From: Chitinophaga pinensis
GTDB taxonomy: Bacteria; Pseudomonadota; Gammaproteobacteria; Burkholderiales; SG8-41
Assembly (NCBI GenBank): GCA_943329075.2
Contig: CALQCM020000005.1
Coordinates: 62,001 to 126,000 of the forward strand
Reading direction: 5' to 3'
DNA length: 64,000 nt
The translations under genes and the position numbers were made by a program. The notes beneath the pieces are model-generated. The model was given only the letters and a program-made list of their open reading frames with translations. It was not told the origin of the DNA and did no database searches. Below, one piece after another: positions 1-64,000 of the stretch; within the stretch, counting starts at the first letter, position 1, and each line of letters begins with the position of its first letter.

Positions 1-775
1 TGTAGGCTTCCACCGCCAGCGAGTAATGCGGGCCGTGGCCCATGACGACATCGGCGCCGGCGTCGATCGCCGCATGCGCCCATTCGGTCATGTAATCGAG
101 GACTTCTGTTTTCAGGCCCCAGTGGCAGGAGGCGACCAGCACGTCGCATTTCGCGCGCAGTGCGGCGACGTCTTCGCGGAACAGTTTCAGGTGCGCGGCA
201 TCGCACCAGGTCATGATCACCGGCGGCAGGCCCGGGCGGTTGCAGGGCGGAATATCGACGCGCGTTTTATGCAGCGGCAACTGGTAGGCGGTGTGGCCTT
301 TCATCACCGCGACACCGGCGGTATGTTTGGTTGCTTCGTGATTGGTTGGCCAATAGACGGCGGTGCGTTGCATGAAGCCGTAGCGCACGCCGTTGCGTTC
401 GAGGATGACCGGCGCATAGGCGGCGTCGCGGTTGGCGCCGGCGCCGGTGTGCGGAATGCCAACTTCATCCAGGCGCGCGATTGATTTTGTGATGGCCGCT
501 TCGCCGTAGTTCACATTGTTGGCAATGCCGACCGCCTGGATGCCGCCGTTCTTGAGCGTTTCGCCGGCCGGCGCCGGATCGGCGAAGAAGCCCTCGTTCT
601 CGACGGAATGTCCGGCCGGCGGCAGGTAAAGACAGCATTCCATATTGCTGAAAACGGCGTCGGCGGCTTTGAATTCCGCGGCTACACGGCGAAACGGCAC
701 GGTCGGGTCGACGACGCCCATCAGATTGACGTCGCCGGTCAGGATCAGTTTTTGGGACATGGCGCTGGATTCCAT
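1..775 (-). CDS. CapA/PgsA-like metallophosphatase-fold protein, partial (3' end outside window)
   Basis: The gene runs off the left edge, so only about the first 255 residues are visible. The protein opens with a LILTGDVNLMG segment, continues with FSNMECCL and, at the window edge, GADVVMGHGPH, which matches the GADxVxGHxPH metal-site motif of the CapA family (poly-gamma-glutamate synthesis accessory, calcineurin-like fold). Two in-frame ATGs (775 and 760) are possible. Neither has a convincing ribosome site, and 760 gives the cleaner family start (MSQKLILTGD). A TATAAT box on this strand (complement of 802-807) lies just upstream. Many soil betaproteobacterial CapA homologues are not in capsule loci, and nothing here shows a capsule role. 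Confidence 0.75.
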   Translation of the reverse strand, partial: MESSAMSQKLILTGDVNLMGVVDPTVPFRRVAAEFKAADAVFSNMECCLYLPPAGHSVENEGFFADPAPAGETLKNGGIQAVGIANNVNYGEAAITKSIARLDEVGIPHTGAGANRDAAYAPVILERNGVRYGFMQRTAVYWPTNHEATKHTAGVAVMKGHTAYQLPLHKTRVDIPPCNRPGLPPVIMTWCDAAHLKLFREDVAALRAKCDVLVASCHWGLKTEVLDYMTEWAHAAIDAGADVVMGHGPHYSLAVEAY

Positions 776-884
776 TCGATTGGGAAAATTGGCTGGCGGT
801 GATTATAACGAAGGACCGCGCGGTGGATTTTTATCACGTACGGTGCCCGCGGTTTCGGCGGTTTTATGCGGCGCCAAATATCAT

Positions 885-913
885 TTGATATCGGCGTGCC
901 CCTTTGTTATAAC
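885..913 (+). promoter_or_regulatory. Sigma-70 promoter of the universal stress protein gene
   Basis: TTGATA (885-890) and TATAAC (908-913) are separated by exactly 17 bases, each one mismatch from consensus. They lie 32 bases upstream of the ATG at 945, which has a very strong ribosome site, AAAAGGAGGG (931-940). Confidence 0.65.
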
Positions 914-944
914 GGCGCCGTAGTGCAGCCAAAAGGAGGGTCGT

Positions 945-1385
945 ATGTTCAAGCATATTTTGATTCCTACTGACGGATCCGAGTTGTCGAAAAAAGCGAT
1001 CCACATCGGCGTTGAACTCGCCAAGTTCCATGGTGCCAGCGTGACCGGCGTGCACGCGGTTCCCGACTATCACCTGATGATCGCCTACGAAGGCGCTTTC
1101 GATCCGGTGACCGAGGAACGCATCGAGAAAGAGGCGCGCGCGCGCGCTGAATCGTATCTCGATTACATCAAGCAAACGGCGACAGCGGCCGGAGTCGTGT
1201 GCGACTCGGTGTGTGAAACCAACGATCACCCGTATGACGCGATCATCAAGACCGCCGAAGGCAAGGGCTGCGATCTGATCGTTTTGCATTCGCACGGGCG
1301 CAAGGGCCTGGCGGCGGCCCTGCTGGGCAGCGAAACCCGCAAAGTGCTGTTCTACGCCAAGATTCCGATCATGGTCGTGCGCTAG
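945..1385 (+). CDS. Universal stress protein, UspA family
   Basis: Single-domain Usp of 146 residues, the usual length. It begins FKHILIPTDGSELSKKA, the family's first strand and Asp of the nucleotide site, and ends with SHGRKGLAAALLGS followed by KIPIMVVR. The ATP-binding pattern GxxGx9GS is nearly complete, but the first Gly position is His (HSHG), so nucleotide binding is likely but not certain. It is monocistronic, with its own sigma-70 promoter and an unusually strong Shine-Dalgarno. These are cytoplasmic stress and energy-status proteins; the specific trigger cannot be read from sequence. Confidence 0.93.
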   Translation: MFKHILIPTDGSELSKKAIHIGVELAKFHGASVTGVHAVPDYHLMIAYEGAFDPVTEERIEKEARARAESYLDYIKQTATAAGVVCDSVCETNDHPYDAIIKTAEGKGCDLIVLHSHGRKGLAAALLGSETRKVLFYAKIPIMVVR

Positions 1386-1544
1386 GTGCTGACGCGGAAT
1401 AAAGTCACATTTTATGAATTATTCGCCCGCACAATAAATACATAACGTATTGAAAATTAAAAATTAAAGTTTGTTTTCAGATTATTTATTGCAAAGCAGC
1501 AGAAAATACTTGCACGGGGGCTGGTTTGGGGACATAATGATGTC

Positions 1545-1640
1545 GCGTTGGGCATCTTTACAGGTGTCGGCGCATATCCTCCAAAACCTCCTCCTTTGGT
1601 GGAACCTCAGCGCAACCCTTCGGGGTTGCGCTTTTTTTTT
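1545..1640 (+). ncRNA. Candidate small RNA with CCUCCUCC hairpin loop and intrinsic terminator
   Basis: There is no plausible protein here, but the + strand has all parts of a compact sRNA. A -10 box CATAAT (1533-1538) sits 17 bases from a weak -35 TTGCAC (1510-1515). A hairpin at 1577-1603 (TCC.CCAAA pairing with TTTGG.GGA around one T-T mismatch) exposes the loop ACCTCCTCC. A nine-pair terminator closed by a TTCG tetraloop follows. The loop copies the anti-Shine-Dalgarno sequence and could pair with GGAGGAG ribosome sites. Loops with this motif are known from the CcsR/cuckoo-type sRNAs of other proteobacteria; homology to those is not claimed. Confidence 0.55.
1610..1640 (+). terminator. 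Rho-independent terminator with UUCG tetraloop
   Basis: GCGCAACCC pairs with GGGTTGCGC around TTCG (1610-1631), followed by a run of nine T. The opposite strand lacks a T run, so it works on + transcripts and fixes the strand of the candidate sRNA. Confidence 0.85.
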
Positions 1641-2026
1641 GTTTTTTTTCGGTTTCCCGCATTGCTCGACCGCCAGCGCTTTGGACGGGCGTTGATCATG
1701 CTTTTCGCCGGCCTTTGCACGCCGCACGTCCACCGCCGTGCCGCCGGGCAATTCAAGGCGAATTCGCCGGCCTCGCACGAGGTCTTTTAAATGTGCGCCG
1801 AACCTGCTGCGCCCGGTTTAACGATGAGGCGATTCGGATATACTTGTCTGTCTTGCCGGCAGCGTGGCCGCCGGCAACACCGGCACGCGCTGGGACGTCT
1901 GCGGACGTCGTCATCAACGGCAAGGCGCCGCAATTTTTCGTGATGTTCGATGGATTGCGGCACGCAGCCGGCCGGATGAGCGGGCGGTGCGGTGAAATCG
2001 GTCATGCGCAATAGACAGGGCAATCC
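1641..2026. other. Non-coding leader region upstream of sucC
   Basis: A second T-rich run (1641-1650) is followed by about 370 bases of GC-rich DNA with no open frame of coding character, and no obvious ribosome site directly before the sucC ATG. The sucC promoter should lie here; a GATATAC near 1837 is the only weak -10 candidate I see. Confidence 0.4.
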
Positions 2027-3534
2027 ATGAAGATTCACGAATATCAGGCAAAAGAAGTGCTGCGCCGGTTTGGCGTTGTCACGCCGCGCGGCATTGCGTG
2101 TTTCAGCGTCGATGAAGCGGTTGCAGCGGCGCGGACACTGGGTGGCAAGGTTTGGGTCGTGAAGGCGCAGATCCATGCCGGCGGTCGCGGCAAGGGTGGT
2201 GGCGTCAAACTGGCGCGCTCGCTGGATGAAGTCAAAGCGTACGCCGGTCAAATTCTCGGCATGATGCTGATAACGCACCAGACCGGCCCCGAGGGGCAGA
2301 AAGTGCGCCGCCTCCTCGTCGAAGAAGGCGCCGACATCAAGAAAGAACTCTACGTCGGCATGGTGGTTGATCGCGGCACCCAGCGCGTCTGTCTGATGGC
2401 GAGTTCCGAGGGCGGTATGGACATCGAGGAAGTCGCCGCGCACACGCCGGAAAAAATCCACAAGGTATTCGTCGATCCGGGCACCGGCCTGAAAGACGCC
2501 GAAGCCGACGATGCCGCACGCAAAATCGGCATTCCGGAGGGCTCGATTGCCAAGGCACGCGTTGCGCTGCAGGGGCTGTATGGCGCATTCGACGAAACCG
2601 ATGCGTCGCTCGCCGAGATCAATCCGCTGATTCTCACCGGCAGCGGTGACGTCATCGCACTCGACGCCAAATTCAACTTCGACGACAACGCGCTGTTCCG
2701 TCATCCGGATATTTTTGCGATGCGCGACCTCGACGAAGAGGACCCGTTCGAAGTGCAGGCCTCGAAATTCGATCTCAACTACATTTCGCTCGACGGCAAC
2801 ATCGGCTGTCTCGTCAACGGCGCAGGGCTGGCGATGGCGACGATGGATATCACCAAGCTCTATGGCGGCAGCCCGGCCAATTTCCTCGACGTGGGCGGCA
2901 GCGCCACCGCGGAGAAGGTGACCGAGGCCTTCAAGATCATGCTGAACAATCCGAAGGTGAAGGCGATTCTCGTCAACATTTTCGGCGGCATCATGAAGTG
3001 CGACGTTATTGCGCAGGGCATCGTCACCGCCGCGCGGCAGGTTCATATGACCGTGCCGCTGGTAGTGCGTCTTGAGGGTACCAACGTTGATCTGGGCAAG
3101 AAGATTCTTGCCGATTCCGGATTGCCGATCATCTCCGGCAACAATATGGACGACGCCGCCTCCAAAGTCGTCAAGGCGGCGCTGGCGGTGACGGGCGGCA
3201 AGTCTGCAGCCAAGCCCAAAGCGAAGCCGGCTGCGGTAAAGGCCAAGCCGAAGAAAAAAGTAGTCGCGAAAAAAGCCAAACCCAAGGCTAAACCCAAGGC
3301 TAAACCCAAGGCTAAACCCAAGGCTAAACCCAAAGCTAAACCCAAAGCTAAACCCAAGGCTAAACCCAAGGCTAAAGCTGCGGTGAAGGCCAAGTCGAAA
3401 GCCAAAGCAAAAGCGAAGCCGAAAGCGAAAGCCAAGCCGGCCCGCAAGAGTGTGGCGAAACGCAAAGCAAAGCCTGTTAAAAAGTCTGCCAAGAAGCGCG
3501 CTGCGCGCAAAGCCGCGGCCAAAGGGAAACGCAA

Positions 3535-3538
<4 letters not shown>
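2027..3538 (+). CDS. sucC: Succinyl-CoA synthetase beta subunit with lysine-rich C-terminal tail
   Basis: Residues 1-388 are a complete ADP-forming succinyl-CoA ligase beta chain: [12 protein letters not shown], the ATP-grasp segment [22 protein letters not shown], and the closing [22 protein letters not shown] and [13 protein letters not shown]. It acts in the TCA cycle with SucD (succinyl-CoA + ADP + Pi to succinate + CoA + ATP). Normal family length is near 390, but this frame continues for about 115 residues of almost only Lys, Ala, Pro and Arg (KPKA units), like histone H1 or AlgP tails. The tail is in frame and its stop overlaps the sucD start, so it is not a sequencing read-through. 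Malate-CoA ligase (MtkA) was considered; the sequence follows betaproteobacterial SucC more closely. Confidence 0.95.
3281..3376 (+). repeat. Eight tandem 12-bp repeats encoding KPKA units in the sucC tail
   Basis: Unit CCCAAGGCTAAA, six exact copies plus two with CCCAAAGCTAAA (3329-3352), reads Pro-Lys-Ala-Lys in the sucC frame. The period is a multiple of three, so gain or loss of units changes tail length without a frameshift. Looser Lys/Ala codon repeats flank it on both sides. Confidence 0.95.
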
Positions 3539-4413
<875 letters not shown>

Positions 4414-4462
4414 TCCGGCGCGACAACGCGCCGCCTGCGGCGGCAATCGACGGGAGTCTGCA

Positions 4463-6130
4463 TTGAAACGGGAAAACACCAACGGCAGGCGTGGCCGCAT
4501 GAAGGGCCGGCCGCTCGAGGCGTCGGCGCAGGCCGCTATCCAGGCCCTGCTCGGCGCCGCGCCGCGCCGGCGCGATCTGCTCATCGAGCATCTGCATAAA
4601 ATCCAGGACCGCTACGGCCATATCTCGGCCGCACACGTCGTCGCGCTGGCACGCGAGATGAATCTGGCTACGGCCGAGGTCTACGAGGTCGCCACTTTTT
4701 ATCACCACTTTGATGTGGTCAAGGAAGGCGACGCCGTGCCGCCGGCGCTGACCGTGCGCGTCTGTGATTCGCTGTCCTGCGAAATGGCCGGCGCGCAATC
4801 GCTGCTCGGAAAATTGAAAACCACGCTGGGCGCGAAGGTGCGCGTGATTCCCGCGCCCTGCGTCGGGCGTTGTGAACAGGCGCCGGTCGCGGTGATCGGC
4901 CAGAACCCGCTGGCCAACGCGACGCCGGAAAAAGTTGCCGCTGCGGTGCAGGCGGGCCAGACGAAATGCGCGGTCGAAAAATACACCGGCTTCGACGCCT
5001 ATCGCCGCAAGGGCGGCTACAACCTCGCGGTCGAATGCCTGGCCGGCAGGCGCGACGCCGAAGACATTCTGAAAACGATGGAGTCATCCAGCCTGCGCGG
5101 ACTGGGCGGCGCGGGTTTTCCGACCGGGCGCAAGTGGCGCATTCTGCGCGGTGAAAAAATGCCGCGCCTGATGGCGGTCAACATCGACGAGGGCGAACCG
5201 GGTACCTTCAAGGATCGTTATTACCTTGAACGCGATCCGCACCGGTTTCTCGAAGGCATGCTGATCGCGGCGTGGATCGCGCAGGTTTCCGAGGTCTACA
5301 TTTATCTGCGCGATGAATATGCCGGCGTGCGCGCGATTCTTGAAAAAGAAATCGCCGCGCTGCAGAAAAACCCGCCGTGCCCGTTGCCGCCGATTCATCT
5401 GCGGCGCGGTGCGGGTGCCTACATTTGCGGTGAAGAATCGGCGATGATCGAGTCGATCGAGGGCAAACGCGGCATGCCGCGGCTGCGCCCGCCGTATGTG
5501 GCACAGGTCGGTTTGTTCGGCTATCCGACACTCGAACACAACATGGAAACGCTGTTCTGGGTGCGCGAGATTCTGGAAAAAGGCGCCGACTGGTTTGCCG
5601 GTCAGGGCCGCAATGGTCGCAAGGGGTTGCGCAGTTTCTCGGTGTCGGGGCGCGTGAAAAAGCCGGGTGTGCATCTGGCGCCGGCCGGCATCACGGTGAA
5701 GGAACTGCTCGAAGAATACTGCGGCGGCATGCTGGCCGGGCACAAGTTTTATGCCTATCTGCCGGGCGGCGCGTCGGGCGGCATTCTGCCCGCGAGCATG
5801 GGCGACATTCCGCTCGATTTCGATACGCTGCAGCCGCACGGTTGTTTCATCGGTTCGGCGGCGGTGATCATTTTGTCGGACCGCGACAAGGCGGCAGCGG
5901 CGGCGCGCAACCTGCTCAAGTTTTTTTCGGAAGAGTCCTGCGGCCAGTGCACGCCCTGCCGCGTCGGCACCGCCAAAGCGCTCAACCTCATGCAGGCCGG
6001 CACTTGGAACCAGCCGCTGCTTGAGGAACTCTCATCGACGATGGTCGATGCCTCGATCTGCGGCCTCGGGCAGGCGGCGCCGAATCCGGTGCTTAGCGTG
6101 ATCAAATATTTCAGGCACGAAATTGAATAG
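4463..6130 (+). CDS. NAD-dependent formate dehydrogenase, fused gamma-beta (FdsG-FdsB) diaphorase subunit
   Basis: Residues about 20-150 are a NuoE-like thioredoxin-fold [2Fe-2S] domain (CDSLSC and PCVGRC supply the four Cys). Residues about 165-555 are a NuoF-like domain with NADH/FMN motifs (GLGGAGFPTGRKW, GEPGTFKDR, GAGAYICGEESA) and a 4Fe-4S site SCGQCTPCR near residue 492. It passes electrons from FdsA to NAD+. The FdsG and FdsB functions, often separate genes, are one polypeptide here. I chose the TTG at 4463 because GGGAG lies 8 bases upstream; the ATG at 4499 is the alternative. It pairs with fdsA downstream. Confidence 0.93.
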   Translation: MKRENTNGRRGRMKGRPLEASAQAAIQALLGAAPRRRDLLIEHLHKIQDRYGHISAAHVVALAREMNLATAEVYEVATFYHHFDVVKEGDAVPPALTVRVCDSLSCEMAGAQSLLGKLKTTLGAKVRVIPAPCVGRCEQAPVAVIGQNPLANATPEKVAAAVQAGQTKCAVEKYTGFDAYRRKGGYNLAVECLAGRRDAEDILKTMESSSLRGLGGAGFPTGRKWRILRGEKMPRLMAVNIDEGEPGTFKDRYYLERDPHRFLEGMLIAAWIAQVSEVYIYLRDEYAGVRAILEKEIAALQKNPPCPLPPIHLRRGAGAYICGEESAMIESIEGKRGMPRLRPPYVAQVGLFGYPTLEHNMETLFWVREILEKGADWFAGQGRNGRKGLRSFSVSGRVKKPGVHLAPAGITVKELLEEYCGGMLAGHKFYAYLPGGASGGILPASMGDIPLDFDTLQPHGCFIGSAAVIILSDRDKAAAAARNLLKFFSEESCGQCTPCRVGTAKALNLMQAGTWNQPLLEELSSTMVDASICGLGQAAPNPVLSVIKYFRHEIE

Positions 6131-6253
6131 GGAAGCGCAAGCAGCGTGATTTTGTAAGCAAGCGCTTCTGCTGAAGTTGGGGGATATACAAGGGGGCGTG
6201 CCCCCTTGTTTCGAAGATCCATAGCGCTGTTGGTTTCAGCGAAGGAACGAATC
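6131..6253 (+). promoter_or_regulatory. Two stem-loops between the formate dehydrogenase subunit genes
   Basis: Stem 1 pairs GAAGCGC (6132-6138) with GCGCTTC (6162-6168). Stem 2 is a perfect nine-base inverted repeat, CAAGGGGGC/GCCCCCTTG (6189-6208), with almost no loop and no T run. They may set subunit stoichiometry by RNA processing or pausing. The rest of the gap holds the GAAGGA ribosome site (6241-6246) of fdsA. Confidence 0.5.
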
Positions 6254-9064
6254 ATGACGGCGACGAGCAAATACGAACACGCGGCCATGCCGGTTGAGTT
6301 CAAACTCAACGGCAAAGATGTCGCCGCCAATGCCGGCGAGACCATCATCCAGGTCGCCAAGCGGCTCGGCATCGAAGTGCCGCACCTCTGCTACAAGGAG
6401 GGCCTGCGGCCCGACGGTAATTGCCGCGCGTGCATGGTCGAGATCAAGGGCGAGCGCGTGCTGGCACCGTCCTGCTGCCGCCAGCCGGCCAAGGGCATGG
6501 AAGTCAGCACCGACAGTGCGCGCGCAGTGGCGTCGCAGAAGATGGTGCTTGAGCTACTGATGTCGGATATGCCGAAAGAGCGGCATACGCTCAATTCGGA
6601 ACTCGACCAGTGGGCGGCGAAACTGAAGGTCGGCAAGCCGCGTTTCGCACCGCGGCATGCGGTGAAGTCCGATCTGTCGCACCACGGCATCGCGGTCAAT
6701 CTCGATTCCTGCATCCAGTGCACGCGCTGCGTGCGCGCCTGCCGCGAAGAGCAGGTCAACGACGTCATCGGTTACGCCTTCCGCGGCGAACACGCGAAAA
6801 TTGTTTTCGATCTTGACGACCCGATGGGCGACTCGAGCTGTGTCGCCTGCGGCGAATGCGTGCAGGCCTGCCCGACCGGCGCCCTGATGCCGGCGCGCGA
6901 CGCCGGCATGGTCAAGCCCGCAAAGCAGGTGCACTCGGTGTGCCCGTATTGTGGCGTCGGTTGCCAGCTCACCTACAACGTCAAAGACAACAAGATACTG
7001 ACGGTCGATGGCCGCGATGGCCCGTCCAACCACGGCCGCCTCTGTGTCAAAGGCCGCTACGGTTTTGATTACGCGCATCACAAACAGCGCTTGACCAAAC
7101 CGCTGATCCGCAAACCCGGCGTGCCGAAGTCCGCCGATTTCGTCATGGATCCGGCCAATCCGCTTGAATATTTCCGCGAAGCGACGTGGGACGAGGCGCT
7201 CGATTTCGCCGCCGGCAAGTTAAAGGCCTTGCGCGACACGCGCGGCAGTTCGTCACTGTGCGGTTTCGGTTCGGCCAAGGGCAGCAACGAAGAGGCCTAT
7301 CTCTTCCAGAAACTGGTGCGCACCGGTTTCGGCACCAATAACGTCGACCATTGCACGCGCCTGTGTCATGCCTCGAGTGTCGCCGCGCTGATGGAGGGTG
7401 TCAGTTCTGCCGCCGTGTCAAATCAGATCAACGATGTGGCGAACGCCGACCTCATCATGGTGATCGGTGCCAATCCGACCTCGAACCACCCGGTGGCGGC
7501 GACGTGGATGAAGAACGCGGTGAAACGCGGCGCCACGCTGATCGTTGCCGATCCGCGCCGCGGCGATCTGGCGCGGCACGCGAAGCACTATCTGCAGTTC
7601 AAGCCCGACACCGACGTTGCGCTGTTGAACGCGATGATGCATGTGATCGTGCACGAAGGCCTGGTCGACGAGGCCTTCATCCGCGCGCGCACCATCGGTT
7701 ACGAAGAGCTCAAACAGAACGTCGCCAATTACAGTCCGGAGGCGATGGCGCCGGTGTGCGGCATTGCGGCCGAAACCATCAAGACGGTGGCGCGGCTCTA
7801 CGCGAAGTCGAAGGGCTCGATGATTTTTTGGGGCATGGGCATTTCGCAGCACATCCACGGCACCGACAATGCGCGCTGCCTGATCGCGTTGTGCATGATG
7901 ACCGGCCAGATTGGCCGTCCCGGCACCGGCCTGCATCCGCTGCGCGGCCAGAACAACGTGCAGGGCGCGTCGGACTCCGGTCTGATTCCGATGTTTCTGC
8001 CGGACTACCAGCGCGTCGCCAACGATGAGGCGCGCGCGCGCTTCGAAAAATTGTGGAACACCACGCTGGATCCGAAGCCGGGTCTGACGGTGGTGGAGAT
8101 CATGGACGCGGTGCACGCCGGCACCATCCGCGGCATGTACATCATGGGCGAGAACCCCGCGATGTCCGATCCGGATGCGCACCATGCGCGCGAAGCGCTG
8201 GCCAAACTCGAACACCTCGTCGTGCAGGAAATCTTCCTGACTGAAACCTGTTACCACGCCGACGTCATATTGCCGGCAACCGTCTGGCCGGAAAAATCCG
8301 GCACTGTCACCAATACCGACCGCATGGTGCAGATGGGCCGCCAGGCGCTGACGCCGCCGGGAGAGGTGAAACCGGACCTCTGGATCATCCAGGAAATTGC
8401 GCGCCGCGTCGGGCTCGACTGGAATTACAGCGGTCCCAAAGATGTGTTCAACGAAATGCGGCAGGCGATGCATTCGATTGCCGGCATCACGTGGGAGCGC
8501 CTCGAGGCCGAAAGCAGCGTGACCTACCCGTGTGAAAAAGAAGGCGATCCGGGCCAGCCGGTCGTCTTCATCGACAAGTTTCCGACGCCGACCGGGCGCG
8601 CCAAGCTAGTGCCGGTGGATATCATTCCGGCGGCAGAGCAGCCTGACCGCGAATTTCCGTTTGTGCTGATCACCGGCCGCCAGCTCGAACACTGGCATAC
8701 CGGCGCCATTACGCGCCGCGCCTCGGTGCTCGATGCGATCGAGCCCGAGCCGACCGCTTCGATTCATCCGCTCGACCTCGATGCGATGGGCGCGAAGCAG
8801 GGCGACGTCATTACGATCGAATCGCGGCGCGGCCTGATTTCCCTCTTTGCGCGCGCCGACGATGGCACGCCGCGCAATGCGGTGTTCGTGCCGTTTTGTT
8901 ATTACGAAGCGGCGGCCAATCTGCTGACCAATCCGGTGCTTGACCCCTACGGCAAGATTCCGGAGTTCAAGTATTGCGCGGTCAAGGTCATGCGCGGCGG
9001 CGAACTGACGCCGCGTTCGAGCTATGGCGGCGGCCGCGATATTGGCAAGAAGCAAACCGCCTGA
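6254..9064 (+). CDS. fdsA: NAD-dependent formate dehydrogenase, molybdopterin alpha subunit (FdsA type)
   Basis: 936 residues from the ATG at 6254 (GAAGGA 7 bases upstream); an earlier in-frame start at 6206 falls inside a hairpin and is rejected. Domain order: N-terminal [2Fe-2S] ferredoxin (CRACMVEI), NuoG-like His/Cys and two 4Fe-4S clusters (CIQCTRCVRAC, CVACGECVQACPTGA), the molybdopterin 4Fe-4S site (CPYCGVGC, LCVKGRYG), then the Mo-bisMGD oxidoreductase body and MopB-binding C-terminus. HCTRLCHAS near residue 371 holds the catalytic Cys-His pair; it is an ordinary Cys codon, not selenocysteine. It oxidises formate to CO2. The fdsC/fdhD sulfurtransferase and fdsD genes are not in the window. 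Confidence 0.95.
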   Translation: MTATSKYEHAAMPVEFKLNGKDVAANAGETIIQVAKRLGIEVPHLCYKEGLRPDGNCRACMVEIKGERVLAPSCCRQPAKGMEVSTDSARAVASQKMVLELLMSDMPKERHTLNSELDQWAAKLKVGKPRFAPRHAVKSDLSHHGIAVNLDSCIQCTRCVRACREEQVNDVIGYAFRGEHAKIVFDLDDPMGDSSCVACGECVQACPTGALMPARDAGMVKPAKQVHSVCPYCGVGCQLTYNVKDNKILTVDGRDGPSNHGRLCVKGRYGFDYAHHKQRLTKPLIRKPGVPKSADFVMDPANPLEYFREATWDEALDFAAGKLKALRDTRGSSSLCGFGSAKGSNEEAYLFQKLVRTGFGTNNVDHCTRLCHASSVAALMEGVSSAAVSNQINDVANADLIMVIGANPTSNHPVAATWMKNAVKRGATLIVADPRRGDLARHAKHYLQFKPDTDVALLNAMMHVIVHEGLVDEAFIRARTIGYEELKQNVANYSPEAMAPVCGIAAETIKTVARLYAKSKGSMIFWGMGISQHIHGTDNARCLIALCMMTGQIGRPGTGLHPLRGQNNVQGASDSGLIPMFLPDYQRVANDEARARFEKLWNTTLDPKPGLTVVEIMDAVHAGTIRGMYIMGENPAMSDPDAHHAREALAKLEHLVVQEIFLTETCYHADVILPATVWPEKSGTVTNTDRMVQMGRQALTPPGEVKPDLWIIQEIARRVGLDWNYSGPKDVFNEMRQAMHSIAGITWERLEAESSVTYPCEKEGDPGQPVVFIDKFPTPTGRAKLVPVDIIPAAEQPDREFPFVLITGRQLEHWHTGAITRRASVLDAIEPEPTASIHPLDLDAMGAKQGDVITIESRRGLISLFARADDGTPRNAVFVPFCYYEAAANLLTNPVLDPYGKIPEFKYCAVKVMRGGELTPRSSYGGGRDIGKKQTA

Positions 9065-9117
9065 TCCGGGGCGCGGCCGCGCTTTCCACGGTTTTAGAAA
9101 TTGGCAGGAGCAGCGGA

Positions 9118-10032
9118 ATGGATCAAGCGGGTGCCCTGATCGTCGGGCAGGAACACTGGACGCACAAGGGCGACGTCAAACTGTTTCTGTGGGAGAAGCG
9201 TGCATCCGCGCTGCCCTGCCGCGGCACCATCATCTTCGTGCACGGGTCGTCGATGGCATCCACGCCGGCCTTCGATCTGCCGCTGCCGGGCAATCCCGAT
9301 GCTTCACTGATGGAATGGTTCGCGCACCGCGGTTTCGACACCTGGTGCGTCGACCTGGAAGGCTACGGCCGCTCATCGAAGCACCGCGATATCAATTGCG
9401 ACATCGCCAACGGCGCCGACGATTTGGCGGCGGCGACCGACTACATCCGGCAGACGCGCGGCACGCAGAAGTTCCTCATGTACGGCAGTTCGTCGGGCGG
9501 GCTGCGCGCGGCGAAATTCGCCGAGCGTCATCCCGGGCGCGTGTCGCGGCTGGCGCTCGATGCGTTCGTGTGGACCGGCCGCGGCAGCCCGACGCTGGCC
9601 GCGCGCACGAAGAAGCTGCCGCAGTGGCTGGCCGCCAACCGCCGCAAGATTGATCGTGCGTTCGTGCAAAGCATTTTCACGCGCGATCATGGTGGCGGTG
9701 CCGAGCAGTCGGTGATTGATGCCTACGCCGATGCCATTCTCGCGCTCGATGATTCGGTGCCGACCGGCACCTATGTCGATATGTGCAGCAAGCTGCCGGT
9801 GGTCGATCCGGCCAAACTGGACGTGCCGGTGCTGATCATGCGCGGCGAGTTCGACGGCATTGCATCCACGGAAGACCTGCTCGATTTTTACGCGCGCCTG
9901 CCGCATCCGGACAAGCAGTTCGCGCTGATGCCGGGCATTGCGCATAACAGCACCAAGCAGATCAATTACCGCATTGCCTACCACATCCTGCTGTCGTTTT
10001 TTACGCAGCCCGAGCCGATTTACCGGAGCTGA
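9118..10032 (+). CDS. Alpha/beta hydrolase
   Basis: 304 residues from the ATG at 9118, which has CAGGAG 7 bases upstream. Alpha/beta-hydrolase features: oxyanion region FVHGSSMAS, nucleophile elbow YGSSSGGL, acid GEFDG, and His in GIAHNS. There is no signal peptide, so it is cytoplasmic. It lies 53 bases after fdsA and just before a tctC gene, probably in the same transcript. The substrate is not evident; an ester or CoA-thioester of an imported carboxylate would fit the neighbourhood, but that is inference. Confidence 0.85.
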   Translation: MDQAGALIVGQEHWTHKGDVKLFLWEKRASALPCRGTIIFVHGSSMASTPAFDLPLPGNPDASLMEWFAHRGFDTWCVDLEGYGRSSKHRDINCDIANGADDLAAATDYIRQTRGTQKFLMYGSSSGGLRAAKFAERHPGRVSRLALDAFVWTGRGSPTLAARTKKLPQWLAANRRKIDRAFVQSIFTRDHGGGAEQSVIDAYADAILALDDSVPTGTYVDMCSKLPVVDPAKLDVPVLIMRGEFDGIASTEDLLDFYARLPHPDKQFALMPGIAHNSTKQINYRIAYHILLSFFTQPEPIYRS

Positions 10033-10036
10033 ACGC

Positions 10037-10999
10037 GTGTACAACAGAACCTTTGCCGCACTGGCTCTGACGTGGCTCGCCGCTTCGCAGGTCTGCGCGC
10101 AGAATTTTCCGACGCGTCCTCTGCGCCTGGTGGTGCCTTACGCCGCCGGCGGTTCGACCGATGTGCTGGCACGCCTGATCGGGCAGAAACTGACCGAAAC
10201 GCTGGGCTACCCCGTCGTCATCGACAACCGTAGCGGCGCCGGCACGCTGATTGCGACTGAAATCGTCGCGCACGCCGCGCCCGACGGTCACACCTTGCTG
10301 ATGGCAACGCCGCCGCTGGTGGTGGCCGAGGCGCTCTACAAAGCGGTGCCATTCAACGTGGCGCGCGATTTTGCGGCGGTCACCAACGTGGCGGCCACCA
10401 GCAACGTGCTGGTCGTGCATCCAGCGGTGGCGGCGCAATCGGCGCGCGAACTGATTGCGATGGCTAAGGCGCAGCCGGGCCGGCTGGTTTATGGATCAAG
10501 CGGTATCGGCGGCGCCAGTCATCTTGCAGTGGCGCTGTTTGCGAGCATGGCCGCTGTGGAATTGCTGCACGTGCCGTACAAGGGCGGCGCACTGGCGGTG
10601 ACTGATCTACTCGGCGGCCGGCTTGCGCTGATGTTTGCGAACTTGACGACGGTGCAGCTGCACATCAAATCCGGCAAGCTGCGCGCCCTGGCGATCGGCA
10701 CCGCACAGCGTTCGCTGGTGGTGCCGGAGTTGCCAACTGTCGCGGAGGCCGGCGTGCCCGGCTACGAGGCGAACAACTGGAACGGCGTGGTGGCGCCGGC
10801 GGCAACGCCGCGTGCGGTGATCGAACGATTGCAGCGCGAAATCCGTGCCATTGTCGAGGCGCCGGAATTGCGCAGTCGCCTGTTGCAATCGGCGTTCGAA
10901 CCGGTTGCCGACACCCCGCAGGCTTTCAGGCGTTATCTGGAGTCCGAACGGCTGAAATGGGGGCGGGTGGTCCGCGAGGCCGGCATCAAGCCGGAATAA
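10037..10999 (+). CDS. TctC/Bug-family periplasmic solute-binding protein (orphan receptor)
   Basis: 320 residues from GTG 10037. A signal peptide ends near QVCAQ (residue 22), then the family opening FPTRPLRLVVPYAAGGSTD, VVIDNRSGAG, and HVPYKGGA with the C-terminal GVPGYEANNWNGVVAP. These proteins bind carboxylates or related small molecules for tripartite tricarboxylate (TctABC) carriers or sensing. Unlike the tctC at 13793 it has no adjacent permease, which is common for Bug receptors in betaproteobacteria. The start is 4 bases after the hydrolase stop, suggesting translational coupling. Confidence 0.9.
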   Translation: MYNRTFAALALTWLAASQVCAQNFPTRPLRLVVPYAAGGSTDVLARLIGQKLTETLGYPVVIDNRSGAGTLIATEIVAHAAPDGHTLLMATPPLVVAEALYKAVPFNVARDFAAVTNVAATSNVLVVHPAVAAQSARELIAMAKAQPGRLVYGSSGIGGASHLAVALFASMAAVELLHVPYKGGALAVTDLLGGRLALMFANLTTVQLHIKSGKLRALAIGTAQRSLVVPELPTVAEAGVPGYEANNWNGVVAPAATPRAVIERLQREIRAIVEAPELRSRLLQSAFEPVADTPQAFRRYLESERLKWGRVVREAGIKPE

Positions 11000-11037
11000 G
11001 CGACTAATCCAGTGTAAAATGTGCGCAAAGCCGAATC

Positions 11038-11079
11038 TTGACTGCGATCAAGGCTCATAAATTCGGCGCGGCCTATATT
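11038..11079 (+). promoter_or_regulatory. Fnr/Crp-type operator and -10 box upstream of fhs
   Basis: TTGACTGCGATCAA (11038-11051) fits the Fnr-type pattern TTGAN-N4-NTCAA. A -10 box TATATT starts at 11074, 22 bases after the palindrome. Spacing and -10 are identical to those of the oxc promoter at 17616-17657, which places both operators near -41.5, the class II activator position. Confidence 0.65.
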
Positions 11080-11156
11080 CACAACCCGTAAAAATTCAAA
11101 TCAAACAATCCGCTCTGCAAATTTCTGCGCAGCGGTCGGACGAAGGACGGAGAACC

Positions 11157-12830
11157 ATGGCGCTATCAGATATCGAAATCGCCCAACTGGCGAAAATGCA
11201 GCGTGTCACCAAGATTGCCGAAAAGCTCGGCATCCCGGAGGAGCACCTGGTGCCGTACGGCCATTACAAGGCCAAGGTTTCGCTCGAATACGTTGATAGT
11301 CTGAAAGACCGCAAGGAAGGCAAGCTGATCCTGGTGACGGCGATCAGCCCGACGCCGGCCGGCGAGGGCAAGACGACGACGACAGTCGGTCTTGGCGATG
11401 CGCTGAACAAAATCGGCAAAAAGGCGGTGATCTGTCTGCGCGAGCCGAGCCTTGGGCCGGTGTTCGGCGTCAAGGGCGGTGCGGCCGGCGGCGGTTACGC
11501 CCAGGTGGTGCCGATGGAAGACATCAACCTGCATTTCACCGGCGACTTCGGCGCGATCGGGCTGGCCAACAATTTGTTGTCGGCGCTGATCGACAACCAT
11601 ATTTCGCACGGCAATGAACTCGGCATCGATCCGCGCCGCATCACCTGGAAGCGCGTGATGGACATGAATGACCGCGCGCTGCGCGACATCGTCGTCTCGC
11701 TGGGCGGCACCGCCAACGGGTATCCGCGCGAAGACGGTTTCGACATCGTGGTGGCCTCCGAAGTGATGGCGATTTTCTGCCTCGCCACCTCGCTAAAAGA
11801 TCTCAAAGAACGCCTCGGCAATATCGTTTTCGGCTACACGCGCGAGGGCAAGGCGTTGCGCGCGCGCGACCTGAAGGCACATGGCGCGATGACCGTGTTG
11901 CTGAAAGACCAGCTGGCACCGAATCTGGTGCAGACGCTGGAGAACAATCCGGCCTTCATTCACGGCGGCCCGTTCGCCAATATCGCGCACGGTTGCAACA
12001 CCGTCATCGCCACGCGTACCGCGCTGAAGCTCGCCGATTACGTGGTGACCGAAGCCGGCTTCGGCGCCGATCTGGGCGCCGAGAAATTCCTCGATATCAA
12101 ATGCCGCAAGTCGGGCCTGCGCCCGAGCGCGGCGGTGATCGTGGCGACGGTGCGCGCGCTGAAACACCACGGCGGCGTGGGCAAGGATGCGCTGAACCAG
12201 GAAAACCTGGCGGCCCTGGAAAAAGGCCTCGCTAATCTTGAGCGCCACGTGCATAACGTGAAAAACGTTTATGGCATTCCGACCGTGGTATCGGTGAACC
12301 GATTCACCGCCGACACTCAGGCGGAAATGGATTTGCTGACCGAGCGCGTCGCGAAACTCGGCGTCAAGGTCGTGGTCGCCACGCACTGGGCCGACGGCGG
12401 CGCCGGCGCGGCCAACGTGGCGAACATCGTCGTCGATCTTTGCAACGAGAAATCGAGCCCGACCTTCGTCTACGAAGACAGCGACCCGCTGTGGGAGAAA
12501 ATGAAAAAGATCGCCACCAAGGTTTACGGCGCAGCCGACATCACCGCCGACACCAAGGTCAGGAACCGCATCAAGGAACTGCAGGAGGGCGGCTACGGGC
12601 ACTACCCGGTGTGCGTGGCGAAAACCCAGTCGTCGTTCTCGACCGACCCGAACCTGCGCGGCGCGCCCTCGGGGCATGTGGTCAACGTACGTGAGGTGCG
12701 GCTGGCCGCGGGGGCCGAATTCGTGGTGATGGTCTGCGGCGACATCATGACCATGCCGGGACTGCCGAAAGTGCCGTCGGCGGAGAAAATCGACCTGACC
12801 GACGACGGCAAGGTGGTCGGTTTGTTCTAA
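11157..12830 (+). CDS. fhs: Formate-tetrahydrofolate ligase
   Basis: 557 residues, the usual length. P-loop [18 protein letters not shown] near residue 65, [18 protein letters not shown] and the conserved [16 protein letters not shown] mark the enzyme. It makes 10-formyl-THF from formate, ATP and THF, feeding formate carbon into biosynthesis or, in reverse, recovering ATP. It has its own promoter with an Fnr-like operator shared with oxc, so assimilation of formate seems co-regulated with oxalate degradation. ATG 11157 is preceded by GACGGAG. Confidence 0.97.
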
Positions 12831-12935
12831 CGCAAGAGATTTCCAGCGTGTTGCGGGCTCAAGGCTCGGGTATCATTACGGCCTCGCGGCATTTCGAACA
12901 AATAGCCGCATAGGCAAGCGTTACAGGAGGAGTGG

Positions 12936-13679
12936 ATGGAGTTTTTGGCTGAAGTTCAATCGCCGGCGTTCTGGCACGGTTTACTGTTGATCATCTGGGT
13001 CAACATTATTTTGTCCGGCGATAACGCGGTGGTCATTGCATTGGCGGCGCGGTCGCTGCCCGAGGCGCAGCAAAAGAAGGCCATCATGTGGGGCGCTGGC
13101 GCCGCGGTTGTTCTGCGGATCCTGCTCACCATAGTCGCGGTCAAACTTCTCACGCTGCCCTATCTCAAAATCATCGGTGGATTGCTGCTGTTCTGGATTG
13201 CGATCGGGCTCCTGGTTCCGGAAGACGGCGGCGAGGATGTCGACGGTTCTGACAACCTGTTCCAGGCGATCAAGACTATCCTGATCGCCGACCTCGTGAT
13301 GAGCGTGGACAACGTGATTGCCGTTGCCGGTGCTGCCAAGGGCAGCATGCTGTTGCTGATACTGGGGCTGACGATCAGCATCCCGCTGGTCATTTTCGGC
13401 GCCACCATCCTGATGAAATTGATGGAGCGTTTCCCGATTATCATCACGGCGGGTGCCGGCATCCTGGGCTGGGTGGCCGGCGAAATGCTGGTGACCGACC
13501 CTTCGGTCGTCGATGGCATCAAGGAAAACATGGGCTGGATGCATTTGCACACACCCATCGGTGACATCAGCTGGGCGCAGATTGTTGGTGTCGTGATTGT
13601 GATTGTGGTCGGCAAGTGGCTGGCTGCGCGCAAGGAAAACAGCGCAGAAACAATTACCGAAATAAAGCCGGGGAGTTGA
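12936..13679 (+). CDS. TerC-family integral membrane protein (YjbE/YkoY type)
   Basis: 247 residues with about seven hydrophobic segments and the two diagnostic membrane motifs ILSGDNAVVIAL (near residue 25) and LIADLVMSVDNVIAVAGA (near 120), whose Asp-Asn pairs are thought to bind metal. Family members export Mn2+ or protect against metal stress. No yybP-ykoY riboswitch is apparent in the 105-base leader. Its ribosome site ACAGGAGGAG is a perfect partner for the CCUCCUCC loop of the candidate sRNA at 1545. A metal role in this district is not explained by the neighbours. Confidence 0.88.
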   Translation: MEFLAEVQSPAFWHGLLLIIWVNIILSGDNAVVIALAARSLPEAQQKKAIMWGAGAAVVLRILLTIVAVKLLTLPYLKIIGGLLLFWIAIGLLVPEDGGEDVDGSDNLFQAIKTILIADLVMSVDNVIAVAGAAKGSMLLLILGLTISIPLVIFGATILMKLMERFPIIITAGAGILGWVAGEMLVTDPSVVDGIKENMGWMHLHTPIGDISWAQIVGVVIVIVVGKWLAARKENSAETITEIKPGS

Positions 13680-13792
13680 ACGGCTGGCTGCGTCACAGGA
13701 TCTTAAGCGGCGGGCACACGCCGCGAATAAAACTAGGTTTGCAGCAATGGGGCACAGGGGATTACGCAGTTGCAGTATCAGGAGGAGCCTGA

Positions 13793-14809
13793 ATGAATAT
13801 CAAAGCGTTGTTGCGCGCGTCGTTTGCTGCAGTTGCAAATCTGTCGGTTTTAGTGGTTCCGGTCACGGCAGGTGCGGCGGCATGGGAGCCGACTAAACCC
13901 GTCGAGTTTGTCATTCCCGCGGGCACTGGCGGCGGCGCCGATCAGATGGCGCGCCTGATTCAGGGCATCGTCGCCAAACACAATCTGATGAAGCAGTCGC
14001 TGGTTCCGGTAAACAAATCCGGTGGCGCCGGCGCCGAGGGTTTTCTTGCGGCAAAAGAGGCCAAGGGCGACCCGCACAAAATCATCATCACGCTGTCGAA
14101 TCTGTTCACCACGCCGCTGGCGACCGGCGTGCCGTTCAACTGGCGCGACATGACGCCGGTGTCCATGCTGGCGCTCGACCAGTTCGTATTATGGGTCAAC
14201 GCCGAGGCGCCATACAAAACCGCCAAGGAGTATATCGAGGCGGTGAAGAAGGCCGGTCCGAACAAGATGAAGATGGGTGGCACCGGGTCGCGCCAGGAAG
14301 ACCAGATCATCACCGTCAGCCTTGAAAAGGCGACCGGGATCAAATTCATCTATCTGCCTTTCAAGGGCGGCGGTGACGTCGCCGTGCAACTGGTCGGCAA
14401 ACATATCGATTCGACCGTCAACAATCCAATCGAGGCGGTCGCGCAATGGCGCGCCGGCGCGTTGCGGCCGTTGTGCGTGTTTGACGATACGCGCATGCCA
14501 TACAAAACGAAGGTCACCGACAAGCAATCGTGGAATGACATTCCGACCTGCGGCGAGGCGGGGGTGCCGACCGATTACGTCATGTTGCGCGGCATTTTCA
14601 TGCCCGGTGGTGTGACTGCGGAACAGGTGGCTTTTTATGTCGACCTCATGAAAAAAGTGCGTGAAACGCCGGACTGGAAAAAATTCATGGAAGACGGTGC
14701 TTTCAACCAGACTTTCATGAGCGGCAAGGAATTCGCGGCGTGGATCGAAAAAAATGAGGCCCTCCATCGCGATCTGATGAAAGAAGCCGGCTTCCTGGCC
14801 AAACCGTAG
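13793..14809 (+). CDS. tctC: Tripartite tricarboxylate transporter receptor, TctC family
   Basis: 338 residues. A signal peptide ends near AGAAA (residue 30), followed by the family pattern PTKPVEFVIPAGTGGGADQM, VPVNKSGGAGAEGF and YLPFKGGGDVAVQL. It leads a tctC-tctB-tctA cluster encoding a secondary, cation-coupled carboxylate importer. The ligand is unknown. Its place between fhs and the oxc/frc genes makes oxalate or another small dicarboxylate a reasonable guess, as no oxalate:formate antiporter gene is visible. The ribosome site is AGGAGGAG. Confidence 0.93.
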   Translation: MNIKALLRASFAAVANLSVLVVPVTAGAAAWEPTKPVEFVIPAGTGGGADQMARLIQGIVAKHNLMKQSLVPVNKSGGAGAEGFLAAKEAKGDPHKIIITLSNLFTTPLATGVPFNWRDMTPVSMLALDQFVLWVNAEAPYKTAKEYIEAVKKAGPNKMKMGGTGSRQEDQIITVSLEKATGIKFIYLPFKGGGDVAVQLVGKHIDSTVNNPIEAVAQWRAGALRPLCVFDDTRMPYKTKVTDKQSWNDIPTCGEAGVPTDYVMLRGIFMPGGVTAEQVAFYVDLMKKVRETPDWKKFMEDGAFNQTFMSGKEFAAWIEKNEALHRDLMKEAGFLAKP

Positions 14810-14837
14810 TCCTTCAAGGTGGCCGTGCGGCAGGGCG

Positions 14838-15380
14838 ATGTTCCTGTCGTGGCCCTTTTTCATGTCGAAACTCCGTTCCGATGACAGCGCGGCAGTAACC
14901 AATCGCACGATGGAAATCGTGGTGTCGGCCACCCTGTTGGTGATCGGCCTCGTAGTTGCGTGGGACAGCTGGCGGCTTGGTGCGCGCTGGGCGGAAGACG
15001 GCCCCGAATCGGGCTATTTCCCGTTTTATGTCGGCATGATCATCGCTGTGTCCGGCGGCACCATCCTTTGGCAGGCATTGCGCGGCATGACACCCAACGG
15101 TCGCGGCACATTTGTCGAGCGCGGGCAGTTGAGGCTGGTGTTGTCGGTGCTGGTGCCGGCGATCGTCTACGTGATCGCCATCCAGGCGTTCGGCATTTAT
15201 CTGGCCTCGGCGGTTTACATCGCCGGCTTCATGGCCTGGCTGGGTCATTACTCGTGGCTTAAATCGGTGACACTCGGCGTGGCCACCAGTGCCGCCGTAT
15301 TCATGCTGTTTGAAGTCTGGTTCCAGGTGTCGTTGTTCAAGGGCAGTTTGTACAACCCGCTGGCAGTTTTCGGTTACTGA
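14838..15380 (+). CDS. tctB: Tripartite tricarboxylate transporter small membrane subunit, TctB family
   Basis: 180 residues with four hydrophobic segments, typical of TctB (VVSATLLVIGLVVAWDSWRL, then ESGYFPFYVGMIIAVSGG). The start is uncertain: ATG 14838 or ATG 14862 (MSKLRSDD), neither with a good ribosome site. An AGGGC/GCCCT inverted repeat followed by five T (14832-14860) overlaps this start and may lower tctBA expression relative to the abundant receptor. Confidence 0.88.
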   Translation: MFLSWPFFMSKLRSDDSAAVTNRTMEIVVSATLLVIGLVVAWDSWRLGARWAEDGPESGYFPFYVGMIIAVSGGTILWQALRGMTPNGRGTFVERGQLRLVLSVLVPAIVYVIAIQAFGIYLASAVYIAGFMAWLGHYSWLKSVTLGVATSAAVFMLFEVWFQVSLFKGSLYNPLAVFGY

Positions 15381-15403
15381 GCGCCTGGGCGTAAGGGAGC
15401 AAT

Positions 15404-16900
15404 TTGGAAGAGATCAACGCCCTGCTGCATGGTTTTTCGGTTGCGCTGACGCCGGTCAATCTGGGGTTGATGTTTGTCGGCGTGACCCTCGGCATTATCA
15501 TCGGCGTGCTGCCCGGCCTGGGCGGTGCCAACGGCATTGCCATTCTGCTGCCGCTGACATTCACGATGCAGCCGACATCAGCCATCATCATGTTGTCGTG
15601 CATTTATTGGGGCGCGCTGTTCGGCGGCGCGATTACCAGCGTGCTGTTTAATATTCCCGGGGAGCCGTGGTCGGTCGCCACAACCTTCGACGGTTATCCG
15701 ATGGCGCAGCAGGGGCGCGCAGGCGAGGCGCTAACCGCGGCATTCACATCTTCGTTCGTCGGTGCGCTCGTCGCCGTGGTGATGATCACTTTTCTGGCGC
15801 CGCTGGTGGCGAAGTTCGCGCTCAAGTTCGGGCCGCCGGAATTTTTCTCCGTGTATTTCCTGACGTTTTGCAGTTTCATCGGCATGGGCAAGGGGCAGGC
15901 GTTCAAAACGCTGGCGGCGATGATGCTCGGTTTCGCGCTGGCAGCGGTCGGCATGGACACGGTGACCGGCCAGTTGCGTCTCAACTTCGGCTGGCACGAA
16001 CTGCTGCGCGGTTTCGATTTTCTGGTCGCCGTCATCGGTTTGTTTGGCATCGGCGAAATCCTGCTGTCGATGGAAGAGGGACTGTCGTTCTCCGGCAACA
16101 ACGCGAAAATCAATTTCAAGGTGGTCGTCGAAACCTGGCGCAAGCTGCCGCGCTACTGGATGACGTCAATCAGGAGTTGTGTAATCGGCTGCTGGATGGG
16201 GATTACGCCGGGCGGTGCAACGCCGGCTTCGTTCATGAGTTACGGCGTGGCCAAGCGCCTGTCGCCGCAGGGCAGCAAGTTCGGCACCGGCCAGCTGGAA
16301 GGCGTGATCGCGCCCGAAACGGCGGCGCATGCGGCGGGCACCTCTGCATTGCTGCCCATGCTGGCGCTGGGCATTCCAGGTTCGCCGACGGCGGCCGTTT
16401 TGCTCGGTGGTTTGCTGATCTGGGGGCTGCAGCCGGGCCCCTTGTTGTTCATCGAGAAAAAAGATTTTGTCTGGGGGCTGATCGCCAGCATGTATCTGGG
16501 CAATCTCGCCGGCCTGATCATCGTGCTGACTTGCGTGCCGCTGTTCGCCGCGATCCTGCGCATTCCGTTCTCGATCATCGCGCCGATCATCGTGGTCATA
16601 TGCGCCATCGGCGCGTTCACTGTGCACAACGCGATGCTCGACATCTGGTTCATGATGATGTTCGGCGTCATGGGTTATGTCTTCAAGAAACTCGACTACC
16701 CGATGGCGCCGATGGTGCTCGCACTCGTGCTGGGGGACCGCGCGGAAGATTCGTTCCGGCAGTCGATGTTGATTTCGCAAGGCAGCATGGACGTGTTTTT
16801 CTCCAACGGGCTCGTCGGCACCATCATGGGCCTGTCGCTCATGCTTTTGTTCTGGCCGCTGATTTCAAAGCTGATGGCGCTCTGCGGCCGGCGCGGCTAA
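15404..16900 (+). CDS. tctA: Tripartite tricarboxylate transporter large permease subunit, TctA family
   Basis: 498 residues and about 11-12 membrane segments. It has the TctA signatures GVLPGLGGANGIAILLPLTF, YWGALFGGAITSVLFNIPGE and the second-half repeat GITPGGATPASFMSYGVAKR. The start is TTG 15404 with AAGGGAG 7 bases before it. It forms the transport channel with TctB, fed by TctC. It ends convergently against the crp-type regulator with 18 bases between stops and no clear terminator. Confidence 0.94.
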   Translation: MEEINALLHGFSVALTPVNLGLMFVGVTLGIIIGVLPGLGGANGIAILLPLTFTMQPTSAIIMLSCIYWGALFGGAITSVLFNIPGEPWSVATTFDGYPMAQQGRAGEALTAAFTSSFVGALVAVVMITFLAPLVAKFALKFGPPEFFSVYFLTFCSFIGMGKGQAFKTLAAMMLGFALAAVGMDTVTGQLRLNFGWHELLRGFDFLVAVIGLFGIGEILLSMEEGLSFSGNNAKINFKVVVETWRKLPRYWMTSIRSCVIGCWMGITPGGATPASFMSYGVAKRLSPQGSKFGTGQLEGVIAPETAAHAAGTSALLPMLALGIPGSPTAAVLLGGLLIWGLQPGPLLFIEKKDFVWGLIASMYLGNLAGLIIVLTCVPLFAAILRIPFSIIAPIIVVICAIGAFTVHNAMLDIWFMMMFGVMGYVFKKLDYPMAPMVLALVLGDRAEDSFRQSMLISQGSMDVFFSNGLVGTIMGLSLMLLFWPLISKLMALCGRRG

Positions 16901-16918
16901 TCCGCGGGCCGCAACGAC

Positions 16919-17536
16919 TCAATCAAATTTGATCTTGCCGCGCCGCTTCAGGCGCGACAGGGTTTCCGGCGACAGATTCAGATAGGAAGCGAGCTCCTTT
17001 TTCGGCACGCGCTCGATGAGTTCGGCGTGTTTGCGCATGAAGCGTGCAACCCGGCCCGGCGCGTCGAGCAGGTGCAGAGTGATGGTGTGCGCCATCACCT
17101 CGCTCATCAGTTTCATGACGGCGAGTTCAAACTGGTTTTTGATCGCGGGATGGCGGTTGAGAAAGGCCACCCAGTCTTCCATGGCGAGGCGCGCGGTGCG
17201 CGCGCGCGTGACGGCTCGGATCGCATAGGGCATCGGCGTTTTCAGGCGCCAGGCGGCATAGCTGGTGTCGATTTCGGTCTCGGCGGCGAAACGCAGAATC
17301 ATCTCCTTGCCGGAGGGGCTGGACACCACCCGCTTGAGGATGCCGTCGAGGATGAAGTACTGCTGCATCGATTCATCGCCCTGGTTTTCGAGCGGCGAGC
17401 CTTTGGCGTAATCCGTGATTTCGAGCAAAGGCTCCAGTTCCGCCCAATGCGCGGCGGTCATCGATTTCAGTGCAAGGTTCTGGCGCAGCTGCAGCCGGAT
17501 GAACCTGGCTTCGGGATGTTTATGGAGTGCGGTCAT
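16919..17536 (-). CDS. Crp/Fnr-family transcriptional regulator
   Basis: 205 residues from ATG 17536; a longer frame to 17647 would swallow the promoter and operator and is rejected. N-terminal cyclic-nucleotide-binding-like barrel (GSPLENQGDES, QYFILDGILKRVVSSPSGKE), long dimer helix, and C-terminal winged helix ELASYLNLSPETLSRLKRRG. The recognition helix carries E-T-L-S-R, the E..SR pattern by which Fnr reads TTGA half-sites. No N-terminal cysteine cluster is present, so it does not sense oxygen through Fe-S like Fnr; the signal is unknown. It is divergent from oxc and separated from it by a perfect Fnr-like palindrome, so it is the obvious regulator of the oxalate genes and perhaps itself. 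Confidence 0.9.
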   Translation of the reverse strand: MTALHKHPEARFIRLQLRQNLALKSMTAAHWAELEPLLEITDYAKGSPLENQGDESMQQYFILDGILKRVVSSPSGKEMILRFAAETEIDTSYAAWRLKTPMPYAIRAVTRARTARLAMEDWVAFLNRHPAIKNQFELAVMKLMSEVMAHTITLHLLDAPGRVARFMRKHAELIERVPKKELASYLNLSPETLSRLKRRGKIKFD

Positions 17537-17615
17537 CAGGCTTGGGCGGGATCCGGTTTTACACCGTGCAGCGGCGCCGGTTTGCGCTCGCGGCAGTATA
17601 GCAAAATGGGGATTA

Positions 17616-17657
17616 TTGACCGTGGTCAATGCCCCAGCCACGGCCACTGCCTATATT
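17616..17657 (+). promoter_or_regulatory. Perfect 14-bp Fnr/Crp-type operator with -10 box of the oxc promoter
   Basis: TTGACCGTGGTCAA (17616-17629) is a perfect palindrome. TATATT (17652-17657) follows after 22 bases; with a start about 7 bases later the operator centre is near -41.5, class II activation. It also lies 80 bases upstream of the divergent regulator gene, allowing autoregulation. Confidence 0.75.
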
Positions 17658-17720
17658 TAAACCCCTTAAAAAAACAAGAATTCAAGCAGTTTGAAATGCA
17701 CCGCTGACTAGGAGATTTCG

Positions 17721-19463
17721 ATGGATACGGTTACTGAAAACAAGGGCGCCGAAGCACAGGACGTGACCGACGGCTTTCACCTGATCATCGATGCCCTCAA
17801 ACTCAATGGCATCGACACGATCTTCGGTTTGCCCGGAATTCCGATTACCGACTTTGCGCGCAAGGCGCAGGCCGCGGGCCTGCGCGTCATCTCTTTCCGC
17901 CACGAGCAGAACGCCGGCAACGCCGCCGCCATCGCCGGGTTCATGACGCAAAAGCCGGGCATTTGCCTGACGGTGTCGGCCCCCGGCTTCCTCAACGGCC
18001 TGACCGCGCTGACGAATGCCACCACCAACTGTTTTCCGATGATCCTCATCAGCGGCTCGAGCGAGCGCGAGATCGTCGATCTGCAGCAGGGTGACTACGA
18101 GGAAATGGATCAGCTGGCGATTGCCAAGCCACTGTGCAAGGCCGCTTTTCGCGTGCTGCATGCCGAGGACATCGGGGTGGGCATCGCGCGTGCGATCCGC
18201 GCCGCCGTGTCCGGCCGCCCGGGCGGTGTTTACCTCGACCTGCCGGCCAAGCTGTTCGGGCAAAGCATGGACTCGCAAGCGGGCAAGAATTCGCTGATCA
18301 AGGTGGTCGATCCGGCGCCGCGCCAGATCCCGGCGCCGGACGCCGTGCAACGCGCGCTTGATTTGTTGAAAGCGGCCAAGCGTCCGTTAATCATACTCGG
18401 CAAAGGCGCGGCGTATGCGCAAGCCGATGCCGACATCCGCGCGCTGGTCGAAAAGACCGGCATCCCCTATCTGCCGATGTCGATGGCCAAGGGTCTGCTG
18501 CCCGACACGCATGAACAGTCGGCATCCGCCGCACGCTCTTACGTGCTGCCGGCGGCGGACGTCGTGTTGATCGTCGGTGCGCGCCTGAACTGGCTGCTCT
18601 CGCATGGCAAGGGCAAGACCTGGGGCGGCAAGACCCACAAGGACTGGGGCGGCCAGAAGTTCATCCAGATCGACATCTCGCCACAGGAGGCCGACAGCAA
18701 TGTGCGCATTGATGCGCCGCTGGTCGGCGACATTGGTTCCTGCGTATCCGCATTGCTGGCTGGCATCGGTTCCAGCTGGACGAAGCCGCCGGCCGACTGG
18801 ACCGGTGCAATTGCCGAGCGCAAGAACAAGAACATCGGGAAGATGGCCGAGACGCTGGCGAAGAATCCGGTGCCGATGAATTTCCACAGCGCACTGAATG
18901 TGGTGCGTGACATCGTCAAGGCCAACCCGGAGGCCATTCTGGTCAACGAAGGTGCCAATGCGCTGGATTTCACGCGCAGCATCGTCGACATGTACAAGCC
19001 GCGCAAACGTCTCGATGTCGGCACCTGGGGCATCATGGGCATCGGCATGGGCTTTGCCGTCGCCGCCGCCGTCGTCAGCGGCGAGCCGGTGATCGCGATC
19101 GAGGGCGACAGCGCCTTCGGCTTCTCCGGCATGGAAGTCGAGACCATCTGCCGTTACAACCTGCCGGTCTGCGTGGTGATCATGAACAATAACGGTGTCT
19201 ACGGCGGCACCGACGTCAATCCGAGCGGCAGCGCCGATGTGGCGCCAACCGTATTCGTCAAGGGCGCGCGCTACGACAAGCTGATGGAGGCCTTTGGCGG
19301 CGTGGGCGTGCATGCGACGACCCCGGCCGAATTGCGCCAGGCGATGGAAGAGGCGATTCGTTCACGCAAGCCGACGCTGATCAATGCCGTCATCGATGAA
19401 ACCGCCGGCACCGAAAGCGGCCGCATTACGAGCCTGAATCCGCAGGCCGCGAAAAAGAAATAA
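17721..19463 (+). CDS. oxc: Oxalyl-CoA decarboxylase (thiamin diphosphate enzyme)
   Basis: 580 residues, near the usual 565-570. ThDP-enzyme architecture: N-terminal PYR domain ([31 protein letters not shown] with the catalytic Glu replaced by the HEQ pattern of this family), central domain, and C-terminal PP domain ([20 protein letters not shown], the Mg/ThDP motif). [15 protein letters not shown] and [20 protein letters not shown] are typical of Oxc. It converts oxalyl-CoA to formyl-CoA and CO2. It is followed after 60 bases by frc; ribosome site AGGAG. The short Lys-rich end (AAKKK) also appears in Frc. Confidence 0.95.
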
Positions 19464-19523
19464 GTCAGACAGTTCAGCAACGGCGGATGGTTTTCATCCG
19501 CCGCAGAATTTTTGGAGATCAGA

Positions 19524-20789
19524 ATGGAAGCTTTGAAAGATGTTCTCGTACTCGATATGACCCATGTGCAGGCGGGGCCGACCTGTTCGCAGCTGCTGGC
19601 ATGGATGGGCGCCGACGTGATCAAGTTCGAGAATCCGCAGGGCGATGCGACGCGCGGCCAATTGCGCGACGTGCCCAACGCCGACAGCCTTTATTTCACC
19701 ATGCTGAACAGCAACAAGCGTTCAATCACGGTGAACATGAAGAATCCGGAAGGCAAAGAGGTGTTTGTCGAATTGCTGAAAAAATGCGACATCATCATGG
19801 AGAACTTCGGGCCCGGCGTGCTCGACCGTTTCGGCTTTACGTGGGAAAAAATACACGAGATCAACCCGCGCATTGTGATGGGTTCGATCAAGGGCTTCGG
19901 TTCGTCCGGACCGTACTCGGATTTCAAGGCGTATGAAAACGTCGCGCAGGCCATGGGCGGCGCGATGAGCACGACCGGCACCCCGGAAGGCCCGCCCTTC
20001 GTGACCGGCGCGCAAATCGGCGATTCGGGCACCGGGCTGCATCTGGCGATCGGTTTGCTGGCGGCATTGCACCAGCGCGATCGAACGGGCGAGGGGCAGT
20101 ACGTCGAAGTGGCGATGATGGATGCGGTGATGAACCTGTGCCGCGTGAAGTGGCGCGATCATCAACGGCTGTCGCACGGTGGACTTTCCGAATACTCGCG
20201 GCCGACCGCAGGCCTGAAGGCAACGCCGCGTGCGGGCAACGATTCGGGTGGCGGCCAGCTCGGCAATGCCATCAAATGCAAGCCGGGTGATGTCGACGAC
20301 TATATCTATGTCGTGGTGCAGGAGGCCGTTTGGGACGCCCTGGCAAAACGCATCGGCCCCGATATCGGCCAGCCGGGCCTGGCCGAGGATCCGCGCTTTG
20401 CCAAGATCGCCGACCGTCGCAAAAACCAGACGGATATGTGGGCCTACATCGAGAAGTTCGCCGCGAACTACACCAAGCGCGAATTCATGGCGATCCTCAA
20501 TCCGCTCGACGTTCCTTGCGGTCCGATCATGTCGACCGAGGATCTGGCCAACGACGAGCACGTGCGCGGCCGCGACATGTACGTTGAACTTGATCATCCG
20601 CAGCGCGGCAAATGGTTCAACGTCGGTATGCCGATCAAGTTGTCCGCCTCGCCGGCCGTCGTTAAACGCTCGCCGACGCTTGGCGAACATACCAACGAGA
20701 TTTTGCGCGAGGTGCTGGGATTCAGCGATGCGCAAATCGAGGCGAAAAAACAGGCCGGCGCATTTTCGATGCCGCCGAAGAAAAAATAG
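19524..20789 (+). CDS. frc: Formyl-CoA:oxalate CoA-transferase (CaiB/BaiF class III)
   Basis: 421 residues from ATG 19524 (GGAG 6 bases before). Class III CoA-transferase: [43 protein letters not shown], catalytic Asp in [12 protein letters not shown] near residue 169, and [16 protein letters not shown], the glycine-rich loop characteristic of formyl-CoA transferases. It moves CoA from formyl-CoA to oxalate, releasing formate for the Fds dehydrogenase and Fhs encoded upstream. Together with oxc it completes the oxalate cycle. Confidence 0.95.
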
Positions 20790-20797
20790 GAGCACGC

Positions 20798-21730
20798 ATG
20801 AAAATTGCAATTATCGGGCAGCAGGACTTCGGCAAGGGCGTGCTGGAGGCTTTTCTTGCGCGTGGCGACGAAGTGGCCGCCGTGTTCTGTGCGCCGGAGA
20901 AAGAGGGCGCGCGACCGGATGTGTTACGTGTCGCGGCGCAGGAAAAAGGGCTCAAGGTGCACCAGTTCAAATCGTTGCGCGCCCCCGAGGCGGTGCAGGC
21001 GATGCAGGAGGCCAATGCCGACATCGGCATCATGGCGTTCGTGCTGCAATTTGCGCCGCAGGAGTTTGTCAACATTCCGAAGTGCGGCACGATCCAGTAT
21101 CACCCGTCCCTGCTGCCGAAGTTCCGCGGGCCGAGTTCGATCAACTGGCCCATCATCAAAGGCGAAACCGAAACTGGCCTGACCATTTTCCGGCCGACCG
21201 ACGGGCTCGACGAAGGCGCAATTGTGCTGCAAAAGAAAACACCGATCAGCGCCGACGACACGCTCGGCACCATTTATTTCGACCGCCTTTTCCCGATGGG
21301 CGTGCAGGCGATGGTCGAGGCGGCCGATCTGGTGGTGGCTGGCAAGCACAAAGAAGTGGTGCAGGACGAGTCGCAAGCGAGTTACGAAGGTTGGTGCCGT
21401 GGCGCAGAGGCGAAAATCGACTGGGCCAAGCCAGTTGACCACGTTTACAACCTGATTCGTGGCTGCAACCCGGCACCGGGCGCGTGGACGACGCTCAACG
21501 GCAAAAAGTTACAAATTTTTGACGCGCGCAAGGCTCTTTTCCGACGTTTCGCCGATGTTACCGGCAAAATTGGCGAAGTTACCGCCGTAACTGCGCAAAG
21601 TTTCAAAGTGACCGTACAAGGCGGCACAGTCGAGGTTTTGAAGGCCAAATTCGAGGACGGCAAGAAATTGAGCGGCGGTGAAGTCGCTCAAAGTGGTGGA
21701 ATTGCTGCCGGGGCAATACTGGGCAGTTAA
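20798..21730 (+). CDS. Formyltransferase-fold protein resembling the hydrolase domain of 10-formyl-THF dehydrogenase
   Basis: 310 residues. The N-terminal formyl transferase fold (MKIAIIGQQDFGKGVLEAF) carries the catalytic Asn/His/Asp region as YHPSLLPKFRGPSSINW and PTDGLDEGAIVLQKK. The C-terminal Fmt-like domain (WAKPVDHVYNLIRGCNPAPGAWT) and overall pattern follow the N-terminal hydrolase half of ALDH1L1 rather than Met-tRNA formyltransferase. The aldehyde dehydrogenase half is absent. In a gene cluster producing formyl-CoA it might hydrolyse surplus 10-formyl-THF or move formyl groups between CoA and THF; the latter is speculation. It is 8 bases after frc and last in the operon. Confidence 0.85.
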   Translation: MKIAIIGQQDFGKGVLEAFLARGDEVAAVFCAPEKEGARPDVLRVAAQEKGLKVHQFKSLRAPEAVQAMQEANADIGIMAFVLQFAPQEFVNIPKCGTIQYHPSLLPKFRGPSSINWPIIKGETETGLTIFRPTDGLDEGAIVLQKKTPISADDTLGTIYFDRLFPMGVQAMVEAADLVVAGKHKEVVQDESQASYEGWCRGAEAKIDWAKPVDHVYNLIRGCNPAPGAWTTLNGKKLQIFDARKALFRRFADVTGKIGEVTAVTAQSFKVTVQGGTVEVLKAKFEDGKKLSGGEVAQSGGIAAGAILGS

Positions 21731-21755
21731 TTTCCCGCCTGTTTTTGCATCAGGA

Positions 21756-21785
21756 AAAGGCCACGCCATGCGTGGCCTTTTTTTT
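21756..21785 (+). terminator. Strong intrinsic terminator of the oxc-frc operon
   Basis: AAAGGCCACGC (21756-21766) pairs perfectly with GCGTGGCCTTT (21770-21780) around CAT, followed by eight T (21778-21785). Confidence 0.9.
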
Positions 21786-22033
21786 GCTTTATCCATGCGT
21801 GGGGCCGCGCTTGGTTCGCCGGGTTAGGCGAGCTGGGCCGCAAATTCCACCGCGGACAAGGCGGAATCAGGCATGTTACATTTTCTACGCTCTAAGCCAT
21901 TGTATTGGTGAAATTTATTTACAGAGTTCTACAAAAAATCATATACTTGTCTTAAGTTGTCGTAAAATACTTCAGTCATCGGCGTTAACCCTATAGAATA
22001 AAAATACAAAATGGTGGGATTGGGGATGAAAAA
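21786..22033 (+). promoter_or_regulatory. AT-rich promoter region of the kinase signalling cluster
   Basis: No gene. A -10 box TATACT (21942-21947) lies 17 bases after a weak TTACAG (21919-21924). The first gene of the cluster begins at TTG 22034. Confidence 0.4.
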
Positions 22034-24586
22034 TTGACTTTTTGGAAATCCGACTGGTTTCTCGGACTGATGGTTGCGCTGGTGCTGTTGATTGCATCCA
22101 ACGGCGACCTGATTCAGAGCCTGGAACGCAAGGCCTATGATCTTGGAGTGAAGGCCGCTTCGCGTGCGCCTTCTGACCGAATCGCAGTCATTGCGATCGA
22201 CGACCAGAGCATCGCCAATATCGGCCGCTGGCCGTGGCCGCGTGATGTACACGCGAAGATGACCGATATTCTCTCGAATGCAAAAGCAAAGACGATCGGC
22301 TACACCGCGTTCTTTTTCGAGCCCCAGGTCGATGCGGGCCTCAGCTACATCAACAAGCTGAACGAAACTTTTTCGGCGTCGCGCCTTAAAGGTTCAAAAG
22401 AGCCTGACATCGAGAAGCTCGAAACGCTGCTCACCGAGGCGTCGGCTGCGCTCAATACCGACCAGAAACTTGCCGACAGCTTTAAGAAGGCAAACAACGT
22501 TCTGCTGCCCATTGTGTTTCAGCAGTTTCCGTTTGAGCCGCAGGGTAATCCCGACAAGCCTTTGCCCGAAAACATCGCGGCAAACAGCATCGTTTCGAAA
22601 GATAAAAGCGCTGACAGCCTGCCGCCGCCGGGAATAAACCCCGGCTATCCGATCGCCGATCTGGCGGCCAGCGCGGTTGGTTTTGGACATTTGAACGCGC
22701 AACAGGATGTCGACGGTGCCTCGCGTGTCGAACCACTGATGGTGCGTTACTACGATCGTTTTTTCCCGTCGTTGTCACTCATGATTGCGGCGAAAACGCT
22801 GAATCTTGAGGTTGCCGATATCCAGTTCAAGCTGGGTGAAGAGGTGAAGCTTGGCAAGTTGCGTATCCGCACGGATCCGGAACTGCGCATGTACACTTTT
22901 TTCTATGGTGACCGTGACGGCAAGTCAGCGTTTCCGGTGGATTCGTTTTTTGATGTTTATACCGGCAAGATACCGGCCGCAAAATATCAGGACAAAATCG
23001 TCTTGATCGGCGCCACTGCTTCGGGCCTTGGCATTTCCTTCCCGACGCCGATTGCGCCGCGCATGTCACCGGTGGAAACGCTGGCGCATTCCGTATCGAG
23101 CATCCTGAAAGAGGATTTTTTCGTGCGCCCCTCATGGGCGCCGTGGCTGGAATATTTGATATTCCTGCTCGTCGCGGCCTATCTGATTGCTTTGCTACCG
23201 CGCATGAAGGCGGGCATGGCGGCAGTCTGCACCGCTACAACTTTCGTCGTGCTGCTCGTTACCCATTTCGTCATGATGGGCGTGCAATTGATGTGGATAC
23301 AGCTGATGGCTTCGATCACGCTTTTGCTGATCGGCCACCTGGCGCTTACCACGAAGCGATTCCTCGTGACGGAAAGCGGCAAGGCGCGCTCCGATGTCGA
23401 TCTGGCGCAAAGCCACCGTATGCTCGGCCTCGGCTACCAGGGGCAGGGGCAGCTTGATACGGCATTTGATTATTTCCGCAAGCTTCCACCCGACGACTCG
23501 GTGCTTGATCTGATTTACAACCTGGCGCTCGATTACGAGCGCAAGCGCCAGTTCAACAAGGCGGAGAACGCCTTCCGCTATATCGCCGAAAAGAATCCGA
23601 AGTTCAAGGATATTGCCGACCGTGTCGGTCGTGCCAAGGCGATGTCGGAAACCGTTATCCTTGGTGGCACCGGCGGGCATCCGGGCGGCACCGTTATCCT
23701 GCCCGGCGGCGGCGTCGAAAAACCCATGCTCGGGCGCTACCAGGTCGAGAAGGAACTGGGCAAGGGCGCCATGGGCGTGGTTTATCTCGGCAAAGATCCG
23801 AAAATCGGCCGGGTCGTTGCCATCAAGACGATGGCGCTGTCCCAGGAATTCGAGGCGGATGAATTGCAGGACGTTAAGGACCGTTTCTTCCGCGAGGCCG
23901 AAACCGCGGGACGTCTTAACCATCCGAACATCGTCACCATATTCGATGCCGGTGAAGAACACGACCTCGCCTTTATCGCCATGGAGTTTCTCAAAGGCAA
24001 GGACCTCGCGCCGTATGTCAAACCGGACAACCTGCTCCCCCTGCCGAAGGTGCTCAGCATCGTCGCACGGGTCGCAGAAGCGCTCTCCTATGCGCATGTC
24101 AACAGCGTCGTGCACCGCGATATCAAACCCGCGAACATCATGTACGATCTCGAGAGCGACACCGTGAAGGTGACCGACTTCGGCATTGCCCGCATCACCG
24201 ATTCATCAAAAACCAAGACCGGCATGGTGCTTGGCACGCCGAGCTATATGTCACCAGAGCAGCTCGCCGGCAAAAAGATTGAAGGACGCTCGGATTTGTT
24301 TTCGCTGGGCGTCACGCTGTATCAACTGGTCAGCGGCCATCTGCCGTTCCAGGGCGATTCGATGGCGCAGTTGATGTTCAAGATTGCGAATGAGCCGCAC
24401 GTTGATATTCTGACGTTCAGCCCGACTTTGCCGCAAAGCCTGGTAGATATTGTGAATCGATCGCTCGCGAAAAATCCCGAGGAGCGGTTTCAGACAGGCG
24501 AGGATATGGCACGCGCGATCAAGGCATGCGCAGCCGAGGGCGGCGATCCGGCCGCAAAATCAGACGTCGTCGACATTGGGTTGTAA
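22034..24586 (+). CDS. CHASE2-domain transmembrane Ser/Thr protein kinase
   Basis: 850 residues. An N-terminal membrane helix (about 7-20) is followed by an extracytoplasmic CHASE2 sensor (about 25-345, with ISFPTPIAPRMSPVETLAHS), three hydrophobic segments (about 370-440), a short TPR-like stretch (about 455-530) and a Hanks-type kinase domain (about 567-830). Kinase motifs are complete: GKGAMGVVYLGKD, AIKTM (Lys), HRDIKPANIM (HRD near 694), DFGIAR, GTPSYMSPEQLAG. TTG 22034 is used because a later start would remove the first membrane helix. It heads a close-packed cluster with its likely opposing phosphatase (3 bases on) and an FHA phosphothreonine reader. Confidence 0.95.
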   Translation: MTFWKSDWFLGLMVALVLLIASNGDLIQSLERKAYDLGVKAASRAPSDRIAVIAIDDQSIANIGRWPWPRDVHAKMTDILSNAKAKTIGYTAFFFEPQVDAGLSYINKLNETFSASRLKGSKEPDIEKLETLLTEASAALNTDQKLADSFKKANNVLLPIVFQQFPFEPQGNPDKPLPENIAANSIVSKDKSADSLPPPGINPGYPIADLAASAVGFGHLNAQQDVDGASRVEPLMVRYYDRFFPSLSLMIAAKTLNLEVADIQFKLGEEVKLGKLRIRTDPELRMYTFFYGDRDGKSAFPVDSFFDVYTGKIPAAKYQDKIVLIGATASGLGISFPTPIAPRMSPVETLAHSVSSILKEDFFVRPSWAPWLEYLIFLLVAAYLIALLPRMKAGMAAVCTATTFVVLLVTHFVMMGVQLMWIQLMASITLLLIGHLALTTKRFLVTESGKARSDVDLAQSHRMLGLGYQGQGQLDTAFDYFRKLPPDDSVLDLIYNLALDYERKRQFNKAENAFRYIAEKNPKFKDIADRVGRAKAMSETVILGGTGGHPGGTVILPGGGVEKPMLGRYQVEKELGKGAMGVVYLGKDPKIGRVVAIKTMALSQEFEADELQDVKDRFFREAETAGRLNHPNIVTIFDAGEEHDLAFIAMEFLKGKDLAPYVKPDNLLPLPKVLSIVARVAEALSYAHVNSVVHRDIKPANIMYDLESDTVKVTDFGIARITDSSKTKTGMVLGTPSYMSPEQLAGKKIEGRSDLFSLGVTLYQLVSGHLPFQGDSMAQLMFKIANEPHVDILTFSPTLPQSLVDIVNRSLAKNPEERFQTGEDMARAIKACAAEGGDPAAKSDVVDIGL

Positions 24587-24589
24587 ATT

Positions 24590-25420
24590 ATGGCTGCAAA
24601 CTTAGCGACTTCCCTCGAGATCGCCACCGCCACCGATCCGGGCATGGTGCGGTCGCACAATGAAGACAGCATCGCCGCCGACGCCGAGTTGGGCCTTGCT
24701 GTTCTGGCTGACGGCATGGGCGGCTATAACGCCGGCGAGGTGGCGAGCGGCATCGCCGTTGCCATGTTGACGACGGAAATGAAACAGGCATTGCTGGAAC
24801 ACGAGCCGCACAAAATGGCGGAGGGCGGGACTGAGCCGCTGGCAGCCGCGTTGGTGCGCGAAAATTCCGGCAAGGCCAACGCCGCCATTTATCAGACGGC
24901 GAAAAGCCAGCCGCAATATGCCGGCATGGGCACGACGCTGGTTGTTGCATTGTTCTTCGATAACCGCATGGCGGTCGGGCACATCGGCGATTCGCGCTTG
25001 TACCGGCTGCGAAACGATGACTTGTCCCAGGTGACGCGCGATCACTCGCTGTTACAGGAACAGATCGACAGTGGGATGATCACCAAGGAGCAGGCGCGTT
25101 ATTCGCAGAACAAGAACCTGGTCACGCGCGCGGTCGGCATAGATCCGGACGTTGAAACAGAAGTCCATACCTATGATGTGGAACAGGGCGACATCTATCT
25201 GCTGTGTTCCGACGGCTTGAGTGATATGGTCACCGACGAGGATATTCAGGCCACGCTGGACGCAATGCGGGCCAATCTTCCTCTCGCCGCCAAGCAACTG
25301 GTGCAACTCGCCAATGACTGTGGCGGGCGCGACAACATTTCGGTCATTCTTGTCCGAATCGTCGGAGATTTTGCGGCGCCGACCGGCTGGTTTGCCAGGT
25401 TCAAGGCGTGGTTTAGATAA
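24590..25420 (+). CDS. PP2C-family Ser/Thr protein phosphatase (PppA/Stp type)
   Basis: 276 residues, cytoplasmic. All PP2C metal motifs are present: DPGMVRSHNEDSI, LADGMGGYNAGEVASG, GHIGDSRLYRL, LCSDGLSDMVTDEDI and CGGRDNISVILV. It begins 3 bases after the kinase stop, so the two are almost certainly co-translated and form a kinase/phosphatase pair acting on the FHA protein or other partners of the cluster. Confidence 0.95.
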   Translation: MAANLATSLEIATATDPGMVRSHNEDSIAADAELGLAVLADGMGGYNAGEVASGIAVAMLTTEMKQALLEHEPHKMAEGGTEPLAAALVRENSGKANAAIYQTAKSQPQYAGMGTTLVVALFFDNRMAVGHIGDSRLYRLRNDDLSQVTRDHSLLQEQIDSGMITKEQARYSQNKNLVTRAVGIDPDVETEVHTYDVEQGDIYLLCSDGLSDMVTDEDIQATLDAMRANLPLAAKQLVQLANDCGGRDNISVILVRIVGDFAAPTGWFARFKAWFR

Positions 25421-25441
25421 TAAGGTTACAGGGATACTGCC

Positions 25442-26176
25442 ATGGCAAAGTTGATCATGAGTCTGGACAACGCGGTCATCCGCGAAGTGCCGCTCGACAA
25501 GGAGCGGTTTACGATCGGCCGCAAGGCACACAACGATATTCAGATCGACAACCTGGCGGTCAGCGGCGAGCACGCGCTTATTGTGACGATTCTGAACGAC
25601 TCTTTTCTTGAAGACCTGGGCAGCACCAACGGCACGCTGGTCAACGGCAATCCGGTCAAAAAACACATTCTTCAAACAAACGACGTCGTCGAAATCGGCA
25701 AATACAAGCTGAAGTATGTGAACGATACCAACGCGGGTCAGGCCACCGTCCAGGATTTTGAGAAAACCATGGTGTTGCGCGCGCCCATGGCAAAAGCGAT
25801 GGGTGCGGGACCGGCTGGAAGCTTTGGCGACACGCAGATCAATCCAACGGCGACCACCACGCAAAGCCCGCGGCAGACCGCCGCCCCGAGTGCGCCGAAA
25901 CCGCCGGAAACGCTTGCCGCCATCCAGATACTGACCGGTAACTCTACGGGCAAGGAACTTGAACTGACAAAAAATCTGACTACGCTGGGCAAGCCCGGCG
26001 TGCAGGTCGCCGTCATCACGCGCCGTCCCCATGGCTATTTCATTACCCACGTCGAAGGCGCAAGCTATCCGGTCGTCAATGGAAAAACTCTGGATGCACA
26101 GGCCCACCAACTCAATGATCACGATGTGATCGAGCTGGCTGGCGTCAAAATGGAATTCTTTCTGAAGAACGGCTAG
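25442..26176 (+). CDS. FHA-domain protein with two FHA-like halves
   Basis: 244 residues. The N-terminal FHA (about 1-95) has the phosphothreonine-binding signature: FTIGRKAHNDIQI, SGEHALI, LEDLGSTNGTLVNG. A Pro/Ala/Thr-rich linker containing QDFEKTMV, a likely kinase target, leads to a second FHA-like half (about 160-244: LTTLGKPGVQ, YFITHVEGASYPVVNG) that lacks the STNGT loop and so may not bind phosphopeptide. It is 21 bases after the PP2C gene. It resembles Fha/GarA-type readers of bacterial Ser/Thr kinases. Confidence 0.9.
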   Translation: MAKLIMSLDNAVIREVPLDKERFTIGRKAHNDIQIDNLAVSGEHALIVTILNDSFLEDLGSTNGTLVNGNPVKKHILQTNDVVEIGKYKLKYVNDTNAGQATVQDFEKTMVLRAPMAKAMGAGPAGSFGDTQINPTATTTQSPRQTAAPSAPKPPETLAAIQILTGNSTGKELELTKNLTTLGKPGVQVAVITRRPHGYFITHVEGASYPVVNGKTLDAQAHQLNDHDVIELAGVKMEFFLKNG

Positions 26177-26399
26177 TTCCCCGCGACGATCCGGTAATCG
26201 GCAGGCCCGGTGCGCGGCTTACCCCCCTTTGGTAAAATCAAGACCGGTAATTTGTCACATTGGCGGGGCGGAAAGAGCGGCTGAATCCCACCCCGCAGGA
26301 TATGATGTGACCAAATGCCGATAGCGCGCATTTTGCAATATTTTCTGTGACGACCCGCCTTAGTTGCTGCGGGTCGGCGGCGGCAATACGGGAGGCAGA
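26177..26399 (+). promoter_or_regulatory. Structured leader upstream of the cyclase gene
   Basis: After a TAAAAT box (near 26233) a two-part stem can form. The outer arms pair TCACAT (26255-26260) with ATGTGA (26305-26310), extended by TTTG/CAAA with a bulge. The inner arms GCGGGG (26263-26268) and CCCCGC (26291-26296) enclose about 22 bases. There is no T run. It matches no riboswitch class I know. Confidence 0.35.
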
Positions 26400-28646
26400 T
26401 TGAAAAAGCAATTGGTACGCATCGGCATGGGCCTCGTCTTAGTGATGGTGTTCCTGCTGCATGCCGCAAAATGGCTGGAGCTTCCCCTTATCCAGCGCCT
26501 GGAAGCGATCGTCTATGACACGCGCCTGACGCTGACGATGCCGCGCACGCTTGATCCCCGTATTGTCATCGTCGATATCGACGAAAAGAGCCTGGCCGAA
26601 AAGGAAAAGGGCGGCGAGGGCCGCTGGCCTTGGCCACGCGACCGACTTGGACTGATGCTGGACAAACTGTTCGACCACTATCACATCGCCATCCTCGGTT
26701 TCGACGTGGTGTTTGCGGAACGCGATGAAAGTTCGGGCTTGCGCGTGCTCGAACAACTTGCGCAGAAGGAACTGCGTGATGTCGGCGGCTTCCAGTCGGC
26801 GTTGCAGAGGCTGCAGCCGCAACTCGACTACGATGCAATATTTGCGAGCCAGATGCGGAGCCGCGCCGTGGTTCTTGGTTATACGTTCACGCGCGATGAA
26901 GAACGCGCCAAAAAGGGTTTGTTGCCCGCCGCGGTTCTTCCCGCCGGAACCTTTCTCGCAAAAAACATCGGATTCCCGTCATACACATCGCACACAGCAA
27001 ATCTGCAGGTATTACAGGAAGCGGCGGCAACCGGAGGACATTTCACGCTCGATCCGGATCCTGACGGCATACTGCGCAGAATCCCCATGCTGGCCGAGCA
27101 CGCCGGAGCCTATTACGAACCGTTGTCGCTCGCGATCGTGCGCATGTTGCTCGGGCAGGCACCGGTCGTTCCCGGATACCCCGGCGACAAAATCTGGAGC
27201 AAAAACTATTCGGGCCTTGAATGGATCGAGGTCGGCCCGTTGAAGATCCCGGTCGACGAGGCGGTTACCGCGCTCATTCCCTACCGCGGCAAGGGGGGGC
27301 GCGCAGGCAGCAGTTACAAATATATTTCGGCGGTCGATGTCATCAACGAGCGCGTTGAACTCGACGATCTGAAGGGAAAAATAATTCTTGTCGGAACCAC
27401 TGCGCCGGGACTGCTCGATCTGCGCGCGACGCCCGTTGAGACTGTTTATCCCGGGGTCGAAGTCCATGCCAACATGATCGGCGGGATGATTGACGGCAAC
27501 ATCAAGCAAAAGCCGCCCTACGTAGTCGGCGCAGAATTCATCTTGCTGATCATTGCCGGCGTCTCAATGGCCATGCTGTTGCCCATGCTCAACCCGTTGA
27601 AGTCGCTGCTGGTGACCATTGCCGTGCTCATCGCAGTGCTTGCCGGCAATCTGGTGGTGTTTCACTTCGGCAATCTGGTGTTGCCTCTGGCCTCCGGTCT
27701 GGTAATGATCGCCCTGCTGTTCGCGCTCAACATGTCTTACGGCTATTTCGTCGAGGCGCGCGGCAAACGCCAGATCACCGGGTTGTTCGGCCAGTACGTG
27801 CCGCCCGAACTGGTCGACGAAATGGCAAAGAACCCCGAGAGTTTTTCGATGGAGGGCGAGTCCCGCGAAATGACCGTGTTGTTCACTGACGTGCGCGGCT
27901 TTACGACCATCTCGGAAGGGCTCGATCCGAAACAGCTTTCCCGGCTGATGAACGAGTTTCTGACGCCGCTGACCGAGGTCATCTACAAGCACCGCGGCAC
28001 GGTCGACAAATTCATGGGCGACTGCATCATGGCGTTCTGGGGCGCCCCGCTGGCCGACGCGAATCATGCGCGCAACGGCATCATGGCAGGCCTCGAAATG
28101 CACGAAGCCCTGGCGAAACTCAAGACGGAATTCCAGAAGCGGGGCTGGCCGGAAATCCGCATCGGAGTCGGCCTCAACACCGGGCGCATGAGCGTTGGCA
28201 ACATGGGATCAAAACTGCGTACGGCCTATACTGTCATGGGGGATGCGGTCAATCTGGCGTCGCGGCTCGAAGGCATTACAAAGGAATACGGCGCTGATAT
28301 CATAGTCGGCGAAGGAACCCGGGATGCGGTACCGGATGTGGTGTTTCGCGAACTTGACCGCGTCAGGGTAAAGGGCAAGGATGTCGCGGTGGCGATTTTC
28401 GAACCAATTGGATTGCAGGGGCAGGTTGCGAAATCGCGCCTTGAAGAGGTGAAGCTGTATTCCCAGTTCCTCAGGCTCTATCGAGGCCAGGATTGGGACC
28501 AGGCGGAATTGCAGTTGTTTAATTTGCAGAAGCTGGTGCCCGGCAACAAGCTTTACAGCGAAACATTCGTCGAGCGCATTTCATACCTGCGCGCGAACCC
28601 GCCGGGCAAGGACTGGGACGGCGCATTCACGTTTACGACGAAATAG
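26400..28646 (+). CDS. CHASE2-domain class III adenylate/guanylate cyclase
   Basis: 748 residues from TTG 26400, which has GGAGG 4 bases before it; the frame could begin at 26364 but with no ribosome site. N-terminal helix, CHASE2 sensor (about 30-365), three membrane helices (about 375-450) and a class III cyclase domain (about 475-660). Metal-binding Asp residues are in LFTDVRGFTTISEG and KFMGDCIMAFWGAP; VMGDAVNLASRLE and the transition-state Asn/Arg are intact. The KFMGD Lys favours ATP, hence cAMP. It is the second CHASE2 receptor in the cluster and is followed by a phosphodiesterase-like gene. Confidence 0.94.
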   Translation: MKKQLVRIGMGLVLVMVFLLHAAKWLELPLIQRLEAIVYDTRLTLTMPRTLDPRIVIVDIDEKSLAEKEKGGEGRWPWPRDRLGLMLDKLFDHYHIAILGFDVVFAERDESSGLRVLEQLAQKELRDVGGFQSALQRLQPQLDYDAIFASQMRSRAVVLGYTFTRDEERAKKGLLPAAVLPAGTFLAKNIGFPSYTSHTANLQVLQEAAATGGHFTLDPDPDGILRRIPMLAEHAGAYYEPLSLAIVRMLLGQAPVVPGYPGDKIWSKNYSGLEWIEVGPLKIPVDEAVTALIPYRGKGGRAGSSYKYISAVDVINERVELDDLKGKIILVGTTAPGLLDLRATPVETVYPGVEVHANMIGGMIDGNIKQKPPYVVGAEFILLIIAGVSMAMLLPMLNPLKSLLVTIAVLIAVLAGNLVVFHFGNLVLPLASGLVMIALLFALNMSYGYFVEARGKRQITGLFGQYVPPELVDEMAKNPESFSMEGESREMTVLFTDVRGFTTISEGLDPKQLSRLMNEFLTPLTEVIYKHRGTVDKFMGDCIMAFWGAPLADANHARNGIMAGLEMHEALAKLKTEFQKRGWPEIRIGVGLNTGRMSVGNMGSKLRTAYTVMGDAVNLASRLEGITKEYGADIIVGEGTRDAVPDVVFRELDRVRVKGKDVAVAIFEPIGLQGQVAKSRLEEVKLYSQFLRLYRGQDWDQAELQLFNLQKLVPGNKLYSETFVERISYLRANPPGKDWDGAFTFTTK

Positions 28647-28657
28647 CGATTGCTTAG

Positions 28658-29422
28658 ATGAAACTCAGAATACTCGGATGTAGCGGCGGCATCGGCGGAA
28701 CGCTCCGCACGACCGCTATGCTGCTCGACGAAGATATTCTTATCGATGCCGGAACCGGCGTTGGTGATCTGAGTATCGACGAGCTTTCGCGCATAGACCA
28801 TGTGTTCCTGACCCATTCGCATCTGGATCATGTGACCTCGATTCCATTCCTCGTCGATACCGTCGGCTGGATGCGGGATAAGCCGCTCACCGTCTACGCG
28901 ATCGATCCGACAATCGAGATACTCCGCCAGCACCTGTTCAACTGGAAGTTGTGGCCGGATTTTACGCAGATCCCGGAACCGTCCAAGCCATTTTTGCGTT
29001 ATCAGGCGATTTCAATTGGCGCAACCGTCAGCGTAGGCAAGCGCAAAATTACGCCACTGCCCGCCAACCATGTTGTGCCGGCGGTCGGATTCCAGATTGA
29101 TTCGGGCGACGCGAGCCTGGTATTTACCGGCGATACGACGACCAATGACGCTCTCTGGAAAGTGGTAAACCGGATTGAAAATCTCCGCTATTTGCTCATC
29201 GAAACGGCTTTTTGCAACCGCGAAAAAGATCTCGCCGTTGCGTCCAAGCATCTATGCCCTAGCCTGCTCGCGGCGGAGCTGCAGAAATTCACGCGCCAGG
29301 CCGATATATACATAACGCACCTTAAGCCGGGCGAGGTGGAACTGACCATGCGCGAAATTCAGGAATCTGCCGGACAGTGGAACCCGCGCATGCTGGAAAA
29401 CAACCACGTGTTTGAATTGTGA
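28658..29422 (+). CDS. Metallo-beta-lactamase-fold hydrolase, class II cyclic-nucleotide phosphodiesterase-like
   Basis: 254 residues. The Zn site reads THSHLDHV (near residue 50), with GDTTTND and a late His in THLKPGE. Overall pattern (GIGGTLRTTAMLLDEDILIDAG at the start) follows class II 3',5'-cyclic-nucleotide phosphodiesterases of the beta-lactamase fold, in which HxHLDH is followed by G; here it is Ser (VTSIP). It lies 11 bases after the cyclase stop, so degradation of the cyclase product is the natural reading. RNase Z-like or arylsulfatase-like activity cannot be excluded. Confidence 0.8.
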   Translation: MKLRILGCSGGIGGTLRTTAMLLDEDILIDAGTGVGDLSIDELSRIDHVFLTHSHLDHVTSIPFLVDTVGWMRDKPLTVYAIDPTIEILRQHLFNWKLWPDFTQIPEPSKPFLRYQAISIGATVSVGKRKITPLPANHVVPAVGFQIDSGDASLVFTGDTTTNDALWKVVNRIENLRYLLIETAFCNREKDLAVASKHLCPSLLAAELQKFTRQADIYITHLKPGEVELTMREIQESAGQWNPRMLENNHVFEL

Positions 29423-29480
29423 TGCGATCAGCTTGATTTGCGTTCAACGGGTATGCGTTCTGACTGAGGGATAAACCACC

Positions 29481-31874
29481 ATGAGTACAGTGCTCGAGAA
29501 CAAGCCGGTGGCGCAGGACAACCTCGCCGAGAAGCTGAATTTCTCGAAGAACCTGCAAGCCGTAACTAATCAGATCCATGCAACGAGCAATATCGACGAG
29601 ATAATGCTCGAGTTAAGCCAGGACATCTGCGGATTATTCAACGCGGATCGTCTGACCCTGTACCTCGTCAGCGAAGACAAGACCTCGATCGTCTCCAAGG
29701 TCAAGACCGGATTGAATTCGTTCAAGGACCTGAAGCTGCCGATCGCAGAGCAGAGCATCGCCGGTTTCGTCGCGGTACATAAAAAGATGATCAACATCCG
29801 CGACGTGTATGACGAAAAGGAACTGAAGTCATACAGTCCGCAACTGAACTTCCTCAAGCAGGTTGATACAAAAACCGGCTATCGCACCAAGCAGATGCTG
29901 GTGGCACCGGTGGTGGAGGCCCAGACCAGGGATCTGATCGGCGTCGTCCAGATCATCAATTCAAAAGCCGGGCAGCCGTTCCCGCCAATGATCGAAGAGG
30001 GCGCGATCCACGTCTGCGAAACGCTGGCCATTGCTTACAAGCAGCGCCAAAAACCAACGCTGGCGATCAAGGGCAAGTACGATCACCTGGTAACGAACGC
30101 GGTCATTTCTGCCGAAGAACTTGATCTCGCAACCCGTTCGTCCCGCCGCAAGAACCTCGATATCGAAACGGTGCTGATCGACGAATTTCAGGTCAAGGTG
30201 CAGGCGATTGGCGAGGCCCTGGCTGCGTATTTCGGCGTGCCATACGAACCGTTCAAGTCCGACCGCGTCAAGCCGATGGACCTGCTCAAGAACATGAGCC
30301 GCGAATTCATCGAAACCAGCATGTGGGTGCCGGTCGATGAAACGCAGGCCGACGGCATCATCGTGCTGACGACGGATCCGGAAAAAATCCGCGGCTCGAG
30401 AATCGTCAATAACGTCTATCCAAAGAACAAGATCGCCTACCGCGTATGCTGCTTGCGCGAATTCCTGTCAACGCTCGATGGCTTCTTCGGCAGTTCCGGC
30501 AGTTCCAGTTCCGGCATGCAGGCCGAAGACACGACCGACATCGGCGATTTGCTGTCGGGCATGGAAGACGAGGAAACGGACGACAGCAATGAAGATGTCG
30601 CTTCCGCCGCCTCGGACAACGAGGTCGTCAAGCTGGTCAACAAGATCATCGTCGATGCCTACAAACAGGGGGCGTCGGATATCCACATTGAGCCGTACCC
30701 CGGCAAGGGCAAGACGGAGGTGCGGTTCCGTAAAGACGGCTCACTGATGCCCTACATCTCCGTGCCGGCCGCTTACCGCAACGCTATTGCAGCGCGCCTG
30801 AAGATCATGTGCGACCTCGATATTTCCGAGCGCCGCAAGCCGCAGGACGGCAAGATCAAGTTCAAGAAATATGGCCCGCTGGATATCGAGCTGCGCGTCG
30901 CAACCATCCCTTCGCAGGGCGGTGTCGAAGATATCGTGATGCGTATTCTGGCCGCCGGTGAGCCGATCCCGCTCGATAAACTCGGGCTGTCCGAATACAA
31001 CCTCAAAATGTGTAAGGCGACGATTGAAAAGCCATACGGCCTGTTCTTCGTCTGCGGACCTACGGGCTCGGGCAAAACCACCACCCTGCACTCGGTGCTG
31101 GGCTATTTGAATACGCCGGACACCAAGATCTGGACCGCGGAAGACCCGGTTGAAATTACACAACGCGGACTGCGGCAGGTGCAGATGAACCCGAAGGCGG
31201 GTCTTACGTTTGCGATTGCGATGAAGGCATTCCTGCGGGCCGATCCCGACATCATCATGGTCGGTGAGATGCGCGACAAGGAAACCGTCGGCACCGGCAT
31301 CGAAGCATCGCTGACAGGCCACTTGGTGTTTGCAACCCTGCACACCAACAGCGCACCGGAATCGATCATCCGCCTGCTCGACATGGGCATGGATCCGTTC
31401 AACTTCGCCGACGCACTGCTCGGCATTCTCGCGCAACGGCTGGCCAAGCGTTTGTGCGGAAAATGCAAAAAGCCGCACGTGGCGACCCCCGAAGAACTAA
31501 ATCTGTTTTTGGATGAATATTCCGGTGAGCTGATGAACACCGATAGCTGGAAAAAGGACCCCAAAGGGGAGCGTGAAAAGTTGTTGCAGAGCTGGATCAA
31601 GGATTTTGGCAACGACAAGGGGGCAATCACTTTTCAAGGCCCCGGCGGTTGCGATACCTGCGGCAATACCGGTTACAAGGGACGTGTTGGTCTGCATGAA
31701 CTTTTGATCGGAACTGAAGCCATCAAGAAAAACATCCAGGAACACGCGCGCGTCGCCGAGATGTTTGCCACCGCGCTCGAATTCGGCATGCGCACTCTCA
31801 AGCAGGACGGCATGGAAAAAGTGCTGTTGGGAGTGACCGACATGGCGCAAGTGCGCGCAGTTTGTATCAAGTAA
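29481..31874 (+). CDS. GAF-domain GspE/PilB-family secretion ATPase
   Basis: 797 residues, longer than PilB/GspE (about 560) because of an added N-terminal GAF domain (about 30-190). Then come a T2SSE_N-like domain (about 205-345), a Ser/acid-rich linker (about 350-385) and the ATPase: Walker A GPTGSGKTTT near 527, Walker B DPDIIMVGEMRD, His box TGHLVFATLHTNSAPESI, and a four-Cys zinc site (CGKC near 658, CDTC near 723). The RxGxxL c-di-GMP motif of MshE-type N-domains is degenerate. No gspF/pilC, pilT or other machinery genes adjoin, so its pilus or secretion partner is elsewhere. Confidence 0.93.
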   Translation: MSTVLENKPVAQDNLAEKLNFSKNLQAVTNQIHATSNIDEIMLELSQDICGLFNADRLTLYLVSEDKTSIVSKVKTGLNSFKDLKLPIAEQSIAGFVAVHKKMINIRDVYDEKELKSYSPQLNFLKQVDTKTGYRTKQMLVAPVVEAQTRDLIGVVQIINSKAGQPFPPMIEEGAIHVCETLAIAYKQRQKPTLAIKGKYDHLVTNAVISAEELDLATRSSRRKNLDIETVLIDEFQVKVQAIGEALAAYFGVPYEPFKSDRVKPMDLLKNMSREFIETSMWVPVDETQADGIIVLTTDPEKIRGSRIVNNVYPKNKIAYRVCCLREFLSTLDGFFGSSGSSSSGMQAEDTTDIGDLLSGMEDEETDDSNEDVASAASDNEVVKLVNKIIVDAYKQGASDIHIEPYPGKGKTEVRFRKDGSLMPYISVPAAYRNAIAARLKIMCDLDISERRKPQDGKIKFKKYGPLDIELRVATIPSQGGVEDIVMRILAAGEPIPLDKLGLSEYNLKMCKATIEKPYGLFFVCGPTGSGKTTTLHSVLGYLNTPDTKIWTAEDPVEITQRGLRQVQMNPKAGLTFAIAMKAFLRADPDIIMVGEMRDKETVGTGIEASLTGHLVFATLHTNSAPESIIRLLDMGMDPFNFADALLGILAQRLAKRLCGKCKKPHVATPEELNLFLDEYSGELMNTDSWKKDPKGEREKLLQSWIKDFGNDKGAITFQGPGGCDTCGNTGYKGRVGLHELLIGTEAIKKNIQEHARVAEMFATALEFGMRTLKQDGMEKVLLGVTDMAQVRAVCIK

Positions 31875-31884
31875 CGTTGCCACG

Positions 31885-33519
31885 ATGAACCAGATGCAAC
31901 GCCCGCCTGACCCAACGAATCTTTTTGAGCGCCTCGACCAGCTCAACCAGATCGGCGTTGCGCTGTCGAAGGAAACCGACATCAACCGCCTGCTCGAGGC
32001 GATCCTCGTCGCCGCGCAGAAGATTACGCATGCTGACGGCGGAACACTCTACCGGATGACCGAGGAACGCACGCTCAAGTTCGAAATTATGCGGAACGAC
32101 ACGCTCGGCATCGCCATGGGCGGCACCACCGGCAAGCCGATTTCGTTTTACCCGCTCCACCTGTTCGACAAAGACGGCGCACCGATTACCAGCATGGTCG
32201 CGGCCTACGCGGTTCACCATGACGAATCGGTGAATATCGCAGACGCGTACACGGAAGAAGGCTTCGATTTTTCCGGCACCAAAAATTTCGACAAGAAAAC
32301 CGGCTATCGCTCGCAGTCGTTTCTGACGGTGCCGATGAAGAACCACGAAAACGAAATTATCGGCGTGTTGCAGCTCCTGAATTCGAAAGATTCCGCCACC
32401 GGTGCCGTGACTGCATTTTCGACCGAGGACCAGCAGCTGGCCGAGTCACTTGCTTCGCAGGCTGCGATTGCGCTGACGACAAGGCTTCTGATTAACCATC
32501 TCGAAAACCTGTTTGAGTCGTTCATCAGCCTGATCAACGCGGCGATCGATGACAAGTCACCCTATACGGCTGGCCACTGCGCGCGCGTTCCCCAGTTAAC
32601 GATGCTGCTTGCCGAGGCGGTCAACGAGGTGAGTGTCGGCCCGCTGAGCGAATTCAGCATGACTGACAAAGACCGTTACGAACTGAAAATAGCCGGTCTG
32701 CTGCATGATTGCGGGAAAGTCACAACGCCGGTCCACGTCGTCGACAAGGCGACCAAGCTGCATACGATCTTTGACAGGATTCATCTGGTCGATACGCGTT
32801 TTGAGGTTCTTAAACGCGATGTCGAAATTGCCTCTCTGCAGGCCCGGCTCAAGACTGGCGTCGATGCCGCCGATGAACTGGTGCACCAACTTGCCGAAAT
32901 CGAGAACGATAGAGCGTTTCTGCACGTCTGCAATGTCGGTGGTGAGCTGATGAGTGATGCCGATCAGGATCGCGTGCGGAAAATTTCGAAGAAATACCGC
33001 TGGCGCAACGTCGAAGGGGAAGCGGCGGATTTTCTGACCGACGACGAGGTCGAGAACCTGACCATACGCGCCGGGACGCTAACGGCCGCCGAACGCCAGA
33101 TCATCAATCATCACATCGAGGTCACGATCCAGATGCTCGAGGCGCTGCCGTGGCCGAAGCACCTGAAGAATGTCGCCGAGTACGCCGGCGGCCATCATGA
33201 AAGAATGGACGGCAAGGGCTATCCGCGCGGCCTGACCCGCGAGCAGATGTCGGTACAGGCACGGTGCATGGGTATCGCAGACATCTTCGAGGCGCTGACC
33301 GCCAAAGACCGCCCTTATAAAAAGGGCAAGACCCTGACGGAATCACTGACCATACTGGGCAAGTTCAAACTGGGCGGACACATCGACCCCGACCTGTTCG
33401 ACGTCTTCATGTGGGGAAAAGTGTATTTGAAGTATGCCGATCAGTTTATGGACCGGCATCAGATCGACGACGTCGATCTTTCAAAAATCCCGGGCTATAC
33501 GCCGCCACCGGCAAAATAG
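31885..33519 (+). CDS. GAF-HD-GYP domain cyclic-di-GMP phosphodiesterase
   Basis: 544 residues. The GAF domain (about 15-205) resembles that of the preceding ATPase (DKKTGYRSQSFLTVPM here, DTKTGYRTKQMLVAPV there). The HD-GYP domain has TAGHCARVP, the metal pair in LHDCGKVTTP, HHIE, GHHERMDGKGYP and ADIFEALTAKDRPYK. About 100 residues, predicted mostly helical, separate the HD and HH parts, more than in standard HD-GYP proteins. It likely degrades c-di-GMP. It is 10 bases after the ATPase stop with no clear ribosome site, suggesting coupling; the shared GAF type suggests one signal for both. Confidence 0.92.
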   Translation: MNQMQRPPDPTNLFERLDQLNQIGVALSKETDINRLLEAILVAAQKITHADGGTLYRMTEERTLKFEIMRNDTLGIAMGGTTGKPISFYPLHLFDKDGAPITSMVAAYAVHHDESVNIADAYTEEGFDFSGTKNFDKKTGYRSQSFLTVPMKNHENEIIGVLQLLNSKDSATGAVTAFSTEDQQLAESLASQAAIALTTRLLINHLENLFESFISLINAAIDDKSPYTAGHCARVPQLTMLLAEAVNEVSVGPLSEFSMTDKDRYELKIAGLLHDCGKVTTPVHVVDKATKLHTIFDRIHLVDTRFEVLKRDVEIASLQARLKTGVDAADELVHQLAEIENDRAFLHVCNVGGELMSDADQDRVRKISKKYRWRNVEGEAADFLTDDEVENLTIRAGTLTAAERQIINHHIEVTIQMLEALPWPKHLKNVAEYAGGHHERMDGKGYPRGLTREQMSVQARCMGIADIFEALTAKDRPYKKGKTLTESLTILGKFKLGGHIDPDLFDVFMWGKVYLKYADQFMDRHQIDDVDLSKIPGYTPPPAK

Positions 33520-33547
33520 CGGGGAAGGCGGCGCGGCGACAGCGCCC

Positions 33548-33877
33548 TTATTCGGGGCTCTTCCGAGTGATGTAAACGATCAGCCCTTCGGTGGCGAGTT
33601 CGACAAATTTCTCGCTGTAACCCATGTCCTGCAGTTCCCAGCGGAAGCTGTTACCCAGCCGCGCCTTCTTGTAAACGCCGAGCTTGTGTTCAAGCTTGAA
33701 CTCGACGGCACGCGCGAACGTATCCTCCAGAATGGTTGTCAGCCGCTTTTGGGAGATTTTCCGTTCACTGCCCTTGTCGAGCGCGGGCGGATAGCGCTTG
33801 GACAGATCCTGTGCCAGCGTTTTTGCGAATGCGTCGATGTCCTTGCCCGATGCCGAACCAAACAAACCCATGGTCAT
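33548..33877 (-). CDS. Conserved-looking small protein of unknown function
   Basis: 109 residues (ATG 33877; ATG 33871 is also possible), not recognised. The composition is soluble and charged, with a short central helix-rich stretch (KRLTTILEDTFARAVEFKLE) and no signal peptide or membrane segment. It is third in a minus-strand operon, 19 bases after the 2OG-oxygenase gene, and convergent with the HD-GYP gene (28-base gap). Confidence 0.7.
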   Translation of the reverse strand: MTMGLFGSASGKDIDAFAKTLAQDLSKRYPPALDKGSERKISQKRLTTILEDTFARAVEFKLEHKLGVYKKARLGNSFRWELQDMGYSEKFVELATEGLIVYITRKSPE

Positions 33878-33896
33878 GCTCCAATTGCGAAGATTA

Positions 33897-34715
33897 TTAA
33901 TTGCGACTGCTGATCAACCGTTTAAGTATCTTTGCGCCGAGCCCGGAAACCGCTGTCGGGGTTACTTCCGCAGCCGCTTCCGACTGTTCCACACGCACGT
34001 CATAGAGTAGCACGTCCCGGCCGACCGGCTGCTCGCCGATCGGTTCTACGCCGTGAAAAGAACGGTCGTTTTTGATAAAGGCGAACAGTGAATTGCGCCG
34101 GTATTCCATCGTTTTTACCTTGCGGAACCGGTGGTGCAGATAATGGGGGCCGCCGGCGCAGCGCAGTTCCGGATCGTTTGGAATGTATATTGAGGTGCCG
34201 AGGTGGGAACGGCTGTCGTCATCCGGGCAATAAAACAGCATAGACAGGAGACGGTGGGGCGAATCGGTGTGCGGGCCGATTGAATAATTGGTGAGGTCCT
34301 GCACCACCAGTGATTCCGCGCCATAGTAATTGTTTGCCATGGCATCGCCGAACCGATCGCGGACGTAGGGCTCGAATTTTTCGATCATCGCGTTCATAAA
34401 ACGCAGGCTCAGCAGCCAGTTGCCGAATTCGAGCCAGAATGCGCGGCGGTCTGCGTCGAGTTTTTGAATCTCCGCTTGCGTCACAGGCAGAATAAAACGC
34501 TCCGGGTAAGCGCCTTTGGCGACACGCCCGCTATCGCCAATGCAGAAAAGCGATTCCGCCGTCGGCCAGTTTTTCCGCAAACCGGCGTAAAAATCCTCCG
34601 GGAAAACATTTTCAACGTAAATATGCGCGTACGGATACTCGCGCATCGGCGCGTTGGCGATCTGGTATAAAACGTGTTCTTCAGCGGTAGAAGATATGAT
34701 TGCCCACTCCTGCAA
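33897..34715 (-). CDS. 2-oxoglutarate/Fe(II)-dependent oxygenase-like protein
   Basis: 272 residues from ATG 34715, which overlaps the end of the upstream fkbM-type gene by 35 bases; an internal Met (MREYPYAHIYV) is a possible later start. The double-stranded beta-helix metal triad appears as GPHTDSP (His-x-Asp) and, about 70 residues later, SFHGVEPI (distal His) followed by an Arg. Proteins of this type occur in TPR-glycosyltransferase and methyltransferase clusters, where they may hydroxylate a sugar or protein side chain. The substrate is unknown. Confidence 0.75.
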   Translation of the reverse strand: MQEWAIISSTAEEHVLYQIANAPMREYPYAHIYVENVFPEDFYAGLRKNWPTAESLFCIGDSGRVAKGAYPERFILPVTQAEIQKLDADRRAFWLEFGNWLLSLRFMNAMIEKFEPYVRDRFGDAMANNYYGAESLVVQDLTNYSIGPHTDSPHRLLSMLFYCPDDDSRSHLGTSIYIPNDPELRCAGGPHYLHHRFRKVKTMEYRRNSLFAFIKNDRSFHGVEPIGEQPVGRDVLLYDVRVEQSEAAAEVTPTAVSGLGAKILKRLISSRN

Positions 34716-35520
34716 AAGCGCCTTCCGAACGCAATGCCGCCGCTACCTGCGTTTCCGAATACCCGAAACCAAGCGCGGTCATGTCGCGAATGATATTGCG
34801 GTGGAGTTCGAGGTTGGTATTAATTTCAATCAGCACGGATTTCACCCCGGGGTTCTGCAGAACATTCATGCAACCGTGAATGACCTTGTGTTCGATCCCG
34901 TCAACGTCCAGCTTGATATGGTCCGGTACCGGAACCACTCCGGTTTCTACCAGATGGTCAAGCGTGGTGGAAACACAGCCCTGCGAATACCGTGACTCGC
35001 GCCGTTCCAGCCGGTGGTCCAGTTGTTCGCCGAAGGTGTGACAGGAGCCGCCGGTGTGGAAATCACTCAGGTAAAGATGGGAAAAGGCGCTCTCGTCGCT
35101 GAGTGCCACGCAATAGGCAATCACCTGCCCGGACAAACCATTCAGCACGATATTTTTGTTGAGCAGGCCGTAATTTTGCGATTCGGGCTCAAACGCAAAC
35201 ACCCGGGTGCCGCGGGTTTTCGCCGCCCAGATCGTATACATGCCGACATTGGCGCCGATATCGACCAGCACCTCATCCGGCTGGAAACCCGCGATCCAGG
35301 CAATGGTGTCGGGTTCTTTGCTGCGCAGCGAGTCAACACGGAATTTTGTAAAAATATTTGGCGTGGAATAAATAACATCGATTTCACCCTCGCGCACGAC
35401 CATGTTCGGTTCCAGCGCTTGGTACTGCTCAAGCGAAATCGCGGGCAGATCGCCCGCGGTGTCCCCGGGAGATGCGCCACGGTTGCTGAAAGACCGCAAA
35501 AATAGACCAAAGATGTTCAT
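34681..35520 (-). CDS. FkbM-family SAM-dependent methyltransferase
   Basis: 279 residues. The SAM site DIGANVGMYTIWAAKTRG and the acidic FAFEPESQN are followed by the FkbM-specific LDHLVE and KLDVDGIEHKVIHG. Such enzymes O-methylate sugars in glycan clusters. It starts the minus-strand operon and is divergent from the first TPR-glycosyltransferase. A candidate promoter on its strand is TTGACC (complement of 35613-35618), an 18-base spacer, and GATAAT (complement of 35589-35594). Confidence 0.9.
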   Translation of the reverse strand: MNIFGLFLRSFSNRGASPGDTAGDLPAISLEQYQALEPNMVVREGEIDVIYSTPNIFTKFRVDSLRSKEPDTIAWIAGFQPDEVLVDIGANVGMYTIWAAKTRGTRVFAFEPESQNYGLLNKNIVLNGLSGQVIAYCVALSDESAFSHLYLSDFHTGGSCHTFGEQLDHRLERRESRYSQGCVSTTLDHLVETGVVPVPDHIKLDVDGIEHKVIHGCMNVLQNPGVKSVLIEINTNLELHRNIIRDMTALGFGYSETQVAAALRSEGAFAGVGNHIFYR

Positions 35521-35651
35521 AAATGCCCTTCTGCGCGCAGGAGAAACTCAAGGCGCAGGACAATTTTTCTTTAAAATTAAACTGTTACATTATCCGTTTT
35601 TAGCAATTCAGGGGTCAATAGCGGCCGACCTATAATGTCGTCGCAAAGTGC
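35521..35651. promoter_or_regulatory. Divergent promoter region of the glycosylation locus
   Basis: AT-rich. A perfect TATAAT (35631-35636) serves the + strand; its predicted start is only about 8 bases before the GTG at 35652, implying a nearly leaderless mRNA. The minus-strand pair (-35 at 35613-35618, -10 at 35589-35594) overlaps it, so the two directions may compete. Confidence 0.5.
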
Positions 35652-37442
35652 GTGCCTCCCAGCCCATTGATTCTTCAAAATCTAATTAAAAAGCTTATCG
35701 GCCAATCCCCGGCGTCGCGCCGGAAGGAAGCATTACGCGTGGCAACGTTGCTCGGGGACGCTGCAAGCCTGCAGGCGGCCGGTGATGACATTGTGGCTGA
35801 ACGCTTGTGCCGTCTGGTCATCGCGATGCAACCCGGCAACGCCGACGCCCACTTTCGGCTCGGTTCTTTGCTCGGCAGACAGAACCGTGCAGACGAGGCC
35901 CTGCTGCATCTGTCGCGGGCGGTGGAAAAAAATCCGCAATGGCTGGAGGCACAGGTGGCGCTGGGCAACGTTCACCTTTTAAAAGGCCGTCTCGATGCCG
36001 CGCAGGATTGTTATGCCGCGGCCTTGCGTCTGGCGCCATCAAATCCAACCATTTTCTTTAACCTGGGGATGTTGGCGCAAAGCCGGCTGGATTACAAAAC
36101 CGCACTGGCCAATTTCGAGCAGGCCTACGCGCTGGCGCCGCGAATGGACGGGTTGCTCAAGAATCTCACCCGGGCACAGGTGGAGCTCGGCCAGTTTGAA
36201 GTGGCCGAGCGGCGATTGCTGGAACTGGCCACTGTGCGGCCTGACGATCCGGAGGTATTGTTTTCTCTGGGCTACACCTTGCAGAACGCGCACCGCCCCG
36301 AACACGCCGTCGGTTATTTCGAGCGTGCCCGTACCCTTGGCAGCAAGGACGCGGATTTTCTTTTGAATTTCGGTATTGTGCTGCGCGACCTTGGCCGGAT
36401 CGACGAGGCCATGCGATGTTTTGACGATGCGCTCGCCGCGAAGCCGAAATTCGAGCCGGCCTTGTGGCATCGTTCGCTGGCATTTCTGCTGCAGCATGAT
36501 TTTGTTCGCGGCTGGGCGCATTACGACCTCAGGTTAATCAGCAAAGACCGTCCGCAACAACCACAGTCGCATCCACAATGGCGGGGGCAGAAGGCCGGGG
36601 GGGCGCGCTTGCTGATCTACGGTGAACAGGGCTTGGGTGACGAAATCATGTTTGCCTCCTGTCTGCCGGAAATGATCGCCGCGAGCGGCAGATGCACCGT
36701 CGAATGTTCGCCGAAACTGCAAGCGCTGTTTCAGCGCTCTTTCCCGCAGGCGGAGATACGAAGCTCTGTGCCGGCTCTACACGGGGATGCGATCGACACG
36801 CAGGTGGCGATGGGCAGTTTGCCGCAGTATTTGCGCAAAACCGCGGCGGATTTCCCGCGTCATCAAGGTTATCTGTGCGCCGACCCGGCGCGGGTTGCAG
36901 CGTGGCGCCAGCGCTTGTCGGCACTCGGTGCCGGACCCAAGATTGGAATTTCCTGGCGCGGCGGCAGCTACAAGAGCCGCAGTCCGGTGCGCTCACTCCC
37001 GCTCGATGCGTGGGGGCCGATCCTGCAACTCTCCGGCGCGTATTTTGTCGATCTCCAGTACACCGATTGTAGCGATGAGGTGAATGAGGCCGCCAAACGT
37101 TTTGGCATCAATATTCACCGCTGGCCGGAATTGCGCGAAGACTTCGAAGAAACCGCCGCCGCGGTGTGCGCCGTGGATCTTGTCATCAGCGTATGCACTA
37201 CGCTGATACACGTCAGCGGGGCGCTCGGCAGGCCGGTCTGGATCATGGCGCCCTTCAGTCCCGAATGGCGCTACGGGTTGCGTGGCGACGGAATGCCTTG
37301 GTACCCGTCGGCCAGGGTGTTTCGTCAGCCATCCTATGGGGCGTGGGCGCCGCTCATCGCGGATGTGGCACAATCGTTACGCGCATGGCGTGATGACAAG
37401 CCAGACGCCAGCCATCAATTATCGTTGAAGCGACCAGAGTGA
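35652..37442 (+). CDS. TPR-repeat glycosyltransferase, GT9-like (paralogue 1 of 5)
   Basis: 596 residues from GTG 35652 (no better start nearby). About seven TPR units (residues 30-300, e.g. ADAHFRLGSLLGRQNRADEA) are joined to a heptosyltransferase-like GT-B domain: YGEQGLGDEIMFASCLPEM, GISWRGGSYKSRSPVRSLPL, then VDLVISVCTTLIHVSGALG and PWYPSARVFRQP. The WRGG and H-x-x-GALG elements form the likely nucleotide-sugar site. No membrane segment. TPRs probably present a protein acceptor, as in O-GlcNAc transferases. First gene of the glycosylation cluster. Confidence 0.88.
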   Translation: MPPSPLILQNLIKKLIGQSPASRRKEALRVATLLGDAASLQAAGDDIVAERLCRLVIAMQPGNADAHFRLGSLLGRQNRADEALLHLSRAVEKNPQWLEAQVALGNVHLLKGRLDAAQDCYAAALRLAPSNPTIFFNLGMLAQSRLDYKTALANFEQAYALAPRMDGLLKNLTRAQVELGQFEVAERRLLELATVRPDDPEVLFSLGYTLQNAHRPEHAVGYFERARTLGSKDADFLLNFGIVLRDLGRIDEAMRCFDDALAAKPKFEPALWHRSLAFLLQHDFVRGWAHYDLRLISKDRPQQPQSHPQWRGQKAGGARLLIYGEQGLGDEIMFASCLPEMIAASGRCTVECSPKLQALFQRSFPQAEIRSSVPALHGDAIDTQVAMGSLPQYLRKTAADFPRHQGYLCADPARVAAWRQRLSALGAGPKIGISWRGGSYKSRSPVRSLPLDAWGPILQLSGAYFVDLQYTDCSDEVNEAAKRFGINIHRWPELREDFEETAAAVCAVDLVISVCTTLIHVSGALGRPVWIMAPFSPEWRYGLRGDGMPWYPSARVFRQPSYGAWAPLIADVAQSLRAWRDDKPDASHQLSLKRPE

Positions 37443-37444
37443 CC

Positions 37445-38095
37445 ATGAATTTCAGCCGCAGCAATCCGAGCCCGCGCTATCTCGAACTTCAGGCGATGTA
37501 CCGCCGCATGCATCAGAAGGGGGAGGAATTCCTCGGCGTGCCTGCGGAAAAGACCTTTCCGGGTTTCAGTCTCGACGCGCAGTTGTCACGCATCAAGGCG
37601 CTGATTGCGCGTAGCGGTGCCGACACGCTGCTCGATTATGGTTGCGGCAAGGGACAGCAATATGAGCCGAGGCCGCTTACGGACGATGCCGGCGTGGTGT
37701 GGCCGGGCGCCATCGACTATCTGGATATCGGCGAATTGGTCTGCTACGACCCCTGCTACGAGCCCTATAACAAACTGCCGGCGGGTAATTTCGACGGCGT
37801 GATCTGCACCGATGTTCTTGAGCATTGTCCGGAACAGGATTTGCCGTGGATCATCGGTGAGTTGTTCGGGTACGCGACCCGATTCGTTTTTGCAAACGTC
37901 GCCTGTTACCCGGCGCACAAGCGCCTGCCGAACGGCGAAAACGCCCATTGCACCATACAGCCTGTCGACTGGTGGGTGGCGCTGGTGCAGAAGGTTGCGC
38001 AAAATCATCCCGGCATTGCGTGGGAATTCTGGGTGCAATCGAGCGAAGATACCGCCGCCGGGGCGCGGCTGGTGGAGCAGAAGATTTCCGGCTGA
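37445..38095 (+). CDS. SAM-dependent methyltransferase
   Basis: 216 residues from ATG 37445 (GTG 37439 overlaps the preceding stop and is an alternative). Class I Rossmann motif LLDYGCGKGQQYE near residue 65, acidic loop YDPCYEPYN, and motif FDGVICTDVLEHC. It sits directly behind the first TPR-glycosyltransferase. A sugar or small-molecule O-methylation role is inferred only from context. Confidence 0.82.
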   Translation: MNFSRSNPSPRYLELQAMYRRMHQKGEEFLGVPAEKTFPGFSLDAQLSRIKALIARSGADTLLDYGCGKGQQYEPRPLTDDAGVVWPGAIDYLDIGELVCYDPCYEPYNKLPAGNFDGVICTDVLEHCPEQDLPWIIGELFGYATRFVFANVACYPAHKRLPNGENAHCTIQPVDWWVALVQKVAQNHPGIAWEFWVQSSEDTAAGARLVEQKISG

Positions 38096-38164
38096 CGCCA
38101 TGGCGTCGTCAATCGCCTATTTCATTCGCGGCCGCTGCAAAATTACACACGGTCTGCATGACAC

Positions 38165-39991
38165 ATGTTGATCCGCCTGCTGCGACAATTTCTCTCGGGG
38201 CTTGCACGTTCGCGGGTGGCGCCGGCAGACTACGCAGCAGCGCGCGCGCATGCCCTGGGCCTGCATCGTGAGGGCAAACTGGCGCAGGCTGAGTCTGCCT
38301 ATCGTTCGATTCTGGTACGCGTTCCCGATGACGCCGTCACGCTCGGACTGTTCGGCCATTGCCTGCTTTTGCAGGGCAGGTTTGCGGAAGCAGTAGACGT
38401 TTTGACGCGTGCCGTTGCCGGCGATCCAGGGGCGGCCGACGCGCTGTTCAATCTGGCGGTCGCTTACAAATCACAGCGCGCATTTGCGCCGGCCCTCGCC
38501 AATTTGCAAAAAGCGCTGGAACTGCGTCCGGCATTCGTCGAGGCCCGCCTTGTCGCCGCTGAAGTCTGTCTGGCGGGGGGCGATTATGCCGGGGCGGAAG
38601 CACAGTTCCGCGCGGCGCTTGAGTTGCAGTTTGACCATCTCGAAGCGAACCACAATTTCGGCGTTTTTCTCTACGGATGCGGCAGACCGGCTGAGGCGAT
38701 CGAATGTTTCAGGCGTGCGATCGCCGCCAATCCGGCATTTGCGCCTGCCCACGGTTATCTCGTCGCGGTGGTCAGCGGCGCGGCCGGTTGGCCGCCGGCT
38801 GAAATTTACCGCGAGCAAAGGGTATGGGCCGCGCGCTTTGCCGAAGCGCTGACACCTTCGAGCATGCATTATGCAAACAGGCCGGAGAAATTCCGGCGTC
38901 TGCGCATCGGCTACGTTTCGCCGGACTTGTGCACGCACCCGATCGCCAATTTCTTCGAGCCCCTGCTTGAACGTCACGATCGCGCCGGGTATGAAAGTTT
39001 CTGCTACTACACCGGGCGGTCTACGGATCCGGTCAACCAGCGGCTGCGCGGACTGGCCGACGGCTGGATCGATTGCGCCGAACTGGATGACATAGCATTG
39101 GCGCGGCAGATACAGGCGGACCGCATCGATGTGCTCGTCGATCTTTCCGCGCATACCAAAGGGCACCGTCTGGCGGTGTTTGCGCGCCGGCCGGCGCCGC
39201 TGCAGGTCAGTTACCTCGGTTATCCGACTTCCACCGGCATCGCCGCCATTGATTACCGTATATCGGATCACCAGATCGACCCCGATTCTGCAGATCCTTA
39301 CAGCGCAGAAAAAGTGCTGCGCCTGCCGGCTACCTATTATTGTTTTCGCCACTTCGGCGGACTGCCGCAGGTGGGGCCGCTGCCGGCGCTTGAAAACGGC
39401 ATTGTCACCTTTGGTTCCTTTAACAACCTGACGAAACTCGATCCGGACACACTCGCGCTTTGGGCGCAGGTGCTTGCCGCCGTGCCGGCATCGCGGCTTT
39501 TTCTGAAGACGCGCAGTCTGGGCGACGCACAGATGCAGCAACAGGTCGCCGCACATTTTTCGCGCCGCGGTATCGATGAGGGCCGCCTCATGTTGCGCGG
39601 TTGGGAAGCGCAAACGGCGAGCCATCTGGCGCAATACAATAACGTCGATATCGCACTCGACCCCGCGCACTATAATGGCGCCACCACCACTTGCGAAGCT
39701 TTGCTGATGGGGGTGCCGGTGGTAACGCGCCGTGGCAACACCCATATGTCGCGGCTGGGCGCGAGTCTGTTGACGGCGGCAGGATTGCCCGAACATATCG
39801 CCACAAACGACGAGGGGTTTGTCGCCCTCTGTGTTGCGTTGGCAGGTGATTTGGCGGCATTGCAGGCGCTGCGGTCACGCCTGCGTGGGCAGGTTTGCGC
39901 TTCGGCGTTGATGGACGAGACGGGATTTGTGCGGGCTTTCGAGGCGGCTTACCGCACCATCTGGGTAGACTGGTGTGAGCGACAGGTTTAA
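38165..39991 (+). CDS. O-GlcNAc transferase-like TPR glycosyltransferase (SPINDLY/GT41)
   Basis: 608 residues: N-terminal TPRs (about 20-210) and a GT41 catalytic region (about 235-605). Signatures of the OGT family: LRIGYVSPDLCTHPIANFFE with the His of the catalytic face, VLVDLSAHTKGHRLAVFARRPAPLQ, YLGYPTSTG, the UDP-site stretch VTFGSFNNLTKLDP, and ALLMGVPVVTRRGNTHMSRLGAS. Family members transfer GlcNAc or fucose to protein Ser/Thr, or in bacteria other sugars. It is the clearest evidence that this locus glycosylates proteins. Confidence 0.93.
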   Translation: MLIRLLRQFLSGLARSRVAPADYAAARAHALGLHREGKLAQAESAYRSILVRVPDDAVTLGLFGHCLLLQGRFAEAVDVLTRAVAGDPGAADALFNLAVAYKSQRAFAPALANLQKALELRPAFVEARLVAAEVCLAGGDYAGAEAQFRAALELQFDHLEANHNFGVFLYGCGRPAEAIECFRRAIAANPAFAPAHGYLVAVVSGAAGWPPAEIYREQRVWAARFAEALTPSSMHYANRPEKFRRLRIGYVSPDLCTHPIANFFEPLLERHDRAGYESFCYYTGRSTDPVNQRLRGLADGWIDCAELDDIALARQIQADRIDVLVDLSAHTKGHRLAVFARRPAPLQVSYLGYPTSTGIAAIDYRISDHQIDPDSADPYSAEKVLRLPATYYCFRHFGGLPQVGPLPALENGIVTFGSFNNLTKLDPDTLALWAQVLAAVPASRLFLKTRSLGDAQMQQQVAAHFSRRGIDEGRLMLRGWEAQTASHLAQYNNVDIALDPAHYNGATTTCEALLMGVPVVTRRGNTHMSRLGASLLTAAGLPEHIATNDEGFVALCVALAGDLAALQALRSRLRGQVCASALMDETGFVRAFEAAYRTIWVDWCERQV

Positions 39992-40045
39992 TCAATTACG
40001 AACGATGGATGTGTCTGAACATTCGCGCATCCGGAACGGAGAAAC

Positions 40046-40729
40046 ATGATCCAGGTATTCATCGGTTACGATCCGCGCGAGGCGCTGGCATTCAGCGTGC
40101 TGTCCTACAGCATTCATGCGCGCGCATCGCAACCCGTCGGCGTTTCCCCCATCATGTTGTCGCAGTTGGGAGGGGTCATGACGCGCGAGCGGCACCCTTT
40201 GCAGTCCACCGATTTTTCGTTTTCGCGTTTCCTGACGCCCTATCTGTCGAATTACAGCGGCTGGTCGATCTTCATGGATTGCGACATGCTGATGCTTGAC
40301 GATGTCGCCGGCCTGTATGCGCTGTGCGACGAGCGTTATGCCGCGATGGTGGTCAAGCACGATCACGTGCCGAAGGAAGAGCGCAAATTTCTCGATCAGC
40401 CGCAAACGGCCTACCAGAAGAAAAACTGGTCTAGCGTCATTTTGTTCAACAATGCAAAGTGCCGCGCGCTGACCCCCGACTACGTCAACCGCGCATCCGG
40501 TCTTGAACTGCATCAGTTCAAATGGCTGGCGGACGACAATCTGATCGGTGCAATACCTGATCGCTGGAACCACCTCGTCGGCTACAGCGTGCCACGCAAG
40601 GACGCGTCGCTCGTGCACTACACTCTGGGCGGCCCTTACTTTGACGAGTTTCGCGATTGCGAATATTCCGCCGAGTGGCGCGCGGAACTCAAAGAAATGT
40701 CGCGTGTTGATCAGCGCGGCAGGCCCTGA
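40046..40729 (+). CDS. GT8-like GT-A glycosyltransferase
   Basis: 227 residues. Begins IQVFIGYDPREALAFSVL, has FLTPYLSNYSGWSIFMDCDML with a metal-binding DxD (DCD), and ends with HYTLGGPYFDEF, a His that would complete the site. The pattern is that of small GT8-type enzymes in bacterial surface-glycan clusters. Cytoplasmic. The donor and acceptor are unknown; it probably adds one sugar of a short glycan. Confidence 0.8.
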   Translation: MIQVFIGYDPREALAFSVLSYSIHARASQPVGVSPIMLSQLGGVMTRERHPLQSTDFSFSRFLTPYLSNYSGWSIFMDCDMLMLDDVAGLYALCDERYAAMVVKHDHVPKEERKFLDQPQTAYQKKNWSSVILFNNAKCRALTPDYVNRASGLELHQFKWLADDNLIGAIPDRWNHLVGYSVPRKDASLVHYTLGGPYFDEFRDCEYSAEWRAELKEMSRVDQRGRP

Positions 40730-40771
40730 AAACACCCGGCGCGAATTTTCAATTCCGGTGCGGCACCATCC

Positions 40772-42463
40772 GTGTCCGACATGAAGCCGCCTGAGCTGCA
40801 ACGCGCTCTGGAAATGCTGGCGGGCGGTGACGCAGCCGGCGCTGCGGCGGCCTGTGCCGCGGTGCTGCAATCGCAACCCGATAACGCTGCCGCGCATTGC
40901 GGTCTGGGTGCGGCGCGAAGGGTGCAGCAAAAAATTTCAGAGGCGGCAAAACATTTTCGCTACGCCGTGGATTTGGCGCCCGACTGCGTCGACGCGCTGG
41001 TCGGGCAGGGTGAATGCTGTCTGGATCTGGGTGAACTGGACGATGCGCGCGACTGTTTCGAACTGGCGCGTGCGCATGCGCCGGAATCGGTTGCGGTGCT
41101 GTGCGGTCTCGGCAGGTGGTTCCGTGTGACGGGCGACTTCAGCGCTGCGGTGCAGGCGTTCAGGCATGCGCTGGATTTGTCAGGGCCCGACGCAGACATC
41201 TATTTCGAGCTTGGCCTCGCACTCAACGGCGCGGAGGACACGGCCGGTGCGGTTGACGCCTACGAGCACGCGCTTGCCATCGCGCCGCGGCATCTGGGCG
41301 CGCTCGTCAATCTCGGCCTGGTTTGTCTGACGCAGTCGGTCGACCATGCGCGCGCGCAGCAGTTGTTCGAGGCGGCGCGGACCTTTCATCCCGATGCGGT
41401 GGCGGCGCAGGCCAACTACGGACTGGCTTTGCAGGAGCAGGGCCACTTCGAGCAGGCCATCGCACATTACGATGCGCTCATTGCACGGCAAGCCGACGTC
41501 ATTGAATATCGCTGGAACCGCGCGCTTGCCTGTTTGTATCTGGGCGACTATGGCAACGGCTGGCCTGATTATGAGTTGCGCCATGTGCGCGGCGGCCGCG
41601 ACGTCCGGCGCGACTTCGGGCTGCCTGAGTGGAATGGCCGCAATCCCGCGCAACCGCAATTGCTGGTCTATGCCGAGCAGGGTGTGGGGGACGAAATCAT
41701 GTTTGCGTCCTGCCTGCCACAACTCGCCGCCGGCGCCGGCGGCGTAGTGCTCGAATGCGACCCGCGGCTTGCCGGCCTGTTTGCGCGTTCGTTTCCAGGC
41801 ATTCGGGTGCACGGTGTGGTGCGTGACGGCAATCGCGACTGGTTGCGGCAGCACCACGCGCTCGACGCGCAGGTCGCCATTGGCAGCCTGCCCCGATGGC
41901 TACGGAAAAGTGCGGCGGATTTTCCCGCCTCTGCCGGTTACCTTATGCCCGATGCGGCGCGTGTTGCGGCGTGGCAGCAGCGCCTTGCCGGCGGTGGCTC
42001 CGCAGTGACCATAGGCTTGAGCTGGCGCGGCGGCACGCGCAAGACGCGCGCCGGTTTGCGTTCGCTCGAGCTTGCAGACTTTCTGCCGTTGGCCGGCAGC
42101 AGGCGGCGCTACGTTTGCCTGCAGCGCGGCGATTGCAACGCGGAAATTAAAGCGGCGCGCAATGCCGGTATGGAAATTCTCCACTGGCCGGAGGCACTCG
42201 ATGATCTTGAAGAAACTGCGGCACTGATTGCCGCACTCGATCGGGTGATCAGCGTCGACAATACGGTCGTGCACCTAGCCGGCGCGCTTGGCAAACCCTG
42301 CTGGACCTTGCTCGCCAGCATGCCCGACTGGCGCTATGGCCTGGAAGGCGCATCAATGCCGTGGTATCCGTCGTTGCATCTCTTTCGCCAGCCGCGCAGT
42401 CGCGACTGGTCTCCGGTCATTGCTGCGGTGGCCGGTGAACTCGCGGCGTTTGCCGCAAGCTGA
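40772..42463 (+). CDS. TPR-repeat glycosyltransferase, GT9-like (paralogue 2 of 5)
   Basis: 563 residues from GTG 40772 (ATG 40781 gives 560). TPRs (about 5-270) precede the GT9-like domain: YAEQGVGDEIMFASCLPQL, GLSWRGGTRKTRAGLRSLEL, DNTVVHLAGALGKPCWTL, PWYPSLHLFRQP. Same architecture as the other four paralogues but clearly divergent in sequence, so the copies are old and likely differ in acceptor or sugar. It is followed 10 bases on by the GT2-FkbM fusion. Confidence 0.88.
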   Translation: MSDMKPPELQRALEMLAGGDAAGAAAACAAVLQSQPDNAAAHCGLGAARRVQQKISEAAKHFRYAVDLAPDCVDALVGQGECCLDLGELDDARDCFELARAHAPESVAVLCGLGRWFRVTGDFSAAVQAFRHALDLSGPDADIYFELGLALNGAEDTAGAVDAYEHALAIAPRHLGALVNLGLVCLTQSVDHARAQQLFEAARTFHPDAVAAQANYGLALQEQGHFEQAIAHYDALIARQADVIEYRWNRALACLYLGDYGNGWPDYELRHVRGGRDVRRDFGLPEWNGRNPAQPQLLVYAEQGVGDEIMFASCLPQLAAGAGGVVLECDPRLAGLFARSFPGIRVHGVVRDGNRDWLRQHHALDAQVAIGSLPRWLRKSAADFPASAGYLMPDAARVAAWQQRLAGGGSAVTIGLSWRGGTRKTRAGLRSLELADFLPLAGSRRRYVCLQRGDCNAEIKAARNAGMEILHWPEALDDLEETAALIAALDRVISVDNTVVHLAGALGKPCWTLLASMPDWRYGLEGASMPWYPSLHLFRQPRSRDWSPVIAAVAGELAAFAAS

Positions 42464-42473
42464 CCGGCGCAAC

Positions 42474-43976
42474 ATGTTTGATTTTCTCACTCAATGGATG
42501 TCGCGCCGATCGCACGGTTTACGTGTTGCCGTTGTTACTCCCGTGGGCCCCGGCCATGCCGCGTTGTATGAAGAATGCCGGACCTCGGTCGAGCGCGCGT
42601 GGCATGCGGGCAGGGGGCCGTTTTCCGCGCTGGATCTCATCGACGTCGATGATGCCGGGGGCAGGCTGGGCCGCAGCCGGGCGCGCAACATCGGTATTGA
42701 TCGCGCCGTCGGTAAAGGCGCTGACTGGCTGTTTTTTCTCGATGCCGACGATCTCATGGTGGAGGGCGCGTTTGAGGCCATGACCGCATTGGTTGCCGAT
42801 CATGACGCCGTGTGGGGCATGATCCTCGGGCTTGCGCCGGGTGCTGCCGGTGCGCATTTACGCATACCGCAGATCGTCGGCATGGACCGCTTCGATGATC
42901 TGCTGCTGTTCGATCCGTTTCTGACGCTGCAGATGGGTCATTTTGTGCGCACGCCGGTTGCCGCGGCACTGCGTTTCGACGAAGTGCTGGATGCCGGCGA
43001 GGACTTCGATTATTACCTGCGCGTGTGGGCCGCCTACCGCTGCGTCAAGGTTCCGCGCGAGTTTTTCATCAACCGCCATGCGCGGCATTCCAGTGGTCCG
43101 CGAGCGGCGACGGCCGCGGACTGGGGGGCGGCAGTGCGCGGCAGACAGCAGGCGGAGCGTGTACAGCATCGCTTTGATCCGGATTCGGCCGGCGCGCTGG
43201 AACTGCGCGACCGGCGCACGGCGGAACTGCACCGGTTCTGCCGACTGCAGGGACTTGTCAGTGCCGGGGATTGCGCAGCGTTATCACAACAAATGCCGTT
43301 CTCCGGCGAAATCGAATTGAACGAGTACCAGGGAGGCAGCCTCTTTCTGCGCGCGCAAGGTGACGACGCAATCTGTGCGCGGCTTGCGTGGACGGGTGAA
43401 TACCAGCCGTTTGCCACGGCGCTGTGGCAGTCATTGCTTGCCAACGGCGGCACCGTGCTGGATATCGGTGCCGGCAACGGGCTCTACGCTCTGCTGGCAG
43501 CGCGTGTGGCGGCGAAGACACGGATCGTCTGTTTCGAGCCGGCCGCCGCGAATGCCGCGCGACTGCGCGTGAACATCAGGCGCAATGGTAGCGACAATAT
43601 CGAATTGATTGAAACTTTGCCGCCGGATCTTGACGCACATCTCAATGCCGGCGCCATTGCCGGCGTGACCGCCGTGCGGATCGCAGGCCACGATGTGCTC
43701 GCGGTTTTGCGCAGCGTGGAAAAGACCCTTGCCGCTACACGGCCGGACTTTCTGGTGGAACTGCCGGGGAACATTGCCGCGGCGTTTACGCAATGGATGG
43801 AGCGCCACCATTATCGTTGTTATGTCGTCGACGATGGCGAACGCGAATTGCGGCGTTGCGATCCGGCACGCGTGCCCGGTGCAGACGCTGCATTGCTGGT
43901 GCTGGCGAGTCCGCGTTCAGCCGATGAGCTGGGGAAGGTTGCACGTAATGCCCTTGGCCGGCGGGTAGCAACCTGA
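42474..43976 (+). CDS. Fused GT2-like glycosyltransferase and FkbM-like methyltransferase
   Basis: 500 residues from ATG 42474; a longer open frame back to 42288 lies inside the previous gene and is rejected. Residues about 15-230 resemble a GT-A family 2 enzyme: VAVVTPVGPGHAALYEEC, GRSRARNIGID, DWLFFLDADDL (metal DxD), DAGEDFDYYLRVW. Residues about 320-490 are an FkbM-type methyltransferase: LDIGAGNGLYALLAARVAAK, CFEPAAANAARL and a weak ELPGN motif. One polypeptide may add a sugar and methylate it. The methyltransferase half lacks the usual KxDVEG and may be impaired. Confidence 0.8.
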   Translation: MFDFLTQWMSRRSHGLRVAVVTPVGPGHAALYEECRTSVERAWHAGRGPFSALDLIDVDDAGGRLGRSRARNIGIDRAVGKGADWLFFLDADDLMVEGAFEAMTALVADHDAVWGMILGLAPGAAGAHLRIPQIVGMDRFDDLLLFDPFLTLQMGHFVRTPVAAALRFDEVLDAGEDFDYYLRVWAAYRCVKVPREFFINRHARHSSGPRAATAADWGAAVRGRQQAERVQHRFDPDSAGALELRDRRTAELHRFCRLQGLVSAGDCAALSQQMPFSGEIELNEYQGGSLFLRAQGDDAICARLAWTGEYQPFATALWQSLLANGGTVLDIGAGNGLYALLAARVAAKTRIVCFEPAAANAARLRVNIRRNGSDNIELIETLPPDLDAHLNAGAIAGVTAVRIAGHDVLAVLRSVEKTLAATRPDFLVELPGNIAAAFTQWMERHHYRCYVVDDGERELRRCDPARVPGADAALLVLASPRSADELGKVARNALGRRVAT

Positions 43977-44112
43977 ACGATGTTTTGCCGCGGCAGGTGG
44001 CTTGCCCCTGACGGTGTGCTGTGCAACCATCGCTCATCTATTCCGTAAACCGGCGTCGACGTTCGCCCTGCAAATGCGATTGGACCGCAAGCGAAAGAAC
44101 CCCGCGCAATAA

Positions 44113-45864
44113 ATGGCTGCCTTGAAAAAACCTAGCGACGTGACTGCGGTGGATCCGGATGCGGATCACGCGGTTGCTGCGCGCCTGCTGGCTGAAGGCA
44201 GCAGGTCCAGGCTGGCCGGCGATCTGGCCGGCGCAGAAGCTTGTTTCGAGCAGGCCATCGAACGCAGTTACGATTTTGCCGAAGCCCATCTGGCGCTCGG
44301 TGATTTGCAGGCTGCCAGCGGTCGTGACGAGGACGCGCTCGATTGTTATCAGCTGGCTGTACATTTTTCTCCGCAGCTTTCCGCCGCTTATCTTGCGCTG
44401 GCGGCGGCGCTGGTGCGGGCGCAACGGTTCGACGAGGCGGAGGCGGCTTGTCGCACTGCGATATCGCTGGAGAGTGCCGCATCGAATGCGTGGTTCATGC
44501 TGGGTAACGTGCTCAAGGCGCGCGGCGATCTGGCGCAGGCGGCCGACGCCTATCGCGTTGCCGCGCAGGCGATGCCGTTACATCTGGATGCGTTGCACCA
44601 GCTGGCATTTGTGGAAGCAAGACTCGGTCGCTACGACGACGCCCATCGCAACTACCGCGTTTTGCTCGCCGCCGCGCCCGCTTCACCCAACGCACACCAC
44701 AACTTCGGTTTGTTGCAACTGGAAACGGGCTATCCGCAAGAGGCGCTTGCGAGTTTTCGCTGCGCACTTGAATTGCAACCGGGTACGATCGCCTCATTGA
44801 CCTGTGCCGGCCATGCCTTGCGCGATCTGGGCCGCATTGACGACGCCATCGCGGCCTATGATGAAGCGCTTGCCCTGCAGCCTGGATTCGGCGACGCATC
44901 GGGGAACCGCAGTCAGGCGCTGCTGATGCGGGGCGAATACACGGCGGGCTGGCATTCATATGATATTCGCTTTGCGGCAACCGGCACCGGCGCACGCACG
45001 CACGGCCGGCCGCGCTGGCGCGGCGAACCGCTGGCGGGCAAACGCATCGTCGTTCTGCCCGAACAGGGCGTGGGTGACGAGATCATGTTTGCCTCCTGCC
45101 TGCCCGATCTGGTGGCTGCTGCTGCGCACAGCGTGATCGAATGCAATTCACGTCTGGTCAATTTGTTTGCCCGTTCTTTTCCGCAGGCAAGGGTGCGTGC
45201 GATAGATGCGGAAGTTGATGCCGATATTGCGCAAGCTGACTTCGAAGTATCTGCGGGATCGCTGCCACGGTACTTGCGCGCCGCACCGGAATTGTTTCCG
45301 CGCCATGTCGGTTATTTGCAGACGGATCCGGCACGACGGAAATTCTGGCGCGAAAGGCTCGCTGTAGACGGCGCCAAATGGCGTGTCGGCATTGCGTGGC
45401 GCGGCGGTACCCTGCGCAATCGCCAGTATTTGCGCTCGCTTGAGTTGGCCGATCTGCTGCCGGTTTTGCAGACTGCAGACTGCGCCTTTTTCAGTCTGCA
45501 GCACGGTGATTACGCCGGGGATCTGCACACGTTGCACAGCCGGCATGGCATCGAGGTGCGCGAACGGGCGCTCGATGCGGGTGGAGATCTCGACGAATTC
45601 GCCGCCATGACGGCGGCATTCGATCTCGTCATCACCGTCGATAACACGGTCGCGCATCTATGTGGCGCGCTGGGTATGCCGGTGTGGATCCTGTTGCCGT
45701 TCAGCGCGGAGTGGCGCTACGGCCGCGTGGGCGCTGCGCTGCCCTGGTATCCGTCGGCGCGCCTGTTCCGGCAACCACAGCCGCGGGCATGGACGCCGGT
45801 TATCGCGGCGGTTGCCGAGGCGTTGCCGCAATATCTGGTGGAAGCACATGTTCGGCCCGCTTAA
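44113..45864 (+). CDS. TPR-repeat glycosyltransferase, GT9-like (paralogue 3 of 5)
   Basis: 583 residues. Eight or so TPR units (about 15-275; GYPQEALASFRCALELQPG) and a GT9-like domain with LPEQGVGDEIMFASCLPDL, GIAWRGGTLRNRQYLRSLEL, DNTVAHLCGALGMPVWILLP and PWYPSARLFRQP. A 136-base gap before it shows no gene and no obvious promoter. Its last 17 bases overlap the next paralogue, so 3, 4 and 5 form a translationally coupled block. Confidence 0.88.
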   Translation: MAALKKPSDVTAVDPDADHAVAARLLAEGSRSRLAGDLAGAEACFEQAIERSYDFAEAHLALGDLQAASGRDEDALDCYQLAVHFSPQLSAAYLALAAALVRAQRFDEAEAACRTAISLESAASNAWFMLGNVLKARGDLAQAADAYRVAAQAMPLHLDALHQLAFVEARLGRYDDAHRNYRVLLAAAPASPNAHHNFGLLQLETGYPQEALASFRCALELQPGTIASLTCAGHALRDLGRIDDAIAAYDEALALQPGFGDASGNRSQALLMRGEYTAGWHSYDIRFAATGTGARTHGRPRWRGEPLAGKRIVVLPEQGVGDEIMFASCLPDLVAAAAHSVIECNSRLVNLFARSFPQARVRAIDAEVDADIAQADFEVSAGSLPRYLRAAPELFPRHVGYLQTDPARRKFWRERLAVDGAKWRVGIAWRGGTLRNRQYLRSLELADLLPVLQTADCAFFSLQHGDYAGDLHTLHSRHGIEVRERALDAGGDLDEFAAMTAAFDLVITVDNTVAHLCGALGMPVWILLPFSAEWRYGRVGAALPWYPSARLFRQPQPRAWTPVIAAVAEALPQYLVEAHVRPA

Positions 45865-47521
45865 GCGCTGGTTTGAGAGCAGTGCCGCCGCGACGCCGGT
45901 GACGGCATCCGAACAAAACGCCGGGGAGGCTGCCGGCAAGGACGCCTATCGCGCCGGCCTGGCGTGTTTTAACGCCGGCGACTATGGGGCAGCCACCACC
46001 TTGTTTGAAGCGGCGATCGCCGAGTGGCATGACGATGCCTGTGCGCACTGCGGTCTGGGCTTGGTCAATTTCAAACTGAAGAAGTTCGAGGACGCCGCCG
46101 ACAGTTTTCATCTCGCGGTGCATTTTCGTCCGCAGTATGCGGAGCCGCATTATTATCTTGCGTTGCTGGCGCAACGCGAGGGCAACCTCAAAGCCGCGAT
46201 GGATGGCGCTGCGCGCGCTTGTGCGTTGCAGCCCGGTTTTGCCGATGCTCACCATCTGCTCGGTGCTTGTGCGATGGCGGCCGGCGACATCGACCGAGCG
46301 GTTGCATCGTTTACAAAAGCGGTTGAGCTCAAGCCGCAGACCGCCACTTTTTTGAGCGATCTAGGTTATGTGCTGACACGCGACTGTGGAAAACTGGCGG
46401 AGGGTGCGGGTTACCTCGAAAAAGCCGTGCAGCTGGATCCGGCCAACCCGTCGATACAGGTCAATTATTGCCTGGTGTTGTGGCATCAGGGCCGCCTCGA
46501 CGCAATCATTGCGATATGCACCCGTTTGCTCGACGCAAACCCGAACGACAACGAGGCGCGATTGAACCGTGCATTAGCGTTGTTGAAAAAAGGCCTTTTT
46601 GCCGAGGGTTGGCCCGACTACGAAGCGCGCCGGCATACGCGCAGTAATTTTTCGCAGAGGCCCTATCAATTCGCACCATGGCAGGGACAGCCGTTGCGCG
46701 GCAAAACACTGCTGGTCTACGGTGAGCAGGGGTTGGGCGATGAGATCATGTTTGCGTCCTGTCTGCCGGAGGTGATTGAAACGGGTGCACGCTGCATCAT
46801 TGAATGCTCCCCGCGGCTGGAAATGTTGTTCCGCCGCTCGTTTCCGGCGACAGTGGTGCATGGCGCATCTCAAGCCAGTGGCGATACAAGCTGGCTTGAT
46901 CAGTTTGGCCTCGTTGATTTTCAGATTGCAGCAGGTGACTTGCCCGCCATGTTTCGCCAGCGGCTTGCGGACTTTCCGCGGCATGCGGGTTATCTGCGGC
47001 CAGTGCCGGCACGGACTGAATACTGGTCGGCCCGATTGCAGGCCCTGGGAACGGGGCCGAAAATCGGCATTGCCTGGCGCGGCGGTACGGTCTCCACACG
47101 GGGCGCACTGCGTTCTTTGGACTTACGCGCACTGACACCGCTGTTGCAGCGCAAGGGCTTGCATTTCATCAGCCTGCAATACGATGCCACGATTGCCGAA
47201 GTGTCGAATGCGGCGCGCGCGCAGGGGTTCGAACTATGTCATTGGCCGGATGCCATTGATGACCTCGATGAGACTGCGGCATTAATGCCGTCGCTCGATC
47301 TGGTCATTACGGTATGCAACGCGGGGATGCATTTGGCCGGCGCCTCTGGCCGGCCGACCTGGGCAATGGTGGCGGCGGTGCCGGATTGGCGATATCTTGA
47401 AAAAGGCGACAGTCTGCCGTGGTATCCGAGTGTGCGCATGTTCCGTCAGAGCGCGCCGGGCGACTGGCAAAACGTTATCGATCAAATCGAACAGGCGCTG
47501 TTCAAGCGCTACCCCGTCTGA
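45848..47521 (+). CDS. TPR-repeat glycosyltransferase, GT9-like (paralogue 4 of 5)
   Basis: 557 residues from ATG 45848 (MFGPLKRWFESSA); the longer frame to 45662 is inside paralogue 3. TPRs (about 30-265) then YGEQGLGDEIMFASCLPEV, GIAWRGGTVSTRGALRSLDL, CNAGMHLAGASGRPTWAM and PWYPSVRMFRQS. The N-terminus (F-x-P-x-K-R-W-F) resembles that of paralogue 5. It overlaps paralogue 3 by 17 bases and its stop shares one base with the next ATG (TGATG). Confidence 0.88.
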   Translation: MFGPLKRWFESSAAATPVTASEQNAGEAAGKDAYRAGLACFNAGDYGAATTLFEAAIAEWHDDACAHCGLGLVNFKLKKFEDAADSFHLAVHFRPQYAEPHYYLALLAQREGNLKAAMDGAARACALQPGFADAHHLLGACAMAAGDIDRAVASFTKAVELKPQTATFLSDLGYVLTRDCGKLAEGAGYLEKAVQLDPANPSIQVNYCLVLWHQGRLDAIIAICTRLLDANPNDNEARLNRALALLKKGLFAEGWPDYEARRHTRSNFSQRPYQFAPWQGQPLRGKTLLVYGEQGLGDEIMFASCLPEVIETGARCIIECSPRLEMLFRRSFPATVVHGASQASGDTSWLDQFGLVDFQIAAGDLPAMFRQRLADFPRHAGYLRPVPARTEYWSARLQALGTGPKIGIAWRGGTVSTRGALRSLDLRALTPLLQRKGLHFISLQYDATIAEVSNAARAQGFELCHWPDAIDDLDETAALMPSLDLVITVCNAGMHLAGASGRPTWAMVAAVPDWRYLEKGDSLPWYPSVRMFRQSAPGDWQNVIDQIEQALFKRYPV

Positions 47522-49107
47522 TGCTGAAGCATTTCTGGAATTCGCTGAGGCAGGCTCGGGGCTCGCGCAAAGCGGGTTCCAAACGCGTCAGCGTTGACAG
47601 CAACGCCGCGACCGACGCCCGCGTTGAAACCATGCGGCAGGCCGACCTCAGTTTTTCCGCGCAACGTTTTGCAGAAGCGCTGCCGCTCTACGAGAAGCTG
47701 TATGCGGAGAATGCGCAGGATAGCTTCGTGATATTGCGTCTTGGTATGGCCTATGGCGCCAGCGGGCGGTTGGATGAAGCCGAGGAATTTCTCGGGCGCG
47801 CGGCACAAAGTCACCCTGCTTCAGGTGATTTGTTGAACGCGCAGGCGAATGTCGCCTGGTTGCGCGCCCAGTGGCCTCTCGCTGAACAGCGGTTTCGCCG
47901 GGCGCTTGAGGTGGATCCATCGAATGCGACGTTATGGGCAAATTTCGGCTTGTGCCTGCATGATGCGGGCCGCCTGGATGATGCGGCGGTTGCCTTGCGG
48001 CGCGCGATCGGGATTGATCCGCATCATGCGGATGCGCGCGTCAATGCCGCACTTGTTTGCATGGATCTCGGTGATATGGCGGCCGCCGGCGCGCACCTGC
48101 AACGCGCGCTTGAATTGGCACCGGATTTCGCCGAGGCGCATACGTTGCGGGCGCAATTGCTGTTGCAGCGCGAAGACTATGCCGAGGGCTGGCGGGAATA
48201 TGAATGGCGGTTCCGCTGCGGCAGCGGCCGTTCTGGCGAGGAGCATGTGCTACCACGCTGGGATGGCGGCGCGGACGCCGCGCGGACACTGAGGATCTAC
48301 GCTGAACAGGGGTTGGGCGATCAAATCATGTTTGCCTCCTGTTTCGCCGATGTTCTGCAGCGGATGCCGCATTGCGAAGTCGAATGTGATCCGCGACTAG
48401 TTGGACTGTTTGCACGTTCGTTTCCCGCCATGCGTGTGCATGCCGAGGCCACGCAACCTGACCGGCAGTGGGCGGCTGTGCGACCGGACAAGGCGTGCCA
48501 GATGCATTGCGGGAGTCTGCCGCAATTGTTTCGCCGTAGCCGTGCTGATTTTCCGCGACACAGCGGTTATCTAAAGGCGGACCCGGAAAAAATGGCCGAT
48601 TGGAGCGGGCGGCTGTCTGCACTTGGCACGGGGCTCAAGGTCGGGATCGCATGGCGTGGCGGCGTGCCGCGCACGCGCCAGGCGATGCGTTCCATTCCGC
48701 TTGCGCAGTGGCTGCCGCTGTTGAAAAACAATGGTGTTCAATTTGTCAGTCTTCAGCACGGGGCGTGCACGGAAGAATTGAATGCCATCGCCACGGGAAA
48801 CAATATCCGCATTGCGCACTGGCAGCAGGCCGTCGATGATTGCGACGAGAGTGCTGCATTGATTTCTTCGCTCGATGTCGTGATCACGGTTTGCGGTTCG
48901 GTCGTCCATCTGGCGGGCGCACTGGGCAAACCCACCTGGGTGCTGGTCCCGGCTTGTCCGGAGTGGCGTTACCTCGACAGCGGCGGGGAAATGCCGTGGT
49001 ACCCTGCGGTGCGTTTGTTCCGGCAGTCCGTGGCGGGCGCGTGGCAGGGGCCGTTCGCGGATATCATGCAACGACTGGCGACGGCGCAACAGCGCCGGCA
49101 GGACTAA
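47521..49107 (+). CDS. TPR-repeat glycosyltransferase, GT9-like (paralogue 5 of 5)
   Basis: 528 residues from ATG 47521, the shortest paralogue. A basic N-terminus (MLKHFWNSLRQARGSRKAG) precedes TPRs (about 40-240) and the GT9-like domain: YAEQGLGDQIMFASCFADV, GIAWRGGVPRTRQAMRSIPL, CGSVVHLAGALGKPTWVLVP, PWYPAVRLFRQS. In the nucleotide-sugar loop GDE is changed to GDQ, unlike the other four; whether it remains active is unclear. Confidence 0.87.
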   Translation: MLKHFWNSLRQARGSRKAGSKRVSVDSNAATDARVETMRQADLSFSAQRFAEALPLYEKLYAENAQDSFVILRLGMAYGASGRLDEAEEFLGRAAQSHPASGDLLNAQANVAWLRAQWPLAEQRFRRALEVDPSNATLWANFGLCLHDAGRLDDAAVALRRAIGIDPHHADARVNAALVCMDLGDMAAAGAHLQRALELAPDFAEAHTLRAQLLLQREDYAEGWREYEWRFRCGSGRSGEEHVLPRWDGGADAARTLRIYAEQGLGDQIMFASCFADVLQRMPHCEVECDPRLVGLFARSFPAMRVHAEATQPDRQWAAVRPDKACQMHCGSLPQLFRRSRADFPRHSGYLKADPEKMADWSGRLSALGTGLKVGIAWRGGVPRTRQAMRSIPLAQWLPLLKNNGVQFVSLQHGACTEELNAIATGNNIRIAHWQQAVDDCDESAALISSLDVVITVCGSVVHLAGALGKPTWVLVPACPEWRYLDSGGEMPWYPAVRLFRQSVAGAWQGPFADIMQRLATAQQRRQD

Positions 49108-49119
49108 CTGAACTGTGAG

Positions 49120-49914
49120 ATGAAAATGCTGCGAGCCTTGTTAAGGCGACTCTGGAGCGCACAAAACGGCACTGCGCCGAACGATGTCAGGGTTGGCAGC
49201 GCGGCTGACCGCGACGACGGTGCGTCTGCCGATGTCGTCCGTGCGGTGATCAACGGCATGCTGCGCGAACCGCTTTCGCATCCGGCGAATGTCGATTTTG
49301 AAATGGTCGCGCGCTTGAAAGCGGCTTCGGACAGCGCCGACTACATGGTCGCGCACATGATGGCCGCGCGCAATCTGGTGCGCCGCGCCGACCTCCTTGA
49401 TTTTGCGCTGGGCGAGTGTTGTTCGATTGAAGGTCTCATCTTGGAGTTCGGCGTTTTTCGTGGCGAGTCCCTGCGTTTTATGGCGAAGAGGACGCCACAG
49501 GAAGTTCATGGTTTTGATTCTTTCGAGGGCCTGCCCGAGGATTGGACCTATTTTCAGAAACAGGGACGTTTTTCTCTGAACGGACAGGTGCCGGAGTTTC
49601 AGGAAAGCAATATCCGCATTTACAAGGGATGGTTTGAGAACACGCTCCCCGCATTTCTTGCCGAGCATCCGGGCCCCATGCGCCTGATTCATATTGACTG
49701 CGATCTTTATTCATCCGCCCGCACGGTCTTCAATCTGCTCGCGTCGCGCATTGTGAAAGGCACCGTGATCGTATTTGACGAATATCTGAATTACCCGTCG
49801 TGGCGTGAACATGAGTTCAAGGCATTTCAGGAATTCGTATTGGCACATTGCCTGCAATATCGTTACGCCGGCTTTGCATCCTCGCATTCCTCGGTTGCCG
49901 TGGTGATCGTTTAG
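49120..49914 (+). CDS. TylF/MycF-like (macrocin O-methyltransferase family) SAM methyltransferase
   Basis: 264 residues. TylF-family signatures: LILEFGVFRGESLRFMAKR, VHGFDSFEGLPEDWTYF, RLIHIDCDLYSSARTVFNLL and GTVIVFDEYLNYPSWREHEF (Mg2+-binding Asp residues). The family O-methylates deoxysugars of glycans and macrolides. It is the last gene of the glycosylation cluster, 12 bases after paralogue 5, and stands directly upstream of the pilins. Confidence 0.9.
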   Translation: MKMLRALLRRLWSAQNGTAPNDVRVGSAADRDDGASADVVRAVINGMLREPLSHPANVDFEMVARLKAASDSADYMVAHMMAARNLVRRADLLDFALGECCSIEGLILEFGVFRGESLRFMAKRTPQEVHGFDSFEGLPEDWTYFQKQGRFSLNGQVPEFQESNIRIYKGWFENTLPAFLAEHPGPMRLIHIDCDLYSSARTVFNLLASRIVKGTVIVFDEYLNYPSWREHEFKAFQEFVLAHCLQYRYAGFASSHSSVAVVIV

Positions 49915-50129
49915 GGGAGAAAGTCGGCGCCGAAACGGTGGCCAGACCTGACGTTTTTCGGCAGTTCCTGCCGTTTCCACGACCGGATTGTTGTACCGCG
50001 TCGCAGCAAATCTCCTTTCGTTTTTCCGTATTGTGAAAAAACAGCGGATTCCCCGCGAATTTAGCGTCTGGCGGGCGGTGAAGCGGGTTGTCGGCGCTTC
50101 GTTGGCTCCTGTGGCCAAATCATGGCGGA

Positions 50130-50145
50130 TGGCATGAGATTTGCT
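50130..50145 (+). promoter_or_regulatory. Sigma-54 (RpoN) promoter of the first pilin gene
   Basis: TGGCATG-N4-TTGCT matches the -24/-12 consensus (TGGCACR-N4-TTGCW) with one change. The predicted start near 50156 lies about 60 bases before the pilin ATG. pilA genes are typically PilSR/RpoN-controlled. The rest of the 300-base gap 49915-50214 holds no gene that I can see. Confidence 0.8.
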
Positions 50146-50214
50146 GAATCTCCTCAGTGCAGGCTCAAAAACCGGTTTTGATGCTTGTGCTTGTTTATCC
50201 TTAAGGAGATCTTC

Positions 50215-50634
50215 ATGAAGCGTATCCAACGGGGTTTTACCCTGATTGAATTGATGATCGTGGTGGCGATCATCGGCATTCTGGCAGCGGTTGCGTTGCC
50301 GGCATACCAGGACTACACCATCCGTGCCCGGGTTTCGGAACTGGTGCTGGCAGCGAGCGGATTCAAAACGACCATTGCAGAAAAAGCGACGACCGATGCG
50401 ACCCTCGGCAGCGCCGGTCTTGGTTTGACCGTCACGACGGCAGGCCGTATTTCGGGCGGTTCAGTGACTGACACGGGCGTGATCACGATCAGTGGCAACT
50501 CGACGTCAGTTGGCACCACCGTGAACGTCGTGCTGACCCCGTCGCTGGGCGGCGGTCGTGTGGCGTGGGCTTGCAGCACCGGCTCGGGCAACTCGGTGCA
50601 GTGGAAATACGTGCCTGCAGAATGCCGTCACTAA
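50215..50634 (+). CDS. Type IV pilin, PilA-like (pilin 1)
   Basis: 139 residues from ATG 50215, ribosome site AAGGAGA. A short basic leader MKRIQRG is cut before Phe ([21 protein letters not shown], with Glu5), giving the usual N-methylated hydrophobic helix. The globular part is rich in Ser, Thr and Gly (positions about 60-115), a good setting for O-glycans, and a C-terminal Cys pair (ACSTGSG...AECRH) would close the D-region loop. It lies downstream of the glycosyltransferase cluster and behind a sigma-54 promoter. Confidence 0.95.
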
Positions 50635-50668
50635 TATCTCGTTGGCTATGGTTGTAGAAGCGATTCTG

Positions 50669-50700
50669 GAAAACCCCTCGTTCGAGGGGTTTTCTTTTTA
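50669..50700 (+). terminator. Intrinsic terminator after pilin 1
   Basis: GAAAACCCCTC (50669-50679) pairs with GAGGGGTTTTC (50684-50694) around GTTC, followed by five T. It separates the two pilins, so pilin 2 is probably expressed separately or by read-through. Confidence 0.85.
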
Positions 50701-50778
50701 AGACGATTTAAATCGCAGTAATAAGCGACGGCGGGTGTGAGGAAGGCTTCAGATTCAGCCACTGTTGGAGGGGCAACA

Positions 50779-51198
50779 ATGAGTCGTTTTGCCAGAGGTT
50801 TTACATTAATCGAATTGATGATTGTCGTCGCAATCATCGGTATTCTTGCGTCAATCGCGACCACCTCCTATTCGCAATACACCATACGTGCGCGGGTCAG
50901 CGAACTGCTGGTTGCAGCATCTTCCTACAAAATCTCGATTGCCGAGAAATGGCAGCAGGACAATACCCTCGCAAGTTCGGGGGCCGGGCTGACGGTGGTC
51001 ACCACGGGTAGGATTTCCGGCGGCTCGATTTCCGATACCGGCATCATCAATGTTCAGGGATCCAGCGCTTCGGTCGGTACGGCCGTGAATGTCGTGTTGA
51101 CGCCGGTGGCATCTACCGCATCGATCGGCTGGTTATGCAGCACTGGTAGCGGCAATGCCAGCATGTGGGCCTATGTTCCGGCCGAATGCAGGCATTGA
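50779..51198 (+). CDS. Type IV pilin, PilA-like (pilin 2)
   Basis: 139 residues from ATG 50779 (GGAGGGG 6 bases before). Paralogue of pilin 1: [52 protein letters not shown] and the same C-terminal disulfide loop ending YVPAECRH. The helix after residue 20 differs (ASIATTSYSQY against [11 protein letters not shown]), losing the Pro22 typical of major pilins. No sigma-54 site precedes it. It could be an alternative or minor pilin. Confidence 0.93.
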   Translation: MSRFARGFTLIELMIVVAIIGILASIATTSYSQYTIRARVSELLVAASSYKISIAEKWQQDNTLASSGAGLTVVTTGRISGGSISDTGIINVQGSSASVGTAVNVVLTPVASTASIGWLCSTGSGNASMWAYVPAECRH

Positions 51199-51223
51199 TC
51201 GCGGCGGTCTGCTGACGCGCCGA

Positions 51224-52513
51224 TCAGTGTCGTATGCCGGGTGAATTGATTTTTTCACCCTTGTTCAGTTCTGCCAGTGCCATTTCAATATCGCCGTACT
51301 CTTTTGCATCGGGCGGCAGATCGTTGGCGCGAACAGAGACGTTGCACCACTGAAACCTTTTCCGGATGTCCCAGATGTCGCCGCGGCTGGTGCGCCATGT
51401 CGGGAAGTGTGCAATCGTGCCGCGCGATTCCACCAGATACTGGCCGCGCGCCCATTTGAAGGCTTGCCGTTCCCTGGTATGGCAATCGATGCAGGCCATG
51501 TTGAGCTGACCGAGTTTGCGTTGCATCAGCGCGCGTCCCGAGGCAGCCGCCTTGCGCGCACCGGCATTCGTCAGGTCGGGCTGGATGGTCTCCCCGTTGG
51601 CCAGGTTGTGCAGGTAGATCGACAGCGCGATATTGTCCGCGCCCTGCATCGGAAACTCGTCACCGGTCGTCGCCCGCGCATGACGCGTAATGAATTCTTC
51701 GACGCCGAGCACCCGGTTCAGGCGCGCTTCGAAGCGCGGCATTCGTGCCGCCCAGGTCTTTAGTGAGTTTTCGGGATTGGCGTGGCAGGCCGCGCAGGAT
51801 TTTCCGCCCGCACTTGTGCGCGCGAACAAATCCCTGCCTCGATCCAGTGAAAACAAGGCAGGATTTTCAGTCGGGTCAAGATTGTCGCGGGTTTCTTTCG
51901 GCGGCGTTCTGGTATCCGGGTTTTCCTGCGGGTCGTTGAAGCTGTGTGCCGTCTTCAGCGTCTTGAGAAAAGCCACGACATCGCGGATTTCGGCGACGTT
52001 GAACAGACGGTGCGCGCCCCACGGCGGCATGATCGAATTCGCGTTATAGGTGCGCGGGTCATATACATAGTTGAACAGCCAGTCGTCACTGCGTTTGGCG
52101 CCGACCGTTGAAAGATCCGGACCGACGTTGCCCGGTTGCGGGGGCGTATCTTTGCCCATGACGTGACAGGCGACACAGCTGCCGCCGCGCGTGCGATCGA
52201 AGGCCAGTTGCCGGCCCTTGGCCGCATCGCCCTCGACGGGAACGCTCATGCTGATGGCGCCGTTTGCCGGAGGCGTGGACACGGCCGCAAGCGTGCTGAA
52301 TGCAGCCCAGTCAGTCTGCGGCCAGCTTGACCCTTGGGAGTCGACTTTTTGCCGTTGCCACAACACCGGCGCGGCGGAGCGCGCAAGCTCCAGCGGCGCG
52401 GCCTGTTTCGTGCGAGGCATTTTTTCGCGGTCCGCGCCACCGGCGGAAAACGATACCAGTGTCGTCAGCGCCAGCGCGAGGCTGATGCCGGCCGTCTGCA
52501 CCCTGTAACGCAT
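51224..52513 (-). CDS. SoxX-SoxA fusion, thiosulfate-oxidising c-type cytochrome
   Basis: 429 residues from ATG 52513. A signal peptide (LALALTTLVSFSAGGA) precedes a SoxX-like half (to about 205) with heme site CVACH and Met ligand in NSIMPPWG. A SoxA-like half follows, with heme sites CAACH and CIDCH and a C-terminal RKRFQWCNVSVRA, whose Cys corresponds to the SoxA heme-ligand/active-site persulfide Cys. SoxXA joins thiosulfate to SoxY in the periplasm; normally the two subunits are separate. It is 6 bases after soxZ. SoxB and SoxCD are not in the window. Confidence 0.9.
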   Translation of the reverse strand: MRYRVQTAGISLALALTTLVSFSAGGADREKMPRTKQAAPLELARSAAPVLWQRQKVDSQGSSWPQTDWAAFSTLAAVSTPPANGAISMSVPVEGDAAKGRQLAFDRTRGGSCVACHVMGKDTPPQPGNVGPDLSTVGAKRSDDWLFNYVYDPRTYNANSIMPPWGAHRLFNVAEIRDVVAFLKTLKTAHSFNDPQENPDTRTPPKETRDNLDPTENPALFSLDRGRDLFARTSAGGKSCAACHANPENSLKTWAARMPRFEARLNRVLGVEEFITRHARATTGDEFPMQGADNIALSIYLHNLANGETIQPDLTNAGARKAAASGRALMQRKLGQLNMACIDCHTRERQAFKWARGQYLVESRGTIAHFPTWRTSRGDIWDIRKRFQWCNVSVRANDLPPDAKEYGDIEMALAELNKGEKINSPGIRH

Positions 52514-52537
52514 TGAATTCCCCGGGCTCACGCCGCG

Positions 52538-52852
52538 TTACGCCGCAACCGTGGTGTCTATGCTGCTTTTGTCGCCGGTGGTATCGGTCCAGCTGATGGT
52601 GACTTTATCGCCGGCCTTGGCACCCTTGACACGAAAACCGAGGAAGGGATTGCGCGCAATCGACTGGCTCCACTGGATATCGAGCACGGTTTTGCCGTTG
52701 TGCGTCGCGATCACGCTTTGAATGAAATGCACCGGCACCAGTTCGCTTTTTTCGTTTTTGCGCTGACCGGTCTCCATCGGATGGCTCATCAGGACTTTAA
52801 CGTCCGCCGCATCGCCTTCCATCTTGGCGCGGATTTTCATCGGTTCTGCCAT
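52538..52852 (-). CDS. soxZ: Sulfur-carrier partner SoxZ
   Basis: 104 residues, standard length. Starts MAEPMKIRAKMEGD; KVLMSHPMETGQRK and NPFLGFRVKGAKAGD are SoxZ hallmarks. It has no signal peptide of its own and is exported bound to SoxY by the Tat route in known systems. It lies between soxY (42 bases) and the soxXA fusion. Confidence 0.96.
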   Translation of the reverse strand: MAEPMKIRAKMEGDAADVKVLMSHPMETGQRKNEKSELVPVHFIQSVIATHNGKTVLDIQWSQSIARNPFLGFRVKGAKAGDKVTISWTDTTGDKSSIDTTVAA

Positions 52853-52894
52853 AACAATGTCCTTACGTGAAATCGGTCAGACGGGTTGCATCAA

Positions 52895-53356
52895 TCAGCC
52901 GCCGCAGCCGCCGATGGTGACTTTGATTTCTTTGGCCGCGGTAAAAAATTTTCCGTCGGCTTTGATCAAGGCGATGACATTCGACGTCTGGCCCATTTTC
53001 AGCCGCGTTGAGATATAGCTCTCCGCACCGTTGGAAAATTCGAATGTGCAGCTCAGCGGAAACGGATTTTTATCGACCACGATCGAAATGCTCTGCGTGT
53101 TTGGTATCTTGCTCGTCACGGTCACCGGCACCTGCGCGCCGTTTTCGGCGATCTCCGGCGCCGTGATCTGGATTTCGCGGCTCACTGTTGCGCCCGATAC
53201 CCCCAGCGTTTTCAAGGCTTCGGCAGTCGTCTTCGATTCGAAGCCGGTTTTGTTCCAGACGGCGGCGATCGCGCTGCGCATGCCAAGCAAACCGGCGGCG
53301 GCCAGCGCTGACGACGCCATCAAAAATTTAACCATCGACCTACGCAATGTATTCAT
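52895..53356 (-). CDS. soxY: Sulfur substrate carrier SoxY
   Basis: 153 residues. N-terminal MNTLRRSMVKFLMASSALAA is a Tat-like leader (RRSMVKF). The C-terminus ends KVTIGGCGG, the swinging arm whose Cys carries the sulfur substrate during thiosulfate oxidation. First gene of soxY-soxZ-soxXA on the minus strand, and before the island inserted it lay just downstream of moaC. Confidence 0.96.
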   Translation of the reverse strand: MNTLRRSMVKFLMASSALAAAGLLGMRSAIAAVWNKTGFESKTTAEALKTLGVSGATVSREIQITAPEIAENGAQVPVTVTSKIPNTQSISIVVDKNPFPLSCTFEFSNGAESYISTRLKMGQTSNVIALIKADGKFFTAAKEIKVTIGGCGG

Positions 53357-53510
53357 GGAGGATTTCGCGCAAATGTGCAGTGAGTGACGGGAGGGCGGGA
53401 TTTTATGCGAAAACAGGGCTGCATCGCGAATACGGATTGGTTCGATGGAAATAACCGCTGGTTACAACCGGCGGCGCCGAATCCGCGGCGCGGTGCGCAA
53501 AAGGCCCTGT

Positions 53511-53648
53511 TCAGACCTTGCCGGAGCGCAGCCAATGACCTGATTTCCCGCCTTTTTTCTCGACCAGCTCAATGTCGAGCAGACGCATGCCACGATCGAC
53601 CGCTTTACACATGTCGTAAATGGTCAGCAGGCCGGCGGATACCGCGGT
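53511..53648 (-). pseudogene. Remnant 3' end of the original moaC gene (left attachment copy)
   Basis: This holds the last 45 or so codons of moaC without the front part. It ends GHWLRSGKV-stop (stop complement 53511-53513), while the intact gene at the other end of the island ends GHWLRGK-stop. It is the displaced host 3' end left behind when the element integrated. Confidence 0.88.
53528..53648. repeat. Left attachment-site direct repeat (121 bp)
   Basis: Matches 60901-61021 over 121 bases with a single mismatch (T at 53640, A at 61013). It lies within the moaC coding sequence. The matching pair brackets the integrase-bearing island. Confidence 0.95.
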
Positions 53649-54180
53649 ATTACACATTTAAAAACAACGAGTATTAGTTACAAAAAATTCAACGAACCTT
53701 TTTCTGTGGTTGAAATTACTGCATGATTAGGCCAGAGTTAGGCCAGAGATACGTTAGCACATTGCTATGGATGTATGCTGTCCCGTATCGCTATAACCAA
53801 TAACGTTTGACCCACCGGTGGGGTATACACCCCGTCAAAAGAAGCCCGTAGCGCAAGGGTTTGACAGTCTGATCCATACAATCAGACGTCTACATTTAGA
53901 CCCCACCCACCCGGTACCACCCAATTTCTGATCTAGGAGGCTATGGGGTCGCCTAAATATTTCTATAGTACTTTTCGGCTTCGCCTTTCCGCCCGATCGG
54001 TAGGGGCGCTGGAACTGGTAAAGGGTGAGAGTGCCCCGGATTAGACAGTCCGAACAGGGTTAAGCCCGGCTGACTGCTCTGCTTAGGCGATCCGTTTGAA
54101 AGCGCCCTATGCGTAGAAGGTATGTGAAAGACTGGTTCTGCAACGTGGACAGTGGAACTATTTACATATTGTTGCGTTAT
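53649..54180. other. Non-coding left arm of the island with nested palindromes
   Basis: No believable gene. At 53806-53839 TTTGAC and GTCAAA enclose the palindrome CCACCGGTGG and a GGGGT/ACCCC hairpin. At 53867-53887 GTCTGAT and ATCAGAC form a seven-pair hairpin. These could be recombinase accessory sites or an RNA. An antisense frame at 53953-54225 lacks coding character. Confidence 0.45.
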
Positions 54181-54322
54181 TGCGTATTCCGGTGATCGTG
54201 ACCGGTGATTCCGGGCCAAGCCCAAAATCGGTCACGATCAAACGGAATGGCCGGTCACGATCAAACGGAATCGTCGGTCACGTTCCTCCGGAATTCGCGG
54301 TCACGATGGTCCGGAATACGCA
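54181..54322. mobile_element. 142-bp MITE-like element, probably IS21-derived
   Basis: The ends are a perfect 12-bp inverted repeat, TGCGTATTCCGG (54181-54192) and its complement (54311-54322), flanked by the direct repeat GTTAT (54176-54180 and 54323-54327), a 5-bp target duplication. The interior holds several copies of CGGTCACGATC ending near GGAAT, in both orientations, like the repeated transposase-binding sites at IS21-family ends. No transposase gene is present. Confidence 0.8.
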
Positions 54323-54607
54323 GTTATGACAAAAGGATGGCAGAGTTGATCAAAGGCAAAGCGGTATGGGAAACGAGCACAACTGAACCAAAGGGAGTCT
54401 GATTACGTTGAAGAAAGTAGCTGGGTGCGGTGACCCGGATTCGCAGATTGAACCTGTCAGTGCGGGTGTACGGCGTGGTTTTAAGTGTGCTTAGGTGTTG
54501 TGTTCCATTAAGCCCCTTTAGCGAATAGTGATTGACAAGGGGGGGGGGGCACACTAATCAACGCAACTCAAAAATTCGGCTAACCAGTGTCAATAGGAGG
54601 TATCACA
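54323..54607 (+). promoter_or_regulatory. Upstream region of the graspetide precursor
   Basis: No gene is supported. The region contains the promoter with a G tract described separately and ends in the ribosome site AGGAGG (54595-54600), 7 bases before the precursor ATG. Confidence 0.5.
54532..54560 (+). promoter_or_regulatory. Promoter with perfect -35 box and an 11-G tract in the spacer
   Basis: TTGACA (54532-54537) is followed by an uninterrupted run of 11 G (54539-54549). The -10 candidates are poor at the present length: ACTAAT (54553-54558, 15-base spacer) and TAATCA (54555-54560, 17-base spacer). Changes in the G run would change the spacer, as in the phase-variable porA promoter of Neisseria. 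Confidence 0.5.
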
Positions 54608-54790
54608 ATGGTATCAGTGCAGTCACTCTCAAAGACTCCGCAGAAAATTATGTTGCCGAGCACCGATTATTCACCCGCTGATCAAGCGCGTTTTAAGGGC
54701 GGCGAGGCCGACGTTCTTTCCATTACTTGGAATGGAACTCAGACTTACGCCCCCAATGGTCGCCCCTCAGATAGTGATCATGATAATTAA
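54608..54790 (+). CDS. Graspetide (microviridin/marinostatin-like) precursor peptide candidate
   Basis: 60 residues from ATG 54608, with AGGAGG 7 bases before it; the longer GTG frame at 54587 would bury this site. The C-terminus reads TQTYAPNGRPSDSDHDN: hydroxyl acceptors Thr44, Thr46, Ser54 and Ser56 precede or alternate with Asp55, Asp57 and Asp59. RPSDSD echoes the T-x-[KR]-x-P-S-D-x-[DE] core of microviridins and marinostatin, whose side chains are joined by ester bonds. The microviridin PFFARFL leader helix is absent, so this would be an atypical leader. A strong terminator and then an ATP-grasp gene follow directly. The precursor role is inferred from core, size and position. Confidence 0.72.
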   Translation: MVSVQSLSKTPQKIMLPSTDYSPADQARFKGGEADVLSITWNGTQTYAPNGRPSDSDHDN

Positions 54791-54815
54791 ATTCATCTAG
54801 GTTCTATCTAATATT

Positions 54816-54841
54816 AAGCCGACTTCGTGTCGGCTTTTTTT
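54816..54841 (+). terminator. Intrinsic terminator/attenuator between precursor and ATP-grasp genes
   Basis: AAGCCGAC (54816-54823) pairs perfectly with GTCGGCTT (54829-54836) around TTCGT, followed by seven T (54835-54841). The next base begins the ATG of the ligase gene, so full read-through is needed to express ligase and transporter. Confidence 0.88.
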
Positions 54842-55735
54842 ATGCGCACACTAATTATTACGAACTCGTACGATGTAACTGTAGACCTCATCATCAACAA
54901 GATTGGTCACGAACGGTTTATTCGAATAAATTACGACAGGCCGCACGACTGGAAAATACAGTTAGAAACGGACAACCTTCGAATTGAATCGAATTTAGGA
55001 AAGTTCACGCTCGAGCATATCGCAAAAGGAATATGGAGAAAACCGTTCGGAAGTGAACCTGAGGCATCACCATACAACGATAAATTTTACAAAGAGGAGT
55101 GGAAATATTTATTGTACGAACTTACGTCTTTGCTCCGCGATAAAAATCGTCTTCGGTTTAATTATCCTACGCCAGACTATGCGTTTTCAAAAATTACCCA
55201 AAACAGGATCGCGAAACGTCATTTCAAAACAAGCTTGTCGATTTGCTCAATAAATATTGTTCCAAGAACTAATGGTCGATGGGTTGCGAAGTCTCTCTCT
55301 GGAATACCTTTTCAAGATGGTAGCGTTTTATACACCACCGATGTTTCTGAGCATGAGTTAGACAGCAATATATGGTTTTTACAGAAAGCTGTTACCGCAG
55401 AATATGATCTAACTGCAGTCTATCTCTACGGCGAAATATTTTTGTACAGACTGCCGAGAAAACTGTTGTCTTCACTTGATTGGCGGAAAGAGCAGTTTTC
55501 AGTAGTCAAAGATTGGGAAAAAGTCCGCTGCCCCGTCTCTTTGGAGAGTGCAATATCAAGCTTCATGAATGAGGCTGGACTTTGTTACGGACGTTTAGAT
55601 TTTCTCCAAGATTCAATTGACGCAGATCCGATATTTCTTGAGGTAAATCGTAACGGACAATGGGCTTGGTTAGACCACGCACAGCGTGACGGTTTATTTA
55701 ACGCGATGTGTAATGTCTATGACCCCGCAAAATAA
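54842..55735 (+). CDS. ATP-grasp peptide ligase, MvdC/MvdD-like (graspetide synthetase)
   Basis: 297 residues from ATG 54842. The family's features are visible: N-terminal MRTLIITNSYDVTVDLIINK, an IWRKPF motif (the W-x-R-P region) near residue 65, WVAKSLSG (ATP-contacting Lys), LQKAVTAEYDLTAVYLYGEI and the metal/ATP motif YGRLDFL...FLEVNRNGQWAWLD near the end, as in MvdD. In place of the usual N-P-x-G-Q it has N-R-N-G-Q. It would form ester or amide side-chain links in the peptide encoded 51 bases upstream. There is no ribosome site: the T tract of a terminator abuts the start codon. Confidence 0.88.
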   Translation: MRTLIITNSYDVTVDLIINKIGHERFIRINYDRPHDWKIQLETDNLRIESNLGKFTLEHIAKGIWRKPFGSEPEASPYNDKFYKEEWKYLLYELTSLLRDKNRLRFNYPTPDYAFSKITQNRIAKRHFKTSLSICSINIVPRTNGRWVAKSLSGIPFQDGSVLYTTDVSEHELDSNIWFLQKAVTAEYDLTAVYLYGEIFLYRLPRKLLSSLDWRKEQFSVVKDWEKVRCPVSLESAISSFMNEAGLCYGRLDFLQDSIDADPIFLEVNRNGQWAWLDHAQRDGLFNAMCNVYDPAK

Positions 55736-56675
55736 CTTACTTGGTTGGCGAAACATCCTCTTCTGCGACTTGCGATGGCGCTGGGTAACCGTAGCGCTAC
55801 TGCTTTACGGGGTCTTGCTGACTGCTGACTTGGTTTTGTTGGATTGGTATCAGCACTTTTATACCGCAATAACAGCGAGAAATGCCAACGCTTTCCTGAG
55901 GTCAATTGTTACCTACATAATTATTGCTGCGACACAAGCATTAGCACTAGGCCTGATTAGTTATTCTGCAGACATGTGGGAGGCTGAACTAAAAGCATAT
56001 TTTTCTAAGGTCTGGTCAGAGAGACTATCTGAGTTATCTGTGGCCGAAATTCGCGCCCAGAAAGCTGACCAACGACTCATAGATGACGCTGCGCTAGCTG
56101 CCGAAAAGATTGCCAATGTATTCCCATCTTTAATTTTTAATTTATTAAAGGCTATTGCTTTCGTTGCGATTCTTTGGACTTTAGATGTTCCAATTCAGCT
56201 TGTTGTGAGCGAATCCTCCATCACGGTGAGCGGCATACTTCCTACCATCAGCATCATCTTCGTATTCATACAGCTTGGAATCGTTCACAGAGGCCGAATC
56301 TGGGTAAGTAGGAGTGAAAAGTTGAAGCGGGGATTAGAGTCCCGCGCACGTTATGCAATTTTTTCAGATAACGGGAATTCGAATTTACTCAAAAAAGCGA
56401 CGTCACGATATATTTCAGGGGTAATTAAGATACGCCGTATTGTTGGGAAGGCACACGCTCTAACAACATCTAGCTTAAATCTGAGTTCAATGCTGTCTTT
56501 TGTTGTTCCATTCTTGGTAATTTTCCAAGCATACAGTTTGGGGTTAATTGACTTCGGGAGTCTCATGAAAATATCTGCGACCTTTGCAGGGTTTTTGGGT
56601 GCCGTGAACTATATTTTTAATTTTTATCGTGAAGGTTTTCGTGGGTTGTCAGCTGTCGAAAGGCTTCGCGAATAG
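55713..56675 (+). CDS. SbmA/BacA-like peptide transporter, membrane domain only
   Basis: 320 residues from ATG 55713 (ATG 55719 also possible), overlapping the ligase gene by 23 bases. About six hydrophobic segments; DLRWRWVTVALLLYG, LDWYQHFYTAITARN and KADQRLIDDAALAAEKI match the SbmA/BacA and ABC_membrane_2 fold (usual N-P-D-Q-R-I-x-x-D). The nucleotide-binding domain of true ABC exporters is absent, so it would be SbmA-like and ion-driven or need a partner. SbmA proper is near 400 residues; this one is short. Export of, or immunity to, the modified peptide is the contextual inference. Confidence 0.8.
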   Translation: MSMTPQNNLLGWRNILFCDLRWRWVTVALLLYGVLLTADLVLLDWYQHFYTAITARNANAFLRSIVTYIIIAATQALALGLISYSADMWEAELKAYFSKVWSERLSELSVAEIRAQKADQRLIDDAALAAEKIANVFPSLIFNLLKAIAFVAILWTLDVPIQLVVSESSITVSGILPTISIIFVFIQLGIVHRGRIWVSRSEKLKRGLESRARYAIFSDNGNSNLLKKATSRYISGVIKIRRIVGKAHALTTSSLNLSSMLSFVVPFLVIFQAYSLGLIDFGSLMKISATFAGFLGAVNYIFNFYREGFRGLSAVERLRE

Positions 56676-56725
56676 AAGGGTATTGGTAAGCTTGATTTGT
56701 CAAAGGCAGTAATGGAGGATGTCAG

Positions 56726-57871
56726 ATGAAAAAGGCAGTCGCTTGTTACCTCCTCAATTTTTCGTTAATGTTTTCTGTATTTAGTGGAGCGGTGTTGGCC
56801 GCTAGTCAGGAAGACGCGCTTAAGGCTTTTGAGAACAAAGATTTTGTGGAAGCTATACGAATACTGCGGCCACTTGCAGTCGGTGGTGATGCACAAGCGC
56901 AATACCGATTAGGCTACCTTTATGATGAGGGCCTTGGCGTTGCTCGTGATGCTGTGGAGGCGGTGAGGTGGTTTCAATTGTCTGCGGGGCAAGGTTTTGC
57001 ACAAGCACAAAGCGTGTTAGGCGGCATGTATGACAGAGGGCGAGGTGTTGTGCAAGATTATGCAGAGTCGGTGAAGTGGTGGAAGTTGGCCGCAGCGCAA
57101 GGTCAAGCACAGGAGCAATTGAATTTAGGCCTCATGTATGACAGAGGGCGAGGTGTTGTGCAAGATTATGCAGAGGCGGTGAAGTGGTATAGGTTGGCGG
57201 CTGCACAAGGTAATGCGGTAGGGCAACACAATCTAGGCTTCATGTATGCCAACGGGCAAGGTGTTGTGCAAGATTATGCAGAAGCGGTGAAGTGGTTCAA
57301 GTTGGCAGCTGCACAAGGTTTTGCTGAAGCACAATTCATTCTAGGCGTCGCGTATGGCCATGGGCAAGGTGTTGTGCAAGATTATGCAGAAGCGGTGAAG
57401 TGGTTCAAGTTGGCAGCTGCACAAGGTCTTGCTGAAGCACAATACAATTTAGGTCAAATGTATCGCAAGGGGCAAGGTGTTGTGCAAGATTATGCGGAGG
57501 CGGTGAAGTGGTTCAAGTTGGCGGCGGCACAAGGTCTTGCTGAAGCACAATACATTTTGGGCAATAATTATTACAAAGGACAAGGTGTTGTGCAAGATTA
57601 TGCGGAGGCGGTGAAGTGGTTCAAGTTGGCAGCGGCACAAGGTTATGCTATGGCACAAAACAATTTAGGCGTCGTGTATGAAAAAGGGCAAGGTGTTGTA
57701 CAAGATCATGTACGTGCGCACATGTGGTGGAACTTGGCTGCGGTAAAAGGTAATGTCGATTCTGTAAAAAACAGAGATATAGTTGCGGCAGAGATGAATA
57801 CACAGCAGATAGCAGAAGCACAAAAACTTGCACGGGAGTGCCAATCACGAAACTATCAGGACTGTAATTGA
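56726..57871 (+). CDS. Secreted Sel1-like repeat protein
   Basis: 381 residues. A signal peptide (MKKAVACYLLNFSLMFSVFSGAVLA) is followed by eight Sel1 repeats of exactly 36 residues (about 55-345; unit AQG-A-AQ-LG--Y--GQGVVQDYAEAVKWFKLAA) and a Cys-containing tail (ARECQSRNYQDC). Sel1 solenoids are protein-binding scaffolds, here periplasmic or secreted. The ribosome site is GGAGGATG. It is 50 bases after the transporter gene. It could be part of the peptide system (receptor, immunity or target) or unrelated cargo; the sequence does not decide. Confidence 0.88.
   Translation: MKKAVACYLLNFSLMFSVFSGAVLAASQEDALKAFENKDFVEAIRILRPLAVGGDAQAQYRLGYLYDEGLGVARDAVEAVRWFQLSAGQGFAQAQSVLGGMYDRGRGVVQDYAESVKWWKLAAAQGQAQEQLNLGLMYDRGRGVVQDYAEAVKWYRLAAAQGNAVGQHNLGFMYANGQGVVQDYAEAVKWFKLAAAQGFAEAQFILGVAYGHGQGVVQDYAEAVKWFKLAAAQGLAEAQYNLGQMYRKGQGVVQDYAEAVKWFKLAAAQGLAEAQYILGNNYYKGQGVVQDYAEAVKWFKLAAAQGYAMAQNNLGVVYEKGQGVVQDHVRAHMWWNLAAVKGNVDSVKNRDIVAAEMNTQQIAEAQKLARECQSRNYQDCN
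57043..57710 (+). repeat. Tandem 108-bp repeats inside the Sel1 gene
   Basis: The stretch AGGTGTTGTGCAAGATTATG recurs at 57043, 57151, 57259, 57367, 57475 and 57583, with a variant at 57691: an exact 108-base period. Nucleotide identity between units is high, pointing to recent unit duplication and likely copy-number change. Confidence 0.95.
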
Positions 57872-58104
57872 ATTTTTTTGTAGCCCTTAAATATTTTCGG
57901 GGAAGATCTAGTGCCACTAAAAACAGGATTTAGGACGCCCCCACATGAAATCCATTCAGCCAAAACCGTCAAGGCTACCGATCCGCTGCACCCCTATCAA
58001 TATCGTGTATCGGTGTTAGGCCTTTCCCTCAGCGGCGATTTGATCGCCATTCCGTCGATTCCGCCCAGCTGATACTCCGGTATAGCCCAGCACCGTAGCG
58101 TTCG
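57872..58104. other. Intergenic region with no feature seen
   Basis: 233 bases between the Sel1 gene and the convergent HGG-motif gene. No gene or clear terminator; base composition begins to rise again in G/C. Confidence 0.5.
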
Positions 58105-58503
58105 TTAAATCCCGCCTGAACGCTTCCTGCGACGGCTTTTCATCCTATCCAGCAGTTCCTGCCGCTCTTTAGATTGGCGATCAAGCAGCGGTTGCCAACA
58201 TGAGTCAAATACCCTCCCAGCGGCTTCAGAGCCATTGGTCGCGTCTACCCCGATCTTCAATAACCGAATACGTTGAAGGTCATGGGTGTTCTTGGTGATA
58301 CGCTCTTTTGAGCGTTTGCCATGCTTAAAATTGGGAGCCGTTTCTCCGAAACGAAGAGTCTTCCGCTTAATGCTTGCTGCGCCACCGTGAGTAAAACAAA
58401 CGGTCATACCTGTGCAAGCAATCCGGGAACACTGCTGCCAACCTGATGAGCGGCTTTTAGCCTTGCAACGAAGTTCGGGATGAAGTCTTAGACTTGGTAG
58501 CAT
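58105..58503 (-). CDS. Phage-type small protein with CRAKS/HGG zinc-binding-like motif
   Basis: 132 residues. CKAKSRSSGWQQCSRIAC followed by VCFTHGGAASIKRK matches the Cys/His motif C-x-A-x-[ST]-R...C...C...HGG found in small proteins of phages and integrative elements. The basic middle (KHGKRSKERITKN) suggests nucleic acid binding. Function unknown. It supports a phage-derived origin of this arm of the island. Confidence 0.7.
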   Translation of the reverse strand: MLPSLRLHPELRCKAKSRSSGWQQCSRIACTGMTVCFTHGGAASIKRKTLRFGETAPNFKHGKRSKERITKNTHDLQRIRLLKIGVDATNGSEAAGRVFDSCWQPLLDRQSKERQELLDRMKSRRRKRSGGI

Positions 58504-58711
58504 AGGGTGAAGCCCAGTGAATTAAGTTCTTGCCATAAATTATTGCAATTACGCATGGTTAGCCTTAATAGTTGCTGAAAGCAGCGTTATAAGATTATGT
58601 GAAACATCGCATAAAAAACCTAGCGTGTATCGTATTGCTCCCAATGTGGCATGACATGGCTACGAATTCAAATTGCCGTACTTCATTCTTCGAATGTTGT
58701 AAAACTAGATA

Positions 58712-59299
58712 CTAGAGGACTGGCGGTGAAGAGGCGCTGTCGTAGGAGTTGCCCCAGTCCGAATGTTCATCAGGCCATTGATCCTTTCCTATAGACGCAC
58801 TTCCTTTCAGGTCATCTCGCCTCACATCATCTCTATTCATCTCAGTAGCTTTAGCACAGATTGAAGCTGTGCTTGAGTGGATTGACGCTTTGCGATGGCG
58901 ATCCTGAGTTGCATGCCCGCCCTTTTTTCCAGCTTCTGCGCGGTTTCGCCGGTATGCGACAGACTCTGCCCGTTGACGTTCTAGTTCCGGACAAAGAAGC
59001 CGTGTTTCATCATTGGGTGAAGTACAAAACCAATAGATAACCCTTGGACTCAAAGATTTCGTAACAGTGTCTTCGTCTAGCTGGAGAATCCGGGATAGGT
59101 GTGCGGCATTCGCGGGAATGCTCCCGTTTACCCAAGTGGCATTGAGCATGGAGAATAGTAATCCCCGTTCTGAGGCTGACATCAAGGCGTATTGTTCAGT
59201 CGCCATCCAGTCTGACGAAAAGCATTGAAAATATGGGAGCGGACGCTTGTCAGCTTTAAGAGGTTCTTTGTAATCGAAATTCAATTGATATCTCCACAA
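58712..59299 (-). CDS. DUF1376-like, phage/element replication-associated protein
   Basis: 195 residues. The N-terminal part YFQCFSSDWMATEQYALMSASERGLLFSMLNATW and GSIPANAAHLSRILQLDED is the DUF1376-type winged-helix pattern found in phage replication initiators. The middle is highly charged and the Ser-rich tail lacks a recognisable helicase-loader domain. It is probably a replication or regulatory protein of the element, and could be truncated. Confidence 0.65.
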   Translation of the reverse strand: MWRYQLNFDYKEPLKADKRPLPYFQCFSSDWMATEQYALMSASERGLLFSMLNATWVNGSIPANAAHLSRILQLDEDTVTKSLSPRVIYWFCTSPNDETRLLCPELERQRAESVAYRRNRAEAGKKGGHATQDRHRKASIHSSTASICAKATEMNRDDVRRDDLKGSASIGKDQWPDEHSDWGNSYDSASSPPVL

Positions 59300-59820
59300 A
59301 ATAATCGCTAATTCAGGCTTGCGCCGAATTGATTAGAAAATCGGGTGCCAGACGAAATAATTATTTTGGCGTCGCAGAGCGACGATTTACTTCAGGCGCG
59401 GATGAACCGCGTTTTGATAGCGCTGTTTGTGGAGTGTGGCGAAAGCTTCGGCACAGCGTGTCCGAAGGTCGAATGCTTATTTAATCATAAACCGTAAGCG
59501 TAGGAAACAAAAAATAGTTCCGCAATAACGACTATGTTTACGCAACCATGTTGTCGATTTAATAAAATTAATACTGCGCTCTTATATACTTTGACAGCTA
59601 CATCGTGTTTTCTACTAATAACAACAATAAATAATTGCTATGAAAATAGCTATGCTGATCATGTAATGATCTTAAATTACGGTGGGGCCGCGCTTGTGGG
59701 GGCCTTTGCATCGATTGGCGACAGGCAGACAAGGTGCAATGGGTTTTTCCGGAGGCTTTGTGAGCGTAAGGATTAGCCGCCGCAGCCTGGCCGTATTCGT
59801 TTGTCGCCAGCGTGGTTGAG
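59300..59820. other. AT-rich stretch between element genes
   Basis: 520 bases with little coding signal. A + frame at 59534-59776 (80 codons, one hydrophobic segment) has no ribosome site and is not called. Confidence 0.45.
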
Positions 59821-60804
59821 TTAACCAAGCTTGCGCGCTAATTCTGCAGCAGACGGGTGATAGTACCTTTTTAACATCACTAAACTTTTATGCCCGGTCA
59901 CCGCTGAAAGCTCAATTAGGTTGGGTAGCAACTTTGCCATCCTTGTGACCGCGGTGTGACGGATATCGTGGAAATGCACGTCCTCCAGACTGGCGCGTCG
60001 GGTTGCCTTCTTAAAAGCGGCTTCCAAGGCGCAAGTGGTTAATGGGATCACCCTACCCGTCAGGCTACGCGGGATGCTATCCAATAATTGGATGGCGGCG
60101 GTTGAGAGTGGCACAGATCGGCTTTCCCCATTCTTCGTATCTTGGAGGAAGGCGACGCGTTGGCCCATATTGATGTCAGCCCACCGAAGCGCCAGCAGTT
60201 CCCCGCGCCGCATGGCTGTCTGTAGGGCTAGTTCAAATGCCGGGAGCATCCAGATGCTGCGTCGGCCAGCAGGCTTTAACTCTTCCTTGATTCGACCGAT
60301 TTCGGCGTCGGTCAGAATACGATTGCGCCCTTTTGGTGCCTTGGGTTTTCGCACCAACTCAACCGGATTGGGCATATTGATACGCCACTCTCGGCGGCTG
60401 TGGTTGATGATGGCTGAAATTGAGGCCAACTCTCTGATGACTGTTCCCGCTCCGACCTTGGCGAGTCTTTCGTCCCTGTAGGCGGCAATCTTTTCAGGGG
60501 TCAACGCGACCATGCTGTGGCGGGTCAGTGGGTGGCGTTTCAGCGCATTAAGCCGAATGAACTCGTCTTTGTAGCCTTTCAGGCCGGGCGCTACCTCTGC
60601 CAGATAACGTGTGATGATATCGGCGAAGGTTAGCCTTTCGGCTTCAGTGCGGCTTTGGTAGATGCCACGTTCAATTTCTACCTCAACTTGCCTTCCCCAG
60701 CGTTCGGCATCTTGGCGGGTTAAAAAGGACTTGCTGATGCTAGGTTGTCCTTTTCGGGCTACCCGTGCCTGCCATTTGTTATACCGAAGCCGCAAAGTTG
60801 CCAT
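59821..60804 (-). CDS. int: Tyrosine recombinase (integrase) of the moaC-targeting element
   Basis: 327 residues. N-terminal arm/core-binding part (MATLRLRYNKWQARVARKGQ) and catalytic domain with the full set of residues: Arg in ALQTAMRRGELLALRW, Lys in DTKNGESRSVPL, HDIRHTAVTR (His-x-x-Arg), GHKSLVMLKRYYHPS (His and the Tyr nucleophile). It lies 85 bases from the attR copy in moaC and is transcribed away from it. Phage-type integrases usually target tRNA genes; moaC as target is unusual. Confidence 0.95.
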   Translation of the reverse strand: MATLRLRYNKWQARVARKGQPSISKSFLTRQDAERWGRQVEVEIERGIYQSRTEAERLTFADIITRYLAEVAPGLKGYKDEFIRLNALKRHPLTRHSMVALTPEKIAAYRDERLAKVGAGTVIRELASISAIINHSRREWRINMPNPVELVRKPKAPKGRNRILTDAEIGRIKEELKPAGRRSIWMLPAFELALQTAMRRGELLALRWADINMGQRVAFLQDTKNGESRSVPLSTAAIQLLDSIPRSLTGRVIPLTTCALEAAFKKATRRASLEDVHFHDIRHTAVTRMAKLLPNLIELSAVTGHKSLVMLKRYYHPSAAELARKLG

Positions 60805-60889
60805 GTTCTATCCCTCATTAGGACAGAATTAGGCCCGTATCCGTTTTTGTAGCTTTTACCGCTAATTCTTAATGTGCAAATGTTAGCGT

Positions 60890-61369
60890 TCACTTGCCCC
60901 GCAGCCAATGACCTGATTTCCCGCCTTTTTTCTCGACCAGCTCAATGTCGAGCAGACGCATGCCACGATCGACCGCTTTACACATGTCGTAAATGGTCAG
61001 CAGGCCGGCGGAAACCGCGGTCAGCGCCTCCATTTCAACGCCGGTGCGGTCCAGCGTTGCCGTGGTTGCCGTGCAGACAACCGAAGTGCGTTTGCGATCG
61101 ATCGAAAAATCGATGCTGATGCGGGTCAGCGCGATGGGGTGGGCGAGCGGAATCAGTTCCGCGGTGCGTTTGGCGCCCTGGATCGCGGCGATGCGCGCCA
61201 CCCCCAGAACATCGCCTTTTTTTGCGCTGCCGCCGGTGATCATCGCCAGCGTTTTTTTCTGCATTTCAATGCGGCCGCGCGCCACCGCAACCCGCTCGGT
61301 CTGCGGTTTGGCGCCGACATCGACCATATGGGCCTGTCCGCGGGCGTCGAAATGGGTAAGTTTTTTCAA
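60890..61369 (-). CDS. moaC: Cyclic pyranopterin monophosphate synthase MoaC
   Basis: 159 residues from TTG 61369 (GGAG 8 bases before). Family motifs: [67 protein letters not shown] and the catalytic Lys/Asp region [11 protein letters not shown]. It makes cPMP in molybdenum-cofactor synthesis, needed by the FdsA formate dehydrogenase of this window. Its last codons now come from the inserted element and end GHWLRGK instead of the host's GHWLRSGKV, so the gene is intact but chimeric. Confidence 0.96.
60901..61021. repeat. Right attachment-site direct repeat (121 bp) within moaC
   Basis: Partner of 53528-53648 (120 of 121 bases identical). The crossover must lie within this shared segment. 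Confidence 0.95.
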
Positions 61370-61453
61370 AATGGACTCCGGTATGGAAATGGCGGCGCCG
61401 CGGTGGCGCGGCGTTGTTTATGAACTTCATGCCGCTGGGTTTATCATAGCACT

Positions 61454-62890
61454 GTGAAAGCAATCCAAACCCTGCTGGCCTGTGCGCTGCTCGCGGTGTC
61501 TGCCGCGGTCGGGCAGAGCCTGCCCGATCTTGGCGATGTATCGCAAGGCGACATGACTCCGTTTCAGGAGCGCCGCCTCGGCGAAAGCATCATGCTCGAG
61601 GTGCGTGCCGATTCGTCCTATTCGGATGACACCGAGGTCACGGACTACCTCAATGCGATCGGTTACAAGCTGGTCGGGGCGAGCACCGATTCACGGCAGG
61701 AATTCAATTTTTTCCTCATGGTCGACCCGCAGGTGAACGCCTTTGCGCTGCCGGGCGGCTTTGTCGGTATCAACTCCGGTTTGATGTTGACCGCGCAAAG
61801 CGAATCGGAACTCGCCGGCGTGATGTCGCACGAAATCGGCCACGTCGTGCAGCGCCATTTTGCGCGCATGCTGTCGGCGCAAAAAGACACGCAGCTCGTG
61901 GCGCTGGCCGGACTTGCCATCGCTATTCTCGCGGCGCGGTCGAATTCTCAGGTCTCGCAGGCGGCGATGATCGGCACGCAGGCGGGCAGCGTCCAGAGTT
62001 CGCTGAACTTTACGCGCGCCAACGAGCAGGAGGCCGACCGCGTCGGTTTCCAGATTCTGGAAAAAGGCGGGTTTGACACTTCGGCGATGGCGATTTTTTT
62101 CGAGCGCATGCTGAACGCCACGCGCTTCTACCAGACCGCCGCACCGGCCTATCTGCGCACCCACCCGCTGACCACCAGCCGGATTTCGGACATGCAGAAC
62201 CGGGCGCAGAACCTGCCCTACCGCCAGGTGCCGGATAGTCTTGAATTTCAATTGATGCGCGCAAAGCTGAAGGCCGGCCAGGACGGCCCTGCGGAGAGCG
62301 TAAAATTTTTTGAAGAAAGCCTGAAGGAGCGCAAGTACCTCAGTGAGGCCGCCAGTCGTTTCGGCCTGATCGAGGCGCTGGCGCGCTCGCGCGATTACGT
62401 GCGGGCGGCCAAAGAGCTGCAGATTCTGCGCAAGTCGTTGCCGTTGCACCCGGCGATCGAAACGCTGGCGGCGCGGTTGTCCGTTGCCACCGGCGACATT
62501 GGCGGCGCGCTGCGGGTCTATCGCGAAGCCTTGCGAAATTTCCCCGGTTACCGCGCACTGGTTTACAACTATGCAGATGCACTGTTGCGCGTCAATCAGC
62601 CGGAGGAGGCACTCAAGTTGATTGAAAGCCGCCTGCCTTATTCGGTGTCGGATTACCGGCTTTATCAGTTACAGGCGAAAGCCTATGCCGCTCTGAACAA
62701 GGGTATGCAGCAGCACCGGGCGCTCGCAGAGGCGAATTTCCGGCTCGGCAACGTGCGCACCGCGATCGAACAATTGCTGCTCGCGCAGAAGGCGGGCGAC
62801 GGTGATTTTTACCTGCAGTCCAGCGTGGATGCGCGCCTGCGCGAATTGCGCGCTCTCGATAAAGACAATAAAAAAGACGGCCGCAAGTAA
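61454..62890 (+). CDS. BepA-like periplasmic M48 metalloprotease with TPR domain
   Basis: 478 residues from GTG 61454. A signal peptide (LLACALLAVSAAVGQ) precedes the M48 domain with SHEIGHVVQRHFARML (HExxH near residue 126) and the third ligand in NEQEADRVGFQIL. TPR-like helices follow from about 265 to 470. Length and order match BepA (YfgC), which degrades stalled LptD/BamA and assists outer-membrane assembly. It is divergent from moaC across 84 bases. Confidence 0.92.
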   Translation: MKAIQTLLACALLAVSAAVGQSLPDLGDVSQGDMTPFQERRLGESIMLEVRADSSYSDDTEVTDYLNAIGYKLVGASTDSRQEFNFFLMVDPQVNAFALPGGFVGINSGLMLTAQSESELAGVMSHEIGHVVQRHFARMLSAQKDTQLVALAGLAIAILAARSNSQVSQAAMIGTQAGSVQSSLNFTRANEQEADRVGFQILEKGGFDTSAMAIFFERMLNATRFYQTAAPAYLRTHPLTTSRISDMQNRAQNLPYRQVPDSLEFQLMRAKLKAGQDGPAESVKFFEESLKERKYLSEAASRFGLIEALARSRDYVRAAKELQILRKSLPLHPAIETLAARLSVATGDIGGALRVYREALRNFPGYRALVYNYADALLRVNQPEEALKLIESRLPYSVSDYRLYQLQAKAYAALNKGMQQHRALAEANFRLGNVRTAIEQLLLAQKAGDGDFYLQSSVDARLRELRALDKDNKKDGRK

Positions 62891-62892
62891 CG

Positions 62893-64000
62893 TCAGGCCG
62901 CCAGTGGCCTGATCAATGTCATCAGCAAGCCGGCTGCACCGCAGACCGCTATTACCGTGATAACCCCTGCTTTATTGCGCCATATCGCCATAAACGCCGC
63001 CATTCCTATGGCGGCGGAGAACCAGTCGAACGCGCCGCCGAATCCCCGGGGCCAAAGCACGTGATAGGCGAAAAAAGCCGCCAGATTCAAAATCACACCG
63101 ACCACCGCGGCAGTAATGCCCGTTAGCGGCGCCGTAAATTTCAGATTGCCATGCGTGGTTTCGATCAGCGGTGCGCCGAGAAAAATCATGATGAAGCTGG
63201 GCAGGAATGTGAAGTAGGTGACGACGATCGCTGCGGCGACGCCCGCCAGCGCCAGGTTGTCCGGGCCGAACAGCTGTTTGGTCCAGCCGCCGACAAAACC
63301 GATGAACGTGACAACCATGATGAGCGGTCCGGGTGTGGTTTCGCCAAGGGCAAGTCCGTCCATCATTTGCGCTGCGCTGAGCCACTGATACTGCTCGACG
63401 CCCCCCTGATAAACGTAAGGCAACACGGCGTATGCGCCGCCAAAAGTGAGCAACGCGGCTTTGGTGAAGAACCAGCCCATTTGCGAGAGCGTGTGTTCCC
63501 AGCCGAACGCGGCGATCAACAACGCCATGGGAACCGTCCACAGGATTGCGCCGATGAGGCAAACACGCGCGACGCGCGGCCAGCTGAACAGTGCGTGCGG
63601 CGGGGTCGGTGTTGCGTCATCAATGATGGCCGCCCCCGCGCTGTGCTTGCTCGTGCCGTGGCCGCCCCCGATCGCAAAATAGGCGGGGTAAAAACGCCCC
63701 CCCAGATAGCCGGTCAAACCGGCGCCGAGGACGATGTATGGAAACGGCAGGTTAAAGGCGAAAATCGCGATAAACGATACCGCTGCAATTGACCACAGCA
63801 CGCCGTTTTTAAGCGCGCGGCTGCCAATGCGGTGCGCCGCAAACAGGACGATGGCAATGACCGCAGGCTTGATGCCCTGCAAAATGCCGGCGACTGCCGG
63901 CACGTTGCCGTAGCTCATGTAGACCCAGGACAAACCGATCAGTAAAAACAGCGACGGCAGCACAAACAGGGCGCCGGCGATTACGCCCCCCAGCGTCCGG
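62893..64000 (-). CDS. Chromate transporter ChrA family, partial (5' end outside window)
   Basis: The frame is open to the right edge (369 codons visible), beginning in TLGGVIAGALFVLPSLFLL of the first ChrA domain. The second domain follows with FFTKAALLTFGGAYAVLPYV, GETTPGPLIMVVTFIGFVGGW and LPSFIMIFLGAPLIE. The GETTPGP and LTFGGAYAVLPY motifs define the family; two-domain members export chromate. It converges on bepA with 2 bases between stops. Confidence 0.92.
   Translation of the reverse strand, partial: RTLGGVIAGALFVLPSLFLLIGLSWVYMSYGNVPAVAGILQGIKPAVIAIVLFAAHRIGSRALKNGVLWSIAAVSFIAIFAFNLPFPYIVLGAGLTGYLGGRFYPAYFAIGGGHGTSKHSAGAAIIDDATPTPPHALFSWPRVARVCLIGAILWTVPMALLIAAFGWEHTLSQMGWFFTKAALLTFGGAYAVLPYVYQGGVEQYQWLSAAQMMDGLALGETTPGPLIMVVTFIGFVGGWTKQLFGPDNLALAGVAAAIVVTYFTFLPSFIMIFLGAPLIETTHGNLKFTAPLTGITAAVVGVILNLAAFFAYHVLWPRGFGGAFDWFSAAIGMAAFMAIWRNKAGVITVIAVCGAAGLLMTLIRPLAA

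Follow-up and report, generated by a model that had tools for sequence, protein, structure and literature searches.

The question raised by this locus is what is made by three genes that lie head to tail on the plus strand of the window (the whole 64,000-nt stretch of DNA analysed here), and whether they belong together: a gene for a short peptide, a gene for an ATP-grasp enzyme and a gene for an ABC-type membrane protein without an ATPase domain. They very probably form a graspetide biosynthetic cassette, carried as the cargo of an integrative element specific for moaC. A sequence-only reading had described the same order and put the start of the cluster at 54532; all the parts are indeed present, but this start is too far upstream, the peptide gene beginning at 54608. 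The features of the cassette are as follows.

54595-54600, plus strand: Shine-Dalgarno sequence AGGAGG of the peptide gene, read directly from the sequence.
54608-54790, plus strand: precursor peptide gene, 60 aa, ending RPSDSDHDN; leader with KTPQKIML and FKGG; predicted core ...ITWNGTQTYAPNGRPSDSDHDN.
54816-54841, plus strand: hairpin resembling an intrinsic terminator, AAGCCGAC-TTCGT-GTCGGCTT and a T run (-13.1 kcal/mol, z -5.1).
54842-55735, plus strand: graspetide-synthetase-like ATP-grasp ligase of the Thr191/Arg251 type, 297 aa, containing FLEVNRNGQWAW.
55719-56675, plus strand: ATPase-less membrane protein of the SbmA/YddA type, 318 aa, whose gene shares 17 nt with that of the ATP-grasp ligase.

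Judged by its sequence, the ATP-grasp enzyme is a diverged graspetide synthetase, homologous to MdnC, MvdD and PsnB. A profile search of the PDB with the enzyme and 17 relatives returned only graspetide synthetases (AMdnB at 4e-30, MdnB, MdnC, CdnC and PruB), and Foldseek, run with an AlphaFold model (pLDDT 86.8), ranked these same five and PsnB first. The ATP-site lysine and the Mg-binding Asp, Glu and Asn are all in place (K150, D253, E267 and N269), and across 105 synthetases Lys150, Asp213, Arg215, Asp253, Glu267 and Asn269 are conserved at 99-100%. Profile, fold, the conserved ATP-grasp residues and a conserved companion peptide (see below) all bear out the graspetide-like class first proposed. 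As to the narrower label MvdD-like, among the graspetide maturase models of NCBIfam TIGR04187 (72 bits) and MvdC (60 of 425) both outscore MvdD (47 of 475), and all three scores are far under the cut-offs.

Close relatives of the enzyme are rare. None turned up at 1e-10 among 398 genomes from its phylum, nor in single-protein scans of viral and genome contig collections. When 85,000 species genomes were scanned with an alignment instead, relatives were recovered at E values of 1e-36 to 1e-20, mostly in Verrucomicrobiota and Kiritimatiellota, the nearest being approximately 25-33% identical to the window enzyme. In a tree of the 105 synthetases, the window enzyme groups with 34 others, mainly from these two phyla, on one side of a branch with support of 100/99, a value obtained again after a member on a phage contig (L173) was added. 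The window enzyme forms a long basal branch of this clade, and exactly where it belongs within the clade is unsure. Members from elsewhere include those of Microbacteriaceae (L064), Alphaproteobacteria (L054 and L060) and the phage contig. Most of the clade loci look like two-gene cassettes with no obvious partner.

The clade is marked by an exchange of residues. Position 191 is Thr in all 35 clade enzymes and Arg in all 70 others, while position 251 is Arg in 35 of 35 clade enzymes and in the others Ala (68 of 70), Cys (one) or Ser (one), so that the exchange between Arg191/Ala251 and Thr191/Arg251 is exact in 103 of the 105. The solved enzymes MdnB and AMdnB have the Arg/Ala state in the alignments from the PDB profile search. 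Trp178 and Arg206 also distinguish the clade, on a per-column score of the difference between the two groups. From these alignments, Arg251 may take the place of Arg191 in space. The suggestion of a distinct subgroup is therefore sustained as far as distinctness goes, the group having its own clade, its own residues (Thr191, Arg251, Trp178 and Arg206) and its own precursor family.

It is quite possible, if on the whole rather doubtful, that the enzyme is an ordinary member of a group already among 43 sequence-similarity groups, and is new only in its host. Carter et al. 2026 (PMC13097080) count more than 20,000 predicted graspetides, with 19 new groups in addition to 24 earlier ones and several of them with unknown companions, and Makarova et al. 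2022 (PMC8939145) describe 174 precursor families. However, the main texts of these two papers mention neither the clade, nor Verrucomicrobiota or Kiritimatiellota, nor an SbmA-like partner, and the scores of the enzyme lie far under the cut-offs of all the NCBI families. Searching the literature for SbmA in connection with ATP-grasp and RiPP yielded nothing.

Several neighbourhoods of other synthetases are recorded here in their own right. On the phage contig, a Thr191/Arg251 cassette (L173:700-1895), whose peptide ends TDSDDDRSYD, lies within a region of head genes, with a head-tail adaptor before it and a head maturation protease after it; the portal and the N-terminus of the protease seem to be missing. 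At a locus of the same clade (L130:7137-9484), genes for an ABC exporter and an FtsH-like M41 peptidase lie directly downstream, a candidate pair for export and leader removal. Hydrophobic peptides of approximately 40 aa, each a single helix, directly follow the synthetase at L131:6405-6527, at L133:6536-6658 and likewise in L132. In the Arg191 group, a membrane protein of about two predicted helices is found at many loci immediately 3' of the synthetase (L002:4936-5826, L003:4870-5712, L005:4960-5583, L011:7573-8775 and some 20 further loci). These loci are on plasmids, phages and chromosomes, and the protein is a possible effector or transporter partner; it has no Pfam match and only negligible matches in a defence library. 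At L011:5950-6616, one graspetide synthetase is preceded by three small ORFs in tandem, whose C-termini are T-rich and ...ETTDD-like; a transposase and a large helicase-like gene are nearby.

The third protein of the cassette ends after TM6 at 318 aa, which confirms the description of a transporter without an ATPase domain, and can be aligned to SbmA and to the membrane domain of ABC transporters of the YddA type. Such a membrane domain without an ATPase is one of the features of the SLiPT proteins, and the label SbmA/BacA-like is correct for the superfamily. By the features examined, it is not correct for the SbmA (SLiPT) family proper: the match to SbmA_BacA is weak (22 bits, cut-off 24) and that to ABC_membrane_2 is better (31.3 bits, cut-off 24.4); there is no TM0, the N-terminus beginning at TM1 in the alignment; and of the six-residue glutamate ladder of SbmA (E193, E203, E269, E276, E287 and E378; PMC13316013) only E269 and E276 are kept. 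The transporter found no match in a sequence search of the PDB or among phage records, and a single-sequence model of it (pLDDT 45) is too poor for use. No transporter like it is found beside any of the enzyme relatives. Elsewhere, on a Sphingomonas plasmid (L146:1-3975), a YddA-type ABC transporter has a TonB receptor on one side and a TldD-related peptidase on the other, which is suggestive of another peptide cluster.

The direction of transport bears on a second alternative, which we hold to be plausible though not the likelier case, namely that the membrane protein is not an exporter but a factor for uptake or immunity, which imports the product or blocks a YddA/SbmA-type transporter of the host. 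SbmA imports peptides and needs no ATP to do so (PMC13316013), and the host encodes a full-length relative of the membrane protein elsewhere; against this, exporters are used by other graspetide loci, including the ABC exporter in the clade relative L130. A third alternative, that the cluster is decaying and that an ABC exporter has lost its ATPase domain and left the cassette inactive, appears improbable. Relatives of the YddA type do have a fused ATPase domain and the glutamate ladder is incomplete, but all of the ORFs are intact, the genes overlap or abut, and the gap from 56675 to the start of the Sel1 gene at 56726 is too small for an ATPase remnant. Furthermore, shortening has also affected the coupling-helix loop, as in SbmA, and this points to adaptation rather than to a simple truncation.

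Under the graspetide reading, the peptide should be a precursor with conserved donors and acceptors. A small ORF is present directly upstream of the enzyme in nearly every relative, with a C-terminus similar to that of the window peptide, and residues of the donor (Ser/Thr/Lys) and acceptor (Asp/Glu) kinds are conserved among the relatives. In 20 aligned peptides Pro11 of the leader and Asp57 of the core never vary and Thr10 and Thr44 hardly do, the alignment being loose outside the core. The closest core is that of the Microbacteriaceae locus L064, QTFDGNGRPTDSRWD as against QTYAPNGRPSDSDHD in the window (9 of 15 identical, pairwise E 1e-4). Among the 722 window ORFs of 25-150 aa the window peptide is the best match to the L064 peptide, which in turn is the best match to the window peptide among the 149 ORFs of its own locus; their score was reached in 6 of 5000 shuffles. 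A subset of the Verrucomicrobiota and Kiritimatiellota precursors shares GTQ[ST][YF]-x(5-9)-D with the window peptide, and among 14,280 locus ORFs and the 722 window ORFs (25-150 aa) this motif is confined to clade precursors and the window peptide, these chance counts being based on ORFs of the window and of the loci analysed. A profile of 19 relatives' peptides places the window peptide second of the 722 ORFs, with an E value of 0.32 that is not significant alone, and was retained as weak evidence. A match of the peptide to a calicivirus capsid (0.0034) is under the cut-off and was set aside as meaningless.

Between the peptide and enzyme genes, the T run after the hairpin ends at the ATG of the ATP-grasp gene. 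The intergenic region folds with z < -2 in 20 of 23 clade loci, the sequences being different and a T run being present in several, and a significant hairpin is lacking in the other three. In the Arg191 group, by contrast, all five loci inspected (L002, L003, L005, L007 and L011) have an upstream ORF that runs into the start of the enzyme gene. The hairpin may be an attenuator that gives an excess of peptide. The remaining alternative, that the enzyme acts on another substrate and the upstream ORF is there by chance, is very improbable: the peptide is short and its family profile gives only the E value above, but it has a strong ribosome site and a reciprocal best match in L064, its core motif is confined to the clade in the set of ORFs scanned, and the gene order and an intergenic hairpin recur in relatives.

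The graspetide cassette lies within a 7.4-kb integrative element inserted at the 3' end of moaC, of which the further features are listed here.

53527-53648: left attachment repeat, the duplicated moaC 3' end; a 122-nt direct repeat, 99% identical to 60900-61021.
56726-57871, plus strand: Sel1-repeat protein with an apparent Sec signal peptide; a possible, unproven cluster member.
58105-58503, minus strand: element backbone, HGGxSTG-like protein; a similar small protein is found in another moaC-site element.
58712-59299, minus strand: element backbone, DUF1376/primosomal-protein-like.
59821-60804, minus strand: tyrosine integrase of the element, beside the right repeat.
60900-61021: right attachment repeat, inside moaC (60890-61369, minus strand, intact).

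The two 122-bp copies of the moaC 3' end are 7373 bp apart. In a genome of the same genus (G664) the site is empty, SoxA-SoxZ-SoxY running straight into moaC with approximately 156 bp between SoxY and moaC, and the SoxY-moaC junction is also uninterrupted in G548. A third genome, G512, has a 79%-identical integrase at the same moaC site with a different cargo. Given the repeats, the tyrosine integrase, the empty site in a congener and this second integrase, the conclusion is that the element is real, as was claimed from the sequence, and that its cargo changes. The Sel1 gene was not accepted as part of the cluster; Sel1 genes are common, and among the relatives one is directly downstream of the enzyme only in L029. 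It is worth adding that 5' of the peptide gene (54193-54317) 23-bp repeats (CGGTCACGATCAAACGGAAT-like), inverted copies included, form an array that resembles the end of an IS21-type insertion sequence.

A possible mechanism is as follows. The hairpin would stop most transcripts after the peptide gene, leaving peptide in excess over enzyme. The leader, with KTPQKIML and ending near FKGG, would dock on the enzyme, which would phosphorylate Asp55 and Asp57 and perhaps Asp59; attack by Thr44, Thr46 or Ser54 would then close two or three ester rings, with a loss of 18 Da each. Arg251, on the strand that precedes the Mg-binding aspartate, would take over the task of Arg191 in other synthetases, and the membrane protein would carry the product over the inner membrane, in one direction or the other, with no need of ATP. 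All graspetides characterized by 2022 were protease inhibitors, according to Makarova et al. 2022, and this role is not transferred to the window product because its core differs. Most likely the product acts in competition with other bacteria or phages, a role that we favour because the cassette is carried on an integrative element here and on a phage-like contig in L173.

Against the reading as a graspetide cassette we count the low identity and long branch of the enzyme, the E value of the peptide profile, the pairing with a transporter that is unmatched elsewhere, the three loci without a hairpin, and the fact that no peptidase is encoded nearby. We propose, tentatively, a further step: that these enzymes could be a graspetide class not yet described, whose hallmark is the move of an otherwise invariant arginine from position 191 to 251, and that this class spreads between phyla as a compact cassette of peptide, hairpin and enzyme, also on integrative elements and phages, and has here acquired a new type of peptide transporter, minimal and free of an ATPase. 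The arginine exchange asks whether a conserved group can move between active-site strands and change the ring chemistry, which is testable by mutagenesis. The precursor family offers ready substrates from little-studied phyla (Verrucomicrobiota and Kiritimatiellota) and from mobile elements, and the membrane protein may represent one more stage between ABC membrane domains and secondary peptide transporters.

Comparison with known systems places the locus as follows; PADLOC gave only negligible matches to named defence systems. With the solved graspetide synthetases (MdnB/MdnC, AMdnB, CdnC, PsnB and PruB) the window enzyme shares the fold, K150, D213, R215, D253, E267 and N269, the GQ-W motif and a small Thr/Asp-rich peptide encoded beside the enzyme. 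It differs in its identity to them of only about 12-21% in structural alignments, in having Thr191/Arg251 for Arg191/Ala251, and in a peptide without the PFFARFL leader. The peptide is like marinostatin and microviridin in having Thr/Ser donors and Asp acceptors near the C-terminus, and presumably has the string PSDSD in common with marinostatin. The likeness first drawn to these peptides is superficial and amounts to that short string, leader and core belonging to another family: the core is QT[YF]xxNGRP[ST]DSxxD, there is a single ligase, which does not reach the MvdC/MvdD equivalog cut-offs, and inspection of the peptide bears out the absence of the PFFARFL helix and the different acceptor spacing also remarked on, the distance from Thr to the first Asp being longer. 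Like SbmA/BacA (SLiPT) and YddA, the membrane protein has a six-helix ABC-type membrane domain with Tyr368 and Glu269/Glu276, and with SbmA in particular it shares the lack of an ATPase domain and the shortening of the coupling-helix loop; it differs from them in having no TM0 and in having Asp, Ala, Asn and Arg at ladder positions 193, 203, 287 and 378. The Thr191/Arg251 loci of Verrucomicrobiota, Kiritimatiellota, L064, L054/L060 and L173 have the enzyme clade and the precursor motifs in common with the window and, in most cases, the intergenic hairpin, whereas the ATPase-less transporter sets the window cassette apart from every other locus of this type.
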